A stretch of DNA of 48,117 nucleotides from assembly GCA_017519145.1 (NCBI GenBank), contig JAFWTA010000060.1, forward strand, positions 1 through 48,117. Direction: 5' to 3'. Shown here in pieces: positions 1 to 48,117 of the stretch. The number at the start of each line of letters is the position of its first letter. The stretch's first letter is position 1. The position numbers and the translations under genes were made by a program. The notes under the pieces were generated by a model. It saw only the letters and a program-made list of their open reading frames with translations. It searched no databases and had not been told where the DNA came from. This stretch comes from Ruminococcus sp. (GTDB lineage: Bacteria; Bacillota; Clostridia; Oscillospirales; Ruminococcaceae).

Positions 1-192
<192 letters not shown>

Positions 193-258
193 TCACATGA
201 TTTTGTAAATTATGCCCGTTTCACACAGTTTTCCGCATAAAACGGGCGGAAATTGCAA

Positions 259-2337
259 TTAGTTCTTAGCTCTGTTAGCCATGATCTTCTCAGCGATGCT
301 CTTAGGAACTTCCTCATAGCTGTGGGGCTCCATTGTATACTGTCCACGACCCTGAGTATTTGAACGGAGGTCGCTTGTGTAACCGAACATTTCTGAAAGC
401 GGAACGAGAGCGTCTACCTGGATAGAACCGGATCTGGATTCCTGACCCTGTATCTGTCCGCGGCGTGAGCTGAGGTCACCGATAACTGTTCCGAGATACT
501 CATCGGGAACGATAACTGCGACCTTCATAACAGGCTCCATGAGAACTGCGTTAGCCTGCTTGAGAGCTTCCTTGAACGCGATAGAACCGGCGATCTTGAA
601 TGCCATTTCAGAAGAGTCAACTTCGTGATATGATCCATCGTAAAGCTCTACCTTAACGTCAACTACTTCGTAGCCTGCAAGGATACCTGCCTTCATAGCG
701 CCCTGGATACCTGCATCAACAGCAGGGATGTACTCCTTGGGGATAGAACCGCCGACAACAGCGTTAGTGAACTCATAGCCCTTACCTGACTCGTTAGGAG
801 CCACACGGATCTTAACGTGACCGTACTGACCTGAACCACCGGACTGCTTCTTGTACTTGTAGTCGATGTCTGCGCTGCCCTTGATAGTTTCCTTATATGC
901 AACCTGAGGAGCACCAACATTAGCCTCGACCTTGAACTCACGGAGGAGACGGTCAACGATAATGTCAAGGTGGAGCTCACCCATACCTGCGATGATAGTC
1001 TGACCTGTTTCCTCGTCAGTCCATGTCTTGAAGGTAGGATCCTCTTCAGCAAGCTTTGCGAGAGCGATACCCATCTTCTCCTGACCAGCCTTTGTCTTAG
1101 GCTCGATAGCGAGCTGGATAACAGGCTCGGGGAATTCCATGGATTCGAGGATAATGGGGTGCTTTTCATCACAGAGTGTATCACCTGTAGTGGTGTTCTT
1201 GAGACCAACAGCAGCAGCGATATCGCCTGAGTAAACTGTTGTCAGGTCCTTTCTGTGGTTAGCGTGCATCTGAACGATACGGCCGAAACGCTCACGGGTG
1301 TCCTTAGTAGCGTTGAGGACTGTGTCGCCCTGATTTACGACGCCTGAATATACACGGAAGAACGCAAGCTTACCAACGAAGGGATCTGTTGCGATCTTGA
1401 ATGCGAGAGCTGAGAAGGGCTCGTCGTCTGAGGAAGGTCTTTCTTCCTCTGCCTCTGTATCGGGGTTAACGCCCTTAATAGCAGGAACATCGAGCGGAGA
1501 AGGCATATAGTCGATGATAGCATCGAGGAGCTTCTGAACGCCCTTGTTCTTATATGAAGTACCGCAGGTAACAGGTACCATGTGGTTAGCAATTGTAGCC
1601 TTTCTGATGCAGGTCTTGATCTCTTCCTGTGTGAGCTCGCCCTCTTCAAAGTACTTCTCCATGAGAGCCTCGTCCTGCTCAGCAACGTGCTCAACCATCT
1701 CGTCGTGGTATTTCTGAGCAAGTTCCTTCATATCCTCGGGGATATCCTCAACCTTGATATCTGTACCGAGGTCGTTAGTGTAAATGTAAGCCTTCATCTC
1801 AACGAGGTCGATGATGCCTCTGAACTCGTCCTCAGCGCCGATGGGGAGCTGGATCGGAACAGCATTACACTTGAGTCTGTCCTTCATCATGTCGATAACA
1901 CGATAGAAGTTGGCACCCATAATGTCCATCTTATTTACATAAGCCATACGGGGTACCTTGTAGTTATCAGCCTGTCTCCAAACGGTTTCAGACTGAGGCT
2001 CAACGCCGCCCTTAGCACAGAGAACTGTTACAGAGCCGTCGAGTACACGGAGTGAACGCTCAACCTCAACTGTAAAGTCAACGTGGCCGGGGGTGTCGAT
2101 GATGTTAAGTCTGTGGCCTGCCCAGTAGCAAGTAGTAGCAGCTGAGGTGATAGTGATACCTCTCTCCTGCTCCTGCTCCATCCAGTCCATAGTAGCGGAA
2201 CCTTCGTGTGTTTCACCGATCTTGTGGTTAACACCTGTGTAGAAAAGGATACGCTCTGTGGTAGTGGTCTTACCTGCGTCAATGTGGGCCATTATGCCGA
2301 TATTTCTTGTATTTTCAAGTGAACAATCTCTTGACAT
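259..2337 (-). CDS. fusA: Elongation factor G
   Basis: EF-G is the GTPase that drives ribosomal translocation. The 692-residue length is normal for the family. The N-terminal G domain shows the P-loop [15 protein letters not shown], the switch [10 protein letters not shown] and the NKMD guanine-specificity motif. The later domains include [10 protein letters not shown] (domain IV) and RRGQIQG (domain V). The start is supported by AAAGGAG 8 bases upstream. It lies 24 bases downstream of rpsG and is probably co-transcribed with rpsL and rpsG. No unusual residues were noticed. Confidence 0.98.
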
Positions 2338-2361
2338 AATTTACTCCTTTTACAATGACGC

Positions 2362-2832
2362 TTACCAGCGGTAGTGAGCAAACGCCTTGTTTGCCTCTGC
2401 CATCTTGTGTGTATCGTCGCGCTTCTTGCAGGCACCGCCTGTTCCGTTAAGAGCGTCGAGGATCTCACCTGCGAGTCTTTCCTTCATTGTCTTCTCATTT
2501 CTCTCTCTGGAGTACTTAGTGATCCAGCGGAGTCCGAGAGTCTGACGTCTTTCGGGTCTTACCTCCATAGGTACCTGGTAAGTAGCACCGCCGAGACGGC
2601 GAGCCTTTACCTCGAGCTCAGGCATGATATTTTCCATAGCCTGCTCGAACACCTCAAGAGCGTCCTTGCCTGTCTTTTCAGCTACGATCTCAAATGCACC
2701 GTAAACTATTTTCTGCGCTACGCCCTTCTTACCGTCTAACATGATATTGTTGATGAGACGTGTAACGAGCTTTGAATTGTATACAGGATCCTGTAATACA
2801 TCACGCTTTGCGATTTTACCTCTTCTTGGCAT
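2362..2832 (-). CDS. rpsG: 30S ribosomal protein S7
   Basis: S7 nucleates assembly of the 30S head and contacts the E-site tRNA. The 156-residue protein begins [20 protein letters not shown] and ends with the typical [14 protein letters not shown]. The start is fixed by GGAGGG 8 bases upstream. It sits between rpsL and fusA in the classic str operon. The gap to rpsL is unusually long at 232 bases and contains inverted repeats. In Escherichia coli the rpsL-rpsG gap is the S7 autoregulatory target, so control here is plausible but not shown. Confidence 0.98.
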
Positions 2833-3064
2833 TTTCGCTTCCCTCCTTCATATAGATTGATGAATTCATAGGTACTCAAACCATATCGGTTACTGCCTTT
2901 ATATCGGCACTGCTTCGCCGATAGGTGTGTCAGGAGCCAATGCAGAGGATCAATCGAACCGAATCTATATGATCTCCGCATTACCCTGCGGTAGTAGTTA
3001 TCCTATTGATAATGAATGTACGGCTTTGAAAGTCAGTCAGCCGCCGACTGATGTGAAGCTGCTC
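2833..3064 (-). promoter_or_regulatory. Structured rpsL-rpsG intercistronic region
   Basis: These 232 bases carry no convincing gene on either strand. On the minus strand they contain TCAGTC/GACTGA around a 7-base loop (3033-3051) and ATCGGC/GCCGAT around an 8-base loop (about 2902-2923), then the rpsG Shine-Dalgarno. In enterobacteria S7 represses its operon by binding this intercistronic region. A similar role is inferred here from position only; the sequence was not matched to a known RNA family. Confidence 0.4.
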
Positions 3065-3481
3065 TTACTTCTGCTTAGGCTTCTTAGCACCGTACTTGGA
3101 ACGAGCCTGGTTACGGTTAGCAACGCCCTGAGCATCGAGAGTACCTCTGATGATGTGGTAACGCACACCGGGGAGATCCTTTACACGTCCGCCTCTGATG
3201 AGAACAACGCTGTGCTCCTGAAGGTTGTGACCGATACCGGGGATGTAAGAAGTAACTTCGTAACCGTTTGTGAGCTTAACTCTTGCGATCTTTCTCATAG
3301 CTGAGTTAGGCTTCTTAGGTGTAGCAGTTCTTACAGCTGTGCAAACGCCTCTCTTCTGAGGTGAGCTGAGGTTGATCTGTACCTTCTTCTTTGCGTTGTA
3401 GCCCTTCTGGAGAGCAGGAGCTGTAGACTTTGTCTCGAGGTCCTTTCTACCCTTACGAACGAGCTGGTTAAATGTAGGCAT
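3065..3481 (-). CDS. rpsL: 30S ribosomal protein S12
   Basis: S12 lies at the decoding centre and helps control translational accuracy. The start at 3481 gives [19 protein letters not shown], the family's usual N-terminus, with AAAAGGAGGAAAA just upstream; an upstream in-frame Met at 3499 would add six atypical residues and overlap that Shine-Dalgarno. The 138-residue length is normal for Firmicutes. The TPKKPNSA loop holding the streptomycin-resistance lysine is wild type, as is [19 protein letters not shown]. It is the first gene of the str operon, about 65 bases downstream of a perfect promoter. Confidence 0.97.
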
Positions 3482-3552
3482 ATTTTTCCTCCTTTTCATA
3501 TAATATAGTACGCGCTTACCCGCAAAAGGGTATAAAAACTGCGTACCGATAT

Positions 3553-3581
3553 ATTATAACCAAAAAAGCGCGGCTTGTCAA
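3553..3581 (-). promoter_or_regulatory. Perfect sigma-A promoter of the str operon
   Basis: On the minus strand there is TTGACA (3576-3581), exactly 17 bases, then TATAAT (3553-3558), matching the consensus at every position. It drives rpsL-rpsG-fusA. The -35 box lies in the loop of the terminator hairpin of the preceding gene, and the -10 follows that terminator's T-tract. Confidence 0.9.
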
Positions 3582-3609
3582 GGGGGAACCCTCAAAAGCC
3601 GCACTTTTT
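3562..3609 (-). terminator. Terminator of the large LRR/dockerin gene
   Basis: Read on the minus strand, the arms AAAAAGtGCGGCTT and AAGCCGCgCTTTTTT pair around a loop that contains a small GGG/CCC hairpin, and a T-run follows. It begins about 60 bases after the stop codon of the 1171-residue gene and overlaps the str operon promoter. Confidence 0.75.
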
Positions 3610-3668
3610 ACTGATTTTTTGTTATTTTTCCCATTATTAACGGCATTTCCGCCGTGGAGACTTAGCTA

Positions 3669-6600
3669 TTATTTCAGCCAGTCCCTCATATCGGTGATAT
3701 CGCCGTCTGCTGAGAGGTAAGCATAGAACGCCAGTACCTTTGATGCGTCAACGGAGTCTATCCTGCCGTTTTCGTCCACATCAGCAGCAATTGCCTGCTT
3801 CTCGTCGAAGGCGGCGGGCTTGTTTGAGGACAGTCTTGCGTACTCGGCAAGTATCCTGCTGGCGTCAACTGAATCCACCATGCCGTCGAAGTCCACATCG
3901 CCCAGCTTCACATTGGTCCCCGCAGGCACCTGTTCGCCCTGAGTGGTGGTGGTCACAGCGGTGGTAGTCGCGGCTGAAGTCGTAGTGGTGGTAGTAGTTG
4001 TTGTGGTAGTTGTGGTCTGCACATCAACAGTAAATCCTGCCCGTGCGTATACCCACTGTCCCACAGCCTCATTGAAGGACTTGTACACAAGCTCCACATT
4101 CTGCTGACCGCCCACAGAGCTATCAAAGCCCTGTATCTCGTACCTTTCCGGGTGCATAGCCGCCTCATCCAGACCGTGAACGAGAGTTCTGCCGTCTGCG
4201 TCCGTATGGTATACATTGACTGTCAAACCCGACAGGACTAACGCCTCACCGATAGCATAGGACAGCTTATAGGGCAGCCTTACTATCTCCACCTCCGCCG
4301 AATAATAAGGCGAAGCCGTAGTGGTAACGGTAGTCGTTGAAGTCGAGGTGGTGGTAGTGGTAGTTGTTGTTGTCGTAGTAGTAGTGGTAGTTGTAGTAGT
4401 TGTGGTGGTGGTCGTTGTGGTCGTCGATGTTGTAGTTGCAGCCGCTCCCACAGTCATATTGAACTGCGTCGTGACAGTCACACCGTTCTCGGTGTAGCTG
4501 AGCCACATGGTATAGGTACCGTTCCTCCAGCTCTGATAATTGTCCGAGCGGGATATCCTCGGATCGGTCATCGGAACAGTCTCTGAGACCTCCGAGCCGT
4601 CGCTGCTGATATGACCTATCTCCACCGTACCGCCCTTCAGGTCGTAATAATTGTACCTGTTGTAATTGGTCTTATCGGGAAGCGAAGCTATCCTGATAAA
4701 GGGCCGTCCCGCCTCGGTAGTGGTGACGGTGGTGGTAGTCTCCGAGGCAGTGACAGTTGTAGTAGTTGTTGTCTCGGAGGTCGTTGTAGTGGTGGTCGTT
4801 GTTGTTGTCGTGGTGGTGGTAGTCGTGCTGGTCGTCGTAGTAGTTACGGGAGCCTTTACCTCCACCTCAAAGGAATCATAGGATACCGAGCCCGAATAGG
4901 TATAACCGATGGTAATAGTGTATGTTCCCTCGCGGCTGCTGTCGAACTCCGTATTATTCACATATACGCCGTCGCGCCAGTATGAGATATCGGTCATGTC
5001 GAGGGGCTCAAGGACAGTGTCCTTATATGTGCCGTCGCTCATGAACTCTCTGTACGAGCGCATTACAGTACCGCCCGTCAGGTCAAGCGACTCACCCACT
5101 GTATAGGTGGTCTTGTAGGGCGGACGTCCCACCGACACGTTTGCGAACACGCTCTGCACCACAACAGTCGTTGTCGTAGTTACAGTGGTGGTGGACGTCG
5201 TGGTTGTCGTTGTCGTCGTAGTTGTGGTCGTTGTTGTCGTGGTGGTGGTAGTTGTGCTGGTCGTCGCAGTAGTTACGGGAGCCTTTACCTCCACCTCAAA
5301 GGAATCATAGGATACCGAGCCCGAATAGGTATAGCCGATGGTGATCTTGTAGGTTCCCTCACGGCTGCTGTCGAACTCCGTATTATTCACATATACGCCG
5401 TCGCGCCAGTACGAGATATCGGTCATGTCGAGGGGCTCAAGGACAGTGTCCTTATATGTACCATCGCTCATGAACTCTCTGTACGAGCGCATTACAGTAC
5501 CGCCCGTCAGGTCAAGCGGCTCACCCACTGTATAGGTGGTCTTGTAGGGCGGACGTCCCACCGACACGTTTGCGAACACGCTCTGCACCACAACAGTCGT
5601 TGTCGTAGTAACAGTGGTGGTGGACGTCGTGGTAGTCGTTGTCGTCGTAGTTGTGGTCGTTGTTGTTGTGGTGGTGGTCGTGCTGGTCGTCGTAGTTGTT
5701 ACGGGAGCCTTTACCTCCACCTCAAAGGAAACATACGACACCGAGCCGGAATAGGTATAGCCGATAGTGATGTTGTACTTTCCTGCGCGGCTGCTGTCGA
5801 ACTCAGACTTGTTGATGTAAACTCCGTCGCGCCAGTATGAGACATCGTTCATATCCAGAGGTTCAAGGACAGTGTCCTTATATGTACCGTCGCTCATGAA
5901 CTCTCTGTAAGAGCGTTCAACAGTACCGCCTGTCAGGTCAAGCTCCTCCCCTACTGTATAGGTGGTCTTGTAGGGCTGACGTCCCACAGCCACCTTAGCG
6001 GAAACGCTCTGAACCACGGTAGTTGTTGTAGTTGTGGTGGTAGTAGCCGGAGCCCTTACCTCCACCTCCAGCTCCGCATAAGCGGTAGAGCCTGACTTTG
6101 TATAGCCGAAAACTATCTTATAGAAGCCGGCCTTTGAGTTGTCGAAATCGTCCTTATTGGTATAAACGCCGTCCTGCCAGAAGGACATTTCCGTCATTTC
6201 GATCTCTTCCAGCTCTCTTTCGATAGTGGCGCCGTTGCTGAGATATTCCGTATAGAAGCGCTTTATGGTGCCGCCTGCCAGATCAAGGGGCTCTCCGACG
6301 CTGTAAGTAGTCTTATACGGCGGTCTGCCCACTGAGATATCCGCAGACACGCTGACCACATAGACCTCCGTGGCAGTGACTGTTGTAGTCGATGTGGTAG
6401 TGGTCGTTGTAGTAGTGGTCGTTGTAGTAGTGGTGGTGGTAGTAGTCGTGGTTGTAGTAGTTGTTGTTGTTGTGGTGGTGGTCGTAGTTGTCGTTGTAGT
6501 GGTAGTAGGCTTTGCGGTAGTCGAGGTAGTGATGGGCGTCGGCGGCTGACCGCTGAGCTTTTCAAACCTGTATCCCGACGTTGATGCGTACTTTTCAGCC

Positions 6601-7184
6601 GTAGAGCCGCTGTAACCGCGGATGACTCCGCCGTAAGAGCCTGCATTGCCCGACTCACTGTTGCAGACAGTGAGGGAGCCGCCGACTATCTTGCAGGATG
6701 TATTGTAAATAGTCAGTGAGCTGAGTGACGAGCAGTCTCTCAGCGCGTCTCTGCCGAGACTTGTAACATTGGCAGACAGCTCCAGCGAACCGAGTGCCGA
6801 ACAGCGCATGAAAGCGCCTCTGTTGACAACTGTCACCGAATTTGGTATGCTTATGGATCTGAGATTTGAGCATTCCGCAAAGGCACTTGCACCGATATTG
6901 GTGACGCCGTTCGCAATAGTTACCGATGAAATCTGATTTCTCAGATTATACCACGGAACATCGCTGCTCTTATCCCAGTTGATCATGCTTCCGCTTCCCG
7001 TAATAGAGAGCCTTCCGCCCTCAAGAGTCCATTTGGTATCACTTCCGCATACGCCCGATTCGCCGACATTGCTGCCATTGCTTTCGATTAGCTGCACAGC
7101 AGCCTCACCTGCGAGCCGCGGACAAGTAAATCCCGTAAATATCGCCATTATCGCCGCCATGAACGCGGCTATCAGTTTATTCAT
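3669..7184 (-). CDS. Secreted LRR/Ig-like repeat protein with dockerin
   Basis: This is a 1171-residue modular exported protein. Residues 1-30 form a signal peptide. Residues about 50-210 are a BspA-like LRR_5 domain (repeats such as IGASAFAECSNLRSISIP). Six Ig-like modules follow at roughly 275-375, 390-495, 530-640, 675-780, 825-915 and 958-1055, most carrying the pattern YKTTYTVGEPLDLTGGTV. They are separated by Thr-rich linkers, one with over 40 nearly unbroken Thr. A C-terminal type I dockerin (about 1088-1171) has two calcium loops, GDVDFDGMVDSVDAS and ADVDENGRIDSVDAS. No catalytic domain is visible. Dockerins bind cohesins on scaffoldins or the cell wall, so an adhesive or structural part of a cellulosome-like complex is inferred. 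The start has GGAGAAATATGC before ATG. The next gene upstream is a paralogue. Confidence 0.9.
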   Translation of the reverse strand: MNKLIAAFMAAIMAIFTGFTCPRLAGEAAVQLIESNGSNVGESGVCGSDTKWTLEGGRLSITGSGSMINWDKSSDVPWYNLRNQISSVTIANGVTNIGASAFAECSNLRSISIPNSVTVVNRGAFMRCSALGSLELSANVTSLGRDALRDCSSLSSLTIYNTSCKIVGGSLTVCNSESGNAGSYGGVIRGYSGSTAEKYASTSGYRFEKLSGQPPTPITTSTTAKPTTTTTTTTTTTTTTTTTTTTTTTTTTTTTTTTTTTTTTSTTTVTATEVYVVSVSADISVGRPPYKTTYSVGEPLDLAGGTIKRFYTEYLSNGATIERELEEIEMTEMSFWQDGVYTNKDDFDNSKAGFYKIVFGYTKSGSTAYAELEVEVRAPATTTTTTTTTVVQSVSAKVAVGRQPYKTTYTVGEELDLTGGTVERSYREFMSDGTYKDTVLEPLDMNDVSYWRDGVYINKSEFDSSRAGKYNITIGYTYSGSVSYVSFEVEVKAPVTTTTTSTTTTTTTTTTTTTTTTTTTSTTTVTTTTTVVVQSVFANVSVGRPPYKTTYTVGEPLDLTGGTVMRSYREFMSDGTYKDTVLEPLDMTDISYWRDGVYVNNTEFDSSREGTYKITIGYTYSGSVSYDSFEVEVKAPVTTATTSTTTTTTTTTTTTTTTTTTTTSTTTVTTTTTVVVQSVFANVSVGRPPYKTTYTVGESLDLTGGTVMRSYREFMSDGTYKDTVLEPLDMTDISYWRDGVYVNNTEFDSSREGTYTITIGYTYSGSVSYDSFEVEVKAPVTTTTTSTTTTTTTTTTTTTTTTSETTTTTTVTASETTTTVTTTEAGRPFIRIASLPDKTNYNRYNYYDLKGGTVEIGHISSDGSEVSETVPMTDPRISRSDNYQSWRNGTYTMWLSYTENGVTVTTQFNMTVGAAATTTSTTTTTTTTTTTTTTTTTTTTTTTTTTSTSTTTVTTTASPYYSAEVEIVRLPYKLSYAIGEALVLSGLTVNVYHTDADGRTLVHGLDEAAMHPERYEIQGFDSSVGGQQNVELVYKSFNEAVGQWVYARAGFTVDVQTTTTTTTTTTTTTSAATTTAVTTTTQGEQVPAGTNVKLGDVDFDGMVDSVDASRILAEYARLSSNKPAAFDEKQAIAADVDENGRIDSVDASKVLAFYAYLSADGDITDMRDWLK
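4842..5699 (-). repeat. Near-identical tandem Ig-module duplication (429-bp unit)
   Basis: Two consecutive units encoding a Thr linker plus one Ig-like module match almost base for base at an offset of 429 bases (143 codons): acgggagcc occurs at 4846 and again at 5275. A third copy at 5701 (offset 426) is clearly more diverged. The few differences between the first two copies point to a recent in-frame duplication, probably seeded by the ACN-repeat linkers. Confidence 0.85.
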
Positions 7185-7261
7185 GCATATTTCTCCATTC
7201 CAAGAGAAGTGATCGCATCCCTCTCTTTAGTTTCCCCTATGCATTCCCCTAACACTGAGTC

Positions 7262-8368
7262 TCAGTTGCCGCGTAAAAACTCCGATAATGATTTCGTATT
7301 TTCTTTCGATGCAGAAAGATAAGCATAATACGACAGGATGTTTGAAGCGTCAACTGCGTCTGTCATTTCGTTCAGATCAACGTCAGCCGCTTTGAATTCT
7401 CTGTCGTCAAAGGATCTCGGGCGGTTTGCGGAGACCTGCGCGTACTCGGCAAGCACCTTGCTTGCGTCAACTGCGTCTACCATTCCGTCGTCATTGACGT
7501 CGCCGAGAGTATAATCTGTGGTCTGGGGCGGAGTAGTGGTCGTTGTAGTAACGGGTGCAGTAGTTGTTGCAGAAGTAGTTGTTGCAGATGTGGTAGTTGA
7601 AGTAGAAGATGTAGATGTAGTTGTTGTTGAAGTTGTTGTTGTCGTCGTAGTTGTTGATGTTGTAGTGGTAGTTGATGTGGTCGAAGTAGTAGCAGAAGTC
7701 GTCGTAGTTGTTGTCGGCACGGGCTCGCTGCTCATAAGAGCGAAGTTATATCCCGAATTTTTGGCGAACTTCTCTGCCTCCGAGCCGCTCTGACCGTAGA
7801 TAGTACCGCTGAATGAGCCCTTGTCACCTGCATCGCTGTTGCAGATAGTGGTACCGCCGCCGACGATCCTGCAGCTCTTGTTGGGTATCTTGATGGTACT
7901 CAATGATGAACACCCTCTGAAAGCATCTCTGCCTATGGATGTGACAGCCGCGGAAAGCTCAATGTACGAAAGTGACGTACACTTGATAAAAGCGCCTCTC
8001 TTGATGCTGGTAACAGTATCGGCAATGCTCACCTTTCTGAGGTTAGAACACTCACCGAATGCACCGGGACCGATGGTGGTAATACCTGATGCGACCTCTG
8101 CCTCGGTGATGGAATCCTTATAGGGATACCACGGAGTATCGCTGCTCATGTTCCACGAAGCCATTTCACCTGAACCGCTTATTACGAGCTTGCCGCCGCT
8201 GAGTGTCCATGTGGCGTTTGTGCCGCAGACGCCCGACTGACCCTCTGTTACCTTGTCCTCGGTAACGATGCCCGCAGCGAGTTCAGTTCCCACAGCACCT
8301 GCGGGCAGAGCCGATGAAGCCGTGATGCACATAGCTGCCGAAAGAGCAGCTGCCAATAGCTTTTTCAT
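7262..8368 (-). CDS. Secreted LRR protein with dockerin
   Basis: This 368-residue exported protein has a signal peptide (1-25, MKKLLAAALSAAMCITASS), an LRR_5 domain (about 48-213), a Thr/Ser-rich linker (about 218-285) and a C-terminal dockerin (about 288-362) with loops GDVNDDGMVDAVDAS and ADVDLNEMTDAVDAS. The N-terminal half is a clear paralogue of the adjacent larger protein; both share SGVCG, WTL.GG.L.I.GSG, ECSNLR and GRDA..RCSSLS. It lacks the Ig-like modules. ATG follows GGGAGGAATAAAAC. No enzyme domain is seen; attachment to a cohesin-bearing scaffold or the cell surface is inferred. No clear terminator separates it from the larger gene 77 bases downstream, so the two may be co-transcribed. 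Confidence 0.9.
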   Translation of the reverse strand: MKKLLAAALSAAMCITASSALPAGAVGTELAAGIVTEDKVTEGQSGVCGTNATWTLSGGKLVISGSGEMASWNMSSDTPWYPYKDSITEAEVASGITTIGPGAFGECSNLRKVSIADTVTSIKRGAFIKCTSLSYIELSAAVTSIGRDAFRGCSSLSTIKIPNKSCRIVGGGTTICNSDAGDKGSFSGTIYGQSGSEAEKFAKNSGYNFALMSSEPVPTTTTTTSATTSTTSTTTTTSTTTTTTTTSTTTTSTSSTSTTTSATTTSATTTAPVTTTTTTPPQTTDYTLGDVNDDGMVDAVDASKVLAEYAQVSANRPRSFDDREFKAADVDLNEMTDAVDASNILSYYAYLSASKENTKSLSEFLRGN

Positions 8369-8475
8369 GTTTTATTCCTCCCATTTTAATATTTTTCCGG
8401 CAGGCGCCGTTATATCGGAGCCGCCGTTATTTAAAGTCCCGTACAGCACCCCACGCATATGCGGGACTCAAAAGC

Positions 8476-9912
8476 TTATCTTCTCCTCGGCACGAACAGC
8501 ATTATAAGGGGGTATATCTCAAGACGTCCCAGCAGCATATCAAAGCACAGGACCACCTTTGAAAAGGCATTGAGACCGCCCAGATTACCCGCAGGACCGA
8601 ATCGTCCCACACCGAAGCCTATGTTGTTCATACAGGTGATAACAGCAGAAGCCGATTCCTCAATGGTAAAGCCGTTGAGGGTGACCAGCAGCACGGAAAT
8701 GCACATGAGCATGATAAATAGTATAAGATAGTTGCTGACGCCGCGGACGACGTCCTTTTCCACGGGCTTTCCGTCCATTTTAACTGTTGCCACCGCACGG
8801 GGATTGGTGATATATTTCAGTTCCTTGATACCCGTCTTTATGAGTATCATGATACGGGATACCTTCATACCGCCGCCTGTGGAGCCTGCGCATGAGCCCA
8901 CGAACATGAGCATGAGCAGCAGGGTCTGGGAGAATACGGGCCATTTTGCCGTATCCGTAGTGGAGAAGCCTGCGGAGGTTATGGTGGAAGCCACCATGAA
9001 GAAGGTATGCCTGAGAGTATCGCCCACGCCGTCGTACAGCTTGTGTACGTTTATGGCGATTATAGCCGTAGCTGCGATGATAACGCCGAAATAGGTCCTT
9101 ACCTCCTCATTCTTTGTAGCCAGCGAGAACTTCTTTATTATAAGGTAGTAGTAAAGGTTGAAGTTGACACCGAAGAGGATGATGAATATAGCTATGACCA
9201 TTTCGATATAAACGCTGTCATAGTGACCGATGCTGTCGCCCCAGATGGAGAAGCCTCCCGTACCTGCGGATGAGCAGGCATGGATGACCGCGTCATACAG
9301 GGGCATACCGCCGCAGAGCAGCAGCACAGCCTCGGAGACTGTCAGCGTGATGTATATTCCGTAGAGGATACGCGCCGAAAATCTTGATTTCGACACAAGA
9401 CGTCCCACCTTGGGACCTGCGCACTCAGCCCTCATCATGTGCATAGTACGGGAATCGTTGCTTGACATGATGGCGAGCACGAACATGAGGACTCCCATAC
9501 CGCCCAGCCAGTGGGTAAATGCTCGCCAGAAAAGGCAGGAGCGCGACATGGCTTCAACATCCTCAAGGATAGTAGCGCCCGTAGTAGTGAAGCCGGAAAC
9601 GGTCTCAAAGAGAGCGCTGGGATAATCGGGTATCTCCCCCGATATAACGAAGGGCAGGGCGCCGATGCAGGACATGGTTATCCATGAGGCAGCAACGCTG
9701 ACGAAGCCCTCCATTGAGAATACTGAATTGTTTTTCGGCTTTTTGATAGTGAATATGATGGCGATAGCCATTGTGATGAGAAACGGTATGCCGAATGAAG
9801 CGACCACATGGTCTTCCCCGTAAATAAACCCTACTAATATGGGAAGAAGCATAAAGAGTCCCACGACCTTCAGTATCTGTCCCATAATATATGATATCAT
9901 TCTGTAATTCAT
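8476..9912 (-). CDS. trkH: Trk-type potassium uptake protein, membrane subunit
   Basis: TrkH is the potassium-translocating channel subunit of Trk/Ktr systems. The 478-residue polytopic protein shows the repeated pore segments of the family, including GFTTTGATI, SSAGTGGFS, SAGFSTTDT and NNIGFGVGRFGP. It begins 20 bases after the stop codon of trkA, its cytoplasmic gating partner, and the two form one operon. ATG at 9912 is the first possible start because a TAG lies two codons upstream. The nearest Shine-Dalgarno (GAGGAG, overlapping the trkA stop) is 14 bases away, an unusually long spacing that suggests coupled translation. Confidence 0.95.
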   Translation of the reverse strand: MNYRMISYIMGQILKVVGLFMLLPILVGFIYGEDHVVASFGIPFLITMAIAIIFTIKKPKNNSVFSMEGFVSVAASWITMSCIGALPFVISGEIPDYPSALFETVSGFTTTGATILEDVEAMSRSCLFWRAFTHWLGGMGVLMFVLAIMSSNDSRTMHMMRAECAGPKVGRLVSKSRFSARILYGIYITLTVSEAVLLLCGGMPLYDAVIHACSSAGTGGFSIWGDSIGHYDSVYIEMVIAIFIILFGVNFNLYYYLIIKKFSLATKNEEVRTYFGVIIAATAIIAINVHKLYDGVGDTLRHTFFMVASTITSAGFSTTDTAKWPVFSQTLLLMLMFVGSCAGSTGGGMKVSRIMILIKTGIKELKYITNPRAVATVKMDGKPVEKDVVRGVSNYLILFIMLMCISVLLVTLNGFTIEESASAVITCMNNIGFGVGRFGPAGNLGGLNAFSKVVLCFDMLLGRLEIYPLIMLFVPRRR

Positions 9913-9931
9913 AGTCTAAGCTGTGCACTCC

Positions 9932-11290
9932 TCAGTCGAAAATATTGCTAAGGTCGTGCATACCCTTGGTGGTGGTAACGACCACAACGCTGTCGTTCAC
10001 CTTCAGGCAGTCATCTCCCTTGGGGATAATAAGCTCATTGCCTCTGACGATACTTGCGATAAGGATACCGCTGCGGAGCTTGAGCTTTTTCAGCGGAACT
10101 CCCACATAGTCCTTTTCATCGCGGACAACGAACTCGATAGCCTCCAGTCTGTCATTGACCAGTCTGTACAGAGTGGTGACGCTGTTGCCCATTGAGTTCT
10201 GTCTTGCGCGTACATACTGGAGTATCTGGTTCACGGTGATAGTCTTGGGTGATATGATACTGTCGAGGTCAAGGGTATCGGAAAGCTGCATGAGCGACAT
10301 TCTGTTTACCTTGGTGACCACCTTTTCCACGCCGTTGTTCTTGGCGAGGAGCGAGAGGAGGATATTCTCCTCATCTATGCCTGTGAGGGTGACCACAGCG
10401 TCCGCGTCGTAAACGCGCTCCTCCTCGAGGATATCGTGGTCGGTGCCGTCAGCGCAGGAGATATCCACCTTGTTGAGCCTGTCTGAGAGCTCAAGACAGC
10501 GCTCGTGGTCTATCTCGATTATCTTGACCTTGACGCCCATTTCTATGAGCTGCTGAGCGAGGTGATAGGCAACTCGTCCGCCGCCGATGAGAACTGCGGA
10601 CTTTACGCGCTTTTCGCGGTAAGCAGCGCTTATGCTCTTGAAGAACTTGACCATATTGCTGTGAGAAGCGGTCATGTGTATCTTGTCGCCTGCGCGGAGC
10701 ACGAAGTTTCCGTTGGGGATAGTGAGCTCATCGCCGCGCTGAACGGCACAGATGAGCACATCCAGTCTCATACGTCTTGAGAGCTGGCTGAGAGCCACAC
10801 CGTCGAGTATGCTTCCGCTGGTAATGCGAATCTCGGTGAGGTCCACCCTGCCCTTTGCGAAGGACTCTATATTGATAGCCTCGGGATAGCGGAGCACCTT
10901 AGCTATCTCGTTAGCGGCGTTGTAGTCGGGATTTACCATCATACTGATACCCAGCTCTTCACGCATAAATACCAGCTGCTTGTCAAATTCGGGGCTGCGC
11001 ACACGGGCGATACAGTGGCGGGCGCCCATTTTCTTGGCGATAAGGCAGGAGAGGATGTTCACCTCATCCGAAGCTGTGACTGCAATGAAGATATTGCACT
11101 TGTCCACATTAGCCTCTGTCAGTATCTCGGTCTGAAGGCAGTTGCCGACAATCCCCATTACGTCATAGTCGTTGGTAGCCGCATCAACGAGGCTTTCCTT
11201 TTTATCAATTATGGTCACATTGTGTTCGTCGTTAAGCACATCGGCGAGGGCGGTACCCACCTTGCCGCAGCCTACAATAATAATATCCAT
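9932..11290 (-). CDS. trkA: Trk potassium uptake regulatory subunit TrkA
   Basis: TrkA is the cytoplasmic nucleotide-binding ring that gates TrkH. The 452-residue protein has two RCK repeats: RCK_N (1-120, starting MDIIIVGCGKVGTALA), RCK_C (about 140-220), a second RCK_N (about 230-350, AVLIGGGRVAYHLAQQL) and a second RCK_C (about 370-450). The start at 11290 was chosen because the Rossmann fold begins there and GGAGGG lies 3-4 bases upstream. The longer in-frame extension to 11470 would run through the promoter and leader. It is first in the operon with trkH and is preceded by a leader of about 145 bases. Confidence 0.95.
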   Translation of the reverse strand: MDIIIVGCGKVGTALADVLNDEHNVTIIDKKESLVDAATNDYDVMGIVGNCLQTEILTEANVDKCNIFIAVTASDEVNILSCLIAKKMGARHCIARVRSPEFDKQLVFMREELGISMMVNPDYNAANEIAKVLRYPEAINIESFAKGRVDLTEIRITSGSILDGVALSQLSRRMRLDVLICAVQRGDELTIPNGNFVLRAGDKIHMTASHSNMVKFFKSISAAYREKRVKSAVLIGGGRVAYHLAQQLIEMGVKVKIIEIDHERCLELSDRLNKVDISCADGTDHDILEEERVYDADAVVTLTGIDEENILLSLLAKNNGVEKVVTKVNRMSLMQLSDTLDLDSIISPKTITVNQILQYVRARQNSMGNSVTTLYRLVNDRLEAIEFVVRDEKDYVGVPLKKLKLRSGILIASIVRGNELIIPKGDDCLKVNDSVVVVTTTKGMHDLSNIFD

Positions 11291-11435
11291 AATCCCTCCG
11301 TAGTTTATATAGATGAAGCTGCTGAGCGTTTGGAAAACAGCGCAGAGCGAGCTTTTTGAGAGTATGTGCGGGGCACTTGAAGGGCACTCACCTTTCAGCT
11401 CCCGACATTGCGGGAAACAGCGGCTGTAAATACCC
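11291..11435 (-). promoter_or_regulatory. Long 5' leader of trkA-trkH
   Basis: The untranslated leader between the inferred transcription start and trkA is about 145 bases and holds CCCG/CGGG and AGTGCCC direct-repeat elements. Potassium transporter genes in Firmicutes are often controlled by the c-di-AMP (ydaO) riboswitch, but its conserved core was not recognised here. The leader may still be regulatory. Confidence 0.35.
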
Positions 11436-11441
11436 ATAATA

Positions 11442-11470
11442 ATTATAATCTTACAGTAAGCTTTTGTCAA
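11442..11470 (-). promoter_or_regulatory. Perfect sigma-A promoter for trkA-trkH
   Basis: On the minus strand there is TTGACA (11465-11470), a 17-base spacer and TATAAT (11442-11447). It lies immediately downstream of a MITE-like repeat that ends about 12 bases from the -35 box. Confidence 0.85.
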
Positions 11471-11482
11471 CTGTCTAAATCA

Positions 11483-11655
11483 GAATTTAGCGCGTATGCG
11501 CTAAGTTGATAGTTGAAAGTTGAGAGTTGAGAGTTAATGTGTTCGCTTCGCTCACAGTATTTAAATATTGTCGCCGCAGGCGACTCCACAACTTTCAACT
11601 CTAAACTCTCAACTCTAAACTCAAATCATAATTTAGCTCCGCAAAATTATGATTT
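11483..11655. repeat. MITE-like hairpin repeat, family A, copy 1
   Basis: This is a noncoding element with arms of degenerate TTGAGAGTT/AACTCTCAA repeats around a core holding the hairpin GTCGCCGCAGGCGAC and the palindrome-like TTCGCTTCGCTCAC. The ends contain GCGCGTATGCGC and AATTATGATTT. A near-complete inverted copy lies at 29644-29826 and a decayed part at 46229-46290. It has no ORF. Its right end supplies the last two codons and stop of the small ORF at 11647-11889. Confidence 0.85.
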
Positions 11656-11889
11656 GTACATCTCCTCCAGCCATTTTATCAGCTGGTCGAAGCCCTCCTG
11701 TGTGTGTTCAAACTCCGCCTCATGCTCTATCTCCGCCTTCATGGAGCAGAGCCTGCCATGCCATGTCATGCATTTCAGCTTCTCGCCGTTGGCTATTTTA
11801 TAGGCGAAATCGCCCTTGCTGCCCGAGAAGTCGTTGCCGCTCTCGAAGTAGTAGAACTTAGGTATCTCGAATATTTCCGAAACGCTCAT
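11647..11889 (-). CDS. Small acidic protein of unknown function
   Basis: This 80-residue, Glu-rich soluble protein starts MSVSEIFEIPKFYYFESGND and has no membrane segment or recognised domain. Its ATG overlaps the stop of the HAD gene (ATGA), so it is translationally coupled and likely expressed with it. A Shine-Dalgarno (GAAAGGAGAG) lies 10 bases upstream. The final Lys-Ser-stop is encoded inside repeat A1, so the native C-terminus may have been changed by insertion of the repeat. The name is not recognised. It could be a real family member or a truncated gene. Confidence 0.6.
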   Translation of the reverse strand: MSVSEIFEIPKFYYFESGNDFSGSKGDFAYKIANGEKLKCMTWHGRLCSMKAEIEHEAEFEHTQEGFDQLIKWLEEMYKS

Positions 11890-12551
11890 TGCATTTCTCT
11901 CCTTTCAAAGAAGTCCACAGCCATATCAAGGCTGTCGTAAACTGCCGAGAGCAGGGGCTTTATCTCCTCATCGGGCTGTGTCATATCTGGTATCATCACC
12001 GCAAAGCAGCCTGCCGCATGGGCAGCCTTTATGCCGTTGGGAGAGTCCTCGAAGGCAGCGCACTGCTGAGGGGGAAGTCCCAGTTCTCTTGCGGCGGTGA
12101 GGTATATATCGGGTGCAGGCTTTCCTGTTTCTATCATGTCACCGCAGATGACCGCCGAGAAGTAGTCCGCCGCGCCTATCCTGTCAAGGTACTCGAGAGT
12201 CCTCTCGCGTGGAGTAGCCGTAGCCACAGCCATTTTTATGCCCTTTCCGCAGAGGTAGTCCAGAAGAGTGAACAGTCCCTTTTTGACCTCGATGCCGTGC
12301 TCTCTTATGTATTCGTTCATGAGCTCGGTGCGGTGAGCTCTTATGTCCTCGGTGGGACAGTCCTCGCCGAAAATGTCTTTAAGCAGCGGGATGGAGAACT
12401 TCCTTGCCATACTCCGCATAGAGTAAACGTGCTCGGGAGTCATATCATAGCCGAAGTCCTTTGCTGCCAGTATCCAGAATTTCAGATAGAGCTTTTCGGT
12501 GTCTATCATGAGACCGTCCATATCGAAAATAGCGCCTTTAATATTATCCAT
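11886..12551 (-). CDS. HAD-superfamily phosphatase, beta-phosphoglucomutase-like
   Basis: This is a 221-residue haloacid dehalogenase-fold hydrolase. Motif I is FDMDGLMIDTE (Asp10 nucleophile and Asp12), motif II is VATATPRE (about 113-120) and motif III/IV is FEDSPNGIKAAHAAG (about 168-182). The cap domain between residues about 18 and 80 is the small helical type found in beta-phosphoglucomutases and phosphoglycolate phosphatases. The exact sugar-phosphate or phosphate substrate cannot be told from the sequence. It overlaps the small acidic ORF by four bases and probably forms a two-gene unit with it. Confidence 0.88.
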   Translation of the reverse strand: MDNIKGAIFDMDGLMIDTEKLYLKFWILAAKDFGYDMTPEHVYSMRSMARKFSIPLLKDIFGEDCPTEDIRAHRTELMNEYIREHGIEVKKGLFTLLDYLCGKGIKMAVATATPRERTLEYLDRIGAADYFSAVICGDMIETGKPAPDIYLTAARELGLPPQQCAAFEDSPNGIKAAHAAGCFAVMIPDMTQPDEEIKPLLSAVYDSLDMAVDFFERREMQ

Positions 12552-12608
12552 TCAAATTATCCTTTTTAGTTGTTAGTGCTTAGTGATTAGTGCTTGGCAG
12601 GGGTGAAA

Positions 12609-12660
12609 AATGTCCGCCGCCGTAATAATTACGCATTACGAATTACGAATTACGCATTAT
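12609..12660. repeat. Family B noncoding repeat, partial
   Basis: This is a short stretch of tandem ATTACGCATTACGAATTACGAATTA that also occurs, in a longer and inverted arrangement, at about 18897-19034. It overlaps the 3' end of the flavoprotein gene and provides its stop codon (12657-12659). The adjoining 12565-12600 is a low-complexity GTTAGTGCTTAGTGATTAGTG run. Confidence 0.7.
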
Positions 12661-13274
12661 CTTATAAAGTGTGTGGGCTGCCACGGTTCTCTCTCGGGGA
12701 TGCCGTATTTCTCCCTGCCGAGGGCTATGGACTTCATAAGGAAGCTCATATTCCTTGCAAGTGTCCTCATGGTCTGGAGTCCCTCTGCGTCCTGAGCCGC
12801 CTCGCCCTTTTCCCTGCCGTGGAGGATATTCCAGTACTGGCTGGAAGCCACGGGCATACCGCTTATGGTGAAGTACTTGTTGAGCTCATCGAAAGTAGCG
12901 CTGCAGCCTCCGCGTCTTGCCACGGCAACAGCCGCCCCCACCTTCATGGTCTTGTCGAAGTGGGTGCTGAAGAAGAGCCTGTCCAGACAGGCAACGAGAG
13001 TAGCGTTCGCAGAGGCATAGTACACGGGAGAAGCGGCGATGAGACCGTCTGCCTCCTCGAACTTGGGAGCCAGCTCATTTACCACATCATCGAACACGCA
13101 CTTTCCTTTTTCAGCGCAGCTTCCGCAGGCAACGCAGCCTCTTACAGCCTTGTTTCCCACCTGACAGACCTCTGTCTCAATGCCCTCCTGAGCGAAGATC
13201 TTTACCATTTCATCTATTGCGAGGGAAGTATTCCCGTTTACTCTGGGACTTCCGTTAAGTATCAGAACTTTCAT
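12657..13274 (-). CDS. NAD(P)H-dependent FMN reductase / iron-sulfur flavoprotein
   Basis: This is a 205-residue flavodoxin-fold oxidoreductase. The FMN-phosphate loop is NGSPRVNGNTS (residues 7-17) and the second flavin motif is SPVYYASANATL (about 82-93). Between them GCVACGSCAEKGKC (about 46-59) has the Cys pattern found in iron-sulfur flavoproteins of anaerobes. Such proteins transfer electrons from NAD(P)H or ferredoxin; the partner here is unknown. GGAGAATTACA precedes ATG. The stop codon lies within a family B repeat, so the last residue or two may be altered relative to homologues. Confidence 0.85.
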   Translation of the reverse strand: MKVLILNGSPRVNGNTSLAIDEMVKIFAQEGIETEVCQVGNKAVRGCVACGSCAEKGKCVFDDVVNELAPKFEEADGLIAASPVYYASANATLVACLDRLFFSTHFDKTMKVGAAVAVARRGGCSATFDELNKYFTISGMPVASSQYWNILHGREKGEAAQDAEGLQTMRTLARNMSFLMKSIALGREKYGIPEREPWQPTHFIR

Positions 13275-13384
13275 TGTAATTCTCCTTTATACAGAACGCA
13301 CTTGGCGTTCCGAAAATACGCATTTATCACGAAGGATAGAGGGCGGAAAGAAATCCGCCCCCGCTCCCTTATGTTTCAGATCAA

Positions 13385-14839
13385 TTACCATTCTATCATC
13401 CAGCTGTACATACCCTCATACTGACGAGCTGAGCTGTTCCATGAGAAGTCCTGCTCCATAGCGCGCCGGACCATTTTATCCCACTGCTTGCGGTGGTTGT
13501 AGTAGATGTGCTTTGAGTAGTTGATGACACCCAGCATCTCGTCGCCGTTGTAGTTGGCGAATGAGAAGCCGTTGCCGGTCCCGTCGAACTCATTATAGGG
13601 AGTAACGGTATCCTTGAGACCGCCTGTTTCGCGGACGATGGGAAGAGTTCCGTAGCGGAGGGCTATGAGCTGAGTAAGTCCGCAGGGCTCGAACAGCGAA
13701 GGCATGAGCATAGTATCGGCAGCTGCATAGAGCTTATGAGCCAGATCATCGGAATAGAGTATATTCGCGGACACTCTCTCGGGATACTTCCACTGATAGT
13801 GCTTGAACATATTCTCATATCTCGGGTCGCCTGTACCTATAATGACGAACTGAGTATTCTCGTCGCATATGCGCTCGATAGCGTAGTTCACGAGGTCCAG
13901 ACCCTTCTGGTCGGTGAGGCGTGAGATTATAGCTATCATATACTTGTTCTCATCAACGGGGAGCCCCAGCTGCTCCTGAAGCTTTTTCTTGTTCTCAGCC
14001 TTTTTAGCCTTGACGTTTTTGGGAGTGAACTCCGCAAAGATCTTCTTATCGTTGGCAGGGTCAAAGACCTTATAGTCTATGCCGTTGAGGATACCTCTGA
14101 GGGAAGCCGACCTTGCGCGGAGGAGTCCGTCAAGCTGCTCGCCGTAGAACGGGTACTTTATCTCCTCGGCATAGGTCTCGGACACGGTGGTGATATAGTC
14201 CGCATAGACCAGACCGCCCTTGAGCATATTAGCGTTATTGTGGAACTCCAGCTTATCCGATGTGAACATATAATCGGGAAGAGCAGTGTTGAACTTGAAT
14301 GTATCTATATCCCATACACCTTGGAATTTCAGGTTATGGATAGTCATTATCGACTTCGTGGAGCTGAAGAACGGGTTAGTAGCAAAGGCAGAGTGCAGGA
14401 AAACAGGTATCATGGAAGCCTGCCAGTCGTGACAGTGTATGATATCGGGGCGGAAGCCTATAACAGGCAGTATCGCCAGCACAGCCTTGCAGAAGAAGGT
14501 AAACCTCTCTATATCCCATTTCAGGTCGGGAGAATAGGGACTGTCGCATTTGAAGTAATACTCGTTATCCACGAAATAGAAGGTGATACCGTTGTATTCA
14601 TACTCCATGATGCCGACATGGACCCCCTCGCTCCTCATGCCGTAGTCCATATAGAAGTGATGAACGTACTTGAATTCATTCCTGTACTTATCGGGTATGC
14701 AGGTGTAATAAGGCATTATGACTCTGACGTCGAACTTTTTCTTGTCGATGTACTGCGGAAGTGCGCCTACAACGTCGGCAAGACCGCCCGTTTTAATAAA
14801 GGGAACGCACTCGGAAGCGGCGAATAGAATATTGTTCAT
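13385..14839 (-). CDS. glgA: Glycogen synthase (ADP-glucose, GT5)
   Basis: GlgA transfers glucose from ADP-glucose to growing alpha-1,4-glucan. The 484-residue protein starts MNNILFAASECVPFIKTGGL, with the KTGGL ADP-glucose-binding motif in its normal N-terminal place, and has a C-terminal GT-B half with ISRLTDQKG and EPCGLTQLIALRYG (about 383). The start at 14839 was chosen over the upstream Met at 14878 because of GGTAAGGAG 7 bases before it. It has its own promoter and is not next to other glg genes here. A GGGCGGA/TCCGCCC hairpin at 13341-13360 after the gene lacks a T-tract. Confidence 0.96.
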   Translation of the reverse strand: MNNILFAASECVPFIKTGGLADVVGALPQYIDKKKFDVRVIMPYYTCIPDKYRNEFKYVHHFYMDYGMRSEGVHVGIMEYEYNGITFYFVDNEYYFKCDSPYSPDLKWDIERFTFFCKAVLAILPVIGFRPDIIHCHDWQASMIPVFLHSAFATNPFFSSTKSIMTIHNLKFQGVWDIDTFKFNTALPDYMFTSDKLEFHNNANMLKGGLVYADYITTVSETYAEEIKYPFYGEQLDGLLRARSASLRGILNGIDYKVFDPANDKKIFAEFTPKNVKAKKAENKKKLQEQLGLPVDENKYMIAIISRLTDQKGLDLVNYAIERICDENTQFVIIGTGDPRYENMFKHYQWKYPERVSANILYSDDLAHKLYAAADTMLMPSLFEPCGLTQLIALRYGTLPIVRETGGLKDTVTPYNEFDGTGNGFSFANYNGDEMLGVINYSKHIYYNHRKQWDKMVRRAMEQDFSWNSSARQYEGMYSWMIEW

Positions 14840-14894
14840 AGCATATCTCCTTACCATTGTATTTGTTACAGCGTACACCTGTAACCTTACTAAT

Positions 14895-14923
14895 ATTATA
14901 TACTAATTTCTGCTAATAGTCAA
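14895..14923 (-). promoter_or_regulatory. Sigma-A promoter for glgA
   Basis: On the minus strand there is TTGACT (14918-14923), a 17-base spacer and TATAAT (14895-14900), about 55 bases upstream of the glgA start. Confidence 0.8.
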
Positions 14924-15143
14924 CACGAAAATATGAACATTGCACAGCGGGCGGAAACACTGTGAATATCAACAATAGTATTAGCAATAATTTGTTTACT
15001 AAGTCGAATTTCAAAAATTTTTTTCAGTTATACAACGTTTTTCCATTGTTTCCGCCCCCTTTTCGGATCACTTATGAAGGGGGATGATAAAAAAAGGCGT
15101 CCGAAATGTCCGCCTAAAAAAACAAGCTAAGGGCTAACGGCTG

Positions 15144-15170
15144 AAAAAAGGACAGCCGAAGCTGTCCTTT
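15144..15170 (-). terminator. purL terminator
   Basis: On the minus strand AAAGGACAGC-TTCG-GCTGTCCTTTTTT forms a perfect stem with a UUCG tetraloop and a T-run. It starts six bases after the purL stop codon. Confidence 0.9.
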
Positions 15171-15175
15171 TGCTC

Positions 15176-18100
15176 TTATGTGAAATACTTTACACCGCTC
15201 TCGAATATCTTCTGATCCTTTTCGCCCTGAACGTTCTTGCAGATGTAGCTGCCCTTACGCTCGGAGTGACCCATCTTACCGAATACTCGTCCGTCGGGAG
15301 AAGTGATACCCTCGATAGCCTCGATGGAGGTATTTGGGTTGTAGCGAATATCCATTGTGGGGTTGCCGTCAAGGTCAACGTACTGTGTAGCGATCTGACC
15401 GTTCTTTGCAAGCTGCTGGATAAGGCTTGCGGGAGCTACGAAGCGTCCCTCGCCGTGTGAGATCGGAACTGTGTGGATATCGCCCACCTCGCAGCCGTAG
15501 AGCCAAGGGCTCTTGTTGGAAGCGATACGGGTATTTACCATCATGGACTGATGGCGGTTGATGGTATTGAATGTCAGTGTGGGAGCATCGTCTGCCATGT
15601 CGATTATCTCGCCGTAGGGCACAAGTCCCAGCTTGATAAGTGCCTGGAAGCCGTTGCAGATACCCAGCATAAGACCGTCACGGTTCCTGAGGAGGTCGTG
15701 AACAGCGTCCTTTATCTTGGGGTTGCGGAAGAATGCAGTGATGAACTTTCCGCTTCCCTCGGGCTCGTCACCGCCGCTGAAGCCGCCGGGGATCATAATG
15801 ATCTCGGAACGTCTTACTGCTCTCTCGAAGTAGCCAACGCTCTCCTCGATATCGCCTGCGGACAGATTGCGGATAACGACTACCTCGGGCTTAGCGCCTG
15901 CCTTCTCAAAGGCACGGGCAGTATCGTACTCGCAGTTTGTTCCGGGGAATACGGGAATGAGGACTCTGGGCTTTGCGATCTTTGTGGAAGCCGAGAGCTG
16001 TATGCGGTTTGGTGATGAATATGTCTGAGGAGTTGTATCCGTTGTCTTTATGCGGCATGGGAATACGGGCTCCAGCTTGCCTTCCCATATTCTCTGAAGG
16101 TTGTCGAGGCTGAGTGTATAGTCGCGGCAGATGACCTTGTAGTCCTTGATGGTCTTGCCGAGAACTTCCTCGCCGCTCTTGGCGTCGCCATTGAGCTCGA
16201 TGATGAATGCACCGTAGCAGGGCTTGAACAGCTTGTCTGCTGAGGGCTGTGATGTGAACTCGAAGCCGATCTTGTTACCGAAGCACATCTTGGCGATGCC
16301 CTCGGCATATCCGCCGTAGCCGTTTGTCCAGATGGCATTTGCTCTGCCGTCTGCGATTATCTTCTCCACCTTGTCGAAGCAATCTCTGATGCTGTCGAAC
16401 TTGGGCAGACCGTGCTCGTCATACTCGGGAACGATGGTGATGACTGTGCTTCCTGCCTCCTTGAACTCTGTGGAGACTACCTTGTCAGCCATAGCAGTTG
16501 AAACTGCGAAGGAAACAAGTGTGGGAGGAACGTCGATGTTCTCGAATGTACCGGACATTGAGTCCTTACCGCCGATAGAGCCGCACTCCAGCTCCAGCTG
16601 AGCCTTGAATGCGCCGAGGAGAGCAGCCATAGGCTTGCCCCAGCGGGTGGGATCGTTCTGTGTTCTCTCGAAGTACTCCTGGAATGTGAGCCAGCACTTC
16701 TTATATGAGCCGCCTGCTGCAACTACCTTTGCGATGGACTCGATAACAGCCAGCATTGCGCCGTGGTAGGGCGACTTCTCGGATATATCGGGATTGTAGC
16801 CCCAGCCCATGAGCGAGCAGGTGTTGGTCTCGCCTTTGAGGACGGGTATCTTTGCTGCCATAGCCTGTGAGGGAGTCATCTGGTAAACTCCGCCGAAGGG
16901 CATGAGGACTGTGCCTGCGCCGATAGTGGAGTCAAACTTCTCGATAAGGCCCTTCTGTGAGCATACATTGAGGTTAGCCATGAGCTGTGACCATGTCTCG
17001 GCGCTGTCAGCAGGAACTGTCTCAGAGCTGAATGCAGGTCTCTCGATCTCGATGTCTGTATACTTGGGTGCGCCGTTTGAGTTGAGGAACTCGCGTGAAA
17101 GGTCAACGATGGTATTGCCGTTCCAGTTCATCTTCAGTCTGGGTTCTTCAACAACGTCGGCAACGAGGGTAGCTTCAAGGTTCTCCTTGGCAGCCTCCTC
17201 CATGAATTTATCAAGGTCCTCGGGAGCGATGACAACTGCCATTCTCTCCTGTGACTCGGAAATAGCTATCTCGGTACCGTCAAGACCGTCATACTTCTTG
17301 GGCACTGCATTGAGGTTGATAACGAGACCGTCTGTCAGCTCGCCGATAGCAACGGAAACGCCGCCTGCACCGAAGTCGTTGCAGCGCTTTATCATCTTTG
17401 TTACCTCGGGATTGCGGAACAGTCTCTGGAGCTTTCTCTCCTCGGGAGGATTACCCTTCTGTACCTCTGCGCCGCAGCTCTCAAGTGACTCGAGAGTGTG
17501 TGACTTTGATGAGCCTGTTGCACCGCCGCAGCCGTCGCGTCCTGTCTTGCCGCCGAGGAGGATAACGATATCTCCCGGAACGGGTCTCTCTCTGCGGATA
17601 TTCTCAGCAGGAGCCGCACCGAGAACTGCGCCTATCTCCATACGCTTTGCAACATAGCCGGGGTGGTATACCTCAGCAACATGGCCTGTTGCCAGACCGA
17701 TCTGGTTGCCGTATGAGCTGTAGCCGTTGGCTGCACCAACTGTGATCTTTCTCTGGGGGAGCTTGCCTGCGATGGTGTCCTCAACGGGTACGAGAGGATT
17801 GGCTGCACCTGTTACACGCATAGCCTGATATACATAGGAACGTCCCGAAAGAGGATCGCGGATAGCTCCGCCGAGGCAGGTAGCCGCGCCGCCGAAGGGC
17901 TCGATCTCTGTGGGGTGGTTGTGGGTCTCGTTCTTGAACATGAGGATCCAGTCCTCCTGCTCGCCGTCTATATCCACCTTGATCTTTACAGAGCAGGCAT
18001 TGATCTCCTCGCTCTCGTCAAGGTCGGGAAGCTTTCCGTCAGCCTTCAGCTTCTTGGCTGCAAGGGTGGCGAGGTCCATAAGAGTCATGGGCTTGTCCGT

Positions 18101-18880
18101 TCTGCCCAGCTCCTTGCGGACGTTCACATACATATCGTATGTATCCTTTATATAAGGAGTATCTATCTTTACGTTTTCAACATTTGTGAGGAATGTGGTG
18201 TGACGGCAGTGATCCGACCAGTAGGTGTCGATCATGCGTATCTCGGTTATAGTGGGGTTGCGCTTCTCCTCATTGCGGAAGTAATCCTGACAGAACTTGA
18301 TATCGTCGTAGTCCATGGCAAGTCCGAACTTGTCAACGAATGCATGGAGCCCGAAAGCGTTGAGGTTGATGAAGCCCTCAAGCTCCTCAACTGTTGTGGG
18401 GATATCGTAGTTTGTGTCAAGGGTCTTTACAGTCTCCAGTGAAGCCTCGCGGCTCTCAACGGGGTTGATGATATAAGCCTTGAGCTTTGCAAAGTCCTCG
18501 TCGGTGATAACGCCCGAGATTATATAAACTCTGGCATTTCTCACGCGGCAGCGCTCGCCCTGACGGAGTATCTGTATACACTGCTCACAGCTGTCGGCTC
18601 TCTGGTCGAACTGTCCGGGGAGGTACTCAACTGCGAATACGCGGTCGGACTCTGCCACCTGAGGAAGCTCGTCATATACCACGTCAACTGCGGGCTCGGA
18701 GAATACTGTGCTGATGGCAGCGTTGAAGTTCTCCTCGCTGAGCTTGTCTGCATCGTATCTGTTGAGGATACGGACGCCGGAAATGTTAAGTCTGAGAGCA
18801 GTTTTTATATCGCTGAGCACGGACTGTGCCTCAACTGCAAATTCAGGCTTTTTTTCAACGTAAATTCTGAATACGGACAT
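15176..18880 (-). CDS. purL: Phosphoribosylformylglycinamidine synthase, single-chain
   Basis: This 1234-residue enzyme converts FGAR, glutamine and ATP to FGAM in purine synthesis. It is the large, fused clostridial type, unlike the PurS/PurL/PurQ split of Bacillus. The synthetase half shows TYWSDHCRHTTFLT, FKNETHNHPTEIEPFGGAAT and FGAGGVSVAIGEL. The C-terminal glutaminase (about 990-1234) has the nucleophile in LMLGICNGFQAL (about 1073) and the His/Glu pair in PISHGEGRFV (about 1141). AAGGGAG lies 9 bases before ATG. It stands alone here; no other pur gene is in the window. Confidence 0.97.
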   Translation of the reverse strand: MSVFRIYVEKKPEFAVEAQSVLSDIKTALRLNISGVRILNRYDADKLSEENFNAAISTVFSEPAVDVVYDELPQVAESDRVFAVEYLPGQFDQRADSCEQCIQILRQGERCRVRNARVYIISGVITDEDFAKLKAYIINPVESREASLETVKTLDTNYDIPTTVEELEGFINLNAFGLHAFVDKFGLAMDYDDIKFCQDYFRNEEKRNPTITEIRMIDTYWSDHCRHTTFLTNVENVKIDTPYIKDTYDMYVNVRKELGRTDKPMTLMDLATLAAKKLKADGKLPDLDESEEINACSVKIKVDIDGEQEDWILMFKNETHNHPTEIEPFGGAATCLGGAIRDPLSGRSYVYQAMRVTGAANPLVPVEDTIAGKLPQRKITVGAANGYSSYGNQIGLATGHVAEVYHPGYVAKRMEIGAVLGAAPAENIRRERPVPGDIVILLGGKTGRDGCGGATGSSKSHTLESLESCGAEVQKGNPPEERKLQRLFRNPEVTKMIKRCNDFGAGGVSVAIGELTDGLVINLNAVPKKYDGLDGTEIAISESQERMAVVIAPEDLDKFMEEAAKENLEATLVADVVEEPRLKMNWNGNTIVDLSREFLNSNGAPKYTDIEIERPAFSSETVPADSAETWSQLMANLNVCSQKGLIEKFDSTIGAGTVLMPFGGVYQMTPSQAMAAKIPVLKGETNTCSLMGWGYNPDISEKSPYHGAMLAVIESIAKVVAAGGSYKKCWLTFQEYFERTQNDPTRWGKPMAALLGAFKAQLELECGSIGGKDSMSGTFENIDVPPTLVSFAVSTAMADKVVSTEFKEAGSTVITIVPEYDEHGLPKFDSIRDCFDKVEKIIADGRANAIWTNGYGGYAEGIAKMCFGNKIGFEFTSQPSADKLFKPCYGAFIIELNGDAKSGEEVLGKTIKDYKVICRDYTLSLDNLQRIWEGKLEPVFPCRIKTTDTTPQTYSSPNRIQLSASTKIAKPRVLIPVFPGTNCEYDTARAFEKAGAKPEVVVIRNLSAGDIEESVGYFERAVRRSEIIMIPGGFSGGDEPEGSGKFITAFFRNPKIKDAVHDLLRNRDGLMLGICNGFQALIKLGLVPYGEIIDMADDAPTLTFNTINRHQSMMVNTRIASNKSPWLYGCEVGDIHTVPISHGEGRFVAPASLIQQLAKNGQIATQYVDLDGNPTMDIRYNPNTSIEAIEGITSPDGRVFGKMGHSERKGSYICKNVQGEKDQKIFESGVKYFT

Positions 18881-18896
18881 AATTCAGTCTCCCTTC

Positions 18897-19034
18897 AAAT
18901 TAATGCATAATGCGTAATGCGTAATGCGTAATTATAGGTATCGGCTTTGCCGATAAGATCAGAAATAATTTTTCAGATATGTCGCTGTAAGGCGACACCG
19001 CAATTACGGATCACGAATTACGAATTACGAATTG
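18897..19034. repeat. Family B MITE-like repeat, full-length
   Basis: Inverted arms of TAATGCGTAATGCGTAATGC and its near-complement (ATTACGAATTACGAATT) flank a core with two hairpins, ATCGGCtttGCCGAT and GTCGCtgtaaGGCGAC. The core plan, a GTCGC..GCGAC hairpin between low-complexity inverted arms, is the same as family A although the arms differ. It fills the gap between mtaB and purL and carries no ORF. Confidence 0.8.
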
Positions 19035-19042
19035 GTAAAGCA

Positions 19043-20356
19043 TCAATAAATGTCATCGACTGCGCTGCCGAAGCAGCAGTCATGACCACACTCTTCTATT
19101 ATAACACTAATTATCTGATTACGCAAACTTTTTTCGGGATTTTTTCTCGAAATCTTTATTAATGTATAATCGGGTGCATATCCGAGGTGAAATTCTGGTG
19201 ATTTTTCGCGTTCAAAGAGTACGGGGACAGTCTTTCCCACCTGCGTGCGGAGGTACTCCTCCCTCTTTTCCGCGGCGGCAGCTGTCATCTCCTGCCAGCG
19301 CAGGGTCTTGACGCCCTCGGGCACCTGTCCGCTCATTTTGTCGGCTTTTGTGCCCTTTCTCCGCGAATATCTGAAAACGTGCACCTTCGCAAAGCCCACG
19401 CGGCGCACAAAGTCCACGGACTCGGCGTGATCCTCGTCGGTCTCCTGCGGAAATCCCACCATTACATCTGTGGTAAAGGAACAGTCGGGGAAGATGCTCC
19501 GTATGCGCTCTGTCAGGGCAAGATACTCCGCGGCGGTATATCGGCGGTTCATGGCTTTCAGCGTCCTCTCGCAGCCGCTCTGGAGGGACAGATGGAACTG
19601 CGGACAGAACTGCGGCAGGGCTCTCAGTCTCGTGAAGAGCTCCTCCGACATCATCTCGGGCTCCAGCGAACTGAGCCTTATGCGCTCTATGCCCTCTGTG
19701 GCGGCACATATCTCTGCGGCATCCGCAAGGTCCGCACCGAACTCCCTGCCGTAAAAGGCAAGATTTATGCCGGACAGGACTATCTCCTTCACGCCGCCCT
19801 CGGCAATGGCTCTCACCTCGCTGCGTAGAACGTCCAGCGGCTTTGAGCGGCACCGTCCCCTCGCATAGGGTATCATGCAGTATGAACAGAACTGGTTGCA
19901 GCCGTCCTGTATCTTCACAAAGGCGCGGGTATTGCTGTCAAAGCGGGTACACTTCAGGGGCTCGAAAATGTCACCTGAGCTGTAATCCGACAGCTCCACT
20001 ATCCGCCTGCGCTCCGAAAGGCAGCTCTGCACCATGCCCACTATCCTGCTCCTGTACTTTGTTCCCGCGATAATATCCGCCTCGGGAAGCTGCTCCGCCT
20101 CCTCGCGGTTTGCCTGCGGATAGCACCCTGTCAGTGCTATGACCGCATCGGGAAGCGCCGCCCTTGTCTTGCGAAGTGCCGCAAGAGCACGGCTGTCCCC
20201 CGATGAGGTGACGGTGCAGGAATTTATCACCACGGCATCGGCTCCCTCGGGAGAGTCGGCAATGGCAAAATCGGCTCCGCGGAAGAGCTCCTTCATGCAC
20301 TCGGTCTCGTAGTGGTTGACCTTACAGCCAAATGTTATAAAATATACTTTATACAT
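19043..20356 (-). CDS. mtaB: tRNA (t6A37) methylthiotransferase MtaB
   Basis: MtaB is a radical SAM enzyme that adds a methylthio group to t6A37 in tRNA. The N-terminal UPF0004 domain starts MYKVYFITFGCKVNHYETE, and the radical SAM cluster motif is CNQFCSYCMIPYARG (about 147-161). A C-terminal TRAM-like segment ends FEREKSPEFHLGYAPDY. The start at 20356 was preferred to an upstream Met at 20368, because the family begins with Y.V.F.TFGCKVN and GAGGAG falls between the two. The length of 437 residues is typical. It is monocistronic as far as can be seen. Confidence 0.94.
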   Translation of the reverse strand: MYKVYFITFGCKVNHYETECMKELFRGADFAIADSPEGADAVVINSCTVTSSGDSRALAALRKTRAALPDAVIALTGCYPQANREEAEQLPEADIIAGTKYRSRIVGMVQSCLSERRRIVELSDYSSGDIFEPLKCTRFDSNTRAFVKIQDGCNQFCSYCMIPYARGRCRSKPLDVLRSEVRAIAEGGVKEIVLSGINLAFYGREFGADLADAAEICAATEGIERIRLSSLEPEMMSEELFTRLRALPQFCPQFHLSLQSGCERTLKAMNRRYTAAEYLALTERIRSIFPDCSFTTDVMVGFPQETDEDHAESVDFVRRVGFAKVHVFRYSRRKGTKADKMSGQVPEGVKTLRWQEMTAAAAEKREEYLRTQVGKTVPVLFEREKSPEFHLGYAPDYTLIKISRKNPEKSLRNQIISVIIEECGHDCCFGSAVDDIY

Positions 20357-20531
20357 AATTCTCCTCATTTTTGCTATTTGTCGGAAGATACGTCACTTTC
20401 CCCTCACTGGAATTGTGCACAATTATTACTCTCTGTTTTTATGCACTGTTAATAGATTATCCTCTATTAATAAAAAACGCCGCCCCTATATCAATCATAT
20501 ATACCAAAATGACGAAAATTCCAAAAATGGC

Positions 20532-20560
20532 TTGACAGCGCCGATTAGAAGTGCTATTAT
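20532..20560 (+). promoter_or_regulatory. Sigma-A promoter for the HPr-like gene
   Basis: TTGACA (20532-20537), a 17-base spacer and TATTAT (20555-20560) lie about 90 bases upstream of the start codon. The strong promoter and tight terminator suggest a well-expressed single-gene transcript. Confidence 0.8.
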
Positions 20561-20651
20561 ATAACTGCGGTCGGGAAAAGCCGCATGAAAAAGAAATAAA
20601 CAAGAAAAAATCCATTCGCACACCCGTACATCTGAAAACAGGAGGTAAAGT

Positions 20652-20882
20652 ATGACTAAAACAACTGTTAATCTTCAGGCAATCAATGACGTAAAGGAAT
20701 TCGTCAACATCGTTATGAAGTATGATTTCGATATTGACCTCGTTTCCGGAAGATATGCTATCGACGCAAAGTCGATCATGGGTATCTTCAGCCTCGACCT
20801 CTCAAAGCCTATCCAGCTGAATGCACACACAGATGACGCTGACAAGTTCCTCAAAGAGATCGATAAGTTTATCGTAAAGTAA
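20652..20882 (+). CDS. HPr-family protein lacking the phosphorylatable histidine
   Basis: This 76-residue protein aligns along its whole length with HPr, the phosphocarrier of the PTS. In HPr the active-site sequence is GIHARPA with His15; here the same position reads DVKEFVN with Lys15, so PEP-dependent phosphotransfer is not expected. The regulatory serine region KSIMGIFSL (Ser41) is kept. This resembles Bacillus Crh, which lost His15 but keeps Ser46 and acts in catabolite control. A Crh-like regulatory role is inferred. ATG follows AGGAGGTAAAGT. It has its own promoter and terminator. Confidence 0.85.
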   Translation: MTKTTVNLQAINDVKEFVNIVMKYDFDIDLVSGRYAIDAKSIMGIFSLDLSKPIQLNAHTDDADKFLKEIDKFIVK

Positions 20883-20892
20883 GATAAATAAC

Positions 20893-20944
20893 AAAAAAAG
20901 CAAAAGGGATATGTTCCGTAAGGAATGTATCCCTTTTCTTTTTT
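20893..20944. terminator. Bidirectional terminator after the HPr-like gene
   Basis: AAAAGGGATAtgTTCC-GTAA-GGAAtgTATCCCTTTT is followed by a T-run, with an A-run on the left side. It ends the plus-strand HPr-like transcript and can also act on the converging lipoprotein transcript, whose stop codon is at 20943. Confidence 0.88.
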
Positions 20945-21629
20945 ATTCTGCATATATCTCGCGGATGATATCGCCGTTATTGGCGTCTATATATACCTCG
21001 CTGACGCTTCCGTCATTGACGGGGACCGCCCATGTAAGAACAGGTCCGTCTGTGATGATAAGCTCCGGCTCTGCACCCTTGTCGGTCCTGTACTTGTCCG
21101 CGGCACACTTCACAGCCTCGGCTGCGCTTACCTTCGGCTTGGTGCTGAAGCCCCAGAGATCGGTATAATGGCTGTTGAGCACTACTGCCCTGCTGCCCTC
21201 GTCATAGTCCACCATAAGCTCCACATAGCCTGCAAGCATACCGTCGCAGTACTGGTCAAATTTGTAGCTCAGCTTGTGGTTATACTCCGTAACGCCGCTG
21301 TACTGAAGCTCGCTGTATACGTCGATATATCCCATTATCTGAGAATATGAGGCGATAAGGTCAAGGGCTTCCCTCTCGTTGTTCACAGGATCGTCGCTGA
21401 GGACTCCCTGTATTATCTTCACCTCGTCGGTCTCCTCATCTCTGGTGACGTAGACCTGTGCCTCGCCGCTCATGGGAGTTATATCCTCAAGGGTCCTCTG
21501 CTCCACCGCCCATGACTCGGGTCTGTCGGCAGTTCCGCTGCCCTTGCGCGAACGGGAATTTCCCGAACAGCCGCTCAGCATTACTGCCGCAGCAGTAACG
21601 GCAGCTGCCGCAATAATCATCTTTTTCAT
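20943..21629 (-). CDS. Lipoprotein with PepSY-like C-terminus
   Basis: This 228-residue protein has a type II signal peptide, MKKMIIAAAAVTAAAVMLSG followed by Cys, with the lipobox LSGC, and is probably anchored outside the cell membrane. The C-terminal part (AAEAVKCAADKY ... VYIDANNGDIIREIY, about 165-227) resembles the PepSY/YycI-type fold, often seen in extracellular inhibitors or sensors. This is a weak match made by eye. It lies 18 bases after another lipoprotein gene, likely in one operon with it. No partner kinase or peptidase is nearby, so its role is unknown. Confidence 0.7.
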   Translation of the reverse strand: MKKMIIAAAAVTAAAVMLSGCSGNSRSRKGSGTADRPESWAVEQRTLEDITPMSGEAQVYVTRDEETDEVKIIQGVLSDDPVNNEREALDLIASYSQIMGYIDVYSELQYSGVTEYNHKLSYKFDQYCDGMLAGYVELMVDYDEGSRAVVLNSHYTDLWGFSTKPKVSAAEAVKCAADKYRTDKGAEPELIITDGPVLTWAVPVNDGSVSEVYIDANNGDIIREIYAE

Positions 21630-21647
21630 GTCAGCACCTTCATTCCG

Positions 21648-22253
21648 TTATTGTCTGTTATAGTAATCTATACCGCCGTTGGGACGGAAATACGTCCTTA
21701 TATAGCCGTCTGTGGACAGTATGACGAACTCGTTGGTATCCTCTATATAGTATACTCCGTCGCCGTCCTCTGCCTCGGTCTTGTGAAGTGCCGAGGAGTT
21801 GTTGATAACGTCGCTGGCGCCCTTTTCGTACTCGGCTGCCGAAGCATAGTCAAAATCACCGTCAAACTCCGAACCGTGCTTCTCGAAATGCTGGTTGAGG
21901 AGCTTTTTACTGCGGAAGTGATACTCAACATAGGTGCCGTCATCGCTGTCAAATACCGCCGTGGTGGTAGTCGTATCGGTATATTCCTCGGAAGAAGCGG
22001 TCTTTTTGTTTTTATTCTTGCTCTTTTTGGTAGTTGTTACGCTGTCCTCATCTGCGGCGGAGGTGGTCTTCTTCGCCTTTTTCGTGGTGGTCTGAGCCTT
22101 GGTGGTCCACTCAACTATCCCCTCGGTGGTCGTTACTGTCTCTGTACGGGACCTCTCGATGTAGCTCTCATTGTGGTCAGTGCAGCCGCTGAGCATTGAT
22201 GCCGCTATGACTGCCGCTGCCGATATTACGGCAAAAAACTTTATATCTTTCAT
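21648..22253 (-). CDS. Lipoprotein with Thr/Lys-rich linker, unknown function
   Basis: This 201-residue protein has a lipoprotein signal (MKDIKFFAVISAAAVIAASM, then LSGC). Residues about 40-110 are a low-complexity Thr/Lys segment (TTTKKSKNKNKKT) that probably spans the cell wall. A small C-terminal domain (about 112-201, YVEYHFRSKKLLNQHFEKHG) follows, not recognised with certainty. The start at 22253 was chosen for the signal peptide and the AGGAGGTCAG before it; an upstream in-frame extension would run through the promoter. It is first in a two-gene unit with the downstream lipoprotein. Confidence 0.7.
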   Translation of the reverse strand: MKDIKFFAVISAAAVIAASMLSGCTDHNESYIERSRTETVTTTEGIVEWTTKAQTTTKKAKKTTSAADEDSVTTTKKSKNKNKKTASSEEYTDTTTTTAVFDSDDGTYVEYHFRSKKLLNQHFEKHGSEFDGDFDYASAAEYEKGASDVINNSSALHKTEAEDGDGVYYIEDTNEFVILSTDGYIRTYFRPNGGIDYYNRQ

Positions 22254-22286
22254 TTTCTGACCTCCTATCATAGCTCTTGTAAATAC

Positions 22287-22315
22287 ATTATACAGCAACT
22301 CAGCAAAAATATCAA
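22287..22315 (-). promoter_or_regulatory. Sigma-A promoter for the lipoprotein pair
   Basis: On the minus strand there is TTGATA (22310-22315), a 17-base spacer and TATAAT (22287-22292), about 33 bases before the start codon at 22253. Confidence 0.8.
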
Positions 22316-22410
22316 GCAAAAAATTGGTTTCCCTTTTATTGCGAAACGGAAACAATCCGCCTTTGTCCTATAAGTCAAAAAACCATATAAAAATTTGTTG
22401 CAAACGATAA

Positions 22411-22439
22411 TTGATACTTCGCCGCCGATATGCTATAAT
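22411..22439 (+). promoter_or_regulatory. Sigma-A promoter for the degenerate GGDEF gene
   Basis: TTGATA (22411-22416), a 17-base spacer and TATAAT (22434-22439) lie 35 bases upstream of the start codon. It is divergent from the lipoprotein promoter about 100 bases away. Confidence 0.8.
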
Positions 22440-22473
22440 AAAATATGAACAACTTTTGAACGGAGGCTGTGCT

Positions 22474-23241
22474 ATGGTCGCAGGTATCATTGACAGTGTT
22501 AATAATTCCCGTTTCTGGGAGGAGTCTATCGGAGAAGCCTTCGAGTGCGTTCTGGCTGCCGATGCGGCAGCTCTCCCCGACTGTGATATAATCCTCGTTT
22601 CCGAGGAGTATTGCAGCGGCTCCATAGGCTCCGTCATCAGCAGTATCCGCAGCTCGGAAAGGCTGAGGCTCGTCCCTGCCGCCGCTGTCACCCCGGACAC
22701 AAGCGGCGAAAATCAGGAGATACTCCTTGCCATGGGCTTCGACGATATAATCCGTCTCCCCCTCTGCGGTCAGCTGCTCCTGAGAAGGGTCAGGGCACTG
22801 AACGCTCTCCCTCCCCGTGAGGACTCCGACAGCGAGGTGTCCTTTGAAAAGCTTCTCGCCATGAGAGACCGCGATACGGGCGCTTTCTGCGTCCGCTCCA
22901 AGGACTTCGCCAACATTTTCCGCTTCGTCATGAGGATACTGGAAAGAACGGGAAAGTCAGCTCAGATGCTGGTCATGTCGGTCTCCTGCGGCAATAGCCG
23001 CTCCTCTGCCGCCCGCCATAAGGTCATGCACACCCTTTCCGAAGCGGTAAGGCTCTGCCTCCGCAGAGGTGATATGGCTTCGGTCTGCGGTGACGACAGC
23101 GTGATAGTGCTCCTTATCGGTGCCGATGACAGCGGCGGACATCTGGTGGCAAGCCGTATCGTAAGCAGCTTTTACAGCGAATGCGACGACGATGCCTTTG
23201 AGCTCAGCTACGATATCAGAGAAGTCGGCGGCGGTCAGTAA
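22474..23241 (+). CDS. Degenerate receiver plus degenerate GGDEF protein
   Basis: This 255-residue cytoplasmic protein looks like a response regulator joined to a diguanylate-cyclase domain, with both active sites lost. Residues 1-115 follow the receiver plan (DCDIILVSEEY, LLAMGFDDIIRLPL) but the phospho-acceptor Asp is replaced after DIILV. Residues about 120-255 follow the GGDEF plan (RDRDTGAFCVRSKDF near 132, then RRGDMASVCGDDSVIVLL), where GGDEF reads CGDDS. Cyclase activity is therefore not expected. A role in binding a nucleotide or partner is inferred. The start uses CGGAGG 7 bases upstream. It is monocistronic with a good terminator. Confidence 0.65.
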   Translation: MVAGIIDSVNNSRFWEESIGEAFECVLAADAAALPDCDIILVSEEYCSGSIGSVISSIRSSERLRLVPAAAVTPDTSGENQEILLAMGFDDIIRLPLCGQLLLRRVRALNALPPREDSDSEVSFEKLLAMRDRDTGAFCVRSKDFANIFRFVMRILERTGKSAQMLVMSVSCGNSRSSAARHKVMHTLSEAVRLCLRRGDMASVCGDDSVIVLLIGADDSGGHLVASRIVSSFYSECDDDAFELSYDIREVGGGQ

Positions 23242-23256
23242 ACAGAATAGTTATTG

Positions 23257-23284
23257 CGGGCGGATGATTTCCGCCCGTTTTTTC
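23257..23284 (+). terminator. Terminator of the degenerate GGDEF gene
   Basis: CGGGCGGA-TGATT-TCCGCCCG is followed by TTTTTT and begins 16 bases after the stop codon. Confidence 0.88.
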
Positions 23285-23308
23285 AGCCTGCTCCGTATTT
23301 ACGCATTA

Positions 23309-25123
23309 TCAGACCGGCTTTATGTCAAAGCGCTCCAGCCAGTAGTTCAGCTGTAAGAAATAGGCTATGGTCTGAGGCAGGTTCATGAGCTGACCGTACC
23401 ACTGCACATTGTACTCATGGCGCAGGAGACGCTCAAGCTCCTCACGCTTCACAAGCTCTGTGAGCCGTCCGCCGCTGTCAAGTACGCTCCGCAGCTTCGC
23501 CGTCACAATGTCCAGAAATACAGGGTCGTGGGTCTTGGGGTAGGGGCTCTTTTTCCGCCACAGCACCTTCTCGGGCAGCCATTCCTTCATGGCTTCACGG
23601 AGAAGCCCCTTTTCCCTGCCCTTGTAGTCCTTGTACTCCCACGGCACGTTGTACAGATACTCTGCTATGCGGTAATCGCAGAAAGGCACCCTGACCTCCA
23701 GTCCGCTGTACATGGACATCCTGTCCTTGCGGTCAAGGAGAGTCTGCATGAACCAGTGGAAATTCAGCTGGGTCATCTCCCTCATGCGGTACTCAAGGGG
23801 ACTGTCATCGGGCAGCTTCATGGCGTAGTCCGCTGTCCTTCGGTAGGCAGAGTAGACATAGTCCCCGGCGTCTATCTCCCGTGCATACCTGTCGCAGAGG
23901 AAGCGGCTGCGGCAGGCTGTGCTCTGCGCCCACGGAAATCCGTCGGTCATGCGGATATCCTCGTCCCTGTACCACGGATAGCCCCCGAATATCTCGTCGG
24001 CACACTCTCCCGAAAGGGCGACTGTGCCGTATTTTTTTATCTCGCGGCAGAACAGCAGCATGGATGAGTCCACGTCTGCCATGCCCGGAAGTCCGCGCGC
24101 TTCCACCGCATCATCAAGAGCCTTTGCAAGGTCGGCAGTGTCAAGGACGATGTTATGGTGGTCGGTGCCGAGATATTCAGCCATGCAGGCAATGTACTCG
24201 GGGTCGCTGTCGGGCTGGAAATGGCTGCTGCGGAAGTACCTCTCATTGTTGCGGTAGTCCACGGACAGGGTGGTGAGCTGCCTGCCCTGCTTTTTCAGCT
24301 CCGCTGCCGCCACGGAGGAGATGAGGCTGGAGTCAAGTCCTCCCGAAAGAAAGGTACACACAGGCACATCCGACACAAGCTGACGCCTTATGGAGTCCAG
24401 AACCAGCTCGCGGACGTGCTCGGCAGTGTCCTCAAAGCTCTCGTGGAGCTCGTATGCCCTCAGCCGCCAGTACTCCCAAAGCTCCAGCCCCTCAGCGGTG
24501 TAGTATCCGCACCAGCCCGGCTTTACCTCCTTTACGCCGCGGATAACACCGCAGCCCATTGTCCGTCCCGGCGCCATGAGAAGAAGCTCCGCCGCCCCCT
24601 CTGCATCTATCTCATGGGGAACGAGAGGATGCTCCAGCAGGGAGGGCAGCTCCGAGGCGAAGATGAGCCGTGTTCCCGTATCATAGTAAAACAGGGGCTT
24701 CACGCCTATCCTGTCCCGTGCAAGGAACAGGCGGTGCTCCTCCTCGTCCCAGACCGCAAGGGCGAATATGCCGTTGAACCTGTCAACGCAGGTGCTTCCC
24801 CATTTTATGTAGCTTTTCAGAACTACCTCGGTGTCGGAACGGGTGGTTAAATCAAAGTCGCCTGCAAGCTCACGGCGAAGCTCCTCAGTGTTGTACAGCT
24901 CACCGTTGTAGACTATGGTGTACCGCCCGAAGCTCATGGGCTGTCTGCCGCCGTCGATGTCAATAACAGCCAGCCGCGTATGGATAAGGGCTGCCTGCCG
25001 CTTCAGCACCATGCCCCGCTGGTCGGGTCCCCTCCGCAGCAGGGCGTGCTGCATTTTTTCGTATATCTTCATGTCCTCGCGCATATCCTCAATGAAGCTG
25101 ACAGCTCCTGCAATTCCGCACAT
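23309..25123 (-). CDS. asnB: Asparagine synthetase, glutamine-hydrolysing
   Basis: AsnB makes asparagine from aspartate, glutamine and ATP. The 604-residue protein starts MCGIAGAVSF with the catalytic N-terminal Cys2 of the class II glutaminase. The synthetase half has the PP-loop FLSGGLDSSLISS (about 260) and SGECADEIFGGYPWYR (about 370). The length fits the family. GGTGGAGGAGAGAT precedes ATG. It appears to be a single-gene transcript converging on the GGDEF-like gene. No anomalies were seen. Confidence 0.95.
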   Translation of the reverse strand: MCGIAGAVSFIEDMREDMKIYEKMQHALLRRGPDQRGMVLKRQAALIHTRLAVIDIDGGRQPMSFGRYTIVYNGELYNTEELRRELAGDFDLTTRSDTEVVLKSYIKWGSTCVDRFNGIFALAVWDEEEHRLFLARDRIGVKPLFYYDTGTRLIFASELPSLLEHPLVPHEIDAEGAAELLLMAPGRTMGCGVIRGVKEVKPGWCGYYTAEGLELWEYWRLRAYELHESFEDTAEHVRELVLDSIRRQLVSDVPVCTFLSGGLDSSLISSVAAAELKKQGRQLTTLSVDYRNNERYFRSSHFQPDSDPEYIACMAEYLGTDHHNIVLDTADLAKALDDAVEARGLPGMADVDSSMLLFCREIKKYGTVALSGECADEIFGGYPWYRDEDIRMTDGFPWAQSTACRSRFLCDRYAREIDAGDYVYSAYRRTADYAMKLPDDSPLEYRMREMTQLNFHWFMQTLLDRKDRMSMYSGLEVRVPFCDYRIAEYLYNVPWEYKDYKGREKGLLREAMKEWLPEKVLWRKKSPYPKTHDPVFLDIVTAKLRSVLDSGGRLTELVKREELERLLRHEYNVQWYGQLMNLPQTIAYFLQLNYWLERFDIKPV

Positions 25124-25181
25124 ATCTCTCCTCCACCGCTTTTCGGCATACGGTACGCCGTTTTGTCAGTATCATTATATG

Positions 25182-25211
25182 AAAAAGACCTCCGCTCGGT
25201 TACGGAGGTCT
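25182..25211 (-). terminator. Terminator of the nuclease-cca-pflA operon
   Basis: On the minus strand AGACCTCCG-TAACCGAG-CGGAGGTCT is followed by TTTTT. It begins about nine bases after the pflA stop codon. Confidence 0.88.
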
Positions 25212-25219
25212 GCGTTTAT

Positions 25220-25963
25220 TCACTTCTGTTTGCGGAGTCCCGACTTTATGCCGTCCATTATGATGTCACGCGCCCTGATGGCTTCCTCCTTGGTAAGGGG
25301 AGGGGTATCCCCCAAGGGATATTCAAGCCCCAGCTCGGCGTATTTCGGCTTAGCCATATCATGATAGGGCAGTACGTCCAGAGCCTTGATATTGCTGAGA
25401 GTGGAGAGAAACTCCCCCAGCGCAAAAAGCTCCTCGTACTTATCGGTGATGCCCGGCACTACCACATGGCGTATCCACACCGGTATGCCCATATCGCGGA
25501 TATGCTCCGCAAAGGCAAGTATATTGCGGTTTCCCTTGCCTGTCAGCCGCTTGTGCTCCTCGTCATCTATGTGCTTTATGTCAAGCATGACAAGGTCGGT
25601 GTACTTCAGGGCTTCGTCTATCTTTTCATGGTGGGCAGGGTCATATACCCCTGCGGAGGTGTCAAGACAGGTGTGTACCCCTTTGCTCTTTGCAAGGGCG
25701 AACAGCTCCGCAAGAAACTCGGGCTGTGCCAGCGGCTCGCCGCCTGTTGCGGTTATGCCTCCAGACTTCAGGAACTCCTTATATGAGTCGTACTCCTTCA
25801 TGAGCTCCTCTGCCGTTACCTCTCTGCCCCCAGAAAAGTCCCATGTATCGGGATTGTGGCAGTATTTACACCTCAGCGGACAGCCCTGAAAGAATACCAC
25901 GAAGCGGACTCCGGGTCCGTCTACCGTTCCGAAGCTCTCCGTTGAATGTATGCGTCCTTTCAT
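25220..25963 (-). CDS. pflA: Pyruvate formate-lyase activating enzyme
   Basis: PflA is a radical SAM enzyme that installs the glycyl radical on pyruvate formate-lyase under anaerobic conditions. The 247-residue protein starts MKGRIHSTESFGTVDGPGVR and has the cluster motif CPLRCKYCHNPDTW (about 29-42). The start at 25963 overlaps the cca stop as ATGA; an in-frame GTG nine bases upstream is less likely because the family starts M.GRIHS. No pfl gene is in the window, so its substrate protein is encoded elsewhere. It is last in the operon with cca. Confidence 0.93.
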   Translation of the reverse strand: MKGRIHSTESFGTVDGPGVRFVVFFQGCPLRCKYCHNPDTWDFSGGREVTAEELMKEYDSYKEFLKSGGITATGGEPLAQPEFLAELFALAKSKGVHTCLDTSAGVYDPAHHEKIDEALKYTDLVMLDIKHIDDEEHKRLTGKGNRNILAFAEHIRDMGIPVWIRHVVVPGITDKYEELFALGEFLSTLSNIKALDVLPYHDMAKPKYAELGLEYPLGDTPPLTKEEAIRARDIIMDGIKSGLRKQK

Positions 25964-27285
25964 CTGCTGCACCTCTGTCTGATATATTCCGTGAGGGCGC
26001 GTTTTTCATTGGTAAGGCGCTCCTCCATAACAAGCTGTAATATTTCTTCAAGGATCGTTCCTATCTCCTCGCCCTCGATCCCGAGAGCCATGAGGTCTGT
26101 GCCTTTTACGGCAAGTCCCTTTATACTGCGGCATTCGTTGTTTGCTATCATTTCCCGTGCCATTTCCATATAGCTGTCAAAAACGTGGTTCTCGTCTGCT
26201 ACAAACGGATTTTTCGCGGAGTTGTCGCATTTTTTCAGTTCCATGAGCCTGAAGAAAAGCTTGTCGCCCATTACGGACAGCATCTTCTTTACGTCCGTCC
26301 TGTTTTTCAGCTTCTTGCTGTGATAGGCGATGAGCTTAACTGTGTCGGCGATAGTGCGTTTGTCATAACGGAGCCGCTTCATTATTTTCTCGGTCATTTC
26401 CGCTCCCACGCGGTCGTGCTGCTTGAAATGTCCCCTGCCTGTCTCGTCAAGCTTCATGCAGGGGGGCTTGCCGATATCGTGGAAAAACAGCGTCCTGCGC
26501 AGAAGCAGGTCATCCTGCGGAGCCGCAGCCATGGCGCGTATCATGTGCTCCCAGACGTTGTACTTATGATAGGGTGAACGCTGGTCCAGACCGATACAGG
26601 GCTTGAACTCGGGTATCACGGAGATGATGACGTTGCTGTACTCCATAAGCACCTCAACCGCATTCCTGCCGCAGATAGTCTTGTCAAGCTCCTCTCTTAT
26701 GCGCTCACGGGAGATATCGCTGAGCTGTGAGTTCATATCGTAGATGGCTCTTGCTGTCCTTATGTCTATCCTGAAGCCCAGCTGAGAGGAAAAGCGTATG
26801 GCGCGAATTATGCGGAGAGCGTCCTCCGCAAACCTCTGCTCGGGAGCGCCTACACAGCGGATGAGCTTTCTTTCGATATCCTCCCTGCCGCCGAAGGGGT
26901 CAACGATATTTCCGTGCCTGTCCATAGCTATGGCGTTCACGGTGAAATCGCGGCGCGCAAGATCCTCGGCTATATCCGAGGTGAACTCCACGCTGTCGGG
27001 ACGGCGGTGGTCTGTATACTCACCGTCTATCCTGTATGTGGTTATCTCATAGGGCACATCGCCGCAGATAACGGTGACGGTGCCGTGCTTTATACCTGTG
27101 GGTATGACTCTGTATCCGCTGAAAACTTCCATTATCTGCTCGGGAAGGGCATTGGTAGTGATATCGGTGTCGTGTATATCCCTGCCCATTATACGGTCGC
27201 GGACACAGCCGCCTACCATATAGGCTTCAAAGCCGCTTTTTTCAAGCTCCTCCAGCACCCTGTCGGTATTTTTATCGAGCTCCAA
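25960..27285 (-). CDS. cca: CCA-adding tRNA nucleotidyltransferase
   Basis: This enzyme adds or repairs the 3' CCA of tRNA. The 441-residue protein has the class II nucleotidyltransferase head GGCVRDRIMGRDIHDTDI (about 22-39, catalytic Asp pair) and RRDFTVNAIAMD, then a C-terminal HD domain with FFHDIGKP (about 267). Translation begins at TTG (27283-27285), set by AAGGAGG 8 bases upstream; no ATG fits as well. It lies 33 bases after the zinc-ribbon membrane gene and overlaps pflA by four bases. Confidence 0.93.
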   Translation of the reverse strand: MELDKNTDRVLEELEKSGFEAYMVGGCVRDRIMGRDIHDTDITTNALPEQIMEVFSGYRVIPTGIKHGTVTVICGDVPYEITTYRIDGEYTDHRRPDSVEFTSDIAEDLARRDFTVNAIAMDRHGNIVDPFGGREDIERKLIRCVGAPEQRFAEDALRIIRAIRFSSQLGFRIDIRTARAIYDMNSQLSDISRERIREELDKTICGRNAVEVLMEYSNVIISVIPEFKPCIGLDQRSPYHKYNVWEHMIRAMAAAPQDDLLLRRTLFFHDIGKPPCMKLDETGRGHFKQHDRVGAEMTEKIMKRLRYDKRTIADTVKLIAYHSKKLKNRTDVKKMLSVMGDKLFFRLMELKKCDNSAKNPFVADENHVFDSYMEMAREMIANNECRSIKGLAVKGTDLMALGIEGEEIGTILEEILQLVMEERLTNEKRALTEYIRQRCSR

Positions 27286-27318
27286 TAAAGCTTCCTCCTT
27301 TACAGGTCAAATAATGGT

Positions 27319-28029
27319 TTACTTCTTGCTTAAAAGACTGCGCTTCTTGACGTTCACAAGGGCTGCTCCGAAAAGCAGGTACATCTTTGTCTGATCCGCC
27401 CATTCGGATATGCCGCCTGCAAACTTATAGTCATCCATAGGATCCATCAGGCATATATTCAGCAGTATCCTTGCGAATACAGGCACAAATGCGGCTACGA
27501 TGAGCCATCTGCTCTGATTTATGTTGTAGTCGCGCCGCGTGAGCCTGAACATGAATATGAGCAGCAGAACTACAAGCACTGCGGAAAAAAAGTCCATCGC
27601 CACTGTGCCGAAGAAATATCCGTCCTTCTGCGGAAAAGCGTAGATATTATCGCGGGTGTTCGCCAGAAACTGTACTCCCTCCGCCGCCATGCCCGTTACG
27701 GGAAGTATGCCGAGATAGGGCGAGCGGTCGAACAGCACTATCAGCACCGTGAATATGGCAAATGCCGTCGGCAGCAGCAGGTACCTGAATATGAAATCGG
27801 GGATGTATATGGGGTGCCGTGCGTTTTCCAGCTCAACAGAAAAGTCCCTGATACCGCTTGTCAGCAGCAGAGCTGCAAATACTGCCGACGCAGCAACTAC
27901 TGCTGCATATACTGCCATGCCCATCTTTCTGCGGTTTTTCTTATCAAGCTCAGCTATTTCCCTGCATACGGGGCAGCTGAGCTCTCCCTCGGGTATTTCG
28001 CTGCCGCATTTAGGGCATATTCTTCTCAT
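27319..28029 (-). CDS. Zinc-ribbon membrane protein of unknown function
   Basis: This 236-residue protein starts with a zinc ribbon CPKCGSEIPEGELSCPVC (residues 5-22) in the cytoplasm. About five membrane helices follow (near 38-57, 80-102, 108-122, 142-162 and 174-196). No catalytic motif is visible. Its ATG overlaps the stop of the upstream beta-CASP nuclease (ATGA), so translation is coupled, and cca follows 33 bases later. The operon suggests a link to RNA metabolism, but this is weak and the family is not recognised. Confidence 0.7.
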   Translation of the reverse strand: MRRICPKCGSEIPEGELSCPVCREIAELDKKNRRKMGMAVYAAVVAASAVFAALLLTSGIRDFSVELENARHPIYIPDFIFRYLLLPTAFAIFTVLIVLFDRSPYLGILPVTGMAAEGVQFLANTRDNIYAFPQKDGYFFGTVAMDFFSAVLVVLLLIFMFRLTRRDYNINQSRWLIVAAFVPVFARILLNICLMDPMDDYKFAGGISEWADQTKMYLLFGAALVNVKKRSLLSKK

Positions 28030-29621
28030 AATTTCCAGTCATCACACAGTTTATGGATAGCCTCGGTAAGCTGACGCATATCTGCATTGGTCCTTCCGTC
28101 AGAGTCCTTGATGAGTGCGGAGAGGCGCTCCGAAGCCGCCAGAAGGTCGCTGTAGGCGACGCTGTAATTGGCAGTGTTTTTCTTCTTGAGTATCGGTATG
28201 GGCTCGGCATCTATGGTTATGACGTTCTCGGCGATGTCGAACTCGGCTCCGCTGTAAGGAACATAGACCTCTGCTCCCAGCTCGTCACGGAGCCTCTGTG
28301 CAAAGCTCTCGGAGGAGCTTGCCTCGCCGTGGTTTACGAAAAAGCGCTTTACGCCCGAAACTGCCTTTGCCCATGCAAGCAGTCCGTTGACGTCTGCGTG
28401 TCCGCTGATACCCGGGAGCTGTGTGATACGGGCAGCTACCTTTACGGTCTCGCCGAAGAGCTTTACCCTCTTGGCACCGTCTATCAGCGCTCTTCCCAGA
28501 GTGTTGCCCGCCTGATATCCTACGAAAAGTATGGTGTTCTGCTTCTTCCAGAGGTTGTGCTTGAGGTGATGCTTGATACGTCCTGCCTCGCACATTCCGC
28601 TTGCTGAGATTATTACCTTGGGACGGTCATCACTGTTGATGGCAACGGAGTCGTTGCTGGTGACCGTGCGGATAAGTCCCTCAAAGGCTATGGGATTTAT
28701 TCCCTTGCGGACAAAGGAAAGAGCTTCCTCATCGTAGCAGCTCTCGCGGTTGCTGATGAATATATCCGTCGCCTCATTGGCAAGGGGACTGTCCACATAT
28801 ACGGGGAAGCCGTCGTGGCCCTTTACAAGTCCCTCGGACTTGATATGCCTTATGAAATAGAGCATTTCCTGCGTTCTGCCCACGGCAAACGAGGGGATTA
28901 TAACGCTGCCGCCGCGGTCAAAGGTCTCCTGAAGCACCTTCGCAAGAGAGGATGTATAGTCGGTGGGGCGGTCGTGTACGCGGTTTCCGTAGGTGGACTC
29001 TATCATAACGTAGTCCGCAGCCTCGACGAACTGAGGGTCGCGGATAAGGGGCTGCTCGGTGTTGCCGATGTCGCCCGAGAATGCAATGGTCTTGGTGACG
29101 CCGTCCTCTGTGAGGGTGAGGAGTATGCTTGATGAGCCGAGAAGATGTCCTGCATCACGGAACAGCACCTTTATGCCCTCAGCTATCTCCACCTCGGTAT
29201 CATATTTATGAGGGATGAAAAGCTCGATGGCTCCGATCGCATCGTCCATGGTGTAGAGGGGCTGGTAAGGCTCCTCGCCTCGTCTGGCAGCCTTTCTGCT
29301 GCGCCATTCTGCTTCAAACTCCTGTATGTGGGCACTGTCGCGGAGCATTACGCTGCACAGGTTCGATGTAGCCTCGGTGGCGTGTATCTCCCCCTTGAAT
29401 CCGCCTGCATAGAGGAGAGGAAGAAGTCCCGAATGGTCGATGTGTGCGTGGGTAAGGAGCACAAAGTCGATATTGGCAGGCGCAACAGGCACCTGTACAT
29501 TCTCATATATGTCCTCTCCCTGCTGCATACCGAAGTCGATGAGGAACTTCTTGCCGCAGGCTTCTATATATGTGCAGCTGCCCGTGACCTCATGGGTAGC
29601 GCCGATAAAAGTCATTTTCAT
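28026..29621 (-). CDS. Beta-CASP metallo-beta-lactamase-fold RNase
   Basis: This is a 531-residue zinc-dependent hydrolase of the MBL-fold/beta-CASP type, related to RNA-processing nucleases of the CPSF73/YSH1 group. Metal motif II is THAHIDHSG (about 56-64), further histidines follow (DAGHLLGSS, SGHADVNGLLAW near 407), and the beta-CASP insert carries SASGMCEAGRIKHHLKH (about 335). RNase activity is inferred from family. It is first in an operon with the zinc-ribbon protein, cca and pflA. The start uses ACAGGAGG upstream. A family A repeat lies directly 5' of it and may carry or displace the promoter. Confidence 0.9.
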   Translation of the reverse strand: MKMTFIGATHEVTGSCTYIEACGKKFLIDFGMQQGEDIYENVQVPVAPANIDFVLLTHAHIDHSGLLPLLYAGGFKGEIHATEATSNLCSVMLRDSAHIQEFEAEWRSRKAARRGEEPYQPLYTMDDAIGAIELFIPHKYDTEVEIAEGIKVLFRDAGHLLGSSSILLTLTEDGVTKTIAFSGDIGNTEQPLIRDPQFVEAADYVMIESTYGNRVHDRPTDYTSSLAKVLQETFDRGGSVIIPSFAVGRTQEMLYFIRHIKSEGLVKGHDGFPVYVDSPLANEATDIFISNRESCYDEEALSFVRKGINPIAFEGLIRTVTSNDSVAINSDDRPKVIISASGMCEAGRIKHHLKHNLWKKQNTILFVGYQAGNTLGRALIDGAKRVKLFGETVKVAARITQLPGISGHADVNGLLAWAKAVSGVKRFFVNHGEASSSESFAQRLRDELGAEVYVPYSGAEFDIAENVITIDAEPIPILKKKNTANYSVAYSDLLAASERLSALIKDSDGRTNADMRQLTEAIHKLCDDWKL

Positions 29622-29643
29622 AGAAAAACCTCCTGTGATAGAG

Positions 29644-29826
29644 CATAATTTAGGGTAGCAAAATTATGATTTAAGTTTAGAGTTGAGAGTTTAGAGTTTA
29701 GAGTTGAAAGTTGTGGAGTCGCCTGCGGCGACAATATTTAAATACTGTGAGCGAAGCGAACACATTAACTCTCAACTTTCAACTTTCAACTATCAACTTA
29801 GCGCATACGCGCTAAATTATGATTTA
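29644..29826. repeat. MITE-like hairpin repeat, family A, copy 2
   Basis: This is an inverted near-copy of 11483-11655: AATTATGATTT, tandem TTTAGAGTTGAGAG arms, the GTCGCCTGCGGCGAC hairpin, GTGAGCGAAGCGAAC and the end motif GCGCATACGCGC. The two copies match along essentially their whole length. No transposase gene is nearby. Confidence 0.85.
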
Positions 29827-30138
29827 CTATATTATAACATAAAATCAGATCAATAGCAAGATGCGCGGTGTAAAACCTGATATTGACAATAGCTATGCCG
29901 CGGAAACATGGGCGGCGGCTCGCCGCTTACAACACATAATCGAATTAACAGCAAGGGTCGCGGTGTGAAAGCTGATGTTAACAATGGCTCGCCGCTGTCC
30001 GCAAATAATGTGCAGGACAGACACGATTTAACGATAAACGATAAATTTTTATCGTATAAACTGTACAAAGGCTGCCGCTCCAAAGACTGCCGTTTATATG
30101 CAAACATACAATAATTAACGATAAACATTAAAAATACA

Positions 30139-30167
30139 TTGACAAACATTAATACCCGTGGTATGAT
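30139..30167 (+). promoter_or_regulatory. Sigma-A promoter of the DUF2975 cluster
   Basis: TTGACA (30139-30144), a 17-base spacer and TATGAT (30162-30167) lie 62 bases upstream of the first gene. It is the only good promoter seen for the six genes that follow. Confidence 0.8.
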
Positions 30168-30229
30168 ATAGTCACAGAAGGGGGGACGCCTCCGAAAGGA
30201 ACTACACTGTTCAAAAAGGAGTAATTATT

Positions 30230-30721
30230 ATGAATAACGAAAAAATGATCTCAAAACTCAAAGTCATCAGCAGAATATCAGTAGTCGGCGTCATCGCCTA
30301 TATCGCTCTTATGGCTTACCGCTACCTGCCCGATGCGATAAGCGGCTTCATGGACGGCTGGAACTCATACGACGAAAGCGCGGCTGCCGCTGACGAAATG
30401 CCCGTGTGGAAGATTCTCACTGCTGTTCCCTGCGGTATCGCCTTTGCAGCAACTCTGATAATCATTATCGCTGCGGGACTTCAGCTGCTTTTCAGGCTCA
30501 GCAAGGGCAATTCACCTTTCAACGAAAGGGTAAGCAAGTCCATCAAAAATCTGGGAGTCAGCTGTATCGTGTTCGAGATAGTAAGAACGTTCCTCATGTT
30601 CGTCACCCTCGACACCGTACACATCGGTATGCTGTGGCTGGCAGGACTGGTGTTATGTGCATTCTCGCTGATATTCCGCTACGGAACTATATTACAGCAG
30701 GAGTCCGATGAGACACTGTAA
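30230..30721 (+). CDS. DUF2975-type membrane protein, paralogue 1
   Basis: This 163-residue protein has four predicted membrane helices (near 15-35, 60-86, 108-124 and 128-146). The family signature, a cytoplasmic SKGNSPFNERVSKSIKNLG segment, sits between helices two and three, and the C-terminus reads FRYGTILQQESDETL. It is about as similar to the third gene of the array as recent paralogues are (both start MNNEKM). DUF2975 proteins have no settled biochemical function. ATG follows AAAGGAGTAATTATT. First of five consecutive paralogues ending in the same six residues. Confidence 0.85.
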   Translation: MNNEKMISKLKVISRISVVGVIAYIALMAYRYLPDAISGFMDGWNSYDESAAAADEMPVWKILTAVPCGIAFAATLIIIIAAGLQLLFRLSKGNSPFNERVSKSIKNLGVSCIVFEIVRTFLMFVTLDTVHIGMLWLAGLVLCAFSLIFRYGTILQQESDETL

Positions 30722-30731
30722 GGAGGGCGCT

Positions 30732-31199
30732 ATGGATAAGGAGAAGCTTACAAAAAAGATAAAAAAGCTCAGCAGGTTTACTTTCTATGCAATGTTTTTT
30801 TACTGCATACTTAACTGCTGCGACATCTGGCCCGACAACGTAAAACGACACAATGTGGATATGGACATCAACGATATGCCCCTATGGAAAGGCATACTTT
30901 CCATTGCCGCCATATTCTTCCTCGTGGTCGGCGTGGTGGGCGCGTTCATCTCCGCCATGAAGATCATGTCATATCTCAGCAAGGGGAGGACGCCCTTTAC
31001 CAAAAAGACTGCAAACCGCGTCCGCGATCTGGGAATTTACTTCATCGTTATGGAGATAGCCTGCAATGCTCTGGTCTTTATAGGCTCGGGAAAAATCGAG
31101 CCGGAGCTGTTCTGGCTGGCGGGACTGGTGCTTTATGCGTTTTCCGTAGTTTTCCGCTATGGTGCAAAGCTACAGAAAGAGTCAGATGAGACATTATAA
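30732..31199 (+). CDS. DUF2975-type membrane protein, paralogue 2
   Basis: This 155-residue protein has about four helices and the segment LSKGRTPFTKKTANRVRDLG, and ends FRYGAKLQKESDETL. It is clearly related to its neighbours but diverged in the first half, including a Cys pair YCILNCCDIW that the others lack. The start at 30732 was chosen because AGGAGG overlaps the stop of the previous gene (TAAGGAGG) and sits 5 bases before it. Function unknown; co-transcription with the array is inferred from spacing of 10 bases. Confidence 0.85.
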   Translation: MDKEKLTKKIKKLSRFTFYAMFFYCILNCCDIWPDNVKRHNVDMDINDMPLWKGILSIAAIFFLVVGVVGAFISAMKIMSYLSKGRTPFTKKTANRVRDLGIYFIVMEIACNALVFIGSGKIEPELFWLAGLVLYAFSVVFRYGAKLQKESDETL

Positions 31200-31209
31200 G
31201 GAGAATACT

Positions 31210-31701
31210 ATGAATAACGAAAAAATGCTTTCAAAACTCAGGATACTCAGTAGAATTTCAGTAGTCAGCGTTATCGCATATATCGTACTTGCGGCATATA
31301 ATTTCTTTCCCGAAGCTAAGCGGGACTTTTTAAGCGGCATGAACGCCTATGAAAGCGGCGAGGAGGTAATGAAAGATCCTTCTCTTTGGAAAGTACTTAC
31401 TGCTTTTCCCTGCGATATCGCACTTGTGACATCGCTGGTGATAATCATCGTTGCAGGTCTGCAACTGCTTTTCGGAATGAGCAAGGGCAGCTCCCCGTTC
31501 AATGAAAAGGTAAGCAGGGCTATAAAAAATCTCGGAGTAAGCTGCATTGTATTCGAGCTGCTCAGAACATACTTATTCTTTATTATAGAGGAAACTGTTA
31601 ATATTGGTGTGCTCTGGCTTGCAGGCATAGTTCTCTACGCATTTTCGCTGGTTTTCCGCTATGGAACATTTTTACAGAAAGAATCCGACGAAACATTATA
31701 A
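31210..31701 (+). CDS. DUF2975-type membrane protein, paralogue 3
   Basis: This 163-residue protein is the closest paralogue of the first gene. Shared blocks include MNNEKM.SKL, SRISVV, AGLQLLF, SKG.SPFNE and KNLGVSCIVFE. It has four helices and ends FRYGTFLQKESDETL. The central extracellular loop (about 35-60) differs, suggesting diversification there. The start at 31210 is set by AAGGAG, which again overlaps the upstream stop codon. Function unknown. Confidence 0.85.
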   Translation: MNNEKMLSKLRILSRISVVSVIAYIVLAAYNFFPEAKRDFLSGMNAYESGEEVMKDPSLWKVLTAFPCDIALVTSLVIIIVAGLQLLFGMSKGSSPFNEKVSRAIKNLGVSCIVFELLRTYLFFIIEETVNIGVLWLAGIVLYAFSLVFRYGTFLQKESDETL

Positions 31702-31713
31702 GGAGGCTTAACA

Positions 31714-32175
31714 ATGAGCAAATCAAACGCAGAAGCAAAAATAAAAGAGAGCAGTCTCGCCATAATGGTTATATCTTTGATCGACGCTGCCCTGACAGCC
31801 TGTGCAGGCTTTTATCAGCTTTTATCAGATACAGAAAGAATATCCGACGACTTTGCCAAAAAGATGATGCTAAAGACAGCTTTATCAAACATCATATGCT
31901 CCGTCATACTTATTATAGCAGCTGTCATTTTCTACAGGATAGCCAAAAGCGCCAGACCTTTTACTAAGGGCAATATCACCGCTATCCGCATAATAGCACT
32001 GCTGTTCCTAATAAATGCAGTCCTGCCGTCGATAATCGTTGGAATGTATCTTGGCTTTGCCAAAATAAGTATTATCGGCCCAGGCTCGATATTCAACGCA
32101 GCACTGTGTTTCTTCTTCGGTGAGATACTGCGCTACGGAAACCTGCTCCAGACCGAGTCCGACGAGACATTATAA
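31714..32175 (+). CDS. DUF2975-type membrane protein, paralogue 4
   Basis: This 153-residue membrane protein is the most diverged of the set but keeps the plan: four helices, a shortened SARPFTKGNITAIRI segment between helices two and three, and the tail LRYGNLLQTESDETL. The N-terminus is polar (MSKSNAEAKIKESS). AAGGAGG overlaps the previous stop and lies 7 bases before ATG. Function unknown. Confidence 0.83.
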   Translation: MSKSNAEAKIKESSLAIMVISLIDAALTACAGFYQLLSDTERISDDFAKKMMLKTALSNIICSVILIIAAVIFYRIAKSARPFTKGNITAIRIIALLFLINAVLPSIIVGMYLGFAKISIIGPGSIFNAALCFFFGEILRYGNLLQTESDETL

Positions 32176-32188
32176 GGAGGGATTATAA

Positions 32189-32860
32189 ATGGAGAAGACA
32201 ATAGTATCAAACAAGGACAAGAACGTACAGAAAGTCAATACACTGGGCAAGGTCAGCAGGATAATGCTGAATATAGCTCTCACCGCACTCATCATCGGCA
32301 TGGTGACCTGCATAGTGATGTCAATATATTTCTGTACACTGCCTAAGGACGCAGTGGCTCTCAAGGGCGATTTCAAAGGCAGCGTGACCGTCAGCCATGA
32401 GCTGCCCGAAAAGTTCATCGTAATAAATGAGGAAGACGTGGAAGTCGGCAAGGAAGGCAGACAGCTGAAATACTCCGTTACCGAGAACAGGGACGAGGAC
32501 AACAACAAGGTCTATGACATAAGCTTCCTGCTGGACAAGCTGACGGGAACCGAGCTGAAGCTGGTGGCAGCAGGCGCAATGGCGCTGATAGCTTTATCCC
32601 TGCTGATACTCAGTATCATCGTCATATTCGGCAAGAAACTTGCAAAGGCACTGGAAACCTGCGACTCGCCCTTTGAGGACAATGTGCTGAAAAAGATGAA
32701 GTCATTCGGTTTTTCGCTTATCCCATGGGCACTATACAAGCTTATAGTGGGAAATCTTGGCGGTATCACAACAGTCATCTTCGTGCTCATAGTTCTGCTG
32801 TTCATCAGCGTATTCAACTACGGCGCAAAGCTCCAGCGCGAGTCCGACGAGACACTGTGA
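32189..32860 (+). CDS. DUF2975-type membrane protein with extra extracytoplasmic domain, paralogue 5
   Basis: This 223-residue protein is longer than the others because about 75 polar residues (about 52-125, including KGSVTVSHELPEKF) are inserted between helices one and two, on the predicted outer side. The rest follows the family: CDSPFEDNVLKKMKSFG, two more helices and the tail FNYGAKLQRESDETL. The insertion might be a ligand or partner-binding domain; this is inference. AAGGAGG again overlaps the upstream stop. The XRE regulator gene follows 9 bases later. Confidence 0.83.
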   Translation: MEKTIVSNKDKNVQKVNTLGKVSRIMLNIALTALIIGMVTCIVMSIYFCTLPKDAVALKGDFKGSVTVSHELPEKFIVINEEDVEVGKEGRQLKYSVTENRDEDNNKVYDISFLLDKLTGTELKLVAAGAMALIALSLLILSIIVIFGKKLAKALETCDSPFEDNVLKKMKSFGFSLIPWALYKLIVGNLGGITTVIFVLIVLLFISVFNYGAKLQRESDETL

Positions 32861-32869
32861 GGTGGGAAT

Positions 32870-33085
32870 ATGTCGATAATCCTCAGACTTGACCGCGTTA
32901 TGGCGGACAGAAAAATGAGCCTTAACGAGCTCAGCGACCGCGTTGGCGTCAGCAACGTGAACCTCTCCAAGCTGAAAACGGGAAAGGTAAGCGCTATACG
33001 CTTCTCCACCCTCAATGCCATCTGCAAGGTGCTTCAGTGCCAGCCCGGAGATATCCTTGAATTCATTGATGACGACAAGGAGTAA
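32870..33085 (+). CDS. YozG-like XRE-family transcriptional regulator
   Basis: This is a 71-residue Cro/CI-type helix-turn-helix protein. The DNA-binding fold covers residues about 6-62 (MSLNELSDRVGVSNVNLSKL with the recognition helix near VSNVNLSKLKTG), and it ends CQPGDILEFIDDDKE. This matches the small YozG-like group that is commonly paired with a DUF2975 gene, for example next to yoaS in Bacillus subtilis. It probably controls the array it ends. AGGTGG overlaps the preceding TGA stop. No dimerisation or sensor domain is present, so signal input, if any, must come from a partner. Confidence 0.9.
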   Translation: MSIILRLDRVMADRKMSLNELSDRVGVSNVNLSKLKTGKVSAIRFSTLNAICKVLQCQPGDILEFIDDDKE

Positions 33086-33134
33086 GGCAGCTGCTCCGAA
33101 GCCGTTAGCTTTTAGCTGTTAGCCAAATAAATAC

Positions 33135-33176
33135 AAAGCCCCTGAGTGTCCGCAAACTCTCAGGGGCTTTCTTATA
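33135..33176. terminator. Bidirectional terminator between the DUF2975 cluster and serA
   Basis: AAAGCCCCTGAG and CTCAGGGGCTTT form a 12-bp stem around a 12-base loop, with T-rich DNA to the right and A-rich to the left. It can end both the plus-strand array and the minus-strand serC-serA transcript. Confidence 0.88.
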
Positions 33177-33186
33177 TCATTATATA

Positions 33187-34347
33187 TTACTTGATGATCC
33201 TTACTCTGATAACGCCGTCTACTGCGTTGATCTTGCCCTCTACTGTGGGAGGTACATCACCGATGATATCGAGCATTGTGTAAGCAAAGTCCTTCTTGCT
33301 TGCGTTTACCATGTTCTCGATATTGAGTCCCTCATTGCCTACTGCTGTTGTGATGGAAGCAATAGTTGTGGGTACGTTCTTGTGGATGATGCAGATCTTT
33401 GTGCCGACTGCGTTCATTGATGCGTTGGGGAGGTTTACGGAGTTCTTGATGTTTCCGTTCTCAAGGTACTCGATGAGCTCCTCAGCTGCCATTACTGCAC
33501 AGTTGTCCTCGCTCTCGGGTGTGGAAGCACCAAGGTGAGGAAGAACGATAACGTTATCAACGCCGAGAACTACGTCATCAGCAAAGTCTGTAACGTACTT
33601 TGCTACCTTGCCGTCAGCGATAGCCTTTACTACTGCCTCGCTGTTGATGAGCTCGCCTCTTGCGAGGTTGATAAGACGAACGCCGTCCTTCATCATTGCG
33701 ATCTGCTCAGCATCGATGGTGTTCTTTGTCTGAGGAGTGTAGGGCATATGAATTGTGATGTAGTCGCTGTTTGCGTAGATCTCGTTGATATCGGAAACGA
33801 TCTTTACTGTAGGATCGAGGTGGAGAGCTGCTCCGATGGAGATGTAGGGATCGTAGCCGATGACCTTCATGCCCAGAGCCTCTGCTGCGTTTGCGATCTT
33901 ACCGCCGATAGCGCCCAGACCTATGATACCAAGTGTCTTGCCTGCGATCTCGGGACCTGCAAACTTGGACTTGCCGCCCTCAACTGTCTTGGGAGCGTCG
34001 GGTGTGCCCTTCAGTGAAGCTGCCCATGAAGCTGCCTCAACGATCTTTCTTGAAGCAAGGAGAAGTGCGCATACTGCAAGCTCCTTAACTGCGTTTGAGT
34101 TAGCACCGGGAGTATTGAATACGCAGATACCCTCCTGTGCGCAGCGCTCAACAGGGATATTGTTTACGCCTGCACCTGCACGGGCAATTGCGAGAAGGTT
34201 GTCGCCGAACTGCATATCGTGCATCTTTGCGGAACGTACCATTATTGCATCGGGGTTTGCAATTTCCTCGGCAACAGCATACTTGCTCTTGTCAAATACA
34301 TCTGTTCCGACTGCTGAGATCTTGTTTAATGTCTGGATATTGTACAT
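33187..34347 (-). CDS. serA: D-3-phosphoglycerate dehydrogenase
   Basis: SerA oxidises 3-phosphoglycerate in the first step of serine synthesis. The 386-residue protein has the NAD-binding GIIGLGAIGGKIANAA (about 140), the active-site Arg in LINLARGELIN (about 229) and His in VLPHLGAST (about 270), and a C-terminal ACT domain (about 315-386) for feedback binding. AGAGGTTTACAGAA precedes ATG. It lies 43 bases after serC, the next enzyme of the pathway, in one operon. Confidence 0.95.
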   Translation of the reverse strand: MYNIQTLNKISAVGTDVFDKSKYAVAEEIANPDAIMVRSAKMHDMQFGDNLLAIARAGAGVNNIPVERCAQEGICVFNTPGANSNAVKELAVCALLLASRKIVEAASWAASLKGTPDAPKTVEGGKSKFAGPEIAGKTLGIIGLGAIGGKIANAAEALGMKVIGYDPYISIGAALHLDPTVKIVSDINEIYANSDYITIHMPYTPQTKNTIDAEQIAMMKDGVRLINLARGELINSEAVVKAIADGKVAKYVTDFADDVVLGVDNVIVLPHLGASTPESEDNCAVMAAEELIEYLENGNIKNSVNLPNASMNAVGTKICIIHKNVPTTIASITTAVGNEGLNIENMVNASKKDFAYTMLDIIGDVPPTVEGKINAVDGVIRVRIIK

Positions 34348-34390
34348 TTCTGTAAACCTCTTTTCAAGTATGATATTTTAGTTTATCCGA

Positions 34391-35476
34391 TCAGGAATTT
34401 TCTTCCTCGAACTTCTTCATGAAGGCTACAAGCTTCTCAACGCCCTCGATAGGCATTGCGTTGTAGATGGAAGCTCTCATACCGCCTACTGTTCTGTGGC
34501 CCTTGAGGTTCTCGAAGCCTGCTGCCTTTGACTCTGCAACGAACTTCTTGTCAAGCTCCTCATTGCCTGTGATGAAGGGAACGTTCATGAGTGAGCGATC
34601 CTTCTTCTCAACTGTGCCCTTGAACATCTTGCTGCTGTCGAGGAAATCATAAAGGATCTTTGCCTTCTTCTCATTGTGAGCCTTCATTGCCTCGAGTCCG
34701 CCCATCTTCTTGATCCACTTGAATACCTTGCCGCATACATAGATGCCGTAGCAGGGAGGTGTGTTGTAGAGAGACTCGTTGTCAGACTGGATCTTCCAGT
34801 CCATCATTGTAGGTGTGCACTTGAGTGCGGGGCCGTCAGCGATGAGGTCCTCACGAACGATGATGATCTGTACGCCTGAGGGGCCTACGTTCTTCTGAAC
34901 GCCGCCGTAGATAACGCCGTACTTTGTTACGTCAACAGGCTCTGAGAGGAAGCATGAGCTTACGTCAGCTACGAGCTCGTGACCCTTTGTGTTGGGGAGC
35001 TCCCAGAACTTTGTTCCGTAGATTGTGTTGTTCTCGCAGATGTAAACGTAGTCTACATCGTCGGGTATATCAAGATCTGAGCAGTCGGGGATATATGAGA
35101 ATGTCTTGTCAGCAGATGAAGCTACTCTTACTACTTCGCCGTACTTTTCAGCTTCCTGTGCAGCCTTCTTAGCCCACTGACCTGTGATGATGTAAGCAGC
35201 CTTGCCCTTCTTCATCAGGTTCATGGGAACGCCTGCGAATACCAGTGAAGCGCCGCCCTGTACGAAGATAACCTTGTAGTTGTCGGGGATGTTCATGAGG
35301 TCGCGGAGATCCTTCTCTGCTTCCTTGATGATCTCATCGTATACCTTTGAACGGTGAGACATCTCCATTACGGACATTCCGCATCCCTTGTAATCCATCA
35401 TTTCATCTGCACATTCCTTGAGCACTTCCTCGGGAAGTACTGCAGGACCTGCACTGAAGTTGTAAACTCTGCTCAT
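34391..35476 (-). CDS. serC: Phosphoserine aminotransferase
   Basis: SerC converts 3-phosphohydroxypyruvate to phosphoserine with PLP. The 361-residue protein starts MSRVYNFSAGPAVLPEEVL, the usual N-terminus, and has the PLP lysine in GGVQKNVGPSG (about 195) and HRTVGGMRASIYNAMP near the end. The start at 35476 was chosen for this and for TTGGAGG upstream; the longer frame runs through the -10 region. It is first in the serC-serA operon. No serB is present here. Confidence 0.95.
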   Translation of the reverse strand: MSRVYNFSAGPAVLPEEVLKECADEMMDYKGCGMSVMEMSHRSKVYDEIIKEAEKDLRDLMNIPDNYKVIFVQGGASLVFAGVPMNLMKKGKAAYIITGQWAKKAAQEAEKYGEVVRVASSADKTFSYIPDCSDLDIPDDVDYVYICENNTIYGTKFWELPNTKGHELVADVSSCFLSEPVDVTKYGVIYGGVQKNVGPSGVQIIIVREDLIADGPALKCTPTMMDWKIQSDNESLYNTPPCYGIYVCGKVFKWIKKMGGLEAMKAHNEKKAKILYDFLDSSKMFKGTVEKKDRSLMNVPFITGNEELDKKFVAESKAAGFENLKGHRTVGGMRASIYNAMPIEGVEKLVAFMKKFEEENS

Positions 35477-35532
35477 TTTAAAAACCTCCAAGTTTGATAT
35501 ATAAAATAGGTAGTATTTGCCATACAATATAA

Positions 35533-35561
35533 ATTATACTCCTTTGTCCCCCATAAGTCAA
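35533..35561 (-). promoter_or_regulatory. Sigma-A promoter of serC-serA
   Basis: On the minus strand there is TTGACT (35556-35561), a 17-base spacer and TATAAT (35533-35538), about 57 bases upstream of serC. No T-box or other leader element was recognised. Confidence 0.82.
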
Positions 35562-35670
35562 TATAAAAAAATGATTTTTTTGCCTCTTGTTAAATATTCG
35601 TCAAATGCCGCAAAAAAATGGCAGGACAAATCCGGCTCACTTATTGATAACGTTACCTCCGCGCAACATT

Positions 35671-36609
35671 TCAATAAAGCTTTTTATGCCAGAAGCCTAC
35701 GGAGTCCTCGGTAATGAAGCCTGCCGCATTGTAGAATTTCCTGCGCCAGCCATAGGAATTCACATAGCATTTCAAGATGCCCTTTTCCCTGCACTTCAGT
35801 ATCGCTCCGTGCATAAGCGCCGTGCCCAGTCCCTTGTGCCTGTATTTTTCCCTTGTGCTCACAGGCTCGATGAGGGCAGTCTTTGTCTCAGTATCCACAT
35901 AGACGAAGCAATACGCACACACATTGTTCTCATCGGCTGTTTCCTCGTCGGTTACGATAACTTCAAAGCTGTCGCTGTACATGGACGACTTCTTCCGCGA
36001 CTCATAGGCGGTCATGCCGTTTCTGTACCCCTCGGCTTCAAGCTCGGGGTGAAAGCCCAGATTGAGCGCGCTCCATTTCAGAGCCTCGTCGGGATACTCA
36101 TTGCCGCAGAGGAGCTTATACCCCTCGGGAAGCTCCACCGTCACAGCCGCAGTCTGAGGGTATACATAATTGTCATAGTCCTCCTCAGCCTGCTTTGTAT
36201 AGCCCATTTCCGTGAGTATCTCACCTCTGTAGGCAAGGCTGTCGTTTGCTATGACAAGGAAGTCCACAGAGCCGTCCTTGTCCTTTTGAAACAGGGGCAG
36301 GCAGTTCTCCTCGGCATAGCTCACCATATCAGCAAAAATGCTCTCACAGTCTTTCTTTATGCTCATGTAGACAGCGTCGCCGTCGGGAAGTATGCAGCCG
36401 ACTATGCTGCCGCCGTCCTCCCACATAAAAATATAGTCCGCAGACCTCGGCAGTCCGCAGTCGATATACTGTACGTCCATTCTGTATATCAGGTCGTGAA
36501 GCCGCTCCGGAAGCCATGAGGTCATGTTTCCGTTCTCATAATAGCGGTCCCTGAGATAGCTTTCAAGCCTTTGAAGGTCTTTTTCCATATCAAAGCGCCT
36601 TATGGTCAT
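35671..36609 (-). CDS. GNAT-family N-acetyltransferase
   Basis: This is a 312-residue protein with a C-terminal GNAT domain. The acetyl-CoA pyrophosphate loop is EKYRHKGLGTALMHGAIL (about 252-270), preceded by CAYCFVYVDTETKTALIEPV (strands 4 and 5). The N-terminal half (1-150) is a second, weaker GNAT-like or lineage-specific domain. The substrate is unknown. TAAAGGAGATATACT precedes ATG and overlaps the tail of a terminator from PP2C, so expression may depend on read-through. It is the last gene of the minus-strand group that starts with the LCP-like gene. Confidence 0.8.
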   Translation of the reverse strand: MTIRRFDMEKDLQRLESYLRDRYYENGNMTSWLPERLHDLIYRMDVQYIDCGLPRSADYIFMWEDGGSIVGCILPDGDAVYMSIKKDCESIFADMVSYAEENCLPLFQKDKDGSVDFLVIANDSLAYRGEILTEMGYTKQAEEDYDNYVYPQTAAVTVELPEGYKLLCGNEYPDEALKWSALNLGFHPELEAEGYRNGMTAYESRKKSSMYSDSFEVIVTDEETADENNVCAYCFVYVDTETKTALIEPVSTREKYRHKGLGTALMHGAILKCREKGILKCYVNSYGWRRKFYNAAGFITEDSVGFWHKKLY

Positions 36610-36623
36610 AGTATATCTCCTTT

Positions 36624-36650
36624 AAAATAAAGAACGGCTCTGCCGTTCTT
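36624..36650 (-). terminator. Terminator after the PP2C gene
   Basis: On the minus strand AAGAACGGC-AGA-GCCGTTCTT is followed by TATTTTAAA. It begins just after the phosphatase stop codon and is only 15 bases before the GNAT start, so it may act as a partial attenuator. Confidence 0.7.
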
Positions 36651-36655
36651 CTTCA

Positions 36656-37405
36656 TTATTCATAGTACACAACGGCGATAACAGTTATGTTGTCCTTGCT
36701 GCCGTTTTCAAGTGCCTTGTCCACAAGGAGGTGGAGCCTGCTCTTGAGACTTTTCGGAAGCTCAAGTATCTCCTCGATATCAAGTGCCGACACATAGTCG
36801 GAAAGTCCGTCGGTACACAGCAGCAGCAGGTCGCCGTACTCCATGCCGCCGTCTATGCTTACGGTGTCCACCTTTGGCGTGGACTTCACATTGCCGAACA
36901 CAGGGAAGATTATGTTCCTGTGAACGTGTTTCCTGCGCTCCTCACGGGTGATGGCTCCCTCGTCGATAAGGAGCTGAACAAGTGACTGGTCGCGTGATAT
37001 CTGCCTTATGCGTCCGCCGCGGTAACGGTAAAGCCGCGAGTCTCCCACGTTGAAGGTGAGGATATTGTTGCTCTCGTCCACGGCAAAGCCGCAGAGAGTC
37101 GCCTGCATATTGTGCATCTCGGGGTCGGACTCGCTGTACTCCGCAAGCCTGCGGTGAATGGAGAGAAGCTCCTCGTCAAGCTTCATGTCGCCGCTGTACT
37201 CCACATCGCGGAGCAGCTCCAGACACATCTTGGAGGCAAGCTCTCCGGAGCGCTCCCCCGAAACTCCGTCCGATACCGCCGCGATAAAGGGCGGTGCTAT
37301 GGTCTGCTCCGAGGAACCCGAATCTATTACGCTGTCCTTGATGAGCAGTGCATCCTCGTTATGAGGCATCACGCCTTTTTCTGTTACTCCGCAGCAGTAA
37401 TACAT
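36656..37405 (-). CDS. PP2C-family serine/threonine phosphatase
   Basis: This is a 249-residue metal-dependent protein phosphatase. The metal-binding aspartates sit in HNEDALLI (about 15-22), AVSDGVSGERSGELAS (about 43-58), LLCTDGLSDYV (about 195-205) and GSKDNITVIAV (about 234-244); NVGDSRLYRYRGG is also present. It resembles PrpC/Stp, which opposes PASTA-type Ser/Thr kinases, but no kinase is next to it here. AAAGGAGG lies 8 bases before ATG. It sits 22 bases after the TatD gene. Confidence 0.92.
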   Translation of the reverse strand: MYYCCGVTEKGVMPHNEDALLIKDSVIDSGSSEQTIAPPFIAAVSDGVSGERSGELASKMCLELLRDVEYSGDMKLDEELLSIHRRLAEYSESDPEMHNMQATLCGFAVDESNNILTFNVGDSRLYRYRGGRIRQISRDQSLVQLLIDEGAITREERRKHVHRNIIFPVFGNVKSTPKVDTVSIDGGMEYGDLLLLCTDGLSDYVSALDIEEILELPKSLKSRLHLLVDKALENGSKDNITVIAVVYYE

Positions 37406-37427
37406 CCGTTTTCCTCCTTTCTGTGCG

Positions 37428-38195
37428 TTATTCTATGCCGTACATCGCCATGCCGTTGCGGCAGGTGATGTCTATGAGCTCCTGAACGGGTACGCCCTTG
37501 ACCCCGGCTGCCTTCGCCGCCGTGAACTCTATCATAGAGCTGTCACTGCGCCTTCCCCTCAGGGGCTCGGGCGCCATATAGGGGCAGTCTGTCTCCATGA
37601 GAAGCCTTTCCATGGGGACCTCTGCCAGCGCCTTCAGCGCTTTCTTCGCGTTCTTGAATGTGAGGACTCCCGTAAAGCCGATGTACATACCTGTTTTCAG
37701 TATCTCCTTTGCGGTCTCCGCTGAGCCGCTGAAACAGTGTACCACGCCCCGGGGACGGAACTCCTTCAGTATGTCCACGGTGTCCTCTGTGGCGTTTCTG
37801 CTGTGAACTATGACGGACATATCCAGCTCAGCCGCAAGAGAAAGCTGCTCGCGGAAAAAGCGTATCTGCTTTTCGCGGTCATAGTTTTCGTAATGGTAAT
37901 CAAGACCTATCTCGCCTACCGCCTTCACCTTTGGGTGCGAGGCGATAAGACTGCGCAGCCTGTCAATGTAGTCCGCAGGAGTCTCGTCCACGCTCTCGGG
38001 GTGGACTCCTGCCGCTGCGTAGATATAGCTGTAACGCTTTGCCAGCTCAACATTTGCTGCCGAGTCCTCCAGCGAAGAGCCTGCCAGCATGACAAGCTTC
38101 ACGCCCTTTCGGGGAAGCTCCTCCAGTACCTGCTCCCTGTCCTCGTCAAATGCGCTGTCTGCGTAATGTGCATGAGTATCAAATATTCCTGTCAT
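37428..38195 (-). CDS. TatD-family metal-dependent hydrolase
   Basis: This is a 255-residue TIM-barrel hydrolase/DNase. The first metal motif is FDTHAHYAD (His8, His10); the others are GEIGLDYHYEN (about 97-107), IVHSRNA (about 131) and METDCPYMAPEP (about 202-213). TatD proteins act as 3'-5' nucleases or deacylases; the exact substrate is open. The start overlaps the stop of the LCP-like gene (TAATG). A radical SAM protein of the TatD-associated family is encoded about 4.4 kb away, not next door. Confidence 0.92.
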   Translation of the reverse strand: MTGIFDTHAHYADSAFDEDREQVLEELPRKGVKLVMLAGSSLEDSAANVELAKRYSYIYAAAGVHPESVDETPADYIDRLRSLIASHPKVKAVGEIGLDYHYENYDREKQIRFFREQLSLAAELDMSVIVHSRNATEDTVDILKEFRPRGVVHCFSGSAETAKEILKTGMYIGFTGVLTFKNAKKALKALAEVPMERLLMETDCPYMAPEPLRGRRSDSSMIEFTAAKAAGVKGVPVQELIDITCRNGMAMYGIE

Positions 38196-39064
38196 TACTT
38201 CTCCTTGAAGTACTGATCCTTGACGTTCTCAATGAAGCCGCTGCTGGGGATAAAGTCATCGCCTGCGTTGGTTCCGTCAACAGACATGGCAACTGCTATG
38301 GAAGTACCGTTCTCGAACATATTCTTGATAGCGGTCTTGTGCTCCTTGTAGTCTGACGCCTTGATGTCGGACTCCACCATATTGATGATGGTGTTGAAGT
38401 TGCTGTCGAAGCTGTCTGCGATACGCTTTCCGTCAGCCTGATTTATCATGGACTTGAGTACGTCCGCCGAGATAAGGCTTCTCTCGTACTCGCCGCCCTC
38501 GAACATCATGTAGGTGACGAACATCTCCACCTGCTCGCTGTTGAGGTACTGCTGGCTGCCGTCGTTCTTGAAGCCTGCTATATCAGCATTCACGGCGTAG
38601 GTAACTCCGCCGAAGATATCACTTATCTTTCTGAACGAAGCGGAATCGAACTTCATATACCTGTCTACCTCGACGCCGAACACCTTCTCCACGAACTCTG
38701 CCGATGAAGCAGCGCCGCCGCTCTGGTAGCTGCCCAGTATGCTCTCCTGACCGCCGTCAACAAGGGCGATGGAGTTGGAGGGTATACCGATGAACACAAG
38801 CTCTTTCTTTATGGGGCGCGAACGCATGAGGATAAATGTGGGAGGTGCCTTTCTTTCGGGAACATCCAGCACCAGAAGCACGGTGTGGTTGTCGGCATCG
38901 GTGACCATTCCGCTGGTCCTCGGTATGGGCTCTGAAGGCTTCTCTTTCTTGCCGAAGCCGAAATAATTGTAAATTCCTGCGGCTATGCCTCCGACTACGA
39001 TAAGTCCGATGAAGATAGTCGCAAGAAAAGGTACTGCTATTGATCCGCTTTTTCTGTTTGCCAT
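38195..39064 (-). CDS. LCP-like (LytR-CpsA-Psr) protein lacking catalytic residues
   Basis: This 289-residue protein has one N-terminal membrane helix (about 9-32) and an extracytoplasmic domain that follows LCP order: ELVFIGIPSNSIALVD (about 85-100), VEKVFGVEVDRYMKFDSASF (about 125-144), ISDIFGGVTYAV (about 147-158) and QYLNSEQVEMFVTYM. LCP enzymes attach teichoic or other glycopolymers to peptidoglycan. Here the IPRDT arginine is Ser and the RYR..D..R..RQ box is absent, so ligase activity is doubtful. The start at 39064 was chosen for GGAGCC upstream. It overlaps TatD. Confidence 0.7.
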   Translation of the reverse strand: MANRKSGSIAVPFLATIFIGLIVVGGIAAGIYNYFGFGKKEKPSEPIPRTSGMVTDADNHTVLLVLDVPERKAPPTFILMRSRPIKKELVFIGIPSNSIALVDGGQESILGSYQSGGAASSAEFVEKVFGVEVDRYMKFDSASFRKISDIFGGVTYAVNADIAGFKNDGSQQYLNSEQVEMFVTYMMFEGGEYERSLISADVLKSMINQADGKRIADSFDSNFNTIINMVESDIKASDYKEHKTAIKNMFENGTSIAVAMSVDGTNAGDDFIPSSGFIENVKDQYFKEK

Positions 39065-39630
39065 TTTAGTGGCTCCTTTCATGTTTTCATTGTCAGAAAC
39101 TTGTCATTTTTACATTTTTTATTATTTTGCGAGGGATATCAACTTTTCGTATAACGCTTGTCCGTAAAATATCCGCTGTGAATGAATAAAAAAATTTTTT
39201 CCAAAGCCGTGGGTTAAAAACTTATCCGCGGTAATGCGGTTGTCAACAGAGTTTTCCACATTTTCAACACCAATGGATGTGCTGTGAATGTTTAAACACA
39301 CAATTCAACAGTCTGTTGAAATAGAACAGGCGTTCAGGGAGGGTTTTGTCCCGATCTCCCGTTGCTCATCTTTGCAAACGACGGTATATAGCCAAATTTG
39401 CAGAGCACCATTTTCTGTTCAAGCTTCCCGGAAAGGCAGCCGCGGCTGTTGAAAAGGGCTGTATTTCGGTGATAAACGCGTGAAAAAAGCTGCTGTTTTT
39501 TCAACTTTTAACATAAACATAAAATTGTTATTTCAGCGCGGAGCCCGCGCTGCCTGTTTCGCGGTGAAGTATTTCAAAAAATGATTTATCTCTCCGCGAC
39601 GGTTGATTTACCCAAAATAATGTGATATAA
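39065..39630. other. 566-base intergenic region with repeated GTTGAA motifs
   Basis: No gene is seen. The region holds an inverted repeat TTCAACA-GTC-TGTTGAA (39304-39320) and further TTCAAC/GTTGAA copies, a perfect hairpin CAGCGCGG-AGC-CCGCGCTG (39534-39552), and TTATCCGCG and TTTTCCACA, which resemble DnaA boxes. It separates the minus-strand LCP-like operon from the minus-strand SLOG gene. Confidence 0.6.
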
Positions 39631-40332
39631 TTAGTACGGCAGTTCAAACACGTTTTCCATGAAAACCAGTTTCCTGCGTATGCTCTCGATATCGGGACCG
39701 CATTCGTCTATGACTCCGTAGGCTTCTTCAAGCCCGAAACGCCGTATCTTCAGTCCCTGTCGGACTGCATAGTTCAGCGTCTGGCTGGTGCCCGATTTGT
39801 ACGAGCCCTCGTTGAAGTAGGAGATCACCGCCGCTGCATTGTCCACCATGTAATAGTTCCGCACCCTGTAAAGGTCGGGAGAGGTATTACCCTCGCTGCG
39901 GCTCTTGCCGTACACCACAAGGGGGTCCGTATTGGTGGTCAGGAGCATATCCGCTCCCCTTTCCACGTCCGCAAGCAGCTCCCTGTAACGGTCGCTGAAC
40001 CGCTCGGCGTGTCTCAGATAGGGCATTACGCCGATAAGACGTATACTGCTGTCAGAGTGCTTCTTGCCAAGGATATACTTGGCAGCCCACAGGTCCGTAC
40101 CTGCGGCAAGTCCGCTGATAAAGCTCCTGTAGCCGCTCTCAACAGCCATATCTATGTATCGGAAAAGCATGAGCTGGACTGTGCGCAGAGTTATACCGTA
40201 GTATATCTGCTCTCCCCTGTAAGGGATGACGCTGTTTTCACGGTGTCCCGTGAAGCAGATGGTCTTTTCCTTGTCCGTTTCTATCTCTTCACACGGAAGC
40301 ACGGGGACTCCCGAATCAATTGAGAAAAGCAT
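39631..40332 (-). CDS. SLOG-family (YpsA/DUF1273-like) nucleotide-binding protein
   Basis: This is a 233-residue Rossmann-like protein of the SLOG group. It shows TICFTGHRENSVIPYRG, ISGLAAGTDLWAAKYIL (the glycine-rich binding loop), IGVMPYLRHAERFSDRYRE and NYYMVDNAAAVISYF...SGTSQTLNYA. SLOG proteins bind nucleotides or nucleotide-derived signals, and many act in stress or phage defence, but this small YpsA-like subgroup has no proven role. The start at 40332 was chosen because GAGGTG lies 4 bases upstream; an upstream in-frame Met would add 14 residues. Confidence 0.78.
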   Translation of the reverse strand: MLFSIDSGVPVLPCEEIETDKEKTICFTGHRENSVIPYRGEQIYYGITLRTVQLMLFRYIDMAVESGYRSFISGLAAGTDLWAAKYILGKKHSDSSIRLIGVMPYLRHAERFSDRYRELLADVERGADMLLTTNTDPLVVYGKSRSEGNTSPDLYRVRNYYMVDNAAAVISYFNEGSYKSGTSQTLNYAVRQGLKIRRFGLEEAYGVIDECGPDIESIRRKLVFMENVFELPY

Positions 40333-40504
40333 GGAACACCTCGCTCTCCCGAAAAATACTGCCGCTGTGTGCATACACTGAAATTATAACATACATCACG
40401 CTTTATTTCAAGAAGTTTTTTGACTTGTAATTAAATTTTAAATAAAGGCAGCACCGCGCCCGAAAAATGCGCAGCAGCTGTCTGAAGAAAGGACCGATCA
40501 CGGT

Positions 40505-41641
40505 ATGAAGCCGTATCTCAAACGCGCATGGGCTGAAGTCTCGCTTCCTCAGCTCAGAAAAAATGTGGATATCATCCGCAGCCTCAACTCCCCCACCACA
40601 GATATCATGGCTGTGGTCAAGGCTGACGCCTACGGTCACGGCGACGAACACATCGTCCGCTGTCTCGCCGAGCAGTGCGGTATAAAATACTTCGCTGTCT
40701 CAAATCTCGACGAGGCGATCGCTGTAAGAAAGTTCGCCCCCGACGCGGATATACTCATCCTCGGCTATACTCCTCCCGAGTATGCCCATGAGATCGCTAT
40801 GTACAATATAATTCAGGGCGTGGTCTCCACAGAATATGCTCAGGAGCTGGTGAAGAATACCCCCTCCCCTATCCGATGTCATATCAAGATCGACACGGGC
40901 ATGGGCAGGATAGGTCTCAAGCACGATACTCCCGAGGAGTGCGCTGACGAGATCGCCGAAATGATCAAGATAGATAAGCTCTCGGTGGAGGGCATTTATA
41001 CACACTTCGCCGTTGCGGACAGCGATGATCCCGACAATGTGGCTTATACAGACAAGCAGGAAAAGTTCATCACCGACACCTACGATGTTCTGGCAGGCAG
41101 GGGCATAAAGCTCCGTCACCTCCACTTCATGAACAGTGCCGCCACCTGCTACCGCAACAGCTCACGCAGCACCCTTTCAAGGGCAGGTATCATACTCTAC
41201 GGTCTCCATCCCGATGTAAGTCTGGACATTCCCGAGGGTCTGGAGCCCCTTATGGAGCTGAAGGCTGTCATCTCCCATGTCAAGACCGTAAAGGCAGGCG
41301 ACTGCATAAGCTACGGCCGTACATTCGTGGCTGACCGCGAAATGCGCATCGCTACGGTGACTATCGGCTATGCTGACGGCTACTCACGTCTCCTCAGCTC
41401 AAAGGGAGAGATACTCGTCCACGGCAAGAGATGCAGGATAGTGGGCAGAGTCTGCATGGACCAGCTCATGATGGACGTTTCCGATGTTCCCGAGGCTAAG
41501 TCGGGGGATATAGTCACCCTCATCGGCACCGACGGCAGTGACCGCATTACTGCCGACGACCTTGCTCAGATATACGGCACCATCGGCTATGAGGTGGTCT
41601 GCGGCATTTCCAAGAGAGTTCCCCGTATCTATATAGAATAA
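40505..41641 (+). CDS. alr: Alanine racemase
   Basis: Alr makes D-alanine for peptidoglycan. The 378-residue PLP enzyme has the Lys39 motif AVVKADAYGHG and the opposing catalytic Tyr in CISYGRTF (about 270), plus TVTIGYADGY and GRVCMDQLMMDVSD. The length is normal. A serine racemase role as in VanT cannot be excluded, but no membrane domain is fused. It is followed after 16 bases by a lipoprotein gene and is likely first in an operon of about four genes. Confidence 0.93.
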   Translation: MKPYLKRAWAEVSLPQLRKNVDIIRSLNSPTTDIMAVVKADAYGHGDEHIVRCLAEQCGIKYFAVSNLDEAIAVRKFAPDADILILGYTPPEYAHEIAMYNIIQGVVSTEYAQELVKNTPSPIRCHIKIDTGMGRIGLKHDTPEECADEIAEMIKIDKLSVEGIYTHFAVADSDDPDNVAYTDKQEKFITDTYDVLAGRGIKLRHLHFMNSAATCYRNSSRSTLSRAGIILYGLHPDVSLDIPEGLEPLMELKAVISHVKTVKAGDCISYGRTFVADREMRIATVTIGYADGYSRLLSSKGEILVHGKRCRIVGRVCMDQLMMDVSDVPEAKSGDIVTLIGTDGSDRITADDLAQIYGTIGYEVVCGISKRVPRIYIE

Positions 41642-41657
41642 CAGCGGAAATACAACT

Positions 41658-42053
41658 ATGAAGAAAAGAAAGCTCTTAGCGGCGGCTGCCTGCTTAATGC
41701 TGGCAAGCGCTGCTTCATGTTCCAAGAATGAAGAGCCCGCGGAGAAAAAGGCTGAAAATGTCATAATGGCTGAGACTGACGGAAGTATGAGGGATTATGT
41801 TTCCATACAGTTCAACGATCACGGCACAGCTGTGTTCGGCAGTGTGACCGGTCAGCTTGCATGTACGGATACTCCCGTTTCTATATGGTTCGACGGCGAG
41901 CTGCTGTCGGCTCCCGTGGTAAGCTCGGCAATAATCGACGGCAATTGCATAATATCGGGCGATTTTGATACTACCACCGCCGCTGAGCTGGCAAAGAAGA
42001 TAGATTCTGCACCGCTTCCCTATGAGGTAAGCGTTAAAGAGATAAATTACTGA
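41658..42053 (+). CDS. Lipoprotein consisting of a SecD P1-head-like domain (1)
   Basis: This 131-residue protein starts with a lipoprotein signal (MKKRKLLAAAACLMLASAAS then Cys). The mature part (about 45-131) follows the P1 head of SecD: VSIQFNDHGTAVF, then VSIWFDGELLSAPVVSSAI, then ISGDFDTTTAAELAKKI and a closing PLPYEV. In SecD these blocks read f.l...G...F, ivldg.viSaP.v, I.G.f..eeA..la and LP. No membrane channel domain is present. Function unknown. The Shine-Dalgarno is weak, so coupling with alr is likely. Confidence 0.75.
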   Translation: MKKRKLLAAAACLMLASAASCSKNEEPAEKKAENVIMAETDGSMRDYVSIQFNDHGTAVFGSVTGQLACTDTPVSIWFDGELLSAPVVSSAIIDGNCIISGDFDTTTAAELAKKIDSAPLPYEVSVKEINY

Positions 42054-42066
42054 TACCATGTATCAG
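42050..42066. promoter_or_regulatory. Perfect inverted repeat between the two SecD-head genes
   Basis: CTGATAC-CAT-GTATCAG spans the stop codon of the first lipoprotein gene, 20 bases before the next start. Seven-base arms with a 3-base gap could be an mRNA hairpin that separates the two genes or an operator. Confidence 0.4.
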
Positions 42067-42085
42067 ATAACAGGAGGTATATGAG

Positions 42086-42622
42086 ATGAATAAGAAGGCT
42101 TTTGCAGCTATGGCAGCTGCTCTGCTGCTCACAGGATGCAGCAATCCCTTTGACAAGAACGACGCTGAAGAAGCGGCTGTGACCACCACCGCTCCCGTGA
42201 CCACAACAGAGGCTCCCGAGATACCCACCGCCACTCTCCCGCAGAAGATGATATACCTGCGCATGGGCGATGACGAGTCCGCAGAGCCCTTTCTCACCAG
42301 TGACCACATCACCGACTGCTCTATGGAGATAGTTCCCGATCAGCCCGATGATTCCACATATGTGGTGGATATCTTCTTCGATGACGAGGGCAAGGAGATC
42401 TTCGCACAGAAAACCGAGGAGGCTGCTAATAACGGCGGCGTCATTTCTATCTGGTACAACGATTACATTATCAGCCGCGCTACGGTCAATGCTCCCATAA
42501 CAGACGGTGCTGCCGTAATATCGGGGCTGGACATGAACGGCGCTGTAAAGATAACAGGCTGGATATATGAATGTATCCGCCCACAGGACAATACTACTGA
42601 TGAAGGTGAACAAAATGGCTAA
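42086..42622 (+). CDS. Lipoprotein consisting of a SecD P1-head-like domain (2)
   Basis: This 178-residue protein has a lipobox (MNKKAFAAMAAALLLTG then Cys) and a Thr-rich linker (about 32-52). Residues about 90-165 form a SecD-head-like domain: VVDIFFDDEGKEIFAQKTEE, then GGVISIWYNDYIISRATVNA, then PITDGAAVISG. The match to SecD is weaker than in the previous gene but has the same order and spacing. It is not fused to membrane segments. AGGAGGTATATGAG precedes ATG. The stop overlaps the start region of the radical SAM gene. Confidence 0.7.
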   Translation: MNKKAFAAMAAALLLTGCSNPFDKNDAEEAAVTTTAPVTTTEAPEIPTATLPQKMIYLRMGDDESAEPFLTSDHITDCSMEIVPDQPDDSTYVVDIFFDDEGKEIFAQKTEEAANNGGVISIWYNDYIISRATVNAPITDGAAVISGLDMNGAVKITGWIYECIRPQDNTTDEGEQNG

Positions 42623-43229
42623 AGCTATGACTATTTCTTATGTTGTCGGGGATAATCTCTATCTCAACCTGACAAATAAGTGCCCCTGCGCCTGCACTTT
42701 CTGCATACGCAACCACGCCGACGGCGCTTACGGCTCAGACCCCCTGTGGCTGGAGCATGAGCCCGATATGAACGAGATAATGGCGGATCTCAGAAAGCGC
42801 GACCTGAGAAAATTCCGCGAGGTGGTATTCTGCGGCTACGGCGAGCCCACCGAGCGCCTTGATGTGCTCCTTGAAACTGCCGCTTATCTCCGCAGCAGAG
42901 AGCACTGCCCCAGACTCAGACTCAACACCAACGGTCTCGGAGACCTTATCCACGGCAGGAGCATCGCCAAGGAGCTGTGCTACGCTCTGGACTGCATCTC
43001 CATAAGCCTTAATGCTCCCACCGATGAGGAGTACATGAAGGTCACAAGACCCAAGTTCCCAAATGCTTTCGAGGGACTCCAGAAATTCACCAAGGACTGC
43101 GTAAAGGCTGGCAGAGCCGAGATAATCATGTCCGTTGTTGACGTTATCCCTCCCGAGCAGATAGAGGCTTCAAAAAAGCTTGCCGATAAGCTGGGGGCTA
43201 AGCTCCGCGTAAGGACCTTTGACGAGTAA
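42615..43229 (+). CDS. Short radical SAM protein, TatD-associated family
   Basis: This 204-residue protein has the radical SAM cluster CPCACTFC, that is Cys23, Cys27 and Cys30 in CxxxCxxC spacing, followed by a GYGEPTERLD glycine-rich S-adenosylmethionine loop and LRLNTNGLG. The size and NKCPCACTFCIRN context fit the family named radical SAM, TatD family-associated (TIGR04038). The reaction is unknown. The start at 42615 overlaps the previous gene by 8 bases and has AAGGTG 5 bases upstream; another Met at 42600 is possible. Confidence 0.85.
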   Translation: MAKAMTISYVVGDNLYLNLTNKCPCACTFCIRNHADGAYGSDPLWLEHEPDMNEIMADLRKRDLRKFREVVFCGYGEPTERLDVLLETAAYLRSREHCPRLRLNTNGLGDLIHGRSIAKELCYALDCISISLNAPTDEEYMKVTRPKFPNAFEGLQKFTKDCVKAGRAEIIMSVVDVIPPEQIEASKKLADKLGAKLRVRTFDE

Positions 43230-43307
43230 AAATCCTCACAGATTTCAACAGGTGAATTTGTGCATTATTTTTATCTCTCCCCTATGGAAAATAATTCAAG
43301 AGTATGG

Positions 43308-43313
43308 TATAAT
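43308..43313 (+). promoter_or_regulatory. Extended -10 promoter before the 43-residue peptide gene
   Basis: TGG-TATAAT (TGNTATAAT) with no clear -35 box at 17 bases lies 46 bases upstream of the small gene. Confidence 0.5.
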
Positions 43314-43359
43314 TATTTATTGAAAGATTTCTCTTGATCTGACGGAAGGAGTAGTTCCT

Positions 43360-43491
43360 ATGAGTAAAAAAGGCAAGATCATCCTTGCAGCTTCACTTTC
43401 CACCTCGGTTCTGGCTGTTACAGCCGCTGTGGTAACAGTTTTCGTCTGCAAGCGCATTTACGAGAAGAATTACTTCTCGGTAACAGATTAA
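43360..43491 (+). CDS. 43-residue single-helix membrane peptide
   Basis: The ORF reads MSKKGKIILAASLSTSVLAV and continues to a charged tail KRIYEKNYFSVTD. A Lys-rich start, one helix (about 8-30) ending VFVCKR, and a hydrophilic C-terminus give a typical small membrane protein. GGAAGGAG is 8 bases before ATG, and an extended -10 promoter precedes it. It ends 33 bases before ilvE. No family is recognised and it is too short for most gene callers. Confidence 0.55.
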   Translation: MSKKGKIILAASLSTSVLAVTAAVVTVFVCKRIYEKNYFSVTD

Positions 43492-43524
43492 CAGGTAATT
43501 ATTTAAAGAAGAAGGTTGAATAAT

Positions 43525-44592
43525 ATGGAAATCAAATTCACAAAAGCAGAAACTCTCAAGGCTAAGCCCCAGCCCGGCGACAAGCTCGGCTTCGGTCACA
43601 TCTTCACAGACTATATGCTGGTAATGCCCTATGATGAGGGTCAGGGCTGGCACGATCCCGAGATCATGCCCTACGGCAATATCGATCTCTCACCTGCCGC
43701 TATGTGCTTCCACTACGGTCAGGAGGTTTTCGAGGGACTCAAGGCTTACAGAACTGCTGACGGCAAGGTACAGCTCTTCCGCCCCGAGGAGAACTTCAAG
43801 AGACTCAACAAGTCCAACGAAAGACTTGTTATCCCCGAGCTCCCCGTTGAGCTTGGTATGCAGTGCCTGACAGAGCTCGTAAAGATCGAGAAGGACTGGG
43901 TCCCCTCAAAGGACGGCGAGTCACTCTATATCAGACCCTTCATCATCGCTGTTGACCCCTTTCTCGGAGTTAAGCCCGGCGAGCACTACCTCTTTATCAT
44001 AATCCTTTCTCCTTCGGGAGCTTACTATGAGACAGGTCTCAACCCCGTTAATATCTACGTTGAGAGCAAATATGTCCGCGCTGTAAGAGGCGGTATGGGC
44101 TTCGCTAAGACAGGCGGCAACTACGCTGCTTCTCTTATCGGACAGGACGAGGCTCACAAGCAGAACTACTCACAGGTACTCTGGCTCGACGGCGTTGAGC
44201 AGAAGTACATCGAGGAAGTCGGCGCTATGAACATCTTCTTCGTTATCGACGGCAAGGTAGTTACTCCTATGCTTCAGGGCTCTATCCTCCCCGGCATCAC
44301 AAGAAAGTCCGCTATCGAGGTATGCAAGTCAAAGGGTCTCGAGGTCGAGGAAAGACGTATAGATATCCAGGAGATCGCTGACGCTTACGATGCCGGCAAG
44401 CTGGACGAGGTATTCGGTACAGGTACAGCTGCTGTTATCTCTCCTGTCGGTCACCTCAAGTGGGGCGACAAGGTAATGGAGATCAACGGCAACAAGATCG
44501 GCAAGATCTCTCAGATGCTCTACGATACAATGACAGGTATCCAGTGGGGCAAGGTTGAGGATACATTCAACTGGGTATACCCCATCGACTGA
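43525..44592 (+). CDS. ilvE: Branched-chain amino acid aminotransferase
   Basis: IlvE transaminates Leu, Ile and Val with PLP. The 355-residue protein has [16 protein letters not shown] (about 68-83), the PLP Lys in [15 protein letters not shown] (about 188-202) and [12 protein letters not shown] (about 257). The start ATG at 43525 is preferred to a TTG nine bases upstream, because AAGAAGG precedes it at normal distance. It follows the small membrane peptide gene and ends at a good terminator. Confidence 0.95.
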
Positions 44593-44616
44593 TCCCCACA
44601 TATACCATAAACACAC

Positions 44617-44656
44617 AGTCCCTGAGCGTTCAGCTGAGCACTCAGGGACTTTTATT
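44617..44656 (+). terminator. ilvE terminator
   Basis: AGTCCCTGAG and CTCAGGGACT form a 10-bp stem with a 14-base loop, followed by TTTATTATT. Confidence 0.88.
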
Positions 44657-44679
44657 ATTGTCATTATATGCTCCCGTCT

Positions 44680-44688
44680 CATATAATA
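44680..44688 (+). promoter_or_regulatory. Possible -10 element of dpaA-dpaB
   Basis: CATATAATA fits the CATANNNTA -10 pattern of mother-cell sigma factors (sigma-E/K), which drive dipicolinate genes in Bacillus. It also contains TATAAT, so sigma-A cannot be excluded, and no clear sigma-K -35 AC was seen. Confidence 0.3.
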
Positions 44689-44740
44689 ATCTGATTAGAG
44701 ATAATCACTTTATGCCTTTTATGGCAGATTGGAGAGCATT

Positions 44741-45604
44741 ATGACTAAACATAGAATACTTATCGCAGGCGGCGATACAAGACAGCTCTACTGCGCTGAA
44801 CGCCTTGCCCGCGAATACGATGTGAGGGTGCTGGGCTTCGACAGGGAGTTCTTCCCTGAGGACTCCGCTCTGACAGACGCCCTTCCCTCTGAAAAGGGCA
44901 GCTTTGACTGCGCGGTGCTGCCCGTTCCGCCTCTTGACGACAAAGGCAATATCTACACTCCCTGCTTCAGCGGCGAGATAAGCGCAGAGACCGTGTCGGA
45001 GCTCCTTGCGGAAGACGGCTGCGTTTTCGCAGGCAAGGCTGATGACAGGCTCAGAAAAGCTGTGCAGGGGCGCTTTATATGCGACTATCTCCTCCGTGAG
45101 GAGCTGAACCTGAAAAACGCCGTCCCCACCGCCGAGGGCGCTGTGCAGCTGGCTCTGGAGGAGCTTCCCGTGACCCTCAGCGGTCTCGATGTCCTCATTG
45201 TTGGACTGGGCAGGATAGGCACAGCCCTTGCGGAGATACTCAAGGGCTTCGGCGCAAGGGTCACAGCTGCCGTAAGAGACCAACGCGGTGCCGCTAAATC
45301 AAAGCTCCACGGTATATCCTCTGTACCCGTGAAGCTCATTGACGGACGATACGGACTGGTATTCAACACTGTTCCCGCTGTCATCCTCGACAGGGATATA
45401 CTCAGCCGTTTCCGCAGGGATACCCTGTTCATTGATCTTGCCTCAAAGCCCGGCGGCATTGACCCCGACGCCGCCTCAGAGCTGGGGCTCCGTGTGGTGT
45501 GGGCGCTTGGACTCCCCGGCAAGACCGCTCCCGTTACCGCCGGAGAGATAATCGCCGAGACCGTCAGCGCTGTGCTTGCAGAAAGGGGTGAAGCTGTTGA
45601 GTGA
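44741..45604 (+). CDS. dpaA: Dipicolinate synthase subunit A
   Basis: DpaA, with DpaB, forms dipicolinate from dihydrodipicolinate (or the related hydroxytetrahydro compound) in the mother cell of sporulating Firmicutes. The 287-residue protein starts MTKHRILIAGGDTRQLYCAE and has a second Rossmann fold VLIVGLGRIGTALAE (about 154-168), then FIDLASKPGGID and LGLPGKTAPVTAGEI near the end. ATG at 44741 follows GGAGAG; a TTG 12 bases upstream is also in frame. It overlaps dpaB. Confidence 0.93.
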   Translation: MTKHRILIAGGDTRQLYCAERLAREYDVRVLGFDREFFPEDSALTDALPSEKGSFDCAVLPVPPLDDKGNIYTPCFSGEISAETVSELLAEDGCVFAGKADDRLRKAVQGRFICDYLLREELNLKNAVPTAEGAVQLALEELPVTLSGLDVLIVGLGRIGTALAEILKGFGARVTAAVRDQRGAAKSKLHGISSVPVKLIDGRYGLVFNTVPAVILDRDILSRFRRDTLFIDLASKPGGIDPDAASELGLRVVWALGLPGKTAPVTAGEIIAETVSAVLAERGEAVE

Positions 45605-46199
45605 TACTTTCAAGGGGCTCCGCATAGGCTACGCCTTAACAGGCTCATTCTGCACCTTCCGCAGAAGCTTCGAGCAGGCGGAGATACTGGCAGAGTACGG
45701 CGCGGAGCTCATACCCGTTATGTCGGAGAATGCGGCGTCACTGTCCACTCGCTTCGGCACAGCCGAGGATAACCGCCGCAGACTGGCTGAAATAGCCCAC
45801 AGGGAGGTCATAACCGATATCGCCGCCGCAGAGCCCATCGGTCCAAAGAATATGACGGATATAATGGTGGTGGCGCCCTGTACCTCCAACACCGCCGCAA
45901 AGCTTGCCGCCTCTGTTACCGATACCGCTGTGACTATGGCTGTGAAGTCCCACCTCCGCAGCGGTAAGCCGGTGGTGCTCGCCATAGCGTCAAATGACTC
46001 CCTCATGGGCTCGGCTAAGAATATCGGTGAGCTTTTCAATCGTAAGAATTACTTCTTCGTGCCTATGGTGCAGGACGACTGTGTTAACAAGCCTGCCTCA
46101 CTTGTGGCGGAGTTCTCCATGCTGCCGCAGGCTGTGGAGGCAGCGCTGAAAGGTATTCAGCTCCGCCCTATAATCTATCACAGCTCCGATAAACAGTGA
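45597..46199 (+). CDS. dpaB: Dipicolinate synthase subunit B
   Basis: DpaB is a flavoprotein-like partner of DpaA. The 200-residue protein reads SDTFKGLRIGYALTGSFCTF, then MVVAPCTSNTAAKLA (about 91-105) and KPVVLAIASNDSLMGSAKNIG. The start codon is TTG at 45597, chosen because AGGGGTG lies six bases upstream and the product then aligns with known DpaB N-termini. It overlaps the dpaA stop, so the two are coupled. A decayed repeat and a terminator follow. Confidence 0.92.
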   Translation: MSDTFKGLRIGYALTGSFCTFRRSFEQAEILAEYGAELIPVMSENAASLSTRFGTAEDNRRRLAEIAHREVITDIAAAEPIGPKNMTDIMVVAPCTSNTAAKLAASVTDTAVTMAVKSHLRSGKPVVLAIASNDSLMGSAKNIGELFNRKNYFFVPMVQDDCVNKPASLVAEFSMLPQAVEAALKGIQLRPIIYHSSDKQ

Positions 46200-46228
46200 A
46201 TAGCTGCGGTGTCTCTTTCTGCAGCGTT

Positions 46229-46290
46229 ATTTAAATACTGTGAGAGAAGCGAACACATTAATTCTCAATTTTAGCATACGCGCTAAATTT
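46229..46290. repeat. Decayed family A repeat, partial copy
   Basis: TATTTAAATACTGTGAGAGAAGCGAACACATTAA and TTTTAGCATACGCGCTAAATTT match the second half of copy 2 (29644-29826), in the same orientation, but most of the tandem arm and the GTCGC..GCGAC hairpin are missing. Confidence 0.7.
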
Positions 46291-46315
46291 CGGTTCATCA
46301 GAATACACAAAACAC

Positions 46316-46357
46316 AAAGCCCCTGAACGTTTTCTGCGCTCAGGGGCTGATCTTTAT
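46316..46357. terminator. Bidirectional terminator between dpaB and the DUF6056-like gene
   Basis: AGCCCCTGA and TCAGGGGCT pair around a 13-base loop. A T-rich tail lies on the plus side and an A-rich flank on the minus side. It is about 117 bases after dpaB and next to the stop codon of the converging gene. Confidence 0.8.
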
Positions 46358-47904
46358 TATTCGCTTTTTTCAAGGTAATAATCATAGGGGCCGATATATG
46401 TGATAGTGCGCTCCAGCGCCTTATCCGCATCAATACCGTAATACCTCAGGATATATCTGTTGTAGGATATGTCTCCGATCACATATTCATCTTCCTCAAG
46501 TCCCTCAGCTATGTCGTCATGGGTAAACTGTGTGTAAGGAAGAAGTATCATATGCAGGCTCCTGCTCTTTTCGTCCTCAAGCTGCTCCGCGGCAAATTCA
46601 AAGCGAAGTTCGTTATAGTACTTGTTGGCTGCACACTCATATGAAACTACAAATAGTGCCGCAAAACACGCCGCAAAAGCAGCTCTGCGGAACTTGTCCG
46701 CCCTCGCAGAGGCGATGTCTTGTAATACAGGCACTATGACCTCACCGCAGAAAAGTATGCGGAAAATATAATTTGCAAAGAAACATCTCGCTGTAACAGG
46801 ACTTATCAAAAGGAAAGGCGCAGTCAGCAGAAATGTTCCCGCAAGATAGATGTACGCCCTTATTTTGCCGTTTTTGCTGAGATATACATTTACAAGATAG
46901 GCTATCGCGACAACATAGATAAAGGTAAAAGCTGTCTCAATGGCAACTATTCTCATTGCAGGAGTGTTTGCCTTCAAGTCGCTGAAGCATACCGCAAATA
47001 CGGAATAACCCGTGTAAAGCCAACAGATCACCATACAAATATCAAGATACTTCGGCTTCTTATCGCCGTAGTCCTTCTTAAAGTAGAAAACAGTGAACCC
47101 AATGGCTATCGCCAGTGAAAGGACCCATGAGTCCTTGGTGTAGTGCATGACCACAAAGGAATAGGCGTTCTGCATTATATTTGAAAAACCCAGCTCAAAA
47201 TAACGGTCTCCGACGGTATCACCGTTTTCATAGATGTCAGAATAGCTGTGATTACTGAACATTATAATACATGAAACTATCGCTCCAACAAGAAATGCGG
47301 CAGAGTGAAGTACGCCCTTTTTCTTCAGCTTCAGCAGAAGAACGACCACAGCAGCTGAAAGCAGCGCATTGAAAATGGTCATATGCTCGACACATAGCCC
47401 CGACAAAAGTGCCAGCGGCAGGAAAAATACCGCTGTGATCGCCTTGGGACTGTAATCGGTACCGATACACCTGAATAAGAACAGCAGATAGATAAACAGC
47501 AGCATTACCGACACAACATAATTGGTATATGCCGATATCCAGCGTATAGTCTCCGCATAGGTCGCAGCAGGTATGGTCACCGTCAGCAGCATCCCTATGT
47601 AGTACTTGGCGCTGCCAAGACGTTTCTCAAAGTCAAAAAGCTTTCCCAGCATTATCAGAAACGCCGCAAAAGTTACTGCAATAAACATAGTCCTGAACCA
47701 ATAGCTCCTCACGAGCCATATTGTCATCTGATTGGAAAAAAGTCTGCCGTTTGGAGTTCGCCAGACGTCCAGTGCGGAATCCTCCTCGGAATAATACCAG
47801 AGATAATCATCTCCGTTCATAAACAGCGTAAATGCATTCAGCATCGAAAATACTCCTATTATTATGAACGGAAGCAGCTTCAGCAGAACAGTTTTATTTT
47901 TCAT
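46357..47904 (-). CDS. Polytopic membrane protein, DUF6056-like
   Basis: This 515-residue protein has about 11 membrane helices. An N-terminal extracytoplasmic segment MNGDDYLWYYSEEDSALDVW is followed by RTPNGRLFSN, a pattern seen in DUF6056 proteins and in other GT-C-like or Wzy-like membrane enzymes of surface polysaccharides. A short soluble C-terminus (about 430-515) follows. Substrate and activity are unknown. GAGGTGAAGAACTC precedes ATG. It lies just downstream of an rrn operon but behind a good terminator. Confidence 0.7.
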   Translation of the reverse strand: MKNKTVLLKLLPFIIIGVFSMLNAFTLFMNGDDYLWYYSEEDSALDVWRTPNGRLFSNQMTIWLVRSYWFRTMFIAVTFAAFLIMLGKLFDFEKRLGSAKYYIGMLLTVTIPAATYAETIRWISAYTNYVVSVMLLFIYLLFLFRCIGTDYSPKAITAVFFLPLALLSGLCVEHMTIFNALLSAAVVVLLLKLKKKGVLHSAAFLVGAIVSCIIMFSNHSYSDIYENGDTVGDRYFELGFSNIMQNAYSFVVMHYTKDSWVLSLAIAIGFTVFYFKKDYGDKKPKYLDICMVICWLYTGYSVFAVCFSDLKANTPAMRIVAIETAFTFIYVVAIAYLVNVYLSKNGKIRAYIYLAGTFLLTAPFLLISPVTARCFFANYIFRILFCGEVIVPVLQDIASARADKFRRAAFAACFAALFVVSYECAANKYYNELRFEFAAEQLEDEKSRSLHMILLPYTQFTHDDIAEGLEEDEYVIGDISYNRYILRYYGIDADKALERTITYIGPYDYYLEKSE

Positions 47905-47943
47905 GAGTTCTTCACCTCATTTGTAGTGAGAGTTTTCATTATT

Positions 47944-47974
47944 AAAAAAGCTCCATTAGTAAACTAATGGAGCT
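47944..47974 (-). terminator. Terminator of the rrn operon
   Basis: On the minus strand AGCTCCATTAG-TTTA-CTAATGGAGCT is followed by TTTTTAATAA, eight bases after the 5S gene. Confidence 0.92.
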
Positions 47975-47981
47975 GCTTTGT

Positions 47982-48097
<116 letters not shown>

Positions 48098-48117
48098 TAA
48101 ATATTATTGAAGTTTTG

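Follow-up and report, generated by a model that had tools for sequence, protein, structure and literature searches.

What would a bacterium do with five similar membrane-protein genes in a row, closed by a single gene for a small regulator? The question is raised by a locus in a 48,117-nt stretch of Ruminococcus sp. DNA (GCA_017519145.1, contig JAFWTA010000060.1, forward strand; here the window), which belongs to the 3.17 Mb, Ruminococcus flavefaciens-like genome of a rumen bacterium. A preliminary description had proposed a local expansion of DUF2975-type genes forming a multi-component membrane assembly or a sensor set under its own YozG-like regulator. In the following, D denotes the DUF2975-like membrane-protein genes and X the regulator.

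Operon layout and protein families

Six open reading frames follow one another on the plus strand, five for membrane proteins and then one for a 71-aa XRE protein, as had been described. The features of the locus are:

30028-30045, plus strand: operator O2, TTAACGATAAACGATAAA, perfect, upstream of O1
30115-30132, plus strand: operator O1, TTAACGATAAACATTAAA, perfect, ending 6 bp ahead of the -35 box
30139-30167, plus strand: promoter, -35 TTGACA, 17-bp spacer, -10 TATGAT, 11/12 consensus match
30230-30721, plus strand: P1, 163 aa, paralogue group A (tree)
30732-31199, plus strand: P2, 155 aa, group B (tree); 163 aa if started at the alternative upstream ATG at 30708
31210-31701, plus strand: P3, 163 aa, group A (tree)
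31714-32175, plus strand: P4, 153 aa, group C (tree)
32189-32860, plus strand: P5, 223 aa, group D (tree), with a beta-rich loop past helix 1
32870-33085, plus strand: X, YozG-like XRE regulator (HTH_26), 71 aa, putative autorepressor
33135-33170, plus strand: terminator hairpin, fold -23.1 kcal/mol, z -6.46

The promoter previously placed at 30139 was seen again, and the terminator at 33135 was upheld by folding; it did not appear in the consensus scan, and it is convergent with a minus-strand gene ending at 33187. The reported overlap of stop codons and Shine-Dalgarno sequences also holds, in the form of TAAGGAG(G) at four operon junctions and of TGAGGTGG at the fifth. On these sequence signals, P1 to P5 and X are one operon.

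X matched HTH_26 (PF13443) with an E-value of 1.3e-24 over profile positions 1-63 of 63 (86.7 bits against a cut-off of 22). The domain spans nearly the whole of this short protein, which makes it YozG-like, so that the regulator at the end of the array had been correctly named. In 95 of 99 loci of the genus the distance from the D stop to X was 30 nt or less.

The family assignment of the membrane proteins stood in part. DUF2975 (PF11188) was the best Pfam family for P1 to P4, always below threshold, and none of the five reached the gathering cut-off of 27 bits in the Pfam search (P1 25.9, P2 25.5, P3 17.3, P4 22.4 and P5 9.3 bits). A six-frame search brought P1 over the cut-off (27.9) only by summing neighbouring matches in its frame. 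The alignments of P1 to P4 cover the C-terminal half up to PF11188 position 129/130, with E-values from 1e-5 (P1) to 0.005, whereas P5 gave E 1.4 and its kinship rests on profile and tree. The usual companion of the family is present in the YozG-like gene X adjoining at 32870-33085, a companion that lies outside the Pfam definition. P3 is 63% identical to P1. The PF(N/T/E) segment noted earlier occurs in all five proteins, in order as PFN, PFT, PFN, PFT and PFE. About four helices had been described for each protein; the structure model of P1 has four (mean pLDDT 87), and that of P5 (mean pLDDT 77) has three helical stretches, the first of which is followed by a beta-rich loop at 58-118. Since the last stretch of P5 is 59 residues long, it probably makes two membrane passes. 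Neither model matched a PDB fold at E ≤ 0.001, and a PDB sequence search found nothing (best E 1.2). Likenesses of the P1 fold to small subunits of complex I/Mrp and to claudin/TARP-type proteins (E 0.9 or worse), and of the P5 fold to pentameric ligand-gated channels (best E 0.052), were not significant.

The common C-terminal tail, the operator and X

All five membrane proteins end in LQxESDETL, a feature absent from the preliminary description:

30692-30718, plus strand: P1 tail, LQQESDETL
31170-31196, plus strand: P2 tail, LQKESDETL
31672-31698, plus strand: P3 tail, LQKESDETL
32146-32172, plus strand: P4 tail, LQTESDETL
32831-32857, plus strand: P5 tail, LQRESDETL

Among 141 D tails of the genus the Q was found in 141, the D in 139, the T in 132 and the S in 126, and in 140 proteins mean column conservation was 0.85 over the last nine residues but 0.38 over the body. 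ESDETL was coded by 50 distinct DNA words among 83; selection therefore acts at the protein level. Two array members have an altered tail residue (ESGETL and ESVETL). In three archaeal loci (L084, L098 and L111) a sense codon, and not a stop, comes after the tail, which therefore does not form a free C-terminus everywhere.

X loci have in common a palindromic operator at the -35 box, and a promoter logo built from 136 nonredundant loci shows the position of O1 to be conserved. A second site lies 85-88 bp away in 71 of 75 nonredundant loci of the genus. The double operator of the window (30028, 30115) had gone unmentioned, and its spacing of about 87 bp comes close to 4 x 22 bp; weaker sites lie some 22 bp from O1. 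The 3.17 Mb genome holds three operator sites with at most two mismatches: the only two perfect ones are both at this promoter, and the third has two mismatches. In the scan of the genus at least 39 perfect sites were found, and all of those listed lie just upstream of a D gene (compared by eye). At two mismatches the pattern did no better than its reversed control, so that weak targets cannot be judged. Eleven regions with operator-like sites away from the locus were inspected. Three of them (L258-L260) carry a two-mismatch site in the same intergenic promoter interval, between HAD-like and CobO-like genes (named by eye), which may be a second target of X in those three genomes of the genus, so the module may not be closed everywhere; the genome of the window has no operator site in this interval at up to two mismatches. 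The sites of L249-L251 all fall at one and the same coding start, those of L252-L256 have no common context, and a twelfth region, the canonical DUF2975 locus L257, has no such site. A palindrome between the -35 and -10 boxes, ATACCCGTGGTAT, was rejected as an operator; it occurred in 1 of 172 loci, against 0.8 in shuffles (shorter form).

The tail, the operator and X occur together. In D loci from outside the genus, the tail was present in 15/15 with X and in 0/5 without an adjacent X. The operator was found with at most one mismatch in 14/14 loci with X, compared to three or more mismatches in 7/7 loci without it. The D body is retained in G060 and G110, of a Ruminococcus lineage in which neither X (at E 1e-18) nor tail nor operator was found. 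Within the genus X is clearly missing from just this one lineage, L230 and L232 being close kin, and the remaining five X-less loci are distantly related and perhaps never possessed a tail. Of the 15 tails from outside the genus, seven belong to a looser DVDGLL kind, and the covariation of tail class with X class follows phylogeny. Taken together, the comparison of loci suggests that the tail links the membrane proteins to the regulator X.

A proposed mechanism and its alternatives

In our estimate the chances are about even that this is an autoregulated operon whose D proteins act on one autorepressor, X, through their common C-terminal peptide, like SdpI on SdpR. The starting points, all read from the sequences, are the operon itself, the tail and the operator, the scarcity of other strong operator sites in this genome, and the finding that tail, operator and X are present or absent jointly. 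X would bind the palindromic operators at its own promoter and repress the D..D-X operon; we infer repression and not activation. Each D protein, small and polytopic, would sit in the membrane with a body that acts on something at the envelope or senses it, and its conserved cytoplasmic C-terminus, E-S-D-E-T-L, would be a docking peptide in physical contact with X. With D engaged or in excess, the tail would hold X at the membrane and thereby sequester it, repression would be relieved and more D would be made. In an array several D bodies would feed one X, giving one switch with several inputs. Clustering of neighbouring ORFs gave no recurring partner gene that would hint at the input, and by their names (read by eye) the neighbours look like housekeeping genes with clade-specific synteny. 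Somewhat more tentatively, and at a little less than even confidence, we propose a tail-gated repressor, in which diverging membrane receptors, up to five in tandem, would control through one C-terminal peptide one small repressor X that is cooperative on two operators about 87 bp apart.

The closest competitor retains the tail-X link with the opposite sign: X would need the tail, directly or via membrane anchoring, to repress, and the operon would hold the level of D constant until signal binding or loss of D frees X. All comparative evidence is compatible with either sign, and homeostasis would be a natural role for an autoregulated operon in a genome with few further strong operators. We nevertheless consider this reading unlikely, as the precedent SdpI/SdpR, in the available account, acts by sequestration (PMC1626106).

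A membrane assembly was one option of the preliminary description, and one operon with short junctions would fit an obligate five-subunit hetero-oligomer acting as channel or transporter, in which the tail signals assembly or targeting and X is an ordinary local regulator. Array sizes make this improbable. Among the 99 loci of the genus, 71, 19, 5, 3 and 1 have one, two, three, four and five D copies, respectively; the five-copy array of the window is thus the largest, at the top of the range, in line with the local expansion proposed earlier, and the tandem survey confirmed that large arrays are not common, with three or more copies in nine loci. In the tree, members of groups B (L076), C (L236, L240-L242) and D (L158, L159) each occur as the sole D gene with X and an operator upstream. 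Three of the four paralogue groups are thus found by themselves with X as well, and the idea of an obligate assembly of several subunits is unsupported. Close relatives, moreover, lack P3 or have the members reordered, and where X is absent the tail is absent though the body is kept. Of the sensor set, what stands is the apparent convergence of several membrane proteins on one regulator, to which the common tail and the joint absence of tail, operator and X point.

Still less probable is a tail that serves as degron or is bound by a protease or another housekeeping protein, and not by X. A short exposed C-terminal peptide would suit such a role, but the tail tracks X locus by locus, which a housekeeping partner would not explain. 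A toxin-antitoxin pair, with D as membrane toxins and X as antitoxin or repressor, is the least credible reading. A screen for toxin-antitoxin systems did bring up the Xre + YoaS-like pair, and its authors, answering a reviewer, left room for membrane toxins (PMC2701414). They excluded the pair from their list, however (PMC2701414), the neighbours show clade-specific synteny, and an intact D body is kept in G060 and G110, where the search for a neutralizer, which covered X, found none, whereas a type II toxin is not kept without its antitoxin.

If the D proteins do control X through their tails, a new receptor gene would be a new input to an existing switch, with no new regulator needed, and the expanded array would illustrate in simple form how a bacterium adds inputs to a one-gene regulator. 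DUF2975 is widespread: of 14 control genomes, five (Bacillus subtilis, Caulobacter, Bacteroides, Corynebacterium and Lactococcus) have a match above the cut-off. Tail, operator and natural genomes without X offer a testable signalling hypothesis for this unassigned family, one that reduces to a peptide of 6-9 residues, a 71-residue protein and an 18-bp site.

Relation to known systems

A mechanistic precedent is found in Bacillus subtilis, where SdpI is described in the available text as sequestering the autorepressor SdpR at the membrane (PMC1626106). It resembles the array in pairing a polytopic membrane protein with the autorepressor of a common operon and in the proposed logic of membrane sequestration (PMC1626106). 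The Pfam matches of P1 to P5 listed up to E 10 include none to the SdpI family. SdpR belongs to the ArsR class, whereas the array regulator is HTH_26; the array also differs in having no partner gene that recurs beside the operon across clades.

Another close system is the canonical DUF2975 + YozG-like pair of the same genome (L001). There, too, a membrane protein precedes a 71-aa HTH_26 regulator, the C-terminus is conserved as E-x-D-x-T-[ILV], and a palindromic operator lies just upstream of the -35 box. The pair differs in its tail (ENDFTI, compared to ESDETL in the array), in its X class (62% identical over 66 aa), in its operator, TTATTGAAAAACGATAA, and in its one D gene. This sibling system, with tail ENDFTI and the other X class, has its own sibling operator in the corresponding position in 16 of 21 promoters of the genus. 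The namesake is the Bacillus subtilis pair of YoaS, a DUF2975 protein, and its neighbor YozG.

In the open-licence literature, as far as its available text goes, yozG appears as an entry in a transcriptome table, and no functional study of DUF2975/PF11188 was found there. The same kind of gene pair, Xre + YoaS-like membrane protein, is given with 32 occurrences in Table 2 of Makarova et al. 2009, as a 'likely permease' set aside from their list (PMC2701414), so that the system is not as undescribed as had been thought. In the available text of that account, tail, operator and arrays are absent (PMC2701414). What the present comparison of sequences adds to the known pair is a common tail selected at the protein level, a doubled operator, and the observation that tail and operator are there or missing along with X.

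Operon layout and family assignment

The five plus-strand ORFs (P1 to P5) and the XRE gene were confirmed at the positions assigned to them in the preliminary description, as one continuous run forming one operon with the following features:

30028..30045: operator copy O2
30115..30132: operator copy O1
30139: strong sigma-70-type promoter
30230..32860, plus strand: five DUF2975-like membrane-protein genes, P1 to P5
32870..33085: YozG-like XRE regulator, 71 residues, last gene of the operon
33135..33170: stable hairpin (terminator)

The promoter and the hairpin bear out the single promoter and single terminator described. The junctions read TAAGGAG(G) in four cases and TGAGGTGG in the fifth, so that stop codons and ribosome-binding sites do overlap. 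The regulator matched HTH_26 over nearly its full length (E 1.3e-24). The assignment to DUF2975 stood in part: this was the top-scoring family for P1 to P4 and the sole match for P5, but all five scores (25.9, 25.5, 17.3, 22.4 and 9.3 bits) fell under the cut-off of 27, and an NCBIfam search gave no match above its cut-offs. Elsewhere in this genome, on another contig, a single bona fide DUF2975 gene sits next to a YozG-like gene of its own. Since the nearest named locus, with 93% identity to P1, is that of strain SAb67, we place the host close to Ruminococcus flavefaciens. P1 gave a confident four-helix model with the C-terminal tail at the end of helix 4, the P5 model contained an additional beta-rich loop of low confidence, and neither had a significant match in the PDB.

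The shared C-terminal tail and the history of the array

P2 to P5 are 23-63% identical to P1, and all five proteins end in YGxxLQxESDETL. A set of 79 loci collected by scanning for the tail peptide had selected on that peptide and was unfit to judge its conservation; we therefore turned to 100 regions of genus genomes retrieved with the full-length protein profile. The regulator was present in 98 of these, giving, with the window, 99 loci and 141 membrane-protein genes. Over the 141 tails, Q was found in 141, D in 139, T in 132 and S in 126, and the last residue was L in 100, V in 34, I in 6 and A in 1. Mean column conservation was 0.85 for the last nine residues versus 0.38 for 141 body columns (140 proteins; L245, with a C-terminal end of another type, was left out), a contrast that is partly built in because the profile included the tail and the ORF-chain script prefers tailed ORFs. 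ESDETL was spelled by 50 distinct DNA words among 83 occurrences, and differently in each of the five window copies, which rules out DNA homogenisation as the source of tail identity. The tail is under selection at the protein level.

The 99 loci carried one membrane-protein gene in 71 cases, two in 19, three in five, four in three and five in one, the window, as counted by the same script, which accepted an ORF on tail or profile match and, at contig ends, may have counted too few in a few loci. The local expansion proposed earlier thus holds, with the window at the maximum. In a tree of 55 proteins from 24 chosen loci, four groups appeared: A (P1 and P3, an additional copy within the group), B (P2), C (P4) and D (P5). 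In some loci the sole such gene beside the regulator, with the operator upstream, is from group B (L076), C (L236, L240-L242) or D (L158, L159). P3 is missing from the nearest relatives, which have four genes, and the order of P2 and P4 is swapped in L067. We therefore regard the array as an additive set and not as an obligate complex; a fixed form of the multi-component membrane assembly first suggested is not supported.

An alpha/beta-hydrolase-like gene (by eye) lies between the membrane-protein genes and the regulator in L123 (7351-8394), L135 (3612-4655) and, shortened, L126 (6494-7006). In L107 (6774-7055) a small membrane-like ORF of 93 residues separates the regulator from the last membrane-protein gene, whose altered tail reads ESVETL.

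The operator

Promoters aligned on the -35 box (160 loci, 136 nonredundant, promoter scores below 10 excluded) shared the element TTAAYGWTAAACRWTAAA immediately upstream of that box and AAACGTWAA starting at the end of TTGACA. The former occurs twice in the window, 87 bp apart. The window's genome (3.17 Mb, 94% complete) contained three sites at up to two mismatches, and a reversed control pattern matched twice; the two perfect copies are the window's pair, confined to this promoter. A second site with at most three mismatches lay 85-88 bp upstream of O1 in 71 of 75 nonredundant genus loci, and the operator was absent within three mismatches in five of the 75 (L164, L184, L214, L243 and L245), L184 and L243 starting close to the beginning of their sequence. 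The best second site was instead 56-57 bp downstream in 14 of 73 named-set rows, 11 of them titled Lachnospiraceae or Lachnospira; in three of the 14 (L100, L118, L124) O1 itself was unmatched at the anchored place. Since the 87-bp spacing approximates 4 x 21.75 bp, and some loci have weaker sites at a distance of about 22 bp from O1, we infer that the regulator may bind cooperatively.

In a scan of 125 genomes, all of the at least 39 perfect sites among the matches listed lay just upstream of known membrane-protein genes of this kind (compared by eye). Two-mismatch sites were no commoner than the reversed control and so are uninformative on their own. One off-locus candidate remained, a two-mismatch site in a promoter interval shared by three genus genomes, between HAD-like and CobO-like genes:

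L258, 2890-2914: operator-like site
L259, 3071-3088: operator-like site
L260, 3001-3018: operator-like site

This is a possible second target of the regulator; no such site was seen in that interval in the window's genome.

Between O2 and O1 (window 30046-30114 and genus equivalents), about 20 bp are conserved at each side of a variable middle, with TGCACAA after O2 and TTTATATGCAAACATACAAT before O1, partly inverted repeats. They are possibly further sites of the regulator or sites of another one.

Joint occurrence, proposed mechanism and related systems

Judged from sequence, tail, operator and regulator are present or absent together. Outside the genus, 197 genomes of the order were searched with the protein profile minus its last nine residues (A4) and with the regulator. 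The profile matched in 25 genomes besides the window's own, of which 20 were fetched; the five left out were G173, cut by a contig end, and four whose coordinates place the regulator at most about 65 nt away. All 15 fetched loci with an adjacent regulator had an acidic C-terminal tail, of the SDETL kind in eight (e.g. QSDETL, ESDTTL, QADETL, LSDETL, ESDETL) and of a looser kind in seven (DVDGLL, DSDGLL, DVEGLV). None of the five without one did; three of their genomes hold a more distant regulator elsewhere. The operator palindrome was found with at most one mismatch in 14 of 14 loci with the regulator (L280, cut short, excluded) and with three or more in seven of seven without; the best site in shuffled copies averaged 2.7 to 6.1 mismatches and reached one in several loci of both kinds. 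The best site of L275 precedes the ORF start used by 276 bp.

Within the genus, G110 (locus L230) and G060 (L232) retain the protein body, which has 39% identity to the closest tailed kin. The genome search found no regulator in either at E 1e-18, there is no operator upstream of the body, and the proteins end in QKGTDTMNAADKPMD and QKGANTTNAADKPIE, respectively. Immediately upstream, L230 has an HtpG-like gene (by eye), oriented as in the nearest kin, L208 and L209, and this common neighbour makes the absence look like secondary loss in a single lineage. A third genus genome, G026, has a marginal match (E 6e-4) without the regulator. The five distant loci outside the genus may be ancestrally tail-less. 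In this sample, then, the tail accompanies the regulator, and the membrane protein can persist without the latter.

Contigs binned as gut Thermoplasmata archaea (L084, L092, L096, L098, L101, L111, L144) also carry the operon, with the ESDETL tail and a closely related regulator. Unless these bins are mixed, this points to transfer between bacteria and archaea of the gut. In three loci of Methanomethylophilaceae MAGs (L084, L098, L111) CGA follows the tail where relatives have TGA, and the frame continues past it, for four residues in L111; in L084 and L098 it runs through the regulator gene in a different frame. This may reflect readthrough, a frameshift onto the regulator or loss of the tail end.

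We propose that the regulator would bind the operator and repress the operon, and that the tail would bind the regulator, so that the membrane protein could hold it at the membrane and relieve repression. We give this mechanism as a whole an even chance, slightly lowered by the possible second target; its main rival is that the regulator acts with the opposite sign. As the lineage lacking the regulator keeps the protein body, these proteins presumably have a function of their own. The genome has no other strong operator, so the module appears to act chiefly on its own expression, as would suit an inducible membrane function of a protective or homeostatic type.

The same membrane-holding logic is reported for SdpI and SdpR (PMC1626106), and is extended here by analogy. 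The sibling canonical DUF2975 system is built alike: the tail, complete in 21 of its genes in the genus (L001, L008-L024, L026-L028), reads ENDFTI in 20 and ENDFTV in one, each gene is followed by a distinct YozG class, and an operator of the TTATTGAAAAACGATAA kind occupies the same promoter place in 16 of the 21 (counted by eye), the promoter finder having picked no good promoter in the other five. Tail class covaries with regulator residues 5, 6, 9, 12, 13, 18, 30 and 38 (168 nonredundant pairs); the pattern tracks phylogeny and is a lead only.

Literature coverage took in few subscription papers and yielded no functional study of DUF2975, PF11188, yoaS or yozG. The array had been put forward as a candidate for an undescribed system; according to PMC2701414, however, an Xre and YoaS-like pair was among conserved pairs listed in 2009, termed 'likely permease' and disregarded. 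The underlying gene pair is of a known kind without an assigned function, and what is new within the literature covered is the link between tail and regulator, the architecture of the operator, the joint absence and the array of five genes.
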